From Phascolomyces articulosus (Eukaryota > Mucoromycota > Mucoromycetes > Mucorales > Lichtheimiaceae), in assembly GCA_025677815.1 (NCBI GenBank), contig JAIXMP010000001.1, positions 2,294,001 to 2,358,000 of the forward strand: a stretch of 64,000 nucleotides of DNA, read 5' to 3'. The stretch's first letter is position 1. Each line of letters begins with the position of its first letter. Under the pieces are notes generated by a model that made no database searches, had not been told where the DNA came from, and saw only the letters and a program-made list of their open reading frames with translations. Shown here piece after piece: positions 1 to 64,000 of the stretch. The position numbers were made by a program, and so were the translations under genes.

Positions 1-576
1 AGTGAAAGACGCTCGGTTTTTATTGATAAAATAATTCGTACAGGAACCATCAATTGACGATGATAACGAGCAGTGGCAATAATAGTGACGGCAGCAGCAA
101 CGATAACAGTATTTAGTAGCAATAGCAGCAGTAATATTAATTACACCAGGTCTTAATTATAGTCGCAGCTCCAACAGTGATTGTGGTGTCGACATGAATA
201 ATTCAGATGGCAAGCCAAAATGATTATAGTATCAGCGGATGCAAGCACAGCAACAACAACATTAATACAATCTACCCTTGCTTATTGTGCTCCCGTTTTT
301 TCACACTCTACATTTTTGTACCTTTTTTAGGGAATTGTCAGGAAAACATAAGGATTCCGTGCCTTGCATTTTGCAACAGAGTATTATTAGTGTTTCGTCT
401 AAACAGGAGGGAATCTACTATTAACATCATCAATTATACGCAACAAAGCCTTGCAATTAGGAATGTTTCATCTTATCCGGTATCATTAATACTCTTCTTT
501 TATATGGACAAAATGTCTCATCCTCAGATACCGCTAACCCTCGTTGTCGCGAAGCGCAAAGATCCACTGTGGCAGC
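1..576. other. Low-complexity AT-rich flank, no supported gene
   Basis: The first ~250 bases are rich in AGC/AAT/AAC triplets on the plus strand (Ser/Asn-rich if read as codons) but are broken by stops in every frame. This looks like an eroded Ser/Asn-rich coding or microsatellite tract. The open frame at 207-581 has no recognisable domain and unremarkable composition, so I do not call it a gene. Confidence 0.5.
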
Positions 577-746
577 AATAATAGTAATAGTAATAGTAAT
601 AGTAATAGTAATAGTAATAGTAATAGTAATAGTAATAGTAATAGTAATAGTAATAGTAATAGTAATAGTAATAGTAATAGTAATAGTAATAGTAATAGTA
701 ATAGTAATAGTAATAGTAGTAGTAATAGTAATAGTAATAATAGTGG
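577..746. repeat. AATAGT hexanucleotide microsatellite
   Basis: About 170 bases of near-perfect six-base repeat (alternating AAT and AGT triplets), with one AGTAGT interruption near 717-722. It is open in several frames on both strands (Asn/Ser, Ile/Val, Tyr, Leu repeats), so frames across it are artefacts. It lies about 165 bp upstream of the decayed ketoacyl synthase copy. Confidence 0.95.
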
Positions 747-910
747 TCCAGAAAGCAGCCGCGTGGACCACCAACTCCAACCAAATAAGTACACATCCCG
801 TTTATCTTTATACACTTCCATGTCACCGACACAATATTTGAACAATACCAGCAATACATTTCATCACACTTCTCACTCAGCATTCGATATTATCGAAAAA
901 TATTCATAAT

Positions 911-1643
911 AATGACACGTCGCGTCGTTGTCACTGGCCTCGGCTTAGTGTCACTAGCAGGTATTGGTGTCAAACATATTTGGAAGAATCTATATTGTTT
1001 GGACATTGTGGTATTGCTTCACTTCCTGAAATACCAGAATATGAAAAACTACCTCTACAAATTGTAGCATTGGTATCTCAAGGATCCAAGGAAAATGATG
1101 AACTCAATTCAAAGGAATGGGTACGTCTTTTTTTTTCTTTTGGAATTATGCGTACATGAAAAAAAAAAAATTTAAAAAAAAAACTCTATAAATAATAGAA
1201 CTCCCGCCTATTTTTTATCATGGCACCATTTACTCCATATGCTATTGCTGTAGCTCGACAAGCTCTAAGCAATGCAGAATGGAGTTCTGAGAACGATTTC
1301 TGACAAAGAAGAACGAATGGTAATATTATTTGGCGGAGCAAACAAATAGCACAGGCTACAAAGGATGTAATTAACTTGTTTTTTATTATTGTACGTAAGG
1401 CGTTTGTATCGGATTGGATATGTGTGGTTTTGAAGATATTGTATCAACAGCTATTTCGTATTCCACTGCAGTAAATATAGCACGCACAGACTATCTTTTC
1501 CATTGTTGATTTTATAACATACTCATTGCTTATATTTTTTAGACATATATATTTTAGGGATATCGTAAAGTGCCATCCATGTTTTTCCTCGAATTTTGAT
1601 TAATATGGCTGCTGATCATCTTACAACGAAATATGGTTTCCAG
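911..1643 (+). pseudogene. Decayed 5' half of a mitochondrial 3-oxoacyl-ACP synthase gene (CEM1/OXSM type)
   Basis: The sequence opens with ATG and MTRRVVVTGLGLVS, the classic N-terminus of KAS II-type ketoacyl-ACP synthases. Collinear segments follow in shifting frames: GHCGIASLPEIPEYEKLPLQ (to a GTACGT donor at 1121), MAPFTPYAIAVARQALSNAEW (about 1219-1281), GVCIGLDMCGFEDIVSTA (about 1400-1453) and PRILINMAADHLTTKYGFQ (ending at a GTAATA donor at 1644). Damage visible: a frameshift near 985, an in-frame TGA near 1301 and a one-base frameshift near 1590. The catalytic Cys/His/His half expected downstream is absent, so the copy is 3'-truncated. Splice sites are still recognisable, so it decayed from a genomic copy rather than a retrocopy. 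In the family this enzyme makes fatty acids (lipoate precursor) in mitochondria; this copy cannot. Confidence 0.82.
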
Positions 1644-2697
1644 GTAATAAATGAAACATCCTTATTCACTGTAAACTCAATAGTATAGTAATTATGTAAC
1701 TTCTTGGACCAGATTCTGGGATTTAACAAATGGAACTTTATGTTTTTCAGTATCGAGCCTACAAGGCTAGCTCATAGAAGAACCCTAGTTAGCTGATGGC
1801 GCACTCCCAAAGGTACTGTTCAAGGGTCGAAAATCTTCTTCCAAAAATATCTCACTATCGAGATGTGTTGACGGATTCGAACAAAGACAATGCTCGAGAG
1901 ATTTGGGGTCTGTTGTGGCATGGCAAAATTAGTAATTACAAGAACACTGATTATAATTTGGGGAAGCTGTTGAAAAATTATTGGACAGTGCATATGAAGA
2001 ACCTTGGAAGTATTACGCAACAAATTGACATTGGATCAAGATTGTGGATAAGAGAAAAAGAAAGGAAGAGAGACGTGTATTGATGGTTTTTTTTTTGGAA
2101 TAAAAAACGTATGTAGTCCCAAATACCAATTCTTAAATCTATACAATATATGGACTATGTATTAAATAATAAAAAACTTTAGATAAGTTACCAAAGAAAG
2201 TGCAGCAAACCAAGAGGGTATTAATATTCGATCTAAAGCAGAGAAATCCAAATCAATCAAGCCAGAACGCCATGGGATGGAGGCCTGCTTATATCTCGCA
2301 GATCCCATGGGGTAAGATAGTATACTTTTCATTTTTAATCTAATTATTTTGAGTGGACCTACTACTGGTTACGGGTTTCAAAAAAAAAAGACAAGGCTGG
2401 TTACTTAATAACAGTAGTAACTAATGGCTGAGTAAGGAGTGTCTCAGGAGGCTTATAGTAGTAGTGGCGTGTGCGCATCCTTTTTTCTATTTGGTTTTTT
2501 TTTCTCTTTTCATTACACTCTACCACATATCCATTCAACTATAAGTTAGTAATAATTTTAATCTTGAATTTAAACTTTAATGCTAAAATACAACGATAAT
2601 CGCCTGGCTATGTGTGTGATGGAATTGCTTATGATACTATTTTTTTTCAAGGTATATATTTTTTATAAAACAAAGCATTTATTATTATTATTCAATT
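1644..2697. other. No supported gene; AT-rich sequence replacing the 3' part of the ketoacyl synthase copy
   Basis: Contains one open frame of 95 codons (1796-2083, +) with no domain I recognise, and scattered poly-A/T tracts. No continuation of the ketoacyl synthase fold was found on either strand. The 1796 frame has mildly coding-like composition but no splice context or homology I can cite. Confidence 0.4.
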
Positions 2698-3018
2698 ATG
2701 GTCAAAATATTCGGCTCCTTGCAAAAGTTCTTGTTTTCCTTAATGGTTATGGCCAGTTCCTTGTTATTGTTGCTTGTTGCTATGGGTGCCTATGTCCCCA
2801 TATATTACGAAGATCCGGCATTCGCATCTCTGTGTCCTTCCGGTTTTCGTAGTAACTTTTCCAGTTATCGTGAAAGCAAAAAATTGTACCCCCAATATTC
2901 TCAGCTAAAAATGCATACAGACAAAGTTTCTCCTCCTTATAAAATTATTACTATACTACTACGTACTTCATACGATATAAAAAGATTATTAAGTCATTAC
3001 TATTCTTTTTTTTCTTGA
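2698..3018 (+). CDS. Hypothetical small membrane/secreted protein (doubtful)
   Basis: A 106-codon frame. Residues about 8-35 form one strongly hydrophobic segment (LFSLMVMASSLLLLLVAMGA) after a short basic start (MVKIFGSLQKF), resembling a signal peptide or single membrane anchor. The rest is polar with Tyr/Ser/Lys and no known domain. The last ~25 codons become AT-rich and may be non-coding read-through. It could be exon 1 of a longer gene or chance. It lies tail-to-tail with the amidohydrolase gene. No function is proposed. Confidence 0.25.
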   Translation: MVKIFGSLQKFLFSLMVMASSLLLLLVAMGAYVPIYYEDPAFASLCPSGFRSNFSSYRESKKLYPQYSQLKMHTDKVSPPYKIITILLRTSYDIKRLLSHYYSFFS

Positions 3019-3232
3019 TGATTTATATATCTTAGTATTTAATATTCATTCTTATATTTACTTATTATTATATATTATCAATGAATAATGGAGAAAAATT
3101 GACCAATTTACTAAAACAACAAGAGTATATATAATTATTAAACAAACAATAATACGTAAACTTTTTTTTTATTTAGAATCATAAAGAAAGAATAAAAATA
3201 ATACTATCTCACTAGTATATATAGAATTTATT

Positions 3233-4464
<1,232 letters not shown>

Positions 4465-5346
4465 CTTGTTTGTTTGTTTCGTTTGTTTTTTTTATGAAAA
4501 TAAAAGAGTAAGTAAACAATGATGCTATCGTTCGCCATCTGTCATTTTATGCTTTTTTATAACAATACGTAATCCATGGAATAGTCCACCTATCTTTCTT
4601 CTTTTGAAACATCCTGTTTTTTAAAAATCATATTTATATACATAAATGACGAGGCTAATAAAATTTATGATTAAAATCATTGAAAAAGAAGTCAAAATCA
4701 TCCTAGAAAACTGGATAGAAGAAATCATTTCCTGATTCCAAGTATAAAAAATTCCATAGATAAGAAACTTTTTATTTTATTTTGATATGAACCCCCATTC
4801 CATCCTAAGCAACACATTAAAACAAACAAATAATAAAAGGTAAATGGGTTCTTCGTCCAAATATTATCCTCCGAGATGATGCACGGACAAAAGAATTGAA
4901 CTGGAACACGAATAGGGTTTTTTAAGGAATTACGTATAACCCAAAACCTGGTTTTGCGTTATTTGTGTTGGCTTAAAAAGATATTCCGTTAAATGACATG
5001 GCATGTTAATTGCATAATAATAAACATGCAATAAGATGCACAGAAATACACATATTTGTTACTACCGACGAAATAAAAATGGCATGATTGATATTATTTA
5101 TTATCTATATCATTTTAATAGAAAAGTGTCTTTTTCCCCCCAAAAAAGATAAAAGCAAGCTTATTAATTAGTAGCAGCCAAAAAAAACAATAATTTAATA
5201 GTGTAAATAACAGGATATACAGGGGAAAAAATGCTTGTTTTTGAATATTTATATAGTATTTTTTTGGTGTGCTGATTGCTTATATTATTATTAAATTAAA
5301 TAAAATCAAATAGTACAAAACAATATAGACAACAACTAATTTTACA
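4465..5346. other. Intergenic, upstream of the amidohydrolase and downstream of the SREBP gene
   Basis: AT-rich, no coding signal seen on either strand. It must hold the promoter of the minus-strand amidohydrolase (4465 upward) and the 3' end of the SREBP-like transcript (below 5347). No canonical element stands out beyond poly-A/T stretches. Confidence 0.5.
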
Positions 5347-7635
5347 TTATGCAAGACCACGAAGGATATCCAAAGCTTTTGAAGGTCGAGTCTGTTCATC
5401 ATCATTCAAAAGATCTTCTTCCTCTTCTTCTTCATCATCCGATCCATTCGGAGAGACAAAATAACCCAACCGACTGAGCCGATCCACCAACACTTGATGG
5501 GCCGGTAGTTTTTCCAGAGTGGAACACCGCATCATTCGTCTCAACACGAGGGTTTGAGCTTTGATTTGTTCAGCCGCCCCTTTGATACCCAATCGCCAAG
5601 CTTCAATCCAAGCATGTAAACCCGCTAAGCAAGCAACAAATTCAGCCAACGCCATTGTTTCGCCTTCCAAACCAATTGGTCGTGTCATGGTTGGTCGACG
5701 TTGTCGATACCCAAAGGATTTTTTAATCTTTTTTTGTAAAGCAGCTGTTTCTTCTAATAAATCAACGCCAGTTAAATCTCCCTTTTGCAATCGGATCGCT
5801 GCTTGAAGAACGAGTTTGATTTTTACTTTGACCAAATCTTGTTCCTGTTCCATTGTATGAACCGCCACAGCACGTTCGGCAGCTTCAATATCAGATTGCC
5901 AAAGAGCTTCTACGGTAGCACCGACAGCGGCTAACCATCGTGGAAAAGGATGACGATGTCGTTGATGTTCTTCATACAAGATACGTTCAAAGGCTGTTTG
6001 TTCCTCTTCAACATTGTAAGAAAGATAATCATCAGGCGATTTCGTTCTGTTTTCAACCACCCATCGAAGAGGAGGTGGACTGGAAGTCACTGAAATTATC
6101 AAACGTCCCAATTCAGTACGTAAATTATCCAGTAAATGAAGTCGGGAGAGTTCTCCCAAATCAGCATTTCGTTCAACAGCTTCTTTCCAAGCTTGGGAAT
6201 CAAGCATGGCATCTTCACTAGGAGGCTGTTGATGAACATCCCATACAAGCATATCATCATCGGTTTCGTACATGGCCAAACGCCAAAAGTACCGTGCGAC
6301 CCATGTGGAATAAGGATAGAATTGCATAGCAGAACAAGCGTAAGCATACGTTAAAAGATGAGGAGGGGCCACATTGATCATACGAATACAAGCGTAGAGT
6401 CGTAACAAGAGAGGAGAGGAAGGACTGGCATGGATATCAATCCATCGTTCTGTTTCTTGTTCTTGATAATCACAGGCACCATGGCCATTTGGTGTTGCTG
6501 TTGTATTCCAGCCAAACGTGTGGCGAATCATCAGTTGTACAGATTCTGTAGCAAGATTGTATAACAACATGAATGTGCTTTGTTTTTCTTCGTGACGGCG
6601 CCGAAATAAAAGAACAACAAGACAAGTGATCAAAAGGGTTAATCGAATATAAGCCCAAAGATCATAGGTGGGTGATGAATAAGGAGATGATGGTGATGAT
6701 GCGTCAAAAACATTTCGATGATGAGGATTTGTACTTGTAGTCGATGAAGTCATATTTTGATCCATTGAAAATGATAAACACATGAACAGTGCCATAAATG
6801 TACTATTTTGTTGATGATGTTGTCCTTGCTGATTTTCTAATGGAAAATCGAGTTGTTGTTCTTCATTTTCTTCTTGTTGTCTTTGTTTTTGTTGTTGATG
6901 CTTCATGGTTCGATAACGTGTTAAAACGGGTATACCACCTGGTAATTGATGAATTAATTGTTCCAAGATTTGATTTTCTTTATTCAATTGCTCATTTGTA
7001 TTTTGTAAATGAACAATATATTCTGTGGCTTTTCTCATGATGGTTGCTTTATTAATTTTCGTAGCTACAGCGACGCCATCGATATATTCTTCTGAGTCTT
7101 GATCTTCTTCAGGAACATAATTACTATTGGTACTATTGGTAGAAGGGGGTGGCGGTTGTTTTGTATGTTGTAATGCAGGTACAGCTGCTTTTAATTCTGC
7201 TATCCGTTCATTAATATTATTACGATATCGACGTTCAATAGCATTATGAGATTTATTTTTGATGGTTGATTTTGTTGTTGTAGGAGTTGTCGTGGTCATG
7301 GATTGGTGATGATTATTATTATTATTCGTAGGAGGGTAAATGGGATTGATATTGTTAAAAAGGCTATAATTATTGGTAAACGTGTTAGGAAAAGCAAATG
7401 GTGATGATGAAGATGACGATGCTGTTGTTGTTGTTGTAATAGGAGATGGTGTGATTAATTCTATTAATTAAAAAAAAAGATGGATGATTTTTTTTTAGTT
7501 CTATGCTACTATTTTTTATAGAGATAATAAAAATATACCTGTTGGTAAAGGAAATTTTGATGGTAATAAAAGAGGATCCAACCATATATTTTGAGCAAGA
7601 AATTGAGTTAATTCATCATCAAATGGTAAATCCAT
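5347..7635 (-). CDS. SREBP-like membrane-bound bHLH-leucine zipper transcription factor
   Basis: Two exons, 7635-7539 and 7460-5347, giving 736 aa. Exon 1 encodes a short acidic N-terminus (MDLPFDDELTQFLAQN), a plausible activation segment. The basic region at about 102-117 reads SHNAIERRYRNNINERI and carries the Tyr that distinguishes SREBPs from other bHLH proteins. A ~40-residue acidic/Pro-rich loop follows, then helix 2 (INKATIMRKATEYIVHLQ, about 169-186) and a zipper. A hydrophobic segment (YIRLTLLITCLVVLLF, about 300-316) followed by RRR fits a transmembrane anchor; a weaker hydrophobic stretch lies about 50 residues before it. The ~400-residue C-terminal part has the length of an SREBP regulatory domain. 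Family role: sterol/hypoxia-responsive factor held in the ER and released by proteolysis to activate sterol genes. That processing is inferred, not seen. It diverges from the 8402 gene across a ~770 bp shared promoter. Confidence 0.85.
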
Positions 7636-8401
7636 ATTTTATTTCTAATGTAATTGTTGATGGATCGAACTGGATAATAGGGATGGTATGGTGAATGGAA
7701 TAAAAAAAGAAAAAGAAAAAAGAAAAAAATGGTACAAGTTGAAGAAGAAGAGGAAGAAAAAGAAGAAAGGAGGGAGAAGTAAGAAGGAGAGGAATTATAA
7801 AAAAAAATGAATAAACATGATGTGATTTTTTGAATAATAATAATAACAAATAAAGACACACACAGGCACTACAGACGCACATACACACACACTACTAATA
7901 CTAATACTAATATTAATAAGAAAAGTGGCATGATTTTTCTTTCAAAATCTCAGCTGTTAAATTTTCTTCTCTGTTTTTATTCACATATAAAAACGAAGCT
8001 TTTTTAACGGAACTTTTTTTTTCTCTATTTTTTTCATTTCCCTAGTTTTGACTGACTCTTTTTTTTACGCAGCAATTGTTTTTCTATGAGAAAAAAAAGT
8101 GTTGTCGTTACCATGGTAACGAATTTACTTAAGAAATATCACGGGTTACTTAGAGGCGGCGCCACGTAACAGCGTGTGTCCAATCCGCAGTTAATTGATA
8201 AGAACCTCCAAAAAAGGGGAGTGATGATAGGTTACTATATAGAAATGATATAAATACAACTCATCATGACAACAACAAATCTTCTCTTTTTTAACCCCTT
8301 AAATTACATCTTTCTTTTCTTTCATTCTACTTTTTTTTCTACTTCTTCTTCCTATAATCATTTATATCATTTACAAATAAAAAAAATAATAACTCATCAT
8401 C
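7636..8401. promoter_or_regulatory. Divergent promoter region, SREBP-like gene (-) / SERTA-like gene (+)
   Basis: About 766 bp between two divergent starts. It contains a perfect 16-bp palindrome at 8106-8121 (listed separately), a GTCCAATCC (CCAAT-type) motif near 8179, a TATA-like GATATAAATACAAC near 8247 ahead of the plus-strand gene, and a T/C-rich leader just before its ATG. The minus-strand side is purine-rich, so its transcript leader is also pyrimidine-rich. Element functions are inferred from motif resemblance only. Confidence 0.5.
8106..8121. promoter_or_regulatory. Perfect palindrome CGTTACCATGGTAACG, an RFX X-box-like site
   Basis: Sixteen bases, fully self-complementary. GTTACCATGGTAAC fits the symmetric X-box recognised by RFX-family winged-helix factors (GTNRCC..RGYAAC half-sites in inverted array). 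It lies ~470 bp upstream of the SREBP-like start and ~280 bp upstream of the SERTA-like start. Binding is inference from the consensus. Confidence 0.55.
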
Positions 8402-8917
8402 ATGTCAAATAAAAACGACGCGTATTCATCATCGTCAGCCTATATTCGTGACTTATCCTATAATAAATTAGCACACTATTATCATTCAACAAAAGATACT
8501 TCTATTCGAAAATATGTTTTGATTACCAATATACTGCGACTGACTCATCTTGACAATGTTCATACTGAGCAAGATTATTATCATTCAACTACAACAACAA
8601 TAACAACAGAAGATCCAATGGAAATTGATCATTATAATGACACACAAGATGATGCATTAGAACAACAATGGCTTGACAGTTGCTTAGACGAACTTGAAAA
8701 AGAAGAACAAACATGGTCACCATTACCACCCACAGTAGAAAACCAACAAAAGCAGCAAGAACAAGAAAAAGAACGATCTTGTCATTATTTAACTCATGAT
8801 GACCATGATCAAAACAAGAATACAATGTCAAAACAAGATCAACAACAATCAACTCAAATATATTTCCATGCTGGTGTAGTAGCTTGTTTTAGCTCGATTG
8901 AATATTCCCTAAAATGA
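8402..8917 (+). CDS. Small acidic protein with a SERTA-like motif
   Basis: Single exon, 171 aa. Residues about 16-50 contain LSYNKLAHYYHSTKDTSIRK followed by YVLITNILRLTHLD. The spacing and residues (S..KL, then S.RK.VLI.N.LR) resemble the SERTA motif of animal SERTAD/TRIP-Br transcriptional co-regulators. The rest is low complexity: Thr-rich, an acidic segment (about 85-105, LEQQWLDSCLDELEKEEQTW), then Gln/Glu/Lys/His-rich sequence. No signal peptide or membrane segment. The ATG is the first in the transcript-like leader behind a TATA-type sequence, and a pyrimidine-rich leader precedes it. A CATT repeat sits just past the stop. The SERTA assignment rests on motif resemblance alone; otherwise it is an unrecognised hypothetical protein, but gene-like in composition and context. 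Confidence 0.65.
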   Translation: MSNKNDAYSSSSAYIRDLSYNKLAHYYHSTKDTSIRKYVLITNILRLTHLDNVHTEQDYYHSTTTTITTEDPMEIDHYNDTQDDALEQQWLDSCLDELEKEEQTWSPLPPTVENQQKQQEQEKERSCHYLTHDDHDQNKNTMSKQDQQQSTQIYFHAGVVACFSSIEYSLK

Positions 8918-9334
8918 TGTACATTCTTATATTATATATATCCCTTCATTCATTCATTCATTCATTCAAAAAGTACTTGTTGCATTCTTCTTTTTCTTCG
9001 TCTTCTTCATTCACACACTCATTGTACATACATAATAGTTCTATTTCCATAAATTTGATTGTTGTAAATATATAAAAATAAATTGCCAAGCAAGCTTATT
9101 ACATTATCCAAAAAGAAAAAAATGACATTTTTCTCCGATCAAAAAAAAAAGTAATCAAGTCAAAATTTATTAAGAATAATATGTTTAGGATATGGGCAAA
9201 TATTATTAAATGCGCAACCACACCATGAAAGGAAAAAGTATATAAACCTTTTCTCTTTCTTTCTTTTTCTTTTCTTTTACAACTACTTTTAATTACTACT
9301 ACTCCCTTTTGAATTCCACTCTAAATAAACCAAC

Positions 9335-11925
9335 ATGCCACCTCGAAGTTCTAATGCACCAGTTTCAAAAAAGATTCGTATGACTCTTGCTTGTGAACGT
9401 TGCAGGTATATAACCTTTTTATTTTTTTAATATATTTGATATAATATGCATTTATACTAATAAACAAACGTTTTTCTTGGCCTAAATCCTCTAATTTCAA
9501 TAGAACAAAAAAAGGTACTTTTTATTAATGATATGTAATAGTAATAACAAAAACAATGGATTAACATAATATTTAAATATTCTATAGTAAAATGTGATTT
9601 TGCTCACCCTTCTTGTTTACGATGTCAACAAGCAAATGGTAAACCATATACTTTTTTTTTCTTTTATTTCAGTTTGTTTAGATATACCATCAAAAAAACC
9701 TTTTTCTTTGGTTTTTCGATGGAAGATTATCCGATTCGCTGAATTTTCTTTATCAAAATTTGTGTGGGGTTTAATTGTGGGGAGAAAATGGGAGCGAATG
9801 GGTCGGGAATTGGTTTCACTCACAGCTCTTCCGGAAATTAGCGACATGTTCCTATGCAGGTTCTTCAACTCAATTGGATTTATTTAACTTGATTCAAGTC
9901 AATGAAGCTGTGGATTTACTTCAAAAACGAGTACGATCATTAGAATCTGATTTACAACAAATGCGTGATAAGGAAAAACAAACTGAATTAAGAGGCAAAA
10001 GTGATCAGCATCATCGATGGGCCCTTTCTTTAACAAACCAAGGTCTTCGTATTGATACCAATATCATCTCTATGCATGACTTGCATCACCTTTTTAATGC
10101 CAACCCTTCTATTCCCCCAACCCCAACTTCTTCGTGTGACGACATGATTGTTGTTGAGGCAAAGCTGTGGAAGTCCGAATATAAAACTTTCCCTCTGTAT
10201 AGCACTTGGGAAGACCACTCTTCGACGTCACCTTCTCATTCAATTCAACGAATTGATTATATCAATCATAACAACAACAACGGAGACGAAAACCATATCA
10301 TTCACCAATTGCATCCTACTATTCAACATCATACATCATCATCTCATCAACATCATCAACATCGTCATTCTTCTTTTTCTTCTTCTTCTTCTTCTTCTTC
10401 TTCTTCTTTATCGTTACTTGATTTTGAAGATACATCATCCATATCATCCTCATCCTATCATCAAGTTCCCAAATTCACTTTGGATCGTTTAATTGGAGTT
10501 TATCAAGAATGTTTTATTTGTCTCAATGAACCATGGCATGATAATACATTATCGCATCGTTATTTTAATAATGACCTTGACCCATTACTGACCAATGTGG
10601 TCTTTGCATGGTCAGCTCGTCATGGTGCCATATATCATGGTCTATTTCCAGGTCAAGATCCCAATTTAGTCGGTGAACCATTTTTCATCAAGGCTAAAGA
10701 GTTACTCAAGGAACGATTTACGACCAGTAACATTGATACAGTCCATGCATTACTTGTGATGCACAATTATGTCATGGGGAAAACAGGTAATCATCGAAAA
10801 CAAGCTGAAAGTGAAGCGTACATGTATCTCGGATTAGCCATCCGTATGTCGTTGGATCTCCAAATGCATCAAGAAGTAGAGAATGTTCATAATCCGATTG
10901 AAAAGGAGCGAAATCGACGCTTCTTTTGGTTAGCGTACTTTTTGGAAACGTTGTGTACACTTAATATTGGGAAACCCATGTCGATTCAAGAAAATGCTTA
11001 TAATAACAGTACACTTGTCGGATTTCCTGGTCCGCTGAATCATGAAATTGGTCCTATTCGCTGGCGGGTAGAGTTCATGAGCCAACGATACCGTATCATT
11101 CGTATTTATCGTAGATTGATGGAATTAACAACTGCTGCCAAGGAAAAACAACCTCTCGCTTTACGAACCATTACGGCTCTGGATAAACAAGTCAAGGACT
11201 GGTATGCCGCTTTGGAAAATCATTTCCGATATGACCCGCATGATCCGAAATGGAAAACATCGAATTCAGCTACATGGATGCGTGATATGGGTTGTCTTAA
11301 ACTCAACGTGGAATATCATTATACAATGATGCAATTGTATAGTTTATTCTTATCCTCTCCATCGCCTTCTTCTCCAACGCCTTCCTCTCCTTCATCTGCT
11401 ACATCTACTTCTTCCAGAGGCGCAATGCAAATGTTGGCGCGTCAAATTAGTCGTTCTTCGGCGGATAAAATTGTGGATTTGGTCGAGTGTTGGAGTGCCT
11501 CTTTACCTAAAGAAGCTTGGTGTCATTTTGCCTTGGAACCCGTCATGGTGACCATTCGTTTATATACACAATTGATTGAAGAAGACGATGAGGATGCTTT
11601 GATCCTGAAGACACGGATGGAACGCATTGCTACTATTTTGGAGAATTCACCTATACAACAACGTCATCCTGTAAAGACTATTTTGGATACCATTTATACA
11701 AGTACTGGAGGTCCTAATAATCATTCTCATGGTACTTCTTCTGATGGAACATCCACGACACATCTTCATCCACCTCAACATCAACATCATTCTATACCAC
11801 AAACCATTCCATTATTAGTTCATTGGTCAAGCAATTCAATGCCGGTATTATCCTCGGATATCTTGCAGCAACAAAATCATCATCATCATCAACAACAGCA
11901 AGTATCTCCTCATCATGTATTATAA
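9335..11925 (+). CDS. Zn2Cys6 (fungal binuclear cluster) transcription factor
   Basis: Exons: 9335-9405, a micro-exon 9504-9514 (11 nt), 9588-9638, 9673 to about 9768 or 9801, and 9860-11925; about 764-775 aa. Joining them gives the cluster LACERCRTKKVKCDF, then PSCLRCQQANVC, i.e. all six cysteines, each small exon supplying part. A short coiled coil follows (NEAVDLLQKRVRSLESDLQQ). Ser/His-rich linkers precede the fungal-specific transcription factor domain (PF04082-like) in the middle, with the typical segments EAYMYLGLAIRMSLDLQMH and RRFFWLAYFLETL. The C-terminus is His/Gln-rich. Such proteins bind CGG-type sites in the nucleus; target genes are unknown. The donor of the fourth intron is uncertain: only 9769 (GTTTAA) or 9802 (GTCGGG) keep the frame. 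A TATA-like TATAAACC lies about 95 bp upstream of the ATG. Confidence 0.85.
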
Positions 11926-12129
11926 AATTATTTTATCCATTTCATTTCCTTCTCTCTCCGTAACCATAACAACACATAGTAGATGTCATTTCATAAATAC
12001 ACACACATAAATATTATTATTTTTTTCTTCTTCTTTCAATTTCTGTACATTTATTTTTTTTGTTTGTAAACAATAATTATTTATAATAATAAAACAAGGA
12101 TTTTTATACACTTTTTTTAATAAAAAAAA
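11926..12129. terminator. Convergent 3' ends of the Zn2Cys6 and GRAM genes
   Basis: About 200 bp of AT-rich sequence between two convergent stops. It holds AATAATAAA-like sequences and T-runs suitable for cleavage/polyadenylation of both transcripts. No gene. Confidence 0.5.
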
Positions 12130-12966
12130 TTACAATTGCATTAATTGATGAGAAATATGAGTGATACGATAAGCGATCGATATATCACTTACAAGTAATA
12201 CAATGGTCAAAGTCAATAAGATCCATCCACTATAATCATTTTTTTGATTCCGTTCTATAGATCGTGCATCGTCATATCTTGATAATAAATAGGGTTGTTC
12301 GTTTTTATTGTTATCGTCAAAAGAGTCGTCATCGTAGTAGTCGTTATCATTATCTTTTGAGCTGTTGTCAGATTTTGTTGTTGAAGTTGTCGAAATATGA
12401 CTATCGTCGATTAAACTATCATTGAATTGTTTTTGTTGCCGCCGTAACCGTCGTTGTTCTCGTCGATCTTCAATATAATTATGATGATATTGTAACCATA
12501 AATCCATAATTAATTGATAGGCTGAATCTCTTGACATGAACGATGTAAAAACGTGCGATTTTTCATTACTCTTTTCACGGATTTCAATAGCATTGGGAAA
12601 TAATTTGATTGTTTTTCGTTTTTCAATAGAGATAATATTGGAAATCGAGAATTCTATCTATTATATATGCATAATTTATTATCAATGTGATACGAACGGG
12701 GATCAGTAGGGTGTGTTCTTCATTTTTGCAAAGTGGAAATAGATAGGGTTTACTTTTGTCGTCCAACCAAAAAAATTGGCTTTAAAGCAAATATGATGTT
12801 CAAAAACATAAAGATGACCTTGAATTAAAATATCTTTTTGAAAAGCACAACGATAAATTTCTAATAATTTTTCTTTTTCAGGAATTGTCTGAAAAATCGA
12901 ATGAAAGGAACGAGCATGTTGTTCTTGATCTTGTTGTTGTAGACTCTTTTTTTTGTTCAACATCAT
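12130..12966 (-). CDS. GRAM-domain protein with C-terminal membrane anchor
   Basis: Two exons, 12966-12754 and 12657-12130, giving 246 aa. The GRAM domain spans the intron: FHSIFQTIPEKEKLLEIYRC, GHLYVFEHHICFKANFFGWT, then after the junction IEFSISNIISIEKRKTIKLF and PNAIEI, ending at FTSFMSRDSAYQLI. This is the order seen in the Ysp/Lam/GRAMD1 lipid-binding GRAM fold. A basic coiled segment (REQRRLRRQQKQ) and an Asp/Asn-rich linker follow. A single hydrophobic segment (WILLTLTIVLLVSDISIAY) lies 12 residues from the C-terminus, so the protein is likely tail-anchored at the ER or contact sites. There is no START-like (VASt) domain, unlike full-length Lam/GRAMD1 sterol transporters, so a tether or adaptor role is more likely. 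Lipid specificity cannot be judged. Confidence 0.83.
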
Positions 12967-13757
12967 TTTTTAAAACTATAGTAGCAAGGGGGAACAATAA
13001 TAATAATGATAAGCGTAATATGTAAATATAAAATGTGGGGTAGTTTAGATTTTCAAGTTTTGGAATGATGAAATGGATGGAAAGAGAGGAAAAGAAAACC
13101 GAGTTGATTGCTATTATATATTTATCTATTTTAATATATACATCAAGTCATCAACAAGTTTTTTTGATGTATCTGACGACACTATTAGATAATAATAATA
13201 ATAGAGAAGTAATCCCAGGAACAGCAACAATAATTATCAAGACAATGAAGGAAATGAATATCTCATGGACAATAAACTATTCTCCATCTAATATATATAT
13301 ATATTTATATATATTATTTGTTGGACTTATTGTCTGAAAAAAAGAAGGAAAAATACAATGACAACTTATTACGATCAAGACAGACTTATATCAAGTGAAT
13401 CAAATGCCGAAAAATAATGTAAGGGGAGGATAGCTGTTATGATTTTTTCTGCATCATGCATCTTGGTCATCTATTTTTGTCATATATAAATTAAAAACAA
13501 GGAGTGAAAAGTCTATTGTTGTTGTCATGGTTACAGACATTAGTCTCAAACATATCCTACTAATTCTTATTATGTATTATTCTTACGTGCTAATAGAAAG
13601 AAACCTTTTTTATATATAAATATAGATTAATTAATAATGTTGTTAAAAAAACTATAATGAAAAAGAAAGAAAGGGATGATGTAAAATTATTGTGGACGAA
13701 AAAAAATTGATAGTAAGGGGGAACCAATGATAATTATTATTATTTCTATGATTATGA
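12967..13757. other. Intergenic, GRAM promoter and kinase 3' end
   Basis: AT-rich with (TA)n runs near 13290-13312. It carries the promoter of the minus-strand GRAM gene and the 3' UTR of the minus-strand kinase gene. A 90-codon plus-strand frame (13065-13337) has no domain and AT-driven composition, so it is not called. Confidence 0.5.
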
Positions 13758-16700
13758 TTATGCTGATGGTGATGAAATAAGTGTATCCTCTTGATGCGGT
13801 AGAACAATCTCTTGTTGTTTTTTAATAAGCTGTTGTCGTCGTGATTGTCGTCGACGTTTTGGTTGTTGTTTCTTTGGTGAATGAAAAAATGAGAGTTTTT
13901 GTACCACTGGATCATTACGAATATTATAATAACCACTTTTATCCAATCTCAAAAGATCAATCAATTTATGATATAAAAATTTATATGTCCAAACATTACC
14001 ACGTAGTCGACGTACATCCACAATGTATAATCCAGGAAGGTTTCGGAATCGACATATTTCAACGACAAAACGAATTTCTTCTCCAGAATCAATGGATGGA
14101 TCACCATAAATTGGTTGTTGTTGTCTTGCTGCGGATAATGAGTTACTATTGAAGTTATTGCCAATGAGTTTTTCTTCTTCATCCTCATCATCGTCACCAT
14201 CATAGTATTCTTCATCATCTTCTGTTGTCATGGGTATATTTTCTTCGGTGGATGACGCGGAAAGAAAAGAAGTAGTAGATTGTCGTTTGATTTGTAAAGA
14301 GGAAGGAACGGGCGATAACTGACCAGGATTAGGACATAACGAACTAAGAATGGATTTCGTATCCTCTTGTTGTAGTTTCTGGCCGATTTTACTTGTTCCT
14401 TCACGTTCTATGGTTGTCGATGGTTGACGAGTGGCACTCGTACCACTGTTGCTAATATTACCTTGTCGTTCTTCCTCCTCGTTATAAGTGTAGCTGCTCA
14501 TCATGGTTTTAGCAGCACGCCTTGAACATTTAATTTTATAATGGCCTTCTTGTTTATACTCGATACCCAATGCTTGAAGTATTTGACGCACTTCATTGAT
14601 AATTTCACTAGGAACACGCGATGTCAAGGTAGCACAATCCACAGCACCATGATGAACACGAATATCCAATAGATCTTCTTCATCCACATCATCATTGCTA
14701 CTTATTGTTTCTGGATGTTCGTTGCTCACAGGATGGTGATCATGAGAATGGGTATTACTATTAGCAATACGATTTAAACCAGACATGGTTTGTGATGAAG
14801 TGTGGGGGTAAAATGGTTGTGGAGGAGAGGATGGAGGTAAGTCTTCATCATCGTCATCGTCTCTTCTTGCTCTTCTAGCATGTTGGAAATCAGAAGAGGA
14901 TAACAAGGATGAATCTTGTTGATGACGATCTGTAGTAGATGTTGAATACGATTGGTGCTGTTTATTACCTGCGTAAAATAATATGTTTATTATATTTATG
15001 TAGGTTAGTCATCACAGATTTGATGCATTGGATGGATGGATGTATTTATATTTTTTCTGTTACGTACCTTGAGATTTTCTTTTGATCCACGCCATCATTT
15101 TTTTACTCACACTTTTTTCTTCTACTTGTTGATGAGTTGTTGTCATTCCTATAGCTGTATCCAACCCTTGTTGTTGTCGATGTGATGATTGTGATGATGG
15201 ATAGATCGTGTTTTTACCATGATGAAGATGATCATTACTTTCTGGTATTGGGGAATCTCTCAAAAGAGCACTTGCATCCATGGAATGACGCTGAGGTGGC
15301 CATACAGGATCACTTGTTGGAGGCTTGTTAGGATGATTGTTCGCTGTTGTTGTTGATGATGATGATGTAGCTGCAGTGGTTGTCTTTCGATAAATACTAT
15401 TACGAACTGCAGCAATCGCACGTCGACTCGTGGGTCCCCCTAAAGTACTGTGATACCGTGGGCGTTGGCCACGCGTTTTTGCACGTGTCGATGCGTGCAG
15501 CGACTCTTGACGATGAACAACAATGGTTTTCTTCTCTTCCGATGGCTGCTGTTGCTGTACTTTTTGTTGTTGATTATCATCCTTCTCCTTTTCGCCACTA
15601 CTACTAGTATTCTCTTGTTCCTGAGAAGGAGGAGGTTGCTGTTGTTCTTGTTGTTGGGATGACCGATTATGTGTTCCCATGGTGGCACTGATAATACTAA
15701 TACTGCTACTTTTTTTGAGACTGGCTGTATTTTCTTGTGGATGAGATGTTGGTGTCATGTCAATACCACCTTCCTCAAATCCATCTTTACGTCGTACCCG
15801 CAAACTGGCAATAAATTTCGACCTGAGCTTTGGCACTGGAAGTGTTTCATCCGTGGTGCCTGTTTCGTTTTCTTCCTGTGGTTGCTGTTGTTGCGGCTGT
15901 TGTTGTTGTTGGGTACTATTACTATCCGTCTTCCCAGTAAAAAAACTTAACAAACGTTCACGACGTGGTGGTGGTGTCGGTTTTGTTATTGGTTGTTCTT
16001 TTTGTTCTTCAATGACAGTACGTGTTTTACGAGATCGATCATATGTTGAATGAGGACCATTACGATGCATGTTGAATCGCCGAATTGCACCATGGACTGT
16101 GACAGTGCGTAATTGCTGTCCATTCCATTCTTCTCCATGGCGTTTTCTTTTTTTCACTTCCTCTCCTCCTCCCTGTTTTCCCTCTTTTTCTACCTCGGTC
16201 GTCTTTGTATCAGGCAAAACCACAATATTTTCCGTTTTTACAGCAGACCAAATAGCTTTACGGTAACTCGGCATAAATGATTGTTCCGCCATGACCGTTG
16301 CTTCTGCCTCCAATTCTTGATCTGATTTTTCAAACAAGGTATAATATTGTTTCAACCAAGGATGTTGTTGTATTTCATCCAACGTAATTCGTTTTTCTGG
16401 ATTAGCCACAAGAATATGACGTAATAAATCTTGAGCATCTTGAGTGACATGTTTGGGAAACGTAGGAGGAGTGGATAAGATGTAGCGATACAATTGATTG
16501 ATATTGTTGCTATCTGGATTACATGGATCGTCATCAAAGGGTAGATAGCCACATAACATGGCATAGAGAATTACGCCACAAGACCAAATGTCAACGGCGG
16601 AGCCGGCATACATTCCTTCATTCACTACCAATTCGGGGGCTGCATAACAGGGTGAGCCACATGATGTGGCCATCAGACCATCTTGCTTATTGTTGGCAAA

Positions 16701-17644
16701 TCCAAAATCAGTCACCACAATATTACGATTTCGATCCAATAATAGATTTTCCTATATAAATCATCTTTTTGGATAAGTCGATTATCCTTTTTTTATCCAT
16801 AGTACCGAAACGCTATTGCACTTGTCATATAGAAAAGGAGTGGAAAAGGGAAAGGAAAGGAAAGGAGAAAAAAAAAAAGAAAGAAAGAAGGAAATGAATT
16901 TGAAAACAAAAAATAGAAAAGGGGATTCTTCTATAAAAAGGGTCACAACTAAATGTTGATGATACATTACCAACTTTAAATCACGGTGAACGATCCTTTT
17001 CCGATGCATATATTGAACACTACTGATCAATTGGGCAAAAAGACGTTGGGCATCTTTTTCCTTGAGGCATCGATGGGCTAATATATATTCAAATAATTCA
17101 CCTCCAGAAGCATATTCCAATATGATCCCAATATATCTCTCTGTTTCAATGACATTGAATAACTTGACAATATATGGATGTTTTAATGTACGTAAGGCAT
17201 GGATTTCTCTTTCCACTTTACTTAATCTGGATGCAGAAAACCCCACTGTTTCTTTTCGAATAAGTTTAATCGCAAACTATAGATTTTTTTTGGAAACAAG
17301 AAAATAGATGATGATATATGCATCAATCCAACAACAGATGAAATCCATGGTTAATTTCTTTTTAAGGTTTCTCATCCTACATTTATTTGTTACCCTATTA
17401 GGCACGGAGAGAGTGTGTATGTATGTGTGAAATGAAATGTTACCTCTTGGCCGGTTTCCGTATGAATTCCAAGTTTAACTTTACCAAATTCACCTTCACC
17501 TAAAGTTTGTAAAAGTAAATACGGACCCAATTTGATTTGTCGTGCCTGTAAATGACGATGGTGATGTCGACGATAGTGAGCAAATGATTCTGTTTCTTTC
17601 GTTGTTGTTTCTGTTGTAGTGGCGGTGGGATTTTCTTCCATCAT
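13758..17644 (-). CDS. Kin4/Frk1-type serine/threonine protein kinase with KA1 domain
   Basis: Four exons: 17644-17444, 17276-16971, 16751-15068 and 14968-13758, giving 1133 aa. Kinase domain (residues about 40-310): glycine loop [15 protein letters not shown]-site Lys in [22 protein letters not shown], catalytic HRDLK (ending exon 2), ENLLLD (opening exon 3), DFG in VVTDFGFAN, and activation segment [12 protein letters not shown] with a phosphorylatable Thr. The insertion [20 protein letters not shown] is characteristic of yeast Kin4/Frk1. A ~500-residue Ser/Gln/Pro-rich linker follows, then a KA1 domain split by an acidic insert: [20 protein letters not shown] ... [20 protein letters not shown] ... 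[16 protein letters not shown]1 domains bind acidic membrane lipids and often autoinhibit. Kin4 in yeast acts in the spindle position checkpoint; conservation of that role is inference. Basic tail ([15 protein letters not shown]). Confidence 0.87.
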
Positions 17645-18781
17645 GATATCTTTCTAACAAAGGATTGTTGTTGTTGATTATTTATTTATGAAATATTCAG
17701 AGAAAGAAGAGGAGAAAGTAGAAGAAAATGTAAAAAAAAAAAAAATGTGAAGGAGTCTATAGATAATAATAATAAAAAAATGCAATGCACCGCGAGTTTG
17801 TTTTATTTATATGTTATTATGATTGTCAAAAAAAAAATACACGCAGTTGATTTCCAAGAGATAGAAATAAAAAAGAATGATGATGATGTATAAACGAAAG
17901 AAAAAGAAGAAATGGTGTGGACGCGTGAAGGGATCAAAAAAATATTATCCCTAAAAACATATAATAATGAAAAAGAATATGTGTGTTTTGAAATTAAAAA
18001 AAAATATGTTTCGGATATGTAATATAGACAAGGAAAGATAGAAGGGGAAAGACCATGAAGAAGGGATAATAATAAAAAGAACACAAGATGTTGTTGATGG
18101 TGATGAAAGGAGAAGTATGAATAAAAAAAATGACCTTAGATATATATTATGAATAAGCTGTTCTTCTTCACCACCTTCTTCTTCATGATGAATATATCGT
18201 CATGGATACATAAAGTGATATGGTAGAAGATCTATCTTTAATTATAATCAATAAGTAGACGTCTTTGTTTGTTCATATTCAATAGATTTATACTTAAGCA
18301 TGTACAAGTTACACGTGAACAATGAACCCATCCATCATTTACAATGTGTGAGAGAGTGTGTTTATCCCCTTTCGTTTCTCCTTTCTATCATTTTGTAAAT
18401 GCAGGGCCATAAAGTGATTTATTACATAAGTTTTTCTCTTGTTTTTTATATATGTATAATAGTATACGTAAAAATAACGATTCATATTTTATCCATTTAT
18501 TGAGTATGAGAAAAGCAAAATGTAAATGTAGGATTAAAGTATGCGGAAAAAACAAAAAGAGACAGATCGAAAGAAATATAAAAAAAGGAATATATTATGC
18601 AAAAGGAGGTGTAAAATGCAAGGGATTAAGTGGATAAATAATGATAAAAAAAAATAATGAATTATTTGAAATGAAGGGCCATTTTAACGAAAATAAAACG
18701 TTCCATTTTCTTCTATATGATAGAAGAACACATCATCTTGGTTTAATTTATATAGCTTTATATATTATCACCTTATCATCT
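17645..18781. other. Intergenic, kinase promoter and glucanosyltransferase 3' end
   Basis: AT-rich with poly-A/T runs. A 61-codon frame at 18452-18637 is Lys-rich and lacks any domain. No gene supported. Confidence 0.5.
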
Positions 18782-20496
18782 CTACCTTGTCAATACCAAT
18801 GACCCCATCATTACAAGAACCCAAGAAATAAAAGGGGATGGCAAAGGAATAGTAACAGCAGCAGCACCTGTTTGGATTGATGAACCTTCCTCTTCTGTTG
18901 GATCCATAGTGGCTTGAATATCTGCACATGTTTCAACATCCTTGCGTTTAGGGGAAGTAATTCGAGCATTACCATCAAATTCACACTTCCCATTCTTGTT
19001 CTTTTCCATGTAAAGATTGTAGAGCCAGCTCAACTTTTCAGTACCAGAGCAAAAAGAGAAGGCACCATAACGACCCTTTTCAGCATCACCACTGATATCA
19101 TCACACGATACCAAACCACATAACATGTCGATTTGATCCCCAAGAACAGAAGTACTATTACCACCAGTACCAGCGACAGTATTCATGACTTGATCAGAAG
19201 CTGTACAAGACAGTGTATCTTGCATACAACCACAAGCGCCATCAGAAGGTGTAGGCGGTAATTTGGCGGAAGCTTTCCAAACCTCTGATTGTTGTGGACA
19301 TTGAGGTGCTTGACGTTGTTCATTATAAGCATCCATATGAACACCCTTGGGACTGACCTTGGCAAGTGCCTTTTGCAAATTATGATAGTCATCCAACAAT
19401 TCAACTTGACCATTGGCGACCTTGACCAAGCCATAATTATTATTCTCCTGTGTCCATTCATAGACCACGCCTCCGGACCAAACATCTGTCATTTGAGAGC
19501 CATAAAGTGATTCGACATCAGTAAATTCGCGTGGTGTGACCAAATTGCAACCATATTCGGATAAAAACACGGGTTTATTATAATTGGCGAACTCCTTAGT
19601 ACGATCTGCGTAACCGGATTTTTCAAACGTCGAGTCACCACACCATTCGTACATGTTGACACCGAAAAAGTCAGCTTGTTCATCTTCTTGTCCACATGTA
19701 AAGTAATCCTTGATGGCATCACGAATGAATTCATCATCATTGCTGGCATATCCTACAGGAATGTATCGCTTTTTGGTATTCTTGATGAATTTTTTCGTGT
19801 CACGAATAGCCGCCTTGACGTAGGCAGACGCCAAAGTATTGGTCTTGTCATTAGTCACTTCATTACCAGCCACAAAGGCTAATATGTTATCATATTTGAT
19901 AAAGGCATCAACAGTCTTGCGATAGGCACTGTAGAGTCTGGTATCGTATTCAGGTGTTTTGCGATTGACGGAAAATTTGGGTGTGGCAATATCGAGGAGC
20001 AAATAAATACCAGCGTCAGCAAATGATTTCATACATTGATCATGGTTTTTAGAGGGGTCTACTTCATACACACGGACCACATTCATCCCCAATTTTTGCA
20101 TCAAGGATGCGTCGCGTGCACATGCAGTGGAATCTGCCAATGGATCGGAAATCGTCCACTTGTTGTTATCTGTTGTATGGCCATCTCTTGGTTGATACGC
20201 TACACTATTGTTTTATAATTTTTGTTATCATTGTTGTTGAATGTATCATTCTTGATCCATAATCCCAATTCAACCGTATGACTCTATGTCTCTCTCTCTG
20301 TGTGTGTATGTATTTGTAAATGAAGAGGGAACGAGGGAGAGAAGAGATGATATTACTTAATTTACCCTTTGATAAAGAATTGATTCTTTGTAACAGAATC
20401 AAACAACTTGTTACCCTTGATTTCGATAGGATGAAGTGCATTGACACCTGTGGTGGCAAGTAGCCATATTATTCCCAGTGTAGCAGCAATTTGCAT
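18782..20496 (-). CDS. GPI-anchored beta-1,3-glucanosyltransferase (GH72, GAS/GEL family) with X8/CBM43 module
   Basis: Two exons, 20496-20366 and 20204-18782, giving 517 aa. Exon 1 encodes a signal peptide (MQIAATLGIIWLLATTGVNA) and the family start HPIEIKGNKLF...FFIKG, continuing after the 161-nt intron as VAYQPRDG...DPLADSTACARD. GH72 catalytic residues: acid/base Glu in FVAGNEVTND and nucleophile Glu in VFLSEYGCN. MYEWCGDSTFEKSGY is typical. A cysteine-rich X8/CBM43 module follows (CGCMQDTLSC ... MLCGLVSCDDISGD ... CSGTEKLSWLYNLYM ... C). The C-terminal hydrophobic tail (ITIPLPSPFISW-like, ending VLVMMGSLVLTR) fits a GPI-attachment signal. Family role: cuts and religates beta-1,3-glucan chains in the wall. 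X8-containing members are the Gas1/Gas2 subgroup. Confident family call; paralogue number not assignable. Confidence 0.92.
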
Positions 20497-21638
20497 TTAC
20501 GGTTTATATTATGAAAAAAAAATATAAATGAAAAAGAAAGATGTTTATTTAATTTGAAAAAGATTTGGTTTTAAAAAAGAATTGAGAGAAACAAACTTGT
20601 CATATTCTTCCTGTTGATAATATTATTTTTAAAGGGTGAATTTGGTTTATAATATAGTTTACAGAAGTGGAGGGGTTTTTGCTTTGAAATATTTTTTCAT
20701 ATTTTACTCTATAATTTAAACATTCCAATCGTAATTTATAATAAACAAACAAATTATATAAGCTTATGTGTGGTATTTTTTATGACTGGAATATTTAACC
20801 AAGAATTCAATACTCAAGAGAACAGAAGACGGGATAAAAGGGGGTGGAAGGAGAGTATGTACTGATAAAAAAAAAGATATCATTACTTTTTACTTCAATT
20901 ACCACCATAATAATTATAAAAGATAAAGACGATGATTCACAGTGCGTATGAAAGAGAGATATGTGTTCGTTGGTTTAATAATAAAATGACAGTATCCAAT
21001 GGATCAAATATATCACTATTTTGTTTGTCGTGTGAATAAGAATGTTGTATTATTATTTTTTCTGTTTGTAGTAGTCTATTTTTTACGAATCATGATGAGC
21101 ATATGCCATTTATACTATATCGATAAAGAACAAATATTGGAGTATTTTTAATGTGTGAATGTAATTTTATTATATCCTTAGTAATAATACGTAACATCGG
21201 GTAGATCATCGAGCTTATTTTCTCTCTTCTATTGAACAGGAGAATTTATTTAATTATTTCTACGAAAATTGTCAAAGGTTGCACTGACCTTTTTATTTTT
21301 TTAATGCATGATCGAGAGAATCGGAAAATCTTGTTCACTTTATGGCCACTATACATAATACTTCTTTGTTGAGAAACGGGTAAAAGCAAAGCAGATATGT
21401 CTATTTTCACACGTACACAAAATGCACTGTTATGCCTCATTGTTATATAAATATTTTATTATTAAATCCTACATGTGATCTACACCATGCACTTTGTATA
21501 TAAAAAAGAAGAAGGATTTTCTAAGATGGCTGCATATATCTCGGCTTTGAAGCATCTTCTTTTCTATTTTTTTTTCTGCTACATTTTTCTCATTTCTTTT
21601 ATTTTTTCCTTTTTTCAAGGAACTTGTTATATCCAAAT
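20497..21638. promoter_or_regulatory. Divergent promoter region, glucanosyltransferase (-) / SDR (+)
   Basis: About 1.1 kb with no gene. A TATA-like TTTGTATATAAAAAAG at about 21492 lies ~145 bp upstream of the dehydrogenase ATG, followed by a T/C-rich leader. No distinctive repeats. Confidence 0.45.
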
Positions 21639-21929
21639 ATGACATTAAAAGAAGACAATTATTTTATCAAGAAAGTGGCTGTTATTACTGGTGGGAGTCG
21701 TGGAATTGGTCGAGCAGTGGCAGAAGCACTCGTAGCACGCGGAAGTAAAGTAGTAATTGGTGATGTTTTGGATGGAGCTGGTCAAGAAACAGTCAATGAA
21801 TTGAATGCCAAGGCGAACGATGGTGAAAAGAATGCCATTTATGTTCATACAGATGTTACAGTATACAAAGATGTGATTACCCTTTTCAAATCGGCAGAGT
21901 CAGAATTTGGTGGTGTGGATGTATGTATT

Positions 21930-21975
<46 letters not shown>

Positions 21976-23396
21976 GTGTTATATTATATATCAAAATGGA
22001 GTAATGGTGGTGGTGATTATCCTATTTATTAATTAGCAAAACAACCTGCTAATTCTGAATAAAACTACTATATATACAAGATCGCATTTCTTAATGCTGG
22101 TGTCATTAATAAACCGGATTTTATGTTTACACCTTTGGAAGGCAAGAGATAAGATGAAGAATAATCACTGGATTATATATCTATACTTGATTAGATTGAG
22201 CGGCATGGTCGTGTTGAAATGGCTACGTTTTTATTAATGATGGTACCTATGAACATTGGTATATAGACGAAGCAGATGACTTTCTACCTGATATCAATTT
22301 TACAGGTGTTGTAAAATGTACGCGTGTAGCTGCACTTGCCATGGCAAGACGTGGTGGTGGAGTCATTACGATTACAGCTAGCTGTGCTGGATTCGGTGGT
22401 CCCTTGTATGTCATTAGGATGCTACCATTATCTTAGCTTTTCTTTTCTTCTTAAATTCTATATTTATAAAACAAAAAAAAAAAAAACCTTATTTATATAT
22501 TTATAGCGCACTTTCGGTTTATAATGCATCGAAACACGCAATGATTGGATGGACGCGCAGCCTTGGCATGTTAAAAGATATATGCAATGTACGCGTTAAT
22601 GCAGGTAATAAACATTTATATTCAATCACATGATGACAAAAGAAGAGGAGTGAACCAAAACTACGTTATTAATCATACTCACAAAAAATACGAAAATAAT
22701 AGTATGTCCACATTGGGTCGGTAAGTAATACCAATTTAATTACTCTAGAGTGTCTTTCTTTTGATGGGAGTATAAACAATAACGAATGCTTTTTTATATT
22801 AGAAACCGACATGAGACATAAAATTACAGGATACCAAGTTGATCCATATGGTCCTTTTGTACAAGAATCTCCTACGGTTAAAATCGATACAGTTGTAAAA
22901 GCTGTATTAACTTTGATGGAAGATCCTAATCGTAATTGTGAGTAGCTATATATAAATATTTACATGGAGTGAAGTTGCCTGGAACAATAATCATGTCTTT
23001 TTTCGTATTAACCTTTTTTTTTTTGTTTTTAATAATCACAGCTGAAACTTTGATGGCTTTGCCACCCGATGTCATCCGTGCTCAACCGCCTATTCCAGCT
23101 TTCCGTAAGTAATGCTATCCATCTATTCCATGTACAGGAAAATCAAAAATAAGGAGAAAATAGGGATATTAGTAGAGAGCATTGAACGATGACAATGATG
23201 GCTGTGTTTCTGGAATTCATTTTCCGGTATTATCACATAATTTGACTAAATTGAATAATATACTTTGCTATTTTATATACTAGCTGAACAATCCAACCCA
23301 GCTTATGATAAGCGTGCAGTACAATATGAAAAAGATGCTTTGGAATACTATAAATCCTTGTTGGACCCTGCATTAAAGAGATACGAACAATTGTGA
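21639..23396 (+). CDS. Short-chain dehydrogenase/reductase (15-hydroxyprostaglandin dehydrogenase-like)
   Basis: Eight exons: 21639-21920, 22081-22141, 22267-22405, 22507-22604, 22703-22720 (18 nt), 22803-22937, 23042-23104 and 23284-23396; 302 aa. Rossmann motif VAVITGGSRGIGRAVAEAL binds NAD(P), with the acidic IGDV after beta-2 suggesting NAD. AFLNAGVINKP is the NAG motif. The catalytic Ser strand is VITITASCAGFGG and the active site reads YNASK. The 18-nt exon supplies VCPHWV and the next exon ETDM, the usual 'PG.V.T' position, here CPHWVETDM. C-terminal extension of ~60 residues (PAYDKRAVQYEKDALEYYKS). Intron 2 uses a GC donor (22142). Intron 1 carries a 40-nt T run. Substrate unknown; the eukaryotic 15-PGDH-like group oxidises secondary alcohols. 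The start is the only ATG before the Rossmann strand. Confidence 0.87.
21932..21971 (+). repeat. 40-nt uninterrupted poly-T in an intron
   Basis: Forty consecutive T in the first intron of the dehydrogenase gene, ten bases past the donor. Length is as given and may be affected by sequencing of homopolymers. Confidence 0.9.
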
Positions 23397-24352
23397 GATA
23401 CCGATGATGCAATGGTTTTCTTGGAAATGTACAACACATTGATAATCGGTTATTTAGCATCTCGCCTCGCTTGTCATGCTAATGGTCATCATCATATAGT
23501 ATTTATAAATAAAAATACATTGTATTAGCTGTTATATATCCTTCTCTTCGCTGTTTTATATGTTTATATAAGTGGTATTTACTTGCTTAAATATTATATC
23601 TTCTTGTGCATACTACGTAGGTGCACACTTTTTTAAAAGTATTAAAATGTTACGGAATCTAAATGCTTCTTCTCTTTGTATTCTTCTATTACCTTATGCC
23701 CTTGTTAGATAATGAGCGTTGGTTTAATAATTCCATAGTAGAATCAGAAAATGGATCATCCGAAGAATCATGCTAAGATCTATTATTGCTCTTGCTATTA
23801 TTGGCTTTTATCTCGTGGTTGATACTGATCTGTATATTGTTTAGGCGATAAATACATATATAATATTTCAAGGTAAATCATACAATGTTTGGGTTATCAG
23901 AGGAGTGTGTGAACACGGTAAGTTGAATTGGGGAGAGGAAAAATGAACAACCTTGGAAGGCTGGATTGTTTTTTTTTTAAAGTATACAAAGCACGTATAA
24001 CATTGTCATAGTGTATCTAAATTTAAATAAAAATCTAATAATAAGTGATACCTACACAATACCAAATATTTTTTTTATAAAGCATATGATAGCCATTGCT
24101 CACCTTATCTTTATATAAGGATTAAATTATCGTACTGGTGATTGATGTACGGTGAGTGCAATCTAGCACCGACCCTTCCTTGGTAGCGCCCTAAAACGTC
24201 ATTAATGTCCCATTTAAACTAGGGAACATTACCCACTGTCGTAAATAATAACCTATATCCACAACATTATTTATATAATTTGAGGATGAACGATTTTTTC
24301 CACAGAAATACTTGCTAGCAACAAATTCATATTTATAGAATGCGATACTTAC
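23397..24352. other. Intergenic between the dehydrogenase and the decayed mobile region
   Basis: AT-rich; a CTTACTACGTAGGTGCACACTT-like stretch near 23605-23630 has a partial match to the GGTGCACC repeats at 26.6 and 27.0 kb. No gene supported. Confidence 0.45.
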
Positions 24353-24900
24353 CACGTCCACTGGCATGGAGAAATAAAACACAAAGTAAGATTATTGACC
24401 AATTCTTTGGATGCATACTTGTACGTTGTAATAGTAATGTTGTTTGACATGGAAACACAACCATATGATGGTACTTTATGGTGGTCATAAAAGACATGCT
24501 TTTGTTTATCAGTAATCGGGTGGCCATGAGCCTGGGATACATCCTACAACAAAAGCAATTCCAATTTTGATTCATCAAGATATAAAATACTCTCAACGTT
24601 ATATTTGATTCCAGAATTCATGGTTGAAACATCCTTCAAAACGGCTTTGCTTGGTTGAAAATAAGTTGTATGATAGATGGTGCGGATGAAAACGATGTAA
24701 TAGTTCCCAAATACGGCCATAATGCATAATGTGAATAAGCAGTTTCGGATTCATTAATTTTTGTTGGTGTGCCTTTGTAATAGCGCAGGCCCAACATTGT
24801 ATACTTACAACTGGGTTCTGTTGGACAATGTGAGGAAGCGCAAATACTAATAACAAAGAGAAAGAGAGAAAGATAGAAAACGTGATATATGATAATAAAG
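24353..24900 (-). pseudogene. Fragment of an unnamed, probably lineage-specific fungal gene
   Basis: Read on the minus strand, 24543-24353 encodes DVSQAHGHPITDKQKHVFYD then HHKVPSYGCVSMSN and ITTYKYASKELVNN, ending at a good GTAAGTAT donor. A FDHHK..FG.L.ML...ADTYKYAS-like signature is one I associate with an unnamed gene family that is abundant in Mucorales genomes; I cannot verify this here. Just upstream (24596-24545) ESILYLDESKLELLLL is in frame but separated by a TAG. Further upstream a Tyr/Pro-rich segment (LGLRYYKGTPTKINESE, about 24790-24750) is in another frame. Stops and frame changes indicate decay. No function known. Confidence 0.4.
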
Positions 24901-24907
24901 CGATAAT

Positions 24908-24930
24908 GGGATCTTGAATGACAAGATCCC
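24908..24930. repeat. Perfect 9-bp inverted repeat (hairpin)
   Basis: GGGATCTTG and CAAGATCCC separated by AATGA. It lies between the gene fragment above and the decayed transposase. It could be a terminator-like hairpin or a remnant of a mobile element; nothing else supports a role. Confidence 0.5.
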
Positions 24931-25094
24931 TCTTTTTATATACGTCGAAATATAAGGGACTATATACATATCTACACTGATATAAATGATCTATATTTCT
25001 ATCTAAGGTATCTAACATTCTTATATTTCTATATACCACGATGCGTTCGTCCATCCATCATGTATCCTTGATATCCTCGGGTGCTGTGTTGATC

Positions 25095-25673
25095 AACGAC
25101 CTTATGGGTTGTATATCGTCATAATGGCATACACCATAACAGAAACGTACAAGAGGTTGGTCACAGGTGAGTGCTCCTGCTATTGTAGCTGTACCAACTA
25201 CAAGAGCAAAAACCGCCACGGTATTGGGAACCATCTCTATTTCAGGATTAAACAAAGTTACTGTGAGAATACCTAATCCTAGTAAGAAGAGAAAGACTGG
25301 TCAAGAATCCGTAATATTGAGCACTGGAACTGCTACAGTTCACTGCATCAGCTTTTTAGAGAAAACATTAGATGAAATGGATAAATACCCACACATGAAA
25401 GGGTATTATTTGATTATGGACAACGCCCTAATACACACTTCCAATGATATTGCAAAATCTATTGAATATCGTGGATACAGGTGCGCATATCTTTCTTCAT
25501 ATTCCCCTGAGCTCAATCCACAAGTAGAACAATTTTGGTCTGTTGCAAAGAGTAAGATGAAATGTCAACGATTCTTACAACAGGAGACCTTATCGACAAG
25601 AATCCGTGAAGCATGTAATAATGTAAAACTAACAGACTTTATTGGATTTGTTTCTCGTTCACATAGATGTTAG
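25095..25673 (+). pseudogene. Degenerate DDE transposase (Tc1/mariner/IS630-type, DDE_3 superfamily)
   Basis: From about 25135 the plus strand reads HHNRNVQ, then after a one-base frameshift RGWSQVSAPAIVAVPTTRAK, TATVLGTISISGL and a Lys/Arg stretch PSKKRKTG. Intact downstream are HCISFLEKTLDEMDKYPHMK, GYYLIMDNALIHTSNDI with the second catalytic Asp, and YLSSYSPELNPQVEQFWSV with the final catalytic Glu, followed by KSKMKCQRF and a stop at 25673. The region where the first catalytic Asp should lie (about 25105-25130) is broken. The N-terminal helix-turn-helix half is missing. So this is a dead 3' half of a cut-and-paste transposon. Terminal repeats flanking it could not be identified. Confidence 0.82.
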
Positions 25674-26560
25674 TTTAAATAAGTGTCGTAAAAAAGAGAG
25701 CTTATAAAGCCCATATGTAGTAATGACGATTGTCATTATATATATAATAGGGTAAGAAATTAATTGTAAGTATACAAGATAGTAAGTCAAATCTCTTTTT
25801 TTTTATTGATAGCGAATCATGAAAATACTATTTAAAATAACCTTCATTAGACGGCTTTATTCTACATTCTTAATATTGCTTCTAAACACAGGTGACGTTT
25901 TTTATTACACGCAATACTACTTGATATTTCAAAATGTGCGACAAGACTTTCTAAGCAGAGCGACATCAATTTCGAAACACCTGACATTGATTTTTTTATG
26001 TTTCCATGTGTATAGTAATATCATCTTAATGCTTTGAGTACATTCTGTCAAAAGGTTTAATTGACTTTAGCCTATCATCATTAATAATAATAAAAAATAT
26101 CAAAAGAGAGGTGTTATTTAAATAATCGATACCTTGTATAAAATCCAAAATATGATGTCAATAACTTTTGATTTTTTTTTTATCAATTCTCTCTTTCTTT
26201 TTTTATCATTTTTTTTCTATTGACAATTCCTTTTTTTTTATTAGCAACTTTTTTTTATTCCTCATCCCAAGATACCCATTCGTGAATTCTAATAGTGCGG
26301 CTTGGCCTTTGGATTTCGCTAGGCTATTCTTCTCATTCTTTATGATGGTATTGTCATTGGGAAATCGTGCCTTCTGATGAACAAGAGGAACAAAAAACCA
26401 TTTTCCTCCATGCTGCCTGTGTTGTCTCCACTCTCTCTCTCTTCCTCTTGTTGGAGGTTACCTTTTTGTAATGCGTCTGGAGCGTTTTGTTGACGCGTAA
26501 TTGGTTGTTCTCTGATGGGGTGGAATATTATAATAACGGGTGTCATGAAAAAAAGTGCTC
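25674..26560. other. No supported gene
   Basis: AT-rich. Contains a 6-bp stem hairpin AATGACGATTGTCATT at about 25721 just past the transposase remnant. Open frames on both strands (for example 25819-26037) have no domains and strong AT bias. Confidence 0.45.
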
Positions 26561-27021
26561 ATTCAAAAAGGTGCACCTTTTTTTTGTGCACTTGTATAAT
26601 TTCAAAATATCCTGTCGAACTGTTACATTCCATATATCAAACAGTAACATATGTATATACAAGAAAAATTTAACAACAATAATAAAATATACACCAATAA
26701 GTCTGTATGATACTATTGGGTACGTTAAAACTAAATTGCTTACAATAGAAATATACACTAGATCACCCGTTTTATCATCAATGATTATATACTAATTATC
26801 AGGTATAGATCCATATAACGTATGTATTATAAAAATAAAGAATGTATAAAGATATAAAGACTCACTGTAGTTTAGAAATTATTATTAATTATATAAAGGG
26901 TGATTCTCGTTTTTTTTTTACTTAAAGGAACATGTACAGTAGAAAAAGATACACTTTTTCGATTTCTCACTTGGTCGGGGTGACTTTTGCTGGCCACAAA
27001 AAAAGGTGCACCTTTTTGAAT
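26561..27021. mobile_element. MITE-like element bounded by GGTGCACC inverted repeats
   Basis: The left end, 26561-26588, reads ATTCAAAAAGGTGCACC followed by eight T and GTG. The right end, 26995-27021, is its inverted copy (CAC, seven A, GGTGCACCTTTTTGAAT), differing only in the length of the homopolymer. The 461-bp unit has no long coding frame. This is the structure of a non-autonomous DNA transposon. No clear target-site duplication is visible at the flanks, so the exact ends are uncertain. Its core is itself palindromic (AAAAAGGTGCACCTTTTT), so flanking bases ATTC and GTG are what prove inverted orientation. Confidence 0.55.
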
Positions 27022-28122
27022 AATAACAACCAAATATCAAGGTCATGTGATAATCCAAAAAAATGGGATAGGCATAAAGTATGGCAGACATCCCCCTGGA
27101 AGAAGTACATGATGGTGATGGATGCCGTAAGTGTTACATAGCAACCGTATCTATTATATTATTATGCGACACATACTAACACTAACTTGCTGTAGTCAGC
27201 TGCCTTACCATTCGTGAACTGGCTGAGGTCAAAAGTGAAATCGATATTCAAGATGTTATTGACAAAATTGGAGAACACGATTGTTAATACTTACTCCAGA
27301 TGGGCAATAGTAGACGGTCGATAAAAATCTAATTATTGAATATGCAGACCTCTGCCCTGCAAACTTATCGATATGGACATCAATTAGATCACGACCCTAT
27401 CAACGATCCTTTAATGGCTTGGTTATCTGAAACTTTAGTAGCCACTATCCGATATTTCTTGAAAGACGATTGCAGTGGCATTGAATTATTCAAAAAAAGT
27501 GACAAAATGTACTACCTGTGGGTTTTTTTGAATAAGATTTTCCATGGTTATAGTGTGTGTCGTATACTACATAAACATATAACAAAAGGCCTTATTTCTT
27601 GGACTATGAAATAACAATCATTATATATTCACCCTTACGTTACACGGGTATTTCTTATTTAGTATTCCTTGTGTTGGCTATACCCGAAGAATACTTTATA
27701 TGTGAATAGACAACACTTCACTGTTTCAAGTTGTTTATCGTTATTTATTATTATCATTCCCAACGCCTTCATTACTACCATAGTATATATTCTAATAATG
27801 CCATCATCTGTCGTTATAATTATTATCACTTAAACATACACGGACGTAGTGGATGAAAGCCAGCACAATACTAATCGATCTGGATGATCATAACCATGGG
27901 TTAGCGATTAATATAAATAGGACATGATTTTACAATTCAATAAACTGGATCGATCTTTTTTGAGCCTCGTTGACTTCTTATTGTCTCTTTATTATTTGTT
28001 TGTTTGATTGAATCTTTCAGTGTGAGGACACTTGGGTGAGTTTTGTGTTTGACTTTCATCAACATATATATATAATATGCAAAAATATATACAAAATAAA
28101 TCAGATGACTTAAAGTAAGAAG
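27022..28122. other. Possible coding fragments, no supported gene
   Basis: Plus-strand pieces look mildly coding: MADIPLEEVHDGDGCRKC (from 27081, ending at a GTAAGT donor near 27128), then TIRELAEVKSEIDIQDVIDK (from about 27211) and a 92-codon frame at 27336-27614 beginning MQTSALQTYRYGHQLDHDP. They do not join into one clean model because stops intervene. They may be a decayed lineage-specific gene. The rest is AT-rich. Confidence 0.3.
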
Positions 28123-29027
<905 letters not shown>

Positions 29028-29712
29028 CGTTGTTTTTTCATATTTGTACTTTCTTTCTCTTTGTCACTTTTTCTTTATTTGATCTTTGTACATATATATC
29101 TCTCGATTATTTAATCTTACTCTTTCATTCTCGTTCCCTCCCAACCCCAACCCCGTTTCTTGTATACAAAACAAAACTGAGATCCAGGTATAAAGTTTTT
29201 CATGATGTATATCCATATTCCCCAATGAAATCACGCAAACCGTCTCTAAAAGTGAATGGGTCAAAAGGTCGTATTTCATAATGATGATTTGTTTTTTTTT
29301 TAAAAAAAAAAAAAGAAAAAAAGAAAACGGGTTTATATATGTATATAAGCACAAAAACAGAAAGGCTAATAAACTTTCATTTCCAGAGAAAAAAAAGAGA
29401 AGACCATTAACCATGGTAATAAACCAAGGTTCGTTTCATGACCGAAAAAAAAGGATAAGAATAGCCATGGAAACAAAGAAGTCTCCATGGAGAAATAATT
29501 GATATGAGCATACTTGCCAAAAAAGGAAAAAAGCAATATAAGAACAAATTGCCACAGAGAGTCTCATGTATACATGAGTTATTCGTTACTAGTAGTTGAA
29601 AATATCTCTCTTTTTTATGTTCTTCTTATATTCTATACAAAACAAGAGAAACAAGCGTAATCGTTTTCATATGGTTATCAGTTAACGAATGGCCAACTAA
29701 ATCAAGAAAGGG
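29028..29712. other. Intergenic, no supported gene
   Basis: Contains T-rich and A-rich tracts and a TTAACCATGGTAATAA sequence at 29407 that is only partly palindromic around CCATGG. Short frames on both strands are Lys- or Phe-rich by composition. Confidence 0.45.
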
Positions 29713-29920
29713 TTTTGGTGAGAAAAATCTGAAGAATCTTTTCTCAAGACAAGGCGGTTTCGTCACCCAGTTACCGGTTGAACTTGTCTCCTTCATATTC
29801 AAGCATTTACCAAACAACAGCATACTTAAAGGTATATGTTGCTGTTCAAAGAATGGATAGCAAAATGATCTATTCAAGCAATTATTCGTCGTCAAGCATC
29901 GCTATGCACGTTACTCATAA
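29713..29920 (+). pseudogene. F-box domain fragment
   Basis: The plus strand reads FGEKNLKNLFSRQGGFVTQ then LPVELVSFIFKHLPNNSILK and GICCCSKN, a good match to the F-box consensus LP.EL...IF.+L..+.L....CS+.W. A TAG stop at 29858 replaces the position after the usual Trp region; QNDLFKQLFVVKHRYARY continues in frame. No upstream exon or downstream leucine-rich repeats could be assembled. A short downstream frame (30497, MDGAFQHLTLECTTDTRFLI) might be part of the same ruined gene. Functional F-box proteins recruit substrates to SCF ubiquitin ligases; this copy looks dead. Confidence 0.5.
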
Positions 29921-32592
29921 TACTATGACAACATACTAACAGTTCTTGAAGACAAAAAAAGTGTGAAAAACTTGGGTTCAAATGTCCATTGAAAGAACCT
30001 CAATATGTGCTCCTTATCCAAACCACGTTGTCGTGTACACCAGGCACATTTTTAGCAAGAAACAATAAACTAGCCAGTATATAGACACAATTTATTTGAA
30101 CCAGATGTTCCCATACAAATATTTCTATCATAAAATGACAAAAAAAACATTCGTCATACTCGAAAGGCAGTAGCTTTGACTTACAAGCTGATCCAACAAC
30201 CAAGCCCGCGACTGGAAAATTCAAAGAGTAACTCTATTTCCAAAAAAAAAAAAAAAATAGAAATTATCCATTGATAATCCTTGATCATTAGTCCGGCTTG
30301 CTTCTCCTTTCATTTATCCAAACTAGCTACTTGCGCTTACTACTTGTATTGATAACTCACACCAAACATACATATTTGTTATTCAACAGATGCAGAAGAA
30401 TTCGATAAATCCAATACCCAAAATTTATCACCATCCAATCCTTGGTACACTTTGCTAAACTCTGTTTGTTCTATTTAGTCGTAGCATTTTACAAAGATGG
30501 ACGGAGCCTTTCAGCATTTGACGTTAGAATGTACAACTGATACTCGTTTTCTGATCATCTGTTGGGTTAACTTCCGAGAACACAGGTTATTTTATTTACC
30601 CATTTATTTAGGAATAATCCCATTAACGCCTTTCTTTTATTATAAATGCTTTTTTAACAATTACCTAGATATAATATTTTTATCAAGACAAAAAAAATTG
30701 TTCAATATCATCATCATCGCCAATGACTTAATAATAACTAATATTCATGGTGAAAAATGAATAATCCTGAGAGTCAACCTCCATTTCTTTTATTAGTAAT
30801 CATCAATGACTTAATGTTTTATATAAACACTCAAACAAATAATAAATGTAACCATAGTTTTTGACAATGAAGATGCTGTTTATGTTTTTTTTGCATCTTG
30901 ATGTAAGTAAGTAAAGGCTGTAACCAACAATCATAATCTTATTCTGGTCACTTTGTATCACATACATCCACATTCTATTTATGCTGCTGAGTTACGCGTT
31001 TATTTCTACTATCCTATATAATACAAGGTTCATCAAACATCGTACGGTATTATTAATTAATAGTCATGAGGACATTTGTCAATGATTTTAGAAGCAGTTC
31101 TTCATAAGTATAGTTGAACTTATTGCCTTATCAACTATTCAATAATTACTATTATATATATATCAGAGCGAAAAATAAGAAAAAGACAACTGTATGGAAT
31201 TACTTTCATCCGAAGATGTTTGAACTGTTGTGGCCACTTTATAAAAAAAGTCGCGTCCTGAAGTTTATGAGAAGAATTTCCTTTCGCTCTCTTGTGGATC
31301 GACAAAAGGAAATCTTTTTCTCAACAAAACAAATAAATAAGGGAAAAGTGTTGTTGTTGGGGGGAACGATAATAAAGCATTTCAGACAGTTTAACGCGTG
31401 TGATTTGAAAAAGAAAAACGACATAACAAAGCATAATCACGTAAAAATATTTGGACATACATGCAAAAAAATGATAGATGTAAAAACCATGAAACACAAT
31501 AGTACGTGCATACTAGCTATATTATGAAATAACAGAATAAACATACCAGATATTATTGTCTATGTATTCCCCATCAGCCCAGAACATTTTGAACATAGTT
31601 ACGTGTTTATCCTCTTCCTTTCCTTCTTTTCGTCTGATAATAAAATCCGTCTTCGCAATGATGATAAAATATATAATAATACATGGAAGCTGCTGATTCG
31701 ACAGTTGAAAAAAAAAACTGTATTTCTTGATACTATAACCCGAACCTTCTGTACAACTGTAAATTCAAACAAGGAACCCATCCATTCCTTGATATAGATA
31801 TAAAACGTGTCCTCAGCATGCAATCCTTTTTCCTTCCATTCCATTCGAATAAATGTATGCGCGTCCTTATCTTCTCTTCCAATATCCATTTGACACCTTC
31901 TCCTTGTTTTTGTTTTGTTTTGTTTTGTTGGTATAGATTAAAGCATGCAATTCTGCGAATAAAAAAAAAGTGAGAGAAAGTCGCATGAACAAATACAAAC
32001 ATTATTAGCCATCTTAATATAGAAGCAGTTCCGGAGTAGTGTCTAACCTGAAACAATATTTTACCTTTTTCCTTTGCCGCAGTCTTTTATTTTTATTGCA
32101 CCAGCAAGGTCTCACAACATTAAGGACAAGGGGAGTTGTGTACGTGTGTGTTATTGCAACCCATAAGATGGTTTGATATTATTATTGTTGTTTTTTCCAA
32201 ATCCGCGACTTGTGTGTGAAAATAGAAACTTATTCCCATCTCTACGAATATTTTTTAAGTGGGCCAGAGGTGAATAAATGACGCGTCCATTTTATATTGA
32301 AAATCAATCATAATCAAAAGAAAAAGGACTCACCATTTGCAAAATAAGCACATCGTAATATGTATAATTGTACTAACTATGAAGTCACCCCCTCTTATCA
32401 TCAACATCATTATCATGTATAACTAAACACCACTACAACCACAAGCATCACATCGTAATAGAAGACCATGGACTATGAAAAATATTACAGTTAAAGGACG
32501 TTTTTTTTGGGTGGTCACTTTATTAAGACAACTATGTACAAATAGTTAAAGATATAAGAAAATAAACAGGGTGATAAAATAATACAATTTTT
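29921..32592. other. Gene-poor interval with doubtful frames
   Basis: A 137-codon plus-strand frame (31114-31527) is Lys-rich; its middle (KFMRRISFRSLVDRQKEIFF ... GKVLLLGGTIIKHFRQFNA) could be a remnant of a coding sequence, but no domain is recognised. Minus-strand frames around 31600-32056 are unconvincing. 32090-32592 is the 3' side of the C2 gene. No RNA gene seen. Confidence 0.4.
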
Positions 32593-33301
32593 TTAGGCTT
32601 CTTCTTCACCGTTCTTGGCCTTGTATTCATCGTACAACTTCTTGCCCAAGAAACCTAAACCGACAGCAATACCGGCACCAACGGCGACTTCACCGATGTC
32701 ACCAGCAAGGGCCTTGTGCTTGAGCTTCTTGGCGCGTTCCAAGTGCTATTTATTAAATAAAAATAGATAAAATGATAAGTACATCGAGCCCAATCAATCA
32801 CAAGAGAGACACATTTCGCCATATCATTATTATTTAAACCCAATCATAACCAAAACAACCAAGAAAATATAAACTTACATCATCGTTAATGTAGGACTTG
32901 CCAGGGCGAGGGGAAGCATCTTCGGGTTCACCGAGGGTCAAGTTAAGGAGACCAGCGACTTCACCCTTGATGGTGTAGATATCGAAGAGACCGTTGACAC
33001 CGCCACCATTTGCTTGAACAAGAGGGATGGAAGCGAAACCGATGATTTGGTCAACACCCTTTTCGTGGTCCATGACTTCGACGTACAAGTCAGTGGTTTC
33101 ACTGTTGACTTGGATAGTGAAGGATTCTTCCCAGGTGGCGTTGGCACCGGCATCCTCCTTGACAGTGGTTTCTTGGAAAGAAGAAGAGTTTTCGAGATCA
33201 GTGGTGAACTTGATGTAGGGATCGTTGCGGCCAGTGTCAACATCCTTCAAGTTGGTGGCAGAGTGGAAAGTAATGTTAAGAACAGAAGCGGGACCGAGCA
33301 T
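32593..33301 (-). CDS. Small C2-domain protein
   Basis: Two exons, 33301-32879 and 32745-32593, giving 191 aa. The C2 domain (residues about 5-125) opens with ASVLNITFHSATNLKDVD, then GRNDPYIKFTTD, ATWEESFTIQVNSETTDLYV, EVMDHEKGVDQIIGFASIPL and ends GEVAGLLNLTLGEPE. Asp residues in the loop positions (D in LKDVDTGRNDPY, D in VMDHEKGVD) suggest at least partial Ca2+ binding. Exon 2 encodes a basic then glycine-rich amphipathic tail (HLERAKKLKHKALAGDIGEV, AVGAGIAVGLGFLGKKLYDE) that may contact membrane. Codon use is strongly biased toward AAG, GCC, GGT, GAC, CTT, unlike the neighbours, typical of a highly expressed gene. TATA-like TATAAATA lies ~70 bp upstream of the start. Role otherwise unknown. 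Confidence 0.85.
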
Positions 33302-36300
33302 GTTTGATATAGATTTGTTTTATGAAAAAAAGATGAAGAAACACGAACATTTTCCTGGATTGATTGAGTATTTATATACGAAAGACGCGTTTGACTTTTA
33401 AGCAGTCCTTTTCTCCCCCCCCCCAATGCTTTTTTTTTGTGGGATACCCGATCCGTTTCATGAATAAAGCTTGATGAGAAAAAAACAACTCGTCGCTTTT
33501 CATTTTAAACTTACACTCTAATAAGTAATAATAAACATTGCCTTGCGACTCTATTATTATAACATTGAATCTCTGTATGCATTTTCGGGACCTCAAAAAC
33601 AACACAATTCGGCGGAGCAAACGAATTAGGACAAGTAGCAACTTTTCGGGATAGACTTGCCCGCTTTTCGTTCTTTTTCTATGCAGGAATAATGATGATC
33701 AGCTCTCTCTCTTTCCATATACTTCTACTCTCACACACATTACTCACCCACCGCTCACACAGTCATATAAACACGCATGTACATATCATAAATAAATAAA
33801 TCCTCGGCTTGATTGATTTTGATTTGATTGATCGGTTATCGAAACTATCATACCCACCCTTTTTTTATTACTACTTTCTTGCAGACTCGTTTCTCTATTC
33901 CTTTGCTCACAGACTTTTATTATGGTTGTTAGGTTACTTTTTTTTAACAGAATAAAATAGAAAATAAGATGGTTCTCGGCTTTATGTTTTTAAAAGGGAG
34001 ACCCTTTTTTTGCGTTATAATAATGCTAATAACGCAAATTGGTTATGGTAACACATAGCTATTGGTCTGGCCGTTTAAATAATGTCACACGTGCATTATA
34101 AAAAGAAACCCCAGCCATTTGATAATAAAACAAAACAACCAAGCAGGGTTGAATGATGCATATCATTTAAAATCTGCAACAACCATTTTCCCGCTTTTTT
34201 AACTTCTATATTACTTGTTAACCAGCCCAGGAAAATTTATTATTTTATCATTTCTTTTTTTTTTCATAAAGTACTATGTACGAATGAAAGAAGAAGAGGA
34301 ATACACATCTCTTATTTCATTTATCTTCCCGATTTACCGAAAGCAACATATGTACAAGTGTCAAAGAAACTCTATTTGTTTTCTCTCATGAGCTCTTTAC
34401 GCCAAGCCGAGTTTAGTGATTTTTGGACTATTGCATAGATGGTAGCACACTTCTCTCTAAATCAGATGTGGTCTCCGACAAAATCGTTTAAAATAATAGT
34501 GCACATCAATCTTATTATAATAATGCAGCACAAGAAGAAGAACGCTGATCCTTTTTTTTTTCTATAGTACTATTATAATAAAAATAGTAGAAGTTATATA
34601 CATTTTTATTCATCTTCATAAGGAAATTTACTATTTATTTTTTTTATTTATTATCGAAGAAACACGATCATTATTAAATGACGCAATAAAAAACGACTTT
34701 TTTTCATAAATAAAATGCATATGTGGCTGAAGAGGCGCTCATATTTTTTATATAACACCGTACAACTGGAACAACCACAAAATAAAAATCTTGATTCATC
34801 AGCTGATCTTATTGACCGGCATGATAATTGAAACCATCTAAAATAAGCAACCCGTTATATAATAAAACGTTATTTGTCGAAAATGTGACGTATTTTGCCC
34901 ATCTATTGGTATTTATTAAGTAAAATTATATTATATTATATTATATTACTATTATATTAGTGCATCAGTGTATGAGTTATAGTAAGAGAGAGGCAAAAGG
35001 TATAACCACACTATACCTAAAACAATCGCATTTTTAAAAAAAGAAACAAAAATTTCTGTACTACTACTTTTACATGCAGAGTATCAAAAGTTGAAGCACA
35101 ACCAACATGAGTTTCTTGTTACACTCTCAGAACCTTCGCCCAACATGTCTGTCATGACGATAAAATAATGCTGTTGTCGTTATTAAACAACCTTTTGCTT
35201 ATCGTGAAGAAGCTATTTACTATGGTAACGGGATAGTTCTTGCTATATAGATATTATTATATAAATATGATGCGAAGTCCAAAGTAGAGGAAACAAATAG
35301 AAAACTTCATCGGATAAAAATTCATAGTAAACATAATGGATAGCCGAATTGAATGCTTCTTGTTAAACTCTTTTCACATACACTGACACATAAGGTAGAG
35401 CACATGTTATATTAAAAAAAAGTGCCTGGACTAAAATACGACCAGAAAGTTCGATTTAATTACCCATCATAATATATTATTATAATAATATGAAGGAAGT
35501 ATCATGCGCCATAGTTTAACTTATTAATCCCACTTGTAGCATATTAAAATGAAAGTTTCTTTTTCATTTTGTGTGCCTCCAAGGTTGCATTAGATTTTAT
35601 TTTACTTACTGGATGAAAGAAAAAACGACCAAACCCGTTACTTATCATACTACCAATCACACTGCCAATCAAAAAATACCACATAAGCCCTCTCTATCAA
35701 ACCGTTAAAAGACGTCGTCACTAATGTTGTTTGGTGACGGAGAAATCTTCTGCTGCTGCACTACGTAATCATTATATTCTCCTTCTTCCTCCTCTCCTTC
35801 CCCCCCCCCAAAAAAAAAAGAGAAAGCCACACATCGTATTACACTATATGCAAAAAGAAGCTTTGTCATGACGACGATAACGAAAGCTGTATGACGATAC
35901 GATGCATGATTTGACTCCGCAATAGCTTTGTATTGTGTTGACTAGGACCTGTCTAATTTCCTTTTAAGCAACAAGAAGCTCACCCATTTATATAACCTGG
36001 CATTCTATTCTATATTTAATTCCATCCTGCTCCTGCTTTTTGCTCGGAGGAGATTGGGGGAAGCGCGCTCATGATAGAAATGGTAGTCTCTTTTTCATAG
36101 TGTACAGGTAATGGGTACCCTAATTCATTTTCATGAGTAGTAATTATATCTTACAAGATTGAAATTGCCGCTAAAAAAACGAATAGATGCTACATATGGC
36201 TATACCCTGAATTTTACATGCTGCCATGAAAATAATAATAATACACGTAACAACAAGATGATAATGATGCTGTGGCATGGGTTTTTCATGAACGAAATTC

Positions 36301-39300
36301 ATTGAAAAATCAAAGGAGAATGAATGCCAAGCTTTACGGTATTTGGGTCGAATATGGGATTTCGGAAGCAAACTAGGCTTCTTGTGTATCATAAATTTCG
36401 ACTTGTGTAGCGTTGCACCTTTGTATTCCCTTCTGATGCATGAAATTTTACAGTACAATTTATACGTCGAAATGGATGAACCAATGCCATTCTTAAAAGT
36501 ATCAGGGCATATTTTTATACACACGTTTATTAGACTACTGTATAGGAAAGAAAAATGTTCTAGATTGTATCATGGGTTATCAAGATGCTTTTGATTGTGA
36601 TTGCACTTTTTTTAATAAATTAAAAAGCAAGCTTTTATATAATAATGGCATAGTAGTATTACTTAAGAACATAATTCCTGTGCACTTTTCGATATATACT
36701 TTTGTTGTTTTATATATAATAATCATCGTTGTTGCTGGTCTTCTCCTGCTAATAATTATTTCAAAACATATAATATTATTCTTTCTTTTATCGTTTTCTT
36801 GGATTGAATATTTATTTATAATTATTAGTTATTGGCAAATATTCTAAAGATTCTGACAGTTTATCAATAAGGTTGATGATACAGATGATCTGCAGAATTT
36901 CGAGATTTTCCAGTGAAACCTTTTTGGAATGGTATATATTTTTATTGAGTATCCTAAATTATAATGTTGTATGTATATATATAGATATGAGTATTGAAGG
37001 CAGAGAGTGAATGTATACAATTTTAACGCCGTTTATACGTCTTTTCGTGCTTGTCTTAAAAGTATATACTGTTTCTATCGAGTTATATAATATACGAAAT
37101 ATCTATATTAGATGGGGATGTTTTTACTTAGTACTCATTGAAAGAACAAGGATAATGTCCACTAGAACACCATTAGAACTATATATATTCTGTGGTTATT
37201 GAAAGTTACGCTTGGAGTATCAGTAGTATATGCAACTTTTTAAAAATGAAAGTAGCAAACAGGAAAAAGTATTATAAAGATCAAAAGTGTATACCACGAA
37301 TTTATGACATTTCATGTGGCTTTTGAAGAAAAAAGATGGTATCAATACATATATATATCAACTGTATTAGAAACTAAGCATTATGCGGACTTGGCATAAA
37401 TATATCCAAAGAGAAGATAGAGTCATCCGACGTAAATGCATCCTTTTTATGATCACCTGGCCAATATTATAAGAAGCATTGGTAGAAATATGTAGGATTT
37501 TTAGATCCGTGTAACAACCTCACCGGTTTATTGGATTTGTATGATAGGTTAGTTGAAAGAAGCTATATCCGAATAATGAGCATGTTTTTTGTTTAAAACA
37601 TGGCAACAATATGGAGAAGATAAAGTATATATTTCTAGTAAATCATACAAATATTATTTTTATTAAGTACTTATGTCCGGTAAGAATAAACTATGGGCCA
37701 GTAATAGACTTGCTGTTTTTATTTGTTTCATTACATATATGTAACATTTTATTTTGTATTATATAACGGGTTATTTCACTAGGTATCCAAAAAGAAATTA
37801 CAAATAATTAATAAAATGTAACAAGATACCAGTAAGTAAACCACTGACTTTATATTATGTATGTATTATTGTTTTTTATTAGACTTTCTTGTCAAAATTG
37901 AATGTGATTGATTAACAGGGCTTGTTCAAGTATGTAACTATAAAAAAGAATAGTAGTAGCTAAAAATGTTGATGTCTTTCAGGTCCTCCTTACCTCCAGC
38001 TCTTTTTTACTGAGCTTATAAATATATTTAATTTTATTTGTAGCTATAAGTTTTATAATATATATTATATTAAGTTATTTAATTGAAATAAAAGTAGTTA
38101 ATAATACCACTAACACTGATTATCACTGTTCATATTATATATTGTCATCATATCTCTTCTCATATTACGGCTACTGTAACCAATTAAAAGCAGATCGTTG
38201 AACACACCAAGAATACCAGACCTTTTGAAAGAGAAGATCGAAGTAGAAGACGTTTTGGTGAAACACGCAAGGAAGCCGGTAATGGTGGATAATACCATTT
38301 TTATAATAATACCCTTTCAACCAGTTTCCACTTAAATGTAAATAAAAAAAAAGCATGATAAACTCACTATGAAGATTTTTTTTATTGTTGCCATCAATGG
38401 GTTAAAAGCATCTATTATTACAATAATTTATTATTGCTTCAAATTGAATAGAGATCGAGTTGGTAAAATTATTTTAAATGCTATTAGATGAAGCATTTTC
38501 TGAGCCTTTCTAAGGTGATCATCAGCTTGATTAACTATGATAGATTTGTAAAGAAGAAAACTTCATATTAGTAAAGTACTAAATACGAGTAATAAGTATA
38601 ATACCAAGTATTATATAAACAACCAAATTTTATCTGGTGTACCTTCTTCATTCTCGGTACTATTATCCATCCGTATAATACCATGATTGAGTGCTTATTA
38701 ACAATGGAAAACGATGCACCTGGGGAATATATGTCACTTAAATATAGTAATATATAGATCTACTTGCTAATACAATGCAAAGATGACTATTGTTGATAAT
38801 TCACATGATTGATGTCTATCACAAAACGAATAATCTAATGTCATGAATTAAACCTCCTTGCTTGATCAATATGCACTATACATTACTAATTATTCTATAT
38901 ATAATGAAGGATATAGCAACATAAATATTCAATAAAGGGATAAAAATTATAGCAATGCATTAAGTATGTGTATATAATTGGGTATTTTTTCTTCTCCCAC
39001 AAGGAGGATATCCATATACGAAGAATTGATTATTAATATCACAGAATTTTCTTGAAAAACACTCCATTGTCGTGTATACAAATCAATTAAATTTTTAAGT
39101 TTTGCTTACTAATTCACGAATAGGTCGTTCTATTGATCATGGTACTTTTTATTAAGACTGTTGTCACACTTCTGTGGCATTGATGTAAGGATTTGTTTGA
39201 TTAGTAATATAGTGCTTGCGTTGTTCCTGTCGGACAAAAAGGAAGAAAAATATAAAGCAGCTCTCTCGATTTTACATACCGACTTTAATATCATTTCTTT

Positions 39301-39339
39301 TATTGTTATTATTATTCTTCATTATTTTTTATTAACGAA
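33302..39339. other. About 6 kb gene-poor AT-rich stretch
   Basis: No coding model could be supported on either strand. The first ~100 bp are the promoter of the C2 gene, with a run of ten C at 33415-33424. A run of C then A occurs at about 35801-35819. The motif GTCATGACGA occurs at about 35151 and 35865. The best coding-like piece is plus strand about 36323-36550 (ECQALRYLGRIWDFGSKLGF, LCIINFDLCSVAPLYSLLM, PFLKVSGHIFIHTFIRLLYR), possibly a relic of a lineage-specific gene, but no start, splice partner or family was found. Smaller frames (36572-36847, 38110-38356) are AT-driven. Confidence 0.5.
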
Positions 39340-40009
39340 ATGGTCTTAGCAGCTATCCTTACTAATAAACCAAATCTCAATAATTCAGTATTTGAAAATG
39401 GTATTGAAGTAAAGGAATTCGATCTACCCGAGCCACAACCAGATCAATCCATTGTTAAAATACAAGCAGCTGCTTTTAATCATCGGTATGAATAACAACA
39501 TAATATTTAATTGAAGTATTCCAAAATAATATATATATGCGTAAGATCCTTTTTTAATACTTTTATTTCATTCTAATACATATATCTATATTAGTGATAT
39601 TTGGATTACAAAAGGTCTTTACGCGGATATTATCCATAATTCTGTCCTTGGTGCTGATGCCGTTGGTATTGTCAAAAAAAAGGGCACTGCATCAGTTGAT
39701 GAAGGACAACGCGTGTTGATCAACCCAGGTGTAAACTGGGATTCTGATCCTCGTCGTCCAGAAGGAGAATTCCGTATCCTTGGCTTACTTCCCTCACCAG
39801 GTATATGTCACATACCTTTCCTTTTTCAGCAGCATTAATTCTAATATTTGTATATAATCCAGGTACTTTTGCAGAATCAATTGTTGTTGATAGCAAGGAG
39901 GTATTTCCATGCCCTGAACATTTATCTACATCTGAAGCAGCTGCTCTTCCTCTTGCTGGTTTGACTGCTTATAGGTAAAAAAAATCATAATTAATTCCAT
40001 TTCCTTTAA

Positions 40010-40045
<36 letters not shown>

Positions 40046-40972
40046 ACTCACATTAATAAAAACTGATAAATCATTCTATATATATCTTATAGAGCTACAT
40101 TTTCGAAATGTCAAGTACAAAAAGGCGATTATGTTTTAATTACAGGGATAGGAGGAGGTGTTGCACTTTTTGCACTCCAATTCGCTGTTGCTGTAGGAGC
40201 TCATGTTTATGTTACTTCATCTAACCCTGAAAAGATCAAGTTTGCCAAAGAGTTGGGTGCTGAAGGTGGTATTAACTATAAAGATTGTAAGTACACCATA
40301 CCCGTTTTTTGCTTGTTGCTATCCTTTTCTATACAATATATGTACATAAGAGTGAAAACATGCCACCGGCTTTATAGCTCTTATAGAGAGAGCTAATAAG
40401 ATAACTTTGGTACAAAATATTGTTTTTGTATATATTTATATATAGCCGATGCAATTGAAGAATTGAATAGGCAATTGAACGGCAACAAGATTGATGCTGT
40501 TATTGATGGATCTAGTGGTGATTTATTCAACAAGCTCCCAAAAGTATTGCGTGCTGGTGCTATTATTGCACAATACGGCGACACTGCAAGAATCGGTGGT
40601 GTAAACTATAACATTCATTACTGGCTTAATAATATTGAATTAAAAGGATCCACCATGGGATCGCGTGACGAGTTTGGTAAAATGGTTGATTTTGTGGACA
40701 AGTATAAAATCAAGCCTGTCGTTTCTCATAGCTTTAAGGGGTTGACTCAAGAAAATGTTGAAAAATCAGTTTCGCTTTTAACGTAAGTTTTCAGTGATTA
40801 TTTCTACTGTATTTTAAACAGCTTGTTGGGTGGATGTATATAAAAGGATATAGTTTGATGGTATTGACTTATCTTGTTGCTATTATTTATCAAATGTAAT
40901 TATAATGCTTATTCGTTTTATCTATCTTATAGTCAAGGTCAACAGTTAGGAAAAGTAGTTATTGAAGTTTAG
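39340..40972 (+). CDS. Quinone oxidoreductase-like medium-chain dehydrogenase (zinc-type ADH-like)
   Basis: Six exons: 39340-39485, 39595-39800, 39863-39974, 40093-40286, 40446-40782 and 40933-40972; 344 aa, normal for the family. N-terminal GroES-like fold: IVKIQAAAFNHRDIWITKG (across intron 1), VLGADAVGIV, VLINPGVNWDSDPRRPEGEF. ESIVVDSKEVFPCPEHLSTSEAAALPLAGLTAYRATF is split by short introns (quoted here in parts: AAALPLAGLTAYRATF). The NADPH-binding Rossmann loop is VLITGIGGGVALFALQFAVA. The catalytic zinc ligands of true alcohol dehydrogenases are not in the usual GHE context, fitting the zinc-less MDR/quinone reductase branch or YogA-like proteins. Likely an NADPH-dependent cytosolic reductase; substrate unknown. 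Intron 3 contains an (AT)n(GT)n microsatellite. Confidence 0.86.
40009..40046. repeat. (AT)n(GT)n dinucleotide microsatellite
   Basis: Alternating TA then TG repeats inside intron 3 of the quinone reductase-like gene. Confidence 0.9.
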
Positions 40973-41485
40973 AAATAATTATTACAAAAGAGTAAATAAT
41001 AAAATATTTTTCTATGCAGCAATAGATTTTTCTTCCTAATATCAGTATTATAGTAATACATTTCATAGAATTGTGTAAATAAATATAAAGGTTTTTGTAA
41101 CGTAGTTTGCACGTTTTTAATGAGAAAAACACTGATACAGAGTGAACGAGTGACGCTCTTTATATTTTAATGTAGTCAACATGATACCTGTTGATGAATA
41201 GCATTAATTTGGGTCAAGCTTTCAAAATAGAAAGCCCGCCAGTTTTTATAATCAACCCTTTGAAGTTGGAAAAACGCAACGCGGCAAGAACCATTTCCAC
41301 TTGGATTCCTTTCTATTTCTTTTTTTTACATTGTGGGGTAAAGCCATTATTCTCTCTTTTCATGTGCTGCATCGATCCTTAAAAAAACTAATAGTATAAC
41401 TTGTTTATTATTCAGAATTCTTTTCTTTTGCTTTACAATTTTATATTCTATATAAATATAACTTTTTTTTTTTGAATCGAACACA

Positions 41486-42240
41486 ATGGAAATAACAAGT
41501 GGACCCTTTTTTACGACTTCTTCGGGGTTGATTGATAGTGTTGACAGTATGTTTTCGAATGGAAGGGAAAAGAAGAAAAAGGAAAGGGAAGGAAATAAAA
41601 GAACAGTAGGAATAAGAATGGTTATTTTATCGTAGAAAAGCTCATGGTGGTATTGAGAGATGGACGTAAACTCATCGGTACTTTACGATCCTTTGATCAA
41701 TTCGGTATGTGTTGTCTATTTTTTTTCCGTTTCTTTGTTCCATATCAATATTTTTCTCTATATGGTGAGTGTAAGGTGAAGTAATGCATAATGATTGATT
41801 ATTGATAAATACATATGGATGTCCTGTATATATAGCAAACCTGGTATTGCAAGATACTATCGAAAGGATATATGTTGGTAACTGTTATGGTGACATACCC
41901 AGAGGCATTTTCTTGATCCGTGGTGAAAATGTTGTCTTACTTGGCGAAATTGTATGTTATATCTTTTATTATTATTATTCTATGATTGGATAAGAGGGAG
42001 AAAGAATGATATAGGTTAGATAATAATATATTGATGTATGATCTTATTCATATATCTCGATGGGATTATTAGGATTTGGATAAAGAAGAACGATCCAACT
42101 TGCGAGAAATTCCAGTAGAAGAAGTTTTAGTAGCACAACGTGAAGAGATGGAAGCTAAACAGCGATTAGAAAAGATACGGAGTAGAGTTTTACATGAACA
42201 AGGATTCTGTGTCGACAATAGTCAGAATGATTTGTATTGA
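41486..42240 (+). CDS. LSM1: U6 snRNA-associated Sm-like protein LSm1
   Basis: Four exons: 41486-41546, 41636-41704, 41836-41951 and 42073-42240; 137 aa, the usual Lsm1 length. Sm1 motif: [20 protein letters not shown] then [14 protein letters not shown] across intron 2. Sm2 motif: [17 protein letters not shown]. The sequence [20 protein letters not shown] is diagnostic for Lsm1 rather than Lsm2-8. A charged C-terminal helix follows ([20 protein letters not shown]), as in Lsm1, where it occludes the ring and helps RNA binding. Role: founding subunit of the cytoplasmic Lsm1-7 ring that with Pat1 binds oligoadenylated mRNA 3' ends and promotes decapping in P-bodies. Intron phases 1, 1, 0. Confidence 0.95.
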
Positions 42241-42950
42241 AACATTGATCATAATAAAAAAAAAGAAAAGATTATGAATACTCCTACATGTACTTATACA
42301 ATGTTGAGTATATAAACATTTATATATGTATCGAAATGTTGCCAATAATAATATGAAAGGGTTTATAACAAAATAAAAACATGGTTTATTTGTTCTGCTA
42401 TCGTTTTTATTACTATTATCAACCTCTTTAAGCACCTTATTATAATGCACATACATAGATATATTTGAGGGCTCTTTTATGTTGCTTTTTTGACACTTTC
42501 TCTAATGACCCTAACTATTTTTATTATTTGTCTCTGATAGTAAAATAATAATTCCTGAAAACCCATTGTGAATTGTTTGTAATAAGTAGGTATACATATT
42601 CTTGGAGTACAAGTTGAGATTCTGAAACATTGTTATTATGTATAATTATAAGTGCTCTTTTAAAATATGATCCGCCATAAGTAATCAAAATCATGTATGC
42701 ACAGAAAGCGAAAGGCTGGAGTAACTAAAGAGATAATAATAGTGAAGGAATTTGGGTTATAGTTCTACTGATCTACCAACTTTTCGGTTCCGGGTGCTTG
42801 ATAGGGAAGTCTGAAAGAGGTGCATACAACAAGCCACAAGGGGTTTTAAACTTTCTGCATTGATTTTACGACCTTTTTTTCTTCTTTTCCTCACTTTACT
42901 TCTCTCTCTCCCTCTCTCTTCTCTCTTCTCTTCTCCAAAAAGCTTTCAGT

Positions 42951-45159
42951 ATGGAATATAATCCAGTTACCACTGAACAATTAATGTAAGTCATATTAAC
43001 TAACTACATAAAGAACAACATAAATAATCAAGAATGTTATTTACTCACCGAGATCTAATATAATCTAATTCTTTTTGCTCTCTTTGATCTTGTTACTGGA
43101 AAATAGCTTGGTAAGTTCTTGGAAAAGGCCCGGGTTAGAATGAGTGTGTGTGCTGCGGTTCGGAAAGGAAAAGAAATTTGTTTAATAATTTTATTGAATT
43201 GGAATTGTAAAATAATAGTGTCCAGGATGTGGTGTTCCAACCCCACCCAACGCAGCAAACATGTGTGTCAACTGCATTCGAAATGAAGTTGACATCACTG
43301 AAGGCATTCCAAAGCAAGTCCATATTCATTTCTGTCGTAACTGTGAACGATACTTGCAACCACCTGGCATTTGGATCGTAGCCGAACTCGAATCTCGGGA
43401 ACTTTTAACACTTTGTCTCAAGAAATTGAAAGGTTTAAATAAAGTTCGTTTGGTTGATGCAGGGTTTATTTGGACAGAACCACACAGTAGACGTATTAAA
43501 GTCAAATTGACGATTCAAAAGGAGGTAAAATAATTACACCCATTGTACTTAGAGGAATACTTAGGGGAAGGATGTAGAAGGAGAGGGAGGAAATGGGATG
43601 ATGGTATGCTTAGTCATACATTGGATTGAAACAACAAAGTAGAAAGAATGTTTCTGGGCTGGGTTACTAATTTTGATCTGCTGCGGTTTACAAAAAAAAA
43701 AAAGGTTTTCGCAAACACTATTTTACAACAAGTCTTTGAAGTGGAATATGTCGTAGGATATCAGCAATGTGAAGAATGTACTCGATTGGCTGCTCAAAAC
43801 ACATGGAAGGCTACTGTCCAAGTTCGTCAGAAGGTTGAACATAAGCGTACTTTCCTTTACTTGGAACAGCTGATTCTTAAGCATAATGCTCACAAGGATA
43901 CTACCAATATTCGAGAAACCAAGGATGGTATTGATTTCTATTATGGTCATAGAGCTCATGCTGTTAAAATGCTCGAATTTTTGAGTGCTGTTGTACCAAT
44001 CAAGTGAGTTACAGTAAAGATGTTGATAATTGGGCTAGATTAGGTTTTCATCTCTGTGATAAAAGGAAACTAATCATATTTAATGTAATTTAATAGATAC
44101 AAGACTAGTGAACAACTTATTTCTACAGATATCCACACAAGTGTCAGTAATTACAAGTTTACATACTCTGGTACGATTTTATTATAATAATGAAAAAAGG
44201 AGGGATGGGATAATGAAGATGGATGGTTTGAGCACTCATATTGATGGATGAGAAATGGTGGGTGCTAATATATTTATATTGCTTATTTCATTTTTACAGT
44301 TGAAATCGTTCCTGTTTGTAAGGATGATATTGTATGCTTACCAAGAAAGGTTGCCAACAGTTTGGGCAACATTAACCCATTATTATTATGTACACGTGTG
44401 GGTAACACAATTCATTTGGTCGATCCCAACACATTGAACTCTGCAGATATTAATACCAACATTTACTGGCGTACACCTTTCTTACCCTTGGCATCCTCCA
44501 AAACATTAACCGAATACTATGTTCTTGACGTTGAACCCTTAGGCCCTGTTAAGGGACGACAAGTCCTTGCTGATGTCCATGTAGCACGCATGTCCGATTT
44601 CGGTCATAACGACAATGAATATATTGCACGATCCCATCTGGGTGCCGTCCTTAATCCTGGTGATACTGTCCTTGGTTACGATTTATCACACGCTAACTTT
44701 AACAATGATGACTTTGACAAATTAGATCGTAGCTCTTTAACTGATGTGATCTTGGTCCGTAAATCTTACCCACAACGCAGAAAGAAGAACAAGCAACGTA
44801 ACTGGAAATTACAGCAACTTGGCAAGGAAGTCGATGATATGTTGCCACGGAAACAAGATGTGGCTCGTATTGAAAACGACATGGAAATGTTTATGCGTGA
44901 TATTGAAGAAGATCCTGAATTCCGTTCCAATATTAATATCTTTAAGGATAAGAATAACCGACCTGTCGTACTACAACCTGAACCTGATCACAATGCCATG
45001 ACTGATTCTTCAGATATTGAAGAAGAAGACTTCCCCGAAATTTCTTTGGAAGAAATGTTGGATGAAATGCAAATTAATCAAGATACTTCAGAACACATTG
45101 AAATACAACAACCTCAAGCACAGCAACAAGGTGATGATGAGGATGTGATGATGATGTAA
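42951..45159 (+). CDS. NMD3: 60S ribosomal export adaptor NMD3
   Basis: Six exons: 42951-42985, a micro-exon 43107-43110 (4 nt), 43219-43524, 43705-44003, 44097-44170 and 44300-45159; 525 aa, matching human/yeast NMD3. The two first junctions create ILCPGCGVPTPPNAANMCVN, the first zinc-ribbon Cys pairs, followed by FCRNCERYLQPPG. Conserved segments: RLVDAGFIWTEPHSRRIKVK, ILQQVFEVEYVV, WKATVQVRQKVEHKRTFLYL, YSVEIVPVCKDDIVCLP, SHLGAVLNPGDTVLGYDL and RNWKLQQLGKE near the basic nuclear signal RRKKNKQR. The acidic C-terminus fits the export-signal region, with EISLEEMLDEMQI resembling the leucine-rich NES. Role: loads on pre-60S subunits in the nucleus and recruits Crm1 for export. The micro-exon supplies C plus TTG; without it the frame is lost. 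Confidence 0.95.
43107..43110 (+). other. NMD3: Predicted 4-nt micro-exon of NMD3
   Basis: CTTG flanked by AAATAG upstream and GTAAGTTC downstream, i.e. consensus acceptor and donor. Exon 1 ends in phase 2 (AT) and exon 3 opens TGT CCA GGA TGT. Inserting C TTG gives Ile-Leu-Cys-Pro-x-Cys, the conserved ILC..CG start of NMD3. Direct joining of exon 1 to exon 3 shifts frame. Confidence 0.75.
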
Positions 45160-45492
45160 AAATAAAATAAAGATATAGCAAATTTGTATTTTTTCTTCGG
45201 ATTTCCCCACTTTATGTAATCAATCAAAGCATGTAATTATTAGACTATTTATTATATAATTATAACAAATCGAGAGAATGTGCGATATAATTATGTGGAT
45301 GGGTGTTGGGTGTTATACTTGATCGATTTTCATCAGAAGCTTTCTATTTATATATCTACTTTGAATTTTGATATATATTTCATCAAATTAGATTATGAGG
45401 TGCAAAAGGTCATCATAAAGAATTTGTAAATTTTGGATTGCTTTTTATTATTGTTGTATTGGTATTTGGATGATAAGGAAAACAATGTATTA
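45160..45492. terminator. Convergent 3' ends of NMD3 and MSH6
   Basis: About 330 bp, AT-rich, between convergent stops. AATAAAATAAAG just past the NMD3 stop is a plausible poly(A) signal. No gene. Confidence 0.5.
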
Positions 45493-48400
45493 TTAGTTTG
45501 AGATTTTGGAAAGACCTTGAATGATACGTCGAAGGACTTTTGGATTTGGATTGGGATCGTTTAAAAGATAAGAAGCATCTGCAATAACAGCTGGAGTAAG
45601 ATTCATTTGTGGTTGATCAAGATCCATTTTATACGAAGTGTCTTGAAGTCGATTGGTTCTCTCAAATTCATCCGCTACTGCTGCTGCTTTCTTTACAATC
45701 GAATCAGGTACACCTGCCATCGCCGCAACGTTCATACCAAATGATTTACCACAAATGCCAGGGATCAGTTTATATAAAAAGGTGATTCTATGTTCTTCTT
45801 CATCCATAAAGTAACCCCTAATAAATGATATAAAAAACAGTGTTAAATGTTTATAAAATCTTGAAGTGAAATAAAAAGGAGAAAGAAAAGCTTACATATG
45901 CATGTTCTTGATTGTAGGATTTCGTTCAAATTCTTGGCAAAGGGTTTGATAATGGGTTGAAAACATGGCTAAACATCCCACATGAATCGAGAGATAATGT
46001 AAAACGGAATAGGCAATAGCATAACCATCAAATGTAGATGTACCCCGACCAAGTTCATCCAAAATAACCATAGAACGTGGTGTTGCTTCATGTAGAATTT
46101 TGGATGTTTCTTGTAATTCCACCATAAAGGTGGATTCGCCACGTAAGATATTATCATTGGCACCAATACGTGTAAAGATTTGATCACAAGGTGTTAATCG
46201 ACAATAGCTTGCAGGTACATAGGAACCTAGTTGTGCCATGATAATCGCAATACATGATTGTCGAAGTAAGGTTGATTTACCACCCATATTAGGTCCAGTA
46301 AGCACTAATATGGATGGCTCTTCACCACCCAAAACCGTATCATTGGGAATAAAGTCTTGACCAGCACTAAATAAAAAAGAAGAATATGTCAATATCACAC
46401 TTTGGACCATCCTTTTCAAGGAAAAACGTTATTCAATTATACTGCAGCTTAGAATAAAAGATGATTTACCCTGGTATCATACAAGGATGGCGAAGATCTC
46501 GGAATTCAAGAATGCCTTCTTCTTGTTCAACAAGTTCTGGACGACAAGATGGACCTATAAAATAAATAACGAGTCAATTGCTGTCTATTCTATGTATAAT
46601 TCATAAATTTAGTTAAAAGTAACCCACCTCCAAGTTTTGCAGAACCTTTAGCAAGACTCATCAATGCATCAATGTAGGCAATACACTGAGTAGCAGAAAG
46701 CCATAATTCATAATGTTCATCAAATTGACCATAAACTTGATTTGTAAAGTTCTTAATAAAGGCAGTCTTGGTCTCCAATAGTTCCTTATAATTTTGAACC
46801 ATTTGTTGAAGTTCTCCGTTATAATAACGTGTTGCTTTCTAAATAAAAAAAGAGAGAAGGAGGATTTCATAAATATATATACACTACCGTCACATAGTGT
46901 CATGTGCCATGTCCTTAATATAAAAATAAAAACTTACTAAAATTGTACTCATCTGGCTCCATTCTTTAGGCACTTTTACTTTCTTTGGGACTTCAATTTG
47001 ATATATTTCTTTACCAGAATTATGGTATTTTAACTCGCTGCATCTATAATATATAAATCATAATTAAAGGGTATAAGTTTCACTTGAAGAAAAAAAAAGA
47101 AATAAACCAATGAAAAAGCCATACTTGAGTTCCTTCTTCTTTTGTAATAAGTGAGAATCAAATCTCTTTTCTGCTTGTCTAATCTGTTCATGAAGATCAT
47201 CATATTCTTGGTTTACACCACTCTTGGGAATAATGACTTTCATTTTTTGATCTGATTCGAAAACATTGGGTTAGATTCCAATAGTAACCACTGGGTTTAT
47301 GTAGGACAATAAAAAATCTTGTAAACAAGGTACTTACAATCGATTTCAACTGTTGCTTCAACAAATCCATGCCGGAAAAAGTTCAATTTAGTATCGATAT
47401 CTGGAAATTTGTTTATAATTGACTTGAGTAACTTTGAGCTAAGTCTGTCTTGAGACGATTTAAGTTCTCCAATAATAGTCTAATATACATTTTAATTAAT
47501 ACATTTTCTCACTTCGAGCTTACAGATACCATCGTTGCTTCTTTCTCTTTTTAAGCACTTTCTTCTTTACCATAATCTTTTCAAAACCTTCCAGAGCTGC
47601 AAGGAACTCCTTCACTTGGCATCGTTTAGCATGAATTCGTGAAATAAGTCTTTCTAAATCTGGTATACCGACTAATTGTCGACTTAATGACTCGTGGATA
47701 TCCATATGTTCATTCAAATCTTCTACTGCATCCAATCGGTCATTTATATCGGCAACATTTCGTAACGGATGGCATAGCCAACGCTTAAAAAGACGTTTTC
47801 CAAATGGTGTGACAGCGTTGCCAAGTAATTGAATTAATGTACCATCAATGGATCCATCATCTGAGTTTTGAAGTACTTCCAAGTTGGCAAGTGTTTGACC
47901 ATCGAGTACAAGAGATGTTGTTTGTCGAATAGGATCGTAAATGGATATATTTTTTGCGGATAAAAGATCTTTATCAAGCATCAACTATTATAATAAATTG
48001 AAAATATGATTTAATTGATGGATTCTATCTTCTTCCATAGACTTATTATTGCCCCCATACGCTTAAACCGTTTCTTACTTGGCGTAAATAGGAAATTAAT
48101 CCACCAAGTGCTGATAATGTTATCTTCTGATCACGAATTTCCTTTAATGCGTGTGGCCAGGATGCTACATACGATGTTTTTTTAAGAAAAATTAGTTGAA
48201 ACTATAAATTCCTGCAGACAAGTGTCAACTTTAAAATTATAACGTACATTCATCCTCAACATCATCACCAAAATATCCAGTGATTCGAATCTCATCCAAT
48301 GTTTTTTCATCAGACCAAAACTCCTTTTCTGGCGGAAGAAAATTCCAAAGTGGATCCATTAATGTATTCTTTAAAACACGCAGGGTAGCTTGACTAACAC

Positions 48401-50753
48401 AACCCTATAATTATATCAAAAGTACTTGCATTAATGGCTCATATTTTCAATTATTAAATACAACGCTCATCATTTTTCTTTATCCAAACTACCTTTTCCA
48501 AAACAAGTTCGCGTGGTTTAAGTTGTACAATGATCGTTTCAAGTTTGCTACGACCCACATCATCAGTAAAACTAGTTAATTGGAATTCGGCTGTTGCTGT
48601 ATCGACAAAACAAATGCCGAATTCTGGTTTGGAGGTAATAGAGGGGCAATATTCCTATTCAATTTATCATCACATATTAGGATGCCATAGTTTGCCCATA
48701 TGAAGGAGAGGGTAATCCATATGTATGTTATTACCTTGATAGACATACAGTAAGTGCTCATTTCACTTGTTAACATGCCACTATCCACCAAAGTACCGGC
48801 AGTAAAGACAGACGTAAGTTTTCGTTCGATTACTTTGGCAACCTTTTTACCAGTATCATTTCTTTCACGCATTGATTTTCCAATGGCTGTTTCCATTTGA
48901 TCTGCTTTGGCGACTTTGAATCTAGATATCAATAAAGCAATATGTGTTCCATCAATTAATAAATTATTAAACATGAAAAAACGCTGTACTCTCTCTCTCT
49001 CTTTCCCAACAATATTTTCCTATTTAATGCGTTAATTACCCTCTAGCAATAAATTGAGCAGCCCAAAAATCAAATGTCATTTCAGGGACGCCAACCATCC
49101 GCATATTGACGCGATCTGTCATCTTTAAATCGAAGTCTTTATGTCCAACATCTGCATCCTTTTCATACAATTCTGCGTACATAAGAGATAAAATAAGTCA
49201 ATATATAGCCATTATTAATTAAAAGTGGGAGAATTTCTTACTATTCATACACATAAAAAAAGAGAACACTCACCATAAAATTTTCCTTTTTTGAAAAACA
49301 AAATCTAATGAATGAAATAAATGTGTGCTCAATGTCATGGTAGTAGTTGAAAAATAATGATTTGGTTGTTCAAAGAAGATAACTTACTGTATCCCATTGT
49401 TTACATTTAACCTCCCAATATTGTCTTTCAAAAGGTGTAAAAGTATTCCAAGCAGATGGAGGTATATAGAGCGTACGTGGATCGTATTCAGGAGAGTCTA
49501 TGATCAAAGAAGAAAAAAGCTGTCAAATTATTCTCTGTTCTTTTTTTTATCATCTACTTATATCAACCAAACAAATATAATACCTGGTGTATTTTGATCC
49601 GCGTCTCGAGGCTTGGCAAGCCACGAATAGCGGTTTTCATTTTTTTCTTTAAATTGTTTTCCATGTTCCTAAAAGAAAGACAATCGTTGATATGTTATGT
49701 TTAGTTCCAAATCCAATTAAACCAATATACATTCAAATCAACTTTCTCCTCATTAGTCAGTATATACCTTTCGTTGGACATCACGAGTAGAAGAATTTGA
49801 AAAGAAGCTTTGTGTTGTTTTCTTGGGAGGTGGAGAATTGACCGAGATACTCTGTATGCAGATTTCTCTCTCATATTAAATAATCGAAAAAAAAATATGG
49901 GTCGTGGATAAACAATCAAATTACCTGAAATCGTTCTCGTAATGGTGTAAGTTTTGTAGGTGTTTCAGGAGTAGTGTTTTTATCAGATTCATCTTCAACA
50001 GCAAGTGGATCTTCATCGAATTCTATATCCGAGACTTGATGGAAAATGAGGAATGAGTGTCATTATCCATAAGAACACACTGGTTTATCCCAAATAGCAG
50101 CTGCTGAATAGTATATTTTACCTGGTGCATCCACATAATCATCATCATCCGATTCAGCCATCTTTTTCTGAAAGAGTCGTTTTCGTTTCACATTTTTCTT
50201 ATTGCGGTCTACATATCCCAGCATTAGGCTTTTCTCATAGTATTATATTTTTATAAAAAGAAATATGAAGAATAAACATAAAAATAGAGAATAACCTGGA
50301 GCACATGGACTATTTAATATTGAATCGTCAACGTCATTTTCATCACTATCAGAAATGGCATAATTGGTACGTTTTCGTGCTCGTCGCTGTCAAAATATAT
50401 AGAAAAATATAAATCATTATATATACACTATTTTTTTTTCATTGGCAAAAGAAGAACGTGTTTATATTTACACTTTTAGTAAACATGGGTGATAAATCAT
50501 CATTATCACTTGCTTCCATTTGATTATCGTGTTCTTTAATAGCTGGAGTCGTGTTATCAATGACCATTGGATCTGCAATCGCCAAAGTTTCAGTTGCAGT
50601 GTCAGTTACAATAGCATTAAGTTTTTTATCATTATTGCCTTTTGTGCTTGTTTTCGTTTGTTGAGGCTTCTTTGTAGGTGGAGGAGGTGCTGGTGCAGAA
50701 GGTGTCTCATTCTTTTTCTTGAAGAATGAGAATAGTGTCTGTTGTTGAGCCAT
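45493..50753 (-). CDS. MSH6: DNA mismatch repair protein MSH6 (MutS homologue)
   Basis: Twenty-one exons, 1157 aa: 50753-50472, 50386-50296, 50208-50122, 50022-49925, 49851-49768, 49668-49584, 49497-49388, 49304-49274, 49172-49040, 48921-48735, 48654-48493, 48404-48248, 48164-48079, 47984-47571, 47479-47338, 47251-47125, 47043-46938, 46838-46628, 46554-46470, 46366-45896, 45817-45493. The N-terminus carries a PIP box (QQTLFSFF, residues 4-11) for PCNA binding and a long acidic tether. The mismatch-binding domain has the [12 protein letters not shown] motif (Phe-x-Glu) and [14 protein letters not shown] before it. ATPase: Walker [34 protein letters not shown], Walker [16 protein letters not shown] and FSTHYQTL. 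Role: with Msh2 forms MutS-alpha, recognising base mismatches and small loops. It diverges from the FNIP gene. The start of exon 4 could also be 50034. Confidence 0.96.
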
Positions 50754-51227
50754 ATTAGGTCTACTTAAGAGAATATTGGTTTTTTTTTTTTTTTTTTGAC
50801 TGAAAGAGAAAAGTGAAAGAATGTACGCGATTTTTTTACTCGCGTTTCCGGAATTGGTGTTCCGAGGTTTTCGTGTTATGGTTTCTATAGTATTACAACA
50901 CTTCAAATGTTTTTTTTAATCTCTCCCAGCATATTCTTTCAACTTGAAACCAATCCTGTTGACGTGAAGAAAAATTATAAAATAACGCATTTATATGTTT
51001 AATAACCATGGTTATCAACTATCAAGTTGGCGTTTATCCTCTTCTATTATCCAGTTCCAGATGTCATACAGCTTCTTTGAAACCAATCATGTCTAGTCAT
51101 AGATCAATTGCCATAACAAGATAGTAGCTGAGTACCCGCCCTTTCTACTGCGCTAGTGTATAATACAGGTGCATTTTTAATTCATTTTTCTTCTCTCTTT
51201 CTCCTTTTTCTTACACATCACAAACAT
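50754..51227. promoter_or_regulatory. Divergent promoter, MSH6 (-) / FNIP (+)
   Basis: 474 bp between starts. Contains ATAACCATGGTTAT at 51002-51015, poly-T tracts and a pyrimidine-rich leader ahead of FNIP (51184-51212). Confidence 0.5.
51002..51015. promoter_or_regulatory. Perfect palindrome ATAACCATGGTTAT, X-box-like site
   Basis: Fourteen bases, fully self-complementary, centred on CCATGG like the 8106-8121 palindrome. It lies ~250 bp upstream of MSH6 and ~215 bp upstream of FNIP. In budding yeast the RFX factor Crt1 represses DNA-damage genes through related sites, so a site by a mismatch-repair gene is suggestive. Binding is inference. Confidence 0.45.
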
Positions 51228-54200
51228 ATGCTTCATCGACTATTTCGTACCGTTTCAGTTTCAAAGGATTCAGACGATAATTATACACGATTACTTCTTG
51301 AGCCAGAGGCGTGAGTTTAATAATAGTATTAAATACACTGTTTTCTATTTTTTTTTAAGTTTATTGACTTTTTTATTCCCCTTAATCGTTGACCCCATTT
51401 ACAAAGTTGGTGTCCGATTCCTTTAGGTGAAAGCCAAATCAGAGTTCTCTTTTGTCAAGATGCAGGCGATGCTAATAAAACCATATTATACGATTCCAAT
51501 CATGGTATATCAGCAACACCTATTATACCAGTGAATTCCAAACGAACCTCAACAGCCACAAGAGGTGGCATGGCACGTTCTTGGAATGGAAGTGATGGTT
51601 TCCATTCTTCAAAAACAGCTTCAGGAAGAACAAACTCGTTATTGGGATCATTGACGGATCGAAGTAGTAGTAGCAGTAGTAATATTAATAATACAAGACC
51701 ATCCAGTATGCGAGGGACTCCCTCTTCTTTGCATGATAATACTCGTGGATCGCCTTCTTCTCTTCATCGTCATCATCGTCAGGCATGCTTTTATATATAA
51801 ATATAAAAAGAATTGGGTGCGGGAGAGAGGAGGAAATTGTGATGGGTGGATTTTTCTAAGAGAATGATAATGATGATGTTTCATATCATATACATGATAC
51901 ATATGGATGCGAAATTGCCATTGATAACAAAAATCAAAAACACAAAACAAAACAACCTTTCCTTTCCCCTTTCTCTTTTCCCCCTTCTTTCTCTTTTCTC
52001 ACTCTTTGTCAATAGGCGAGTCGACGATTAGATCTTATTGGCGACATGATTTTTGGTACAGCACCACTCGCATATAAAGGAATGAATACCAAAGTTCATT
52101 ATAAACGGGATAAAGAACCTCAAATTGTCATATCCAAATTATTTACAATTAATCCACAAGATGCAGATGTGACTCGACGTACTTCATTTTCATCTATAAA
52201 TAGCGATTGGTCTACCACGTCATCCATCCATAACAATAGCAACAATAACAACAACGTCAATACCATCGGTCTGGAACATTTTGCCAGACGGTCTACTTCT
52301 ACATTATCTGTACGATCAATTTCGTTGGATGATAATGCTTCGGAATTATCAACAAGTGATGATGATATCAAAAGCCATTATTCGGGTTATTCAGCAGTGT
52401 ATCCACCTGTTCTTGGATTACGAAATAGTTCATTTAATTCCAAACGATCACGTCGATTTAGTCAAACGAGTATGGAAGATGGTATATTTCGACCTATGCC
52501 AATGCCCGGAAGTAGCAGTATAGGAGCAGATACGAATCATCAGCCGGAAGCCAACAATAATGGAAATAATATGGTAAGGATTGAAGGAGTGGAAGGGAAT
52601 TGTATTAGGATGTAAAGTACGTGTAGAGGATGAATATAAAACGAATTTTGTTGTCAGTTAACAAAAAGGATAATATTTATATCTAGCCCGCTGTACACAG
52701 TGCCCGAACCATCAAATATGCACTTGCTGTTGTTATAACATTGGATGATATAAACAAGACTTTGTTTGATTTTGTATTTTCACATTTTTCATTAATTGAG
52801 AACCATTTACACCGATTACAAGGGGAAGCATTTGATTTGTTATGTGATCATTTTCGTGCCAGCAATTTATCGAATCATCCATTACATCAGGTAAAAATGA
52901 CACTGCCTTTTAATTTAAAAATGAATATATGCTGATATAACCAAAAAAAAAAAATAGAACCGAAGAGCAAGAGGACATTTAGCATACCTTGAATCTGGAA
53001 TATTCCAACATGATAAAATTATGGTAGATGCTGTTATGCAATTCAAACGTGCCTTTTATGATTTATATGGCATACCACGGATACAGGTAAACTATAGAAA
53101 AAGCAATTCATTTTTATTGTCTCGGATGGATGTGTTCATATATTCATGGATACGATTCCTTTGCCTTTTTTTAGGAGCCACTTTGGTTGAACATGTCAAC
53201 TTTTCCACAGCGAAAATCAGATTATTCCGCTTCATTAATCAAAGAATTCATCTATTTAATTGACGAATACGATAATGATGGTCACAATTATATAATATCA
53301 ACATTACTTTCGGCAGTTCTTATGTATCATCTATCTTGGGTTCAAACAGTTGCTCCTCCAGATGAAGTTCGGGTAAAAAAAAAGATACTGTTATTACTGT
53401 ATTCGTTGTTGTGTAATTTACATACTTGCTATTTAAAATTCTTGTTATTGACAAATAATATATTATAGAATATCAATTGTCGACACGGAAATTATGATCC
53501 CTTATGGGCTCAGTTGAGGTAACTATAGTATTTAACCATTGTAAACGAAAGTATGTGTATCTTTTTTTGAGGTTCCATAATTAAACGTTATTTGGTCATC
53601 ATTCTTTTTTCACTTAGTGATTTATACGGATTTGTCGCATCACCTGGTCGAATTGCAAGAACTATTGTTGTTGGTCAAAAGAGTGGACTGGTTCGACGAA
53701 TCTTATATATTTTAACATATTTTATTCGATGTAATGAAGTTTATGAAAACGTAGAATCCATGTTATGTCCTGATCCTGATTCAAGTATATTTAGCGTTGA
53801 ACAGAGGGAAAAAGATACTTCTGATGTATCCAAGTTGGAGGATAAAATTGTTAAACAGCTTATTGGTGGTTCACTCACGAATCCTACTAGTAATAATACA
53901 ATAACGGCGACTACTACAAACACTACCATAGGACCTAGTAATTCTTGTGCTACAACGAACACAGGCATGAATAACAGCATAGCATCTGAACATGTTGAAT
54001 CCATAGCGATACCCAAAACATCATTCTCCATAGCACATAATCATCATCATTATCATTATAACCCACCAGCTGCCGAATCACCCGATTCATTAAACGAACA
54101 TATTATTAGTTCATCCCCATCTCCATCTTATAGTTCTAGAACCTCCCTAGTAGTAAACACCGCATCATCTGTAGGAGGAATTAATAACCGATGGTCAACA

Positions 54201-55430
54201 ACGAGCGGTGAAAGTAGTTTCGATCCACTTACGATAAAAGCGTCAATGAACATCACAACGCCAACAACAAACGATCCATCCTCCCCTATTACTGATATGA
54301 ATGGATATGGAAAACCACAACGACAACCCTCATTAGATCCAGTCATTTCAGCAAATGGAATATACCCTGTCGTAATGCCAAAGTAGGTTTACTATAGACA
54401 TCACAATAGCAACAAAGGAACAATTGTTTATTTATTTATTATAACAGATCATCCATCTATCGTATGACACCAGACATTACCCAAATCCGAGAGGATGGCA
54501 TACCCACAGACCCAGCACATCATTTATTTGCGAAATCATATGGTCGCTCTCTTATGGGTGCTTATTGTGACACTTACAAGTCTGATTTTGTATTATTAGG
54601 TGTCTCCAATAACTCATTTATTGATCGATTGGAAGCAGATATGAAAAATACATTACCACAATTTGCACTAACAGATGAGGTGACTGAAGCGGCTTGTTTA
54701 GTCATTGATACTGAAAAAAGGTAAAGTAGCTAATAATGATATATGACACGTATCTTTCTTTTTCATTTTAATAATCATAATAATTAATACTCTAGTCGCT
54801 GCCGCATTCTACGCCAACACATATCTCACGTAGATCCTAATACTATGAAGTAAGTTTTCCTCTTAATATGGAGAGCATAATTAAACGACTTGATAAAAAA
54901 AATAATTGTAATTTTTTTTTAAAAAAAAAACTTAGTAACGAAGGTGCAGAGTTTAATACCAATTGGAAGGATATAAGTTATTGTAATATTGTTCGCCAGC
55001 TTGTTACCAATATTAAGCAAAAGCATGCATCTAGTACATCTCCTGATGAAGTGTGTATCAATGGATGGTGTACGAAGAGGGTGATATATTGCTTTACTGA
55101 CTCTCATTATTATTGTTAGATTGTTGACTTTATTGAGGATGGTTTACAATTAATCTATTTACAAAGTTTATTGCTACAAGAACGACTTTTTGAATGGTTT
55201 GATTCGGCAGGTACTGAACCAATGGAGGATCTTAAGGATATAGCTGAAGATATCAGGTATTTTTTATATTTATAATTTTCATTGGGGTTACAAATTAAAA
55301 GATCTATAGTTTTAAATTTGTTTTTTTTAATGGTAGAGTGGAAATCAGCGATATACCATTATTAGTAAATGTGTGTAGTACTTATGATTCCAGGGTTGCC
55401 GAGATTTTACGTGAGGCATACGTTATATAG
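51228..55430 (+). CDS. Folliculin-interacting protein (FNIP/Lst4 family)
   Basis: Thirteen exons: 51228-51310, 51407-51782, 52016-52573, 52687-52890, 52958-53086, 53175-53372, 53469-53518, 53618-54382, 54448-54720, 54796-54849, 54936-55080, 55120-55256, 55337-55430; 1021 aa. N-terminal longin part: [20 protein letters not shown] with TILYDS, as in FNIP1/2 (IR....QD...R.VLFDS), then [24 protein letters not shown]-type middle: [51 protein letters not shown]-terminal: [57 protein letters not shown]. Role: partners folliculin/Lst7 as a GAP toward Rag/Gtr GTPases at the lysosome/vacuole in nutrient signalling to TORC1. Ser/Asn-rich inserts enlarge it. Intron 2 starts with GC, and the donor of exon 11 (55081) is less certain. 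Confidence 0.86.
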
Positions 55431-55706
55431 AAAAGAGAAAGTGCCAGTATTCCATCATATGTATCTACAGTTATACACCGTTTTATATTATTTAATGATA
55501 TACTCAATGTCATTTTATTTAGCAACTGTATATATTATTCATTCTCATAAACTATTCGATATGAAAAAAAAAGCTGGGTATGTGAGAGGATGGGGGTTTG
55601 GTAGAATTTGTCAATGAAGTTTTAAATCATGTTAACTGTGTGCTGGAAAAGGCCCGCTCGCGCCCTTTTTCTTTTTTTTTTTTTTTACTTTGTGGCAAAA
55701 TAAAAC
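55431..55706. other. FNIP 3' end and ARP4 promoter
   Basis: A short spacer of ~276 bp with a 20-nt T-rich run at about 55671-55686 just before the ARP4 ATG. No gene. Confidence 0.5.
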
Positions 55707-57976
55707 ATGGTTACATATGGTGGAGGTAATATAAATTACACTCTGATTCAGCTTGTTTTCGTTTAGATTATGTACATTACGATGGACGACAAAATGCGAT
55801 TTATCAATTAACTCTTCTTTCTGTTGAATTACTTATTCGTAAATACATTTATATTTTTTTTACACGGCATATATTACAGACGAAGTAAATGCTTTGGTGT
55901 TTGACATTGGCACTACATCGACGCGTGCTGGCTATGCTGGCGAAGATACACCTAGAGCCATGTTTCCAACATCATTTGGCTATTCAGAGGAACAAGATAC
56001 CGATCCAGAGCAAAAACCCAATGCGGATGAAGACGTGACAATGACAGAAGCAGAAGCACCAGCAACAGAAAATAATGACAAGAGAATTAAAAAGAATTAC
56101 TATATTGGTGATAGTAAAGTGAATACTTGGCGTGAAAATATGGAAGTTCGAAACCCATTAAAGGATGGTCTTGGTAATGTATCCATGAATTTTCTTTTTT
56201 AGAAGAACAGTAAAGAAAAGGGAGTAAAAGAGATCAGAATCACAAAGACTTTTCGCATTGAATGAAACGCGCGTAAAACTGGAACTAAATTATATGCCCT
56301 ATTTTGATCATGTTTTGTAGTCAATGATTGGGATGCTTTGGAACAGATTTGGAATGCAACTTTTCGTGAAATGTTACGCGTCGATCCAGCTGAACATCCA
56401 CTTTTATGTACGGAACCAGCATGGAATACAGCAGAGAACCGTGAAAAGTTTGTAGAATTAGCATTTGAAAAGTTTAACTTTCCTGCTTTCTATTTGGCAA
56501 AGGATGCAGTTATGACAGCGTAAGTAAAAGAAATATACATTGGAATCGAGATTTAGGATTATTTATATATGGAGATATGTATTTCGATTTATATAGATTT
56601 TCGGTTGGAAGAGCAACAGCACTTGTATTGGATTCTGGGGGTGGTATTACAAGTGCAGTACCAGTATATGATGGATACGTTTTGAAAAAGGGTAACTGAG
56701 AAAGAGAAAGAGATTTGTACATTTTGGATGCGAATAGAGATTATATTTAATTCTGGTCTCCATTCCTCTGCCATTTATAGGTATTTTACGACAACCACTT
56801 GCAGGTGATGCCTTGTCACAACAAGCTCTTGATTTATTGAAAAAGGATATGGGGTTAGATGTGACACCTCAATATTTGATTGGTAGTAAAAAGGCTGTAG
56901 AAGCTGGTGCACCACCACAAATTCAAAAACAAAACCGACCCAACACAACAGAGAGTTTTAATGATTATCAAGTATCAGTATGTAATCTCCCCCATCTCAT
57001 TTTGACATGACAACGAAGACATGGCACTCGCAAGATATACAAACTCATATTTGTATTTTGTTATTATTTAGAGAGTAGTACACGAATTCAAAGAATCAGT
57101 ATGCCAAGTGTCTGAAATGACTTTTGATGAAGGGTAAGTGATAGCTTAAAACTAATTCTTAATACATGCATATTAATTCTGAAATAAAATACTAACAAGG
57201 GTCATTTTTAACCCAATTTAGCATCATGGGATCACGACCCCAAAAGCCTTTTGAATTACCAGACGGATACAATAACATGTTTGGTGTCGAACGATATAAA
57301 ATTCCTGAATCTCTTTTCCAACCCCAGCAATTTTTGCGTCATGTAATTATATTAAAAGTAGAACAAATGGATATCTATGATATTTCAATAGACGAGGAGA
57401 GATTAACAACTAGTGTGCATATATTTTAGACAACACCCGGACTTACTCAGCAACAAATTGACACTTGTTGTGGGATGCATCAACTTGTAAATAGCAGTAT
57501 TAGTAACTGTGATATTGATCTTCGCCCACTTTTGTTCAATAACGTTGTTGTCACAGGTGGCAATACACTTTTCCCTGGATTCAATGAACGATTAAACTAT
57601 GAACTTCCTATGTTGGCTCCTGGAGTAAGCTTTATACAACCAAAACAAAGAGAGAGAGAGAGAGAGAGAGAGAGATAATTATGGCAGAAAAAAAAAGGCT
57701 ATTGACTAAAATAATTTAATAAAAAAACAGAGTAAAGTAAAAATCCATGCTGCTGGTAACCAAACAGAACGTCGATGCAGCAGTTGGTTAGGTGGATCCA
57801 TTTTGGCATCTTTAGGTACATTCCATCAATTGTGGATTTCAAAGTAAGTTTTCTTTTCCTTCTTGTTATATGAACGCGAGAATCCTGTATGTGATATTTA
57901 ACTTTTTTTTTTGTTGCTCTTTAGGCAAGAGTATGAAGAATCAGGTGCTTCTATTGTTGAATCAAAATGTCAATAA
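55707..57976 (+). CDS. ARP4: Actin-related protein 4 (ARP4/BAF53)
   Basis: Ten exons: 55707-55725 (19 nt), 55880-56173, 56321-56519, 56597-56691, 56781-56977, 57072-57133, 57222-57342, 57430-57624, 57731-57843 and 57925-57976; 448 aa. The 19-nt first exon supplies MVTYGG, joining to [20 protein letters not shown], the Arp4 signature (human BAF53 YGGDEVGALVFDIG). An acidic insert ([20 protein letters not shown]) and [12 protein letters not shown] follow. Actin-fold motifs: [39 protein letters not shown] (ATP-binding), [33 protein letters not shown]. Role: nuclear subunit shared by NuA4 acetyltransferase, SWR1 and INO80 remodelers; binds nucleosomes and HSA helices. Intron 8 contains a (GA)n run at 57647-57676. 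It is followed, same strand, by the IES2-like gene. Confidence 0.94.
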
Positions 57977-58266
57977 ATTATACATATTATTACCTTGAAC
58001 AACGTCATATACAAAGATACAATTACATTGAGCGTTTTTTTTTTCTATTATATACTTATTAAATAGTCATCCCTGTCATTTTTTTTTAAAAAAAATATAC
58101 AAACTTGATTTCTTTAGCAGCATTTATAATTTCTTTGTATCATTTATTGAATTATTCCAAAAAACTGGTTATGCGTGTAGCGGACATTGTTTTTTCTTAT
58201 ATATTAATCAGAACTTCGCTTTGAAACTTTTTTTTAAAAACATTATACGACACACAACAGAGCAAC

Positions 58267-59319
58267 ATGAAATCACGAAAAATATCACCTACACCATCAG
58301 ACGATGAACTTAGCGATGAAGAATTAGACTTAGACGATGAAGGAGTCGATGATTTGGGAGAGGAAGAAATCGATGAAGAAGATATGGAGGAGGACGATCT
58401 TCAAGAGGAAGAAGACGAAGAAGAGGACGACGACGACGACGACGACGAGTCAACAAGTGTAACTGAATCAGAAACACCTGATGTAACACCTCGATCGTCG
58501 AGAAAGAATCAAAAAAGAAAAAAAGCCGGTATGTTATTGCATAAGTTGATTGCTTACTTTAAGGATACAATTAAATTCTTCATGGTGTTTGATTAACTAA
58601 ACCTTACTGATGGTTCTGTGGTTGCCATGGCGATTTTCCCACTCTTTCTCTTAACATTTTTTTGTTAAATTTTTAGCATATGAAGAGCCAGATAGTGATG
58701 AGGACGAAGAAGATTATGAAGTTGTTTCCAATCGACCATTAACAAAGCGACAACGCGCCAAGTTGGAAAACAATGGTTCAGAAGAATTCTTAGAGTTACC
58801 TATGGGTACGGAAGCAGTATATTTATAATATGTGATAAGGTTGAGTATGATACATGTATTAACCCATAATTATCATTGGATTCTGATTTAAATATACTAT
58901 AGAGAGTATGAAAAAGAAACATTTAACAGAAGAAGAACAAACGTTAAAACGATCTGAAGTTGCACGGCGTCGTAAAAATCAAAGCATAGAACGTGCAGAA
59001 AAAGATAAACAGGATACAATCAATCGATTACTGAAAAAACAAGCATCAAAAAGCAGAAGAATTATCAAGGATGATGGCACGGATGAAAAAGAAAGTGGTA
59101 CTTCAACACGTCGTGTTGCTTTGGTCAAAGATCCAAATGCCCTTCAATACGTTAGTACCCCAAAAGGAAACTTTTTATCCATTCCAACTTCTATAAATAT
59201 TGAACAAGTATTTGGGTAAGTTTTTATATGATTAAGGAAAATAAGGAGAGTAACATAAAATACAGTTTGTTAATCCATTATGATTCTTTTCAATTGCTTA
59301 TAGACCATCTTTCGATTAA
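58267..59319 (+). CDS. IES2: INO80 complex subunit IES2/INO80B (PAPA-1 domain)
   Basis: Four exons: 58267-58528, 58677-58805, 58903-59215 and a 16-nt last exon 59304-59319 (product ends VFGPSFD); 239 aa. N-terminal ~75 residues are almost purely acidic (runs of Asp/Glu), then basic RSSRKNQKRKKAYEEPDSDE. The PAPA-1-like conserved region is LTEEEQTLKRSEVARRRKNQ followed by KDKQDTINRLLKKQASKSRR, closely like IES2/INO80B. The C-terminal DPNALQYVSTPKGNFLSIPT matches the end of the family fold. Role: IES2 binds the Ino80 ATPase and the Rvb1/2 ring and is needed for nucleosome sliding. It is the second INO80 subunit in a row, 290 bp downstream of ARP4, same strand. A zinc-HIT module found in animal INO80B is absent, as in yeast. 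Confidence 0.86.
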
Positions 59320-59587
59320 TTATATATATAAAAATAAAGAGAAACCAGCAGCTGTAAATATTTTAATATCAATAGCAGTTAGAAAGCTTTTGGTCACTTA
59401 TGAAGTATGTTGTTAGTCTTATATTTGATCTCGTGAAAATCGAGCGACGTGGCAACCTATTGACAACTTTTTTTTTGAATACCGAGAAAAGGAGATGGTA
59501 CAACGACCGCATGATTTTATATTAAATTTTCTTTTCCACTTCGAGTTGCTCTTGAGGAAGTCCTGAGCAACTTTTTTTTTCAAAGCC
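59320..59587. promoter_or_regulatory. IES2 3' end and ALG7 promoter
   Basis: 268 bp, AT-rich, with a short GC-richer leader (CTTCGAGTTGCTCTTGAGG near 59539) and T-run directly before the ALG7 ATG. No gene. Confidence 0.45.
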
Positions 59588-61271
59588 ATGGGCAAATCAA
59601 TATGGGTTGCCTCACTCATTGTTGTTGCATTTGGTTTGGCCATCAACGTACCACTCCCTGATACAGTTTATGTTTCAATCTCATTTGCCATTCTTGCTGG
59701 TGTTGTAACATGGAAAACGTTACCTCGACTCGCGATGACATTTGTTAATGCTCGTGTTTCAGGTGTCGATGTATTAAAACCAGATCGTCCAGTAATGTAA
59801 GTGCTTATATTTAATTCTTTTACTAATTTTGCATTTGTTTTTTTTTTCCTACAATAAGACTTATTAATATGATATAGACCAGAAGCAATGGGTTTTCCAA
59901 CGGCTGTTGTATATCTTATTGCCATGTTTTGTTTTATACCATTTCCTTTTATTGATTGGTTTGATGGCCAAGCACGTCTCGTTCATGAAGATAATCCAAT
60001 GATCGGTACTTTTCCCTATCATAAGGTAAAAAAAAGAACTAACATTTGTAATGGGGAAATGGATTGAATCTGAGGAGGGTTACTATCTATACAAATAACT
60101 CATCATCCATCATTTTATTTGTTATAAGCTTGGACAAATTTTATCCGCCATTCTTGCGATTCAATCAATGGTATTACTCGGATTTGCAGATGATATTTTG
60201 GATGTACGATGGCGTTATAAGGTTTGGTTTCCTGCTGTAGCAAGCATACCGCTCTTGATATTTTATTATACAAACTTTGGTGTTACTTATGTTGTATTGC
60301 CACTTCAACTTCGTCCTTATGTGGGTGATCTAGTAGATCTAGGTATTGTATAAAAATACAATGATTAATTTTTGATCTCATAGATAAATATAAAAGCTAA
60401 ATGATCTTTCTTTATCCCCAGGTCCCTTTTATTATTTATACATGGTCATGTTGGTCATTTTCTGTACACATACAATCAATATTCTTGCTGGCATCAATGG
60501 TATTGAAGCTGGACAATCCTTGATTATTGCATTATCGGTTATTATCAACGATTTACTATTCATGTTTAATAATCCGGATCGAGAAAGTCTGGAAGCCCAT
60601 TTATTCAGCCTTTATTTCATGTTGCCATTTGCAGGTGTCACTTTTGCTCTTTTAACTCAGAACTGGTAATTATTATATTCTTATATAAGATGAGATGGGC
60701 TAGGGTGAACTAGGGTAAAAGGGTTTTGTGTAAAAAGAATGAAGCAACTTATAGGATGATGAACGTGCAAAATAGGTTCCCTGCACGCGTATTTGTTGGT
60801 GATACATATTGTTACTTTGCAGGAATTACATTTGCCGTTGTTGGAATTCTTGGCCATTTTTCAAAAACATTGGTGCTTTTTTTCATACCCCAAATTTTCA
60901 ATTTTCTCTACTCATGTCCACAGCTCTTTCGATTTGTTGATTGCCCAAGACACCGAATGCCTCGTCTTGATAGTGAAACAAAGAAACTTCGCTGCTCAAC
61001 AGTCATAATCAAACCAAACAACAGTATCAGAGGGAAACTTGGATATCTTTTTTTAAAGTTTCTTTATTTACTCGGTTTACTCAAAGTTTTCAAACGGGGT
61101 GAAAATGGACGGATATTAGAATGTAACAATTTAACAATCATTAATTTGGTACTGGCACGTTTTGGACCTATGTCAGAAGTCCATACCACACGAATGATAA
61201 TGGGTATTCAAGTTTTGTCAAGTTTATTTGCTTTCTTTATTAGATATAAACTTGTTCAATATGTATATTAA
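59588..61271 (+). CDS. ALG7: UDP-GlcNAc--dolichyl-phosphate GlcNAc-1-phosphotransferase (ALG7/DPAGT1)
   Basis: Five exons: 59588-59796, 59878-60025, 60129-60342, 60422-60665 and 60776-61271; 436 aa, normal length. Multi-pass membrane enzyme with about ten hydrophobic helices. Family motifs: KPDRPVIPEAMGFPTAVVYL (across intron 1), VLLGFADDILDVRWRYK with the catalytic DD, INILAGINGIEAGQSLIIA (dolichol/uridine site), and ARVFVGDTYCYFAGITFAVV. RRHxxE-like loop is represented by CPRHRMPRLD. Role: ER enzyme transferring GlcNAc-1-P from UDP-GlcNAc to dolichyl phosphate, the committed step of N-glycan assembly and the target of tunicamycin. The start lies right before the first membrane helix; no upstream in-frame Met. 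Confidence 0.95.
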
Positions 61272-61349
61272 AAATAAAAGGTTACAAAAAAATGAAATGG
61301 AAGAAGAACAATAAGGAGTCGCTATTTTTGTTTGTTTGTTTGCTTGTTT

Positions 61350-62395
61350 TTAAATGGTAACACCAAGTTGAGGAACATAGCCAAGCTTTTCAAAATGAAC
61401 AATCGTATCTTGAGCTTTCTTGACAACAGCTTCTGCTGTAATATTGAAATGTTTATATAAATCTTTATATGGACCACTTGAACCAAAGATATTACTTCCT
61501 TGTCCATCTGTCATACCCACAAAAGCATGAGCATAACGTTCCCAACCCCAAACACCCAATGCCTCAACGGATACTATAGGTGTTCCTGGTGTAAAGACAG
61601 ATTCCTTGTATTCTTTGGGCTGTTCATCATATAATTCAGTACATGGCATACTAACAACGCGGGTGGGAATATCTTGCTCATTCAGTACTTGAGCTGCTTC
61701 GACTGCTAAAGATACTTCGGAACCTGTGGCAGTAATTATAACCTTGGCATTGGGTTTATCTTGCAAAACGTAAGCACCTTTGCTCACAGATTCTACAGAA
61801 GAACCTTCCAAGTTGGGCAAAGCTTGACGAGATAGTGCTAAAACGGAAGGTCGCTTGTGAGCATTCAATGCAACCAAGTAACTACCAGAAACTTCATTCG
61901 CATCAGCAGGACGGAAAGTCAAAAGATTGGGTGTGGATCGGCATAAAGCCACTGTTTCAATAGGTTGATGACTATAAAGTTATAAATGATAAGTTAATTT
62001 TTTTATACAAATACGATTAGATATTTAAAAAGCACCGAATTTTTATACATACGTAGGACCATCTTCTCCCAAGCCTATGGAATCGTGGGTCATAACATAG
62101 AGAACGCGCAAGTGGGACAAGGCAGAAAGACGAACAGATCCCCAGCCATATCTATATACATTCCATTTTCCATCAGCTTTCATAATATCTCAATTTCCTG
62201 GACTATTTTTTTTTCCTTTTTGTTTTCAATAAAGAATATTCAATTGATCCTTACGTCAAAAAGTTAAGGAAGGTTGATCCAATGGGAATAATACCGCCAT
62301 AACATGCAAATCCATTCATTACTGCAAACATACCATGTTCACGAACACCATAAAATAAGTATTGTCCTTTGTAGTCACCAAGTCCAGTAGATGGC

Positions 62396-62426
<31 letters not shown>

Positions 62427-64000
62427 TATGTGTATGTGTGATTACGATCAGCTGTATGAAACGAATGTTGTAAGGAAAAGAGAAAAAAAAACTATTAGAT
62501 TATAATATACATACGTGTTGGAAAGGAGCAGCCGACTTCCAACGTACCAAGTTGGATGAGCTAAGATCAGCCGAACCAGACATAAAGTCAGGAATTGTAC
62601 CAGCAATTGCATTCAATACAATTTCGGATGCTTTACGGGAAGCAACAGCAGGATCACTTGGTGTGAATCGAGGAAGAGCTGCTTCCCAACCTTGAGGTAA
62701 ATCACCAGCGAAGCGACGTTCAATTTCAGCTGCCTCAGTTGGATATTCTTTACTATATTTTTCAAACAAAGTATTCCATGAAGCTTCATACTCTTGACCA
62801 TGAAGTGTTCGGGAATTATAAAGATCATAAACCTATATTTTTGTTTTTGTAGCACGAAACAAGTGTGAGAATAAAAAGGGACAAGTGCCCATACCCACAT
62901 ATTACATTTGTAATTAATAAGACTTACTGTTTGTGGAACCACATATTTTTCTTCCGGATTAAAACCAAACTTTTGTTTGAGTTGTTTTATATCATCAGCT
63001 TATATAATATATATTGAAATGTCAGTAAAAGAAATACGGCAATAAGAACAACGTGTGAAACGACAAATACATACGTGTTAATGGTGAACCGTGGGCTTTC
63101 GACGTGTTTTCAATAAGGGAGCCGTAGCCTATATCATCACACATTGATAATATCATTAATAAAATAGAACAACATAAATATTATATTCATAATATGGTAT
63201 ATTCCTTTTCCTACCAATTGTCGTGGAAATTTCAATCAATGAAGGTTTGTCCTTCACGGCTTTTGCTTCTTCGATGGCTTTTCCAATGGCTTCTTGATCA
63301 TTGTTACCATCAGCAACACCCGTTGTATGCCATCCACAAGCTTCAAAGCGCATACGCACATTCTCCGTAAATGAGATGTTGGTTTCACCATCAATGGTAA
63401 TCTTGTTGGAATCATATAAACAAATCAATTTACCCAACTTCCAATGACTATGCAGCATTGTATATATTAAGTACTTGGTCTATTCCATCAAATTATTGAA
63501 ACCAATATGATGAATGTATACTATACTATACCCTGCAAGTGAAATGGCTTCAAGTGCTACACCCTCTTGAAGACAACCATCACCGAGAATGACATAGGTG
63601 TAGTTATCAAAGATTTCATAATTGGGGCGGTTATATGTGGCAGCAAAATGTTCTTGTGCAGCAGCAAGACCAACAGCGTTGGAAATACCTTGACCTAACG
63701 GGCCAGTAGTAACTTCTAAGCCTGGAGTGTCTGTAACTTCAGGATGACCCGGTGTTCTATTTGTTTTAATCACGAAAAAGAACACGCCATTAAATATGAG
63801 TGCACCAACACCCTTTTTCCTTTGTACACACGAACAGCATATCCCACCCAACAGATCCATCTAAATAATAAAAAGTGCTGAGAATAATTGAAATGCTTAT
63901 TACTTGCTACCAACTTGACGGAAGTTCTTAAGATCATCCATGGATACATCAAATCCCAAAAGATGCAAAAGAACATATTGAAGAGCACAGCCATGACCAT
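61350..64000 (-). CDS. TKL1: Transketolase, partial (N-terminus beyond the window)
   Basis: Nine exons within the window: 64000-63904, 63756-63532, 63447-63215, 63128-63075, 62998-62928, 62832-62515, 62394-62255, 62151-62053 and 61971-61350; about 619 codons, so roughly 60-70 N-terminal residues are missing. Motifs: [57 protein letters not shown] with ThDP/Mg-binding [62 protein letters not shown] with the catalytic Glu, [19 protein letters not shown] and RPADANE. Role: ThDP enzyme of the non-oxidative pentose phosphate pathway moving two-carbon units between sugar phosphates in the cytosol. C-terminus [12 protein letters not shown]. Convergent with ALG7; only 78 bp separate the stops. Confidence 0.96.

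Follow-up and report, generated by a model that had tools for sequence, protein, structure and literature searches.

The window analysed here is a stretch of 64,000 nt from the genome of the fungus Phascolomyces articulosus (contig JAIXMP010000001.1). A six-exon gene encoding NMD3 is located at positions 42951-45159 of its forward strand. NMD3 is the export adaptor of the 60S ribosomal subunit and is essential in yeast. The Pfam domains NMD3 (PF04981), NMD_SH3 (PF21193) and NMD3_OB (PF21192) are found in the product above their cut-offs, and the yeast NMD3 structures (PDB 6n8k and others) match it with E-values of about 1e-180. Among the best 120 of 4484 matches, the nearest public relative is the protein from Zychaea mexicana (92% identity, 90% of the query covered), a genus placed in the Lichtheimiaceae (Mucorales) by the taxonomy that was looked up. 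A search for the family in the 47.4-Mb genome (110 contigs) returned two blocks of exon size, and both are parts of this gene.

The six exons, all on the + strand, add up to 1578 nt including the stop codon, with a frame that is open throughout and a product of 525 aa. Coding exon 1 (42951-42985, 35 nt) encodes MEYNPVTTEQL plus the bases AT, ending as ...TTA AT in phase 2; it comes from the open-path model described below and from the M[ED]Y.P start present in four intact relatives. Intron 1 (42986-43106, 121 nt) runs from GTAAGT to AAATAG, and the micro-exon CTTG (43107-43110, 4 nt) then provides the third base of the Ile12 codon and the codon of Leu13. Intron 2 (43111-43218, 108 nt) runs from GTAAGT to AATAG. 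Exon 3 (43219-43524), placed by the model, the family match and the relatives, starts with TGT CCA GGA TGT, which encodes the CPGC of the first treble clef, and contains an internal ATG at 43261. Exon 4 (43705-44003) is defined by the open frame and a Pfam block, and exons 5 (44097-44170) and 6 (44300-45159, with the stop codon) by the open frame.

Two other features of the locus should be mentioned. Intron 3 (43525-43704) has a run of A before its AG and an acceptor without a pyrimidine tract; the acceptors of the 15 reference introns used for scoring are generally A/T-rich. The start codon is preceded by a long CT-rich tract plus CAG (42895-42950), where the AG scores 2.4, and another AG at 42942 scores 5.2. 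A 5' UTR intron upstream of the start codon is possible, as a candidate only. The Rfam scan of the whole window gave nothing at gathering scores.

Reading frame and splice sites of the 4-nt exon

With exon 1 closing in phase 2 and exon 3 opening in phase 0, their direct join shifts the frame, as the first-pass annotation had stated. The computed product of this join has 65 aa and is out of frame beyond residue 12, and retention of intron 1 gives a stop after 12 residues. The insertion of CTTG had been proposed to restore the frame, and this was confirmed: IL is placed before the first zinc cysteine (CPGC) and the whole spliced gene remains open. The N-terminus of the product containing CTTG reads MEYNPVTTEQLILCPGCG. 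The predicted junction is ...TTAATCTTGTGTCCAGG with CTTG and ...TTAATTGTCCAGG in the direct join.

For the enumeration of all splice paths from the start codon to exon 3, one or two introns were allowed, each of 30 nt or more, opening with GT or GC and closing with AG. There are 32 open paths (one with a single intron and 31 with two), and only the CTTG path, which removes 42986-43106 and 43111-43218, ends in [ILVM]L. In the NMD3 proteins retrieved (126), IL or VL precedes the first zinc cysteine in 75 of the 81 that are readable there, and the six exceptions include three broken models from the same lineage. A different upstream exon encoding ILC had been named as one of the findings that would contradict the micro-exon. 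Two candidate exons that end in [ILVM]L in phase 0 were found in 41000-43218 and both were rejected: the one at 41878 (donor 5.0, 14 open codons, one in-frame ATG) has a reading unlike NMD3 starts, and the one at 42130 has a donor of -3.3 and no in-frame ATG.

The scoring matrix for splice sites was derived from 15 introns of this genome whose boundaries are defined by homology: NMD3 introns 3-5 and 12 introns of HSP70-family genes. They had to begin with GT and end in AG to be considered, and their lengths range from 81 to 255 nt. Of 13 HSP70 junctions, the one at 872826 in the C22 copy was ambiguous and was excluded; three of the 12 kept (one in C22, the first and second in C56) were chosen by eye between two equal fits, and the second junction of C26 was kept despite a one-residue difference from the profile. 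These reference introns have A at +3 in 14 of 15 cases and end in TAG in 10 of 15.

Few introns and some junctions picked by eye make this a small matrix, biased towards the usual consensus. With it, the top two of the 20 GTs in 42951-43260 are 43111 (7.4) and 42986 (7.2), and the top two of the 15 AGs are 43106 (6.6) and 43218 (5.9). The acceptor AAATAG and the donor GTAAGT that flank CTTG, described beforehand as consensus sites, are thus the best of the interval. Since the four sites of the micro-exon rank at the top, the splice signals alone choose the same sites as the protein. Among the sites of the 15 reference introns, both donors would rank in the lower half and the acceptors in the middle range. 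A self-trained ab initio matrix (264 kb) was also built and discarded. It was diluted and its percentiles (77th and 90th for the two donors, 42nd and 15th for the acceptors of introns 1 and 2) were left unused because it had drifted and misplaced NMD3 intron 3 at 43525-43869 instead of 43525-43704. Inspection of introns by eye gave no clear branch-point consensus, and the predicted RNA fold around CTTG is nothing unusual (z 1.15; 84 of 100 shuffled sequences fold just as well).

Regarding chance, the interval was simulated 200,000 times with a first-order Markov model. Exons of 4 nt that are preceded by AG, followed by GTRAGT and produce Ile-Leu arose at a rate of 0.00034, and those with a length of 4, 7, ... 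37 nt whose product ends in [ILV]L at 0.0007. Cassettes of 1-15 nt with strong sites, counted on both strands of 264 kb comprising the window and the region to its left, showed no clear excess: 29 were found, three of them of 4 nt, where ten order-3 Markov copies gave 24.6 +/- 5.6. Since these cassettes are not clearly enriched, the cassette pattern alone is no proof of an exon, and the weight of the case is in the frame and the protein constraint at this site.

This constraint concerns the first zinc treble clef. In the spliced product, C14-C17-C29-C32 form two CxxC knuckles that align to those of yeast. C14 directly follows the micro-exon, which supplies the Leu13 codon, and without CTTG the first CxxC is lost. 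In yeast NMD3, the N-terminal treble clef (residues 16-42; C19-C22-C35-C38) is reported to be bound to eIF6/Tif6 in states I-V of cytoplasmic 60S maturation (PMC6579518), and docking on Tif6 is also described for late 60S maturation (PMC6393466). The S. cerevisiae protein is homologous over query residues 11-497, with a first knuckle that reads CCNC whereas that of P. articulosus reads CPGC (43219-43230). The CPGC knuckle is present in the eight fully visible Mucorales/Umbelopsidales entries (P0003, P0004, P0005, P0006, P0007, P0010, P0011 and P0032), and the first two letters are CC (54) or CA (19) in the 73 readable entries of the other 89 retrieved. It could possibly serve as a lineage marker.

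CTTG is within the size range of micro-exons (internal exons of up to about 30 nt, or 51 nt in the plant paper cited below) and is flanked by a canonical acceptor and donor. Its anatomy, frame logic, site strengths and homology are established at the level of the sequence. The second coding exon of NMD3 is very probably this 4-nt CTTG in an otherwise ordinary gene, its inclusion in the mRNA being deduced from the protein required. Since the reading frame requires CTTG, its inclusion is likely to be constitutive.

N-termini of NMD3 in related fungi

The relatives were taken from the same best 120 matches, each row being the representative, and the only member seen, of a 90% cluster. Orders were assigned from genus names, and the taxonomy of Umbelopsis and Bifiguratus was looked up as well as that of Zychaea. 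Mucorales and Umbelopsidales account for 37 rows, several of which come from one species, Rhizopus arrhizus. These rows include P0020, P0022 and P0030, which are 96-100% identical to their five nearest rows, the named ones being all Rhizopus.

Only four of these 37 models have an intact start, 26 begin at the internal Met that corresponds to 43261, and seven show other starts (4, 23 and 7 of 34 without P0020, P0022 and P0030). This agrees with the truncation that the first-pass annotation had foreseen for automated gene models. The intact ones are from Lichtheimia ramosa, Parasitella parasitica, Umbelopsis ramanniana and Sporodiniella umbellata. All four read LILCPGCG and are identical to the spliced N-terminus in 38-40 of 44 residues. 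A search with residues 1-44 (17 matches of 40 candidates) returned the same four on top and no further intact entry from either order. In the 83 entries outside both orders, the start is intact by pattern in 64, at the internal Met in 14 and of another type in five, two of which (P0095 and P0103) do carry the motif beyond the reach of the pattern. Bifiguratus (Endogonales, also in Mucoromycotina) was counted within these 83 and is intact. The representative of the Mucor velutinosus NMD3 cluster, P0006, carries the name 'Uridine/cytidine kinase' in the source record, which is apparently a misnomer.

Two Umbelopsis models are informative about the junction itself. The Umbelopsis vinacea model (P0011) reads MDYNPV and then CPGC, like the sole single-intron open path in the window. 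The model from Umbelopsis sp. (P0014) reads MDYNPVVTEQLIL and then V..., as if it had been translated past a GT donor located directly after the Leu codon. Both point to the same phase problem in Umbelopsidales, in which case the exon would be older than the split between Mucorales and Umbelopsidales. The pattern of protein models thus suggests that the micro-exon is conserved across both orders, and the annotation of the P. articulosus gene itself is presumably truncated like those of its relatives.

It is also conceivable, if rather unlikely, that the micro-exon is real in this genome and not lineage-wide, and that the truncated relatives reflect a short first exon overlooked by gene finders. 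A missed 35-nt first exon alone could also give models that begin at the internal Met, and the 14 truncated outsiders (P0044, P0047, P0051, P0053, P0054, P0056, P0058, P0063, P0064, P0081, P0084, P0089, P0112 and P0114) begin at this Met without any known micro-exon. Nevertheless, the truncated share is far higher within the lineage, and the phase problem that a micro-exon should cause is visible in P0011 and P0014. Since those 14 share the start, there may be a wider difficulty in annotating the 5' end of NMD3, perhaps with introns at the same place.

The case of P0020 deserves a comment. It is 100% identical over the aligned part to an R. arrhizus entry and lies on a contig of 1864 nt. This exceeds the coding length of P0020 by 415 nt, compared with a total of 402 nt for introns 3-5 of the NMD3 gene in the window. 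The contig may be a transcript (cut or whole) or a genomic piece with short introns, and it argues clearly neither for nor against the micro-exon.

Probable inclusion of the micro-exon and known micro-exons

Both introns flanking CTTG are short, so each could be recognised across the intron, that is, by intron definition. Most likely they would be removed one after the other, since the machinery cannot occupy both sides of 4 nt simultaneously; once one intron is gone, the site still to be used would sit in an exon of normal size. Failure in the form of skipping of CTTG or retention of intron 1 would lead to an early stop. Micro-exons of Schizosaccharomyces pombe have been tested experimentally, and a study whose title refers to intron definition in this yeast is among the sources cited in PMC11121469.

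This early stop raises the alternative that CTTG is real but regulated, with inclusion giving NMD3, skipping through a single 233-nt intron giving the stop, and the ratio of both tuning NMD3 and 60S export. The skipping intron would keep the outer sites, its length is within the 81-255 nt of the reference introns, and its out-of-frame 65-aa product resembles that of a poison switch. Moreover, a 20-nt micro-exon switch has been reported in a fungus, in Xlr2 of Trichoderma (PMC11121469). However, the inner sites score slightly above the outer ones and routine inclusion is therefore favoured, so regulation of this type is improbable.

The micro-exon could also be unused, translation starting from the internal Met at 43261 and giving a protein without the first CxxC. 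This is where the 26 truncated lineage models begin, including the Rhizopus-like P0020 on its short contig, but half of a zinc site that is conserved in fungi and other eukaryotes would go, the full start is kept in four lineage relatives and in 64 of the 83 outsiders, and exon 1 encodes MEY.P..EQLI, which matches the intact relatives. It is very hard to reconcile such a start with these observations. A single intron with its donor inside exon 1 (42966, GTTACC), joining MEYNP in frame to CPGC, is the only open single-intron path and has the shape of the P0011 model, but it is highly implausible, with a donor that scores -3.5 (12th of 20 GTs) and the loss of the EQLIL kept in the four intact lineage relatives.

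Routine inclusion of CTTG, the preferred reading, has precedents in other eukaryotes. The first-pass annotation had placed 4-nt exons near the lower limit of what spliceosomes handle, and this is too strong, since 1-nt exons have been validated in plants (PMC8831610) and a human minigene was spliced with a 0-nt exon (PMC9929638). In that work on human MPC1, exons of 4 bp and, in minigenes, even of 1 or 0 bp were reported to be spliced if the sites were intact. The natural MPC1 micro-exon shares with CTTG its size of 4 bp, which is not a multiple of three, and is reported as constitutively included (PMC9929638), but it belongs to another gene and another lineage. The 1-nt micro-exons of plant VPS55 and APC11 are likewise tiny coding exons in conserved genes (PMC8831610). 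As described there, that of VPS55 has a GTRAGT donor, as CTTG does, and suffered the same annotation failure, with loss of N-terminal residues; both plant exons have been validated by RNA, whereas the 4-nt fungal exon is known from its sequence. The micro-exon of Trichoderma virens Xlr2 is also fungal and encodes part of a zinc-binding domain, but it has 20 nt and is regulated by glucose, while CTTG is probably routine (PMC11121469). According to PMC11121469, no functional micro-exon had been reported from filamentous fungi before that case (2024). No report of this NMD3 micro-exon was found among the listed matches of searches in the open-licence PMC literature. The CTTG exon is new and well supported, and comparably small micro-exons are already known in animals and plants.

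As a whole, the evidence leans slightly towards a 4-nt coding exon that predates the Mucorales/Umbelopsidales split and has been retained in a core gene of ribosome assembly, that acts as a splice checkpoint where an error means no NMD3, and that has left about 9/10 of the listed public NMD3 clusters of the lineage (33/37) without the correct start. A core fungal gene would thus have an apparently very small exon that is indispensable for its frame, and this single tiny exon may corrupt the same protein in many public genomes. If it is shared by the lineage, the N-termini of conserved proteins in early-diverging fungi would warrant rechecking as well. Since 4 nt are shorter than the usual read anchors, short reads would have to be mapped across this exon with a micro-exon-aware aligner or a junction index. 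If the exon is lineage-wide, these fungi would offer a natural test of how a spliceosome used to short introns deals with an exon below its own footprint.
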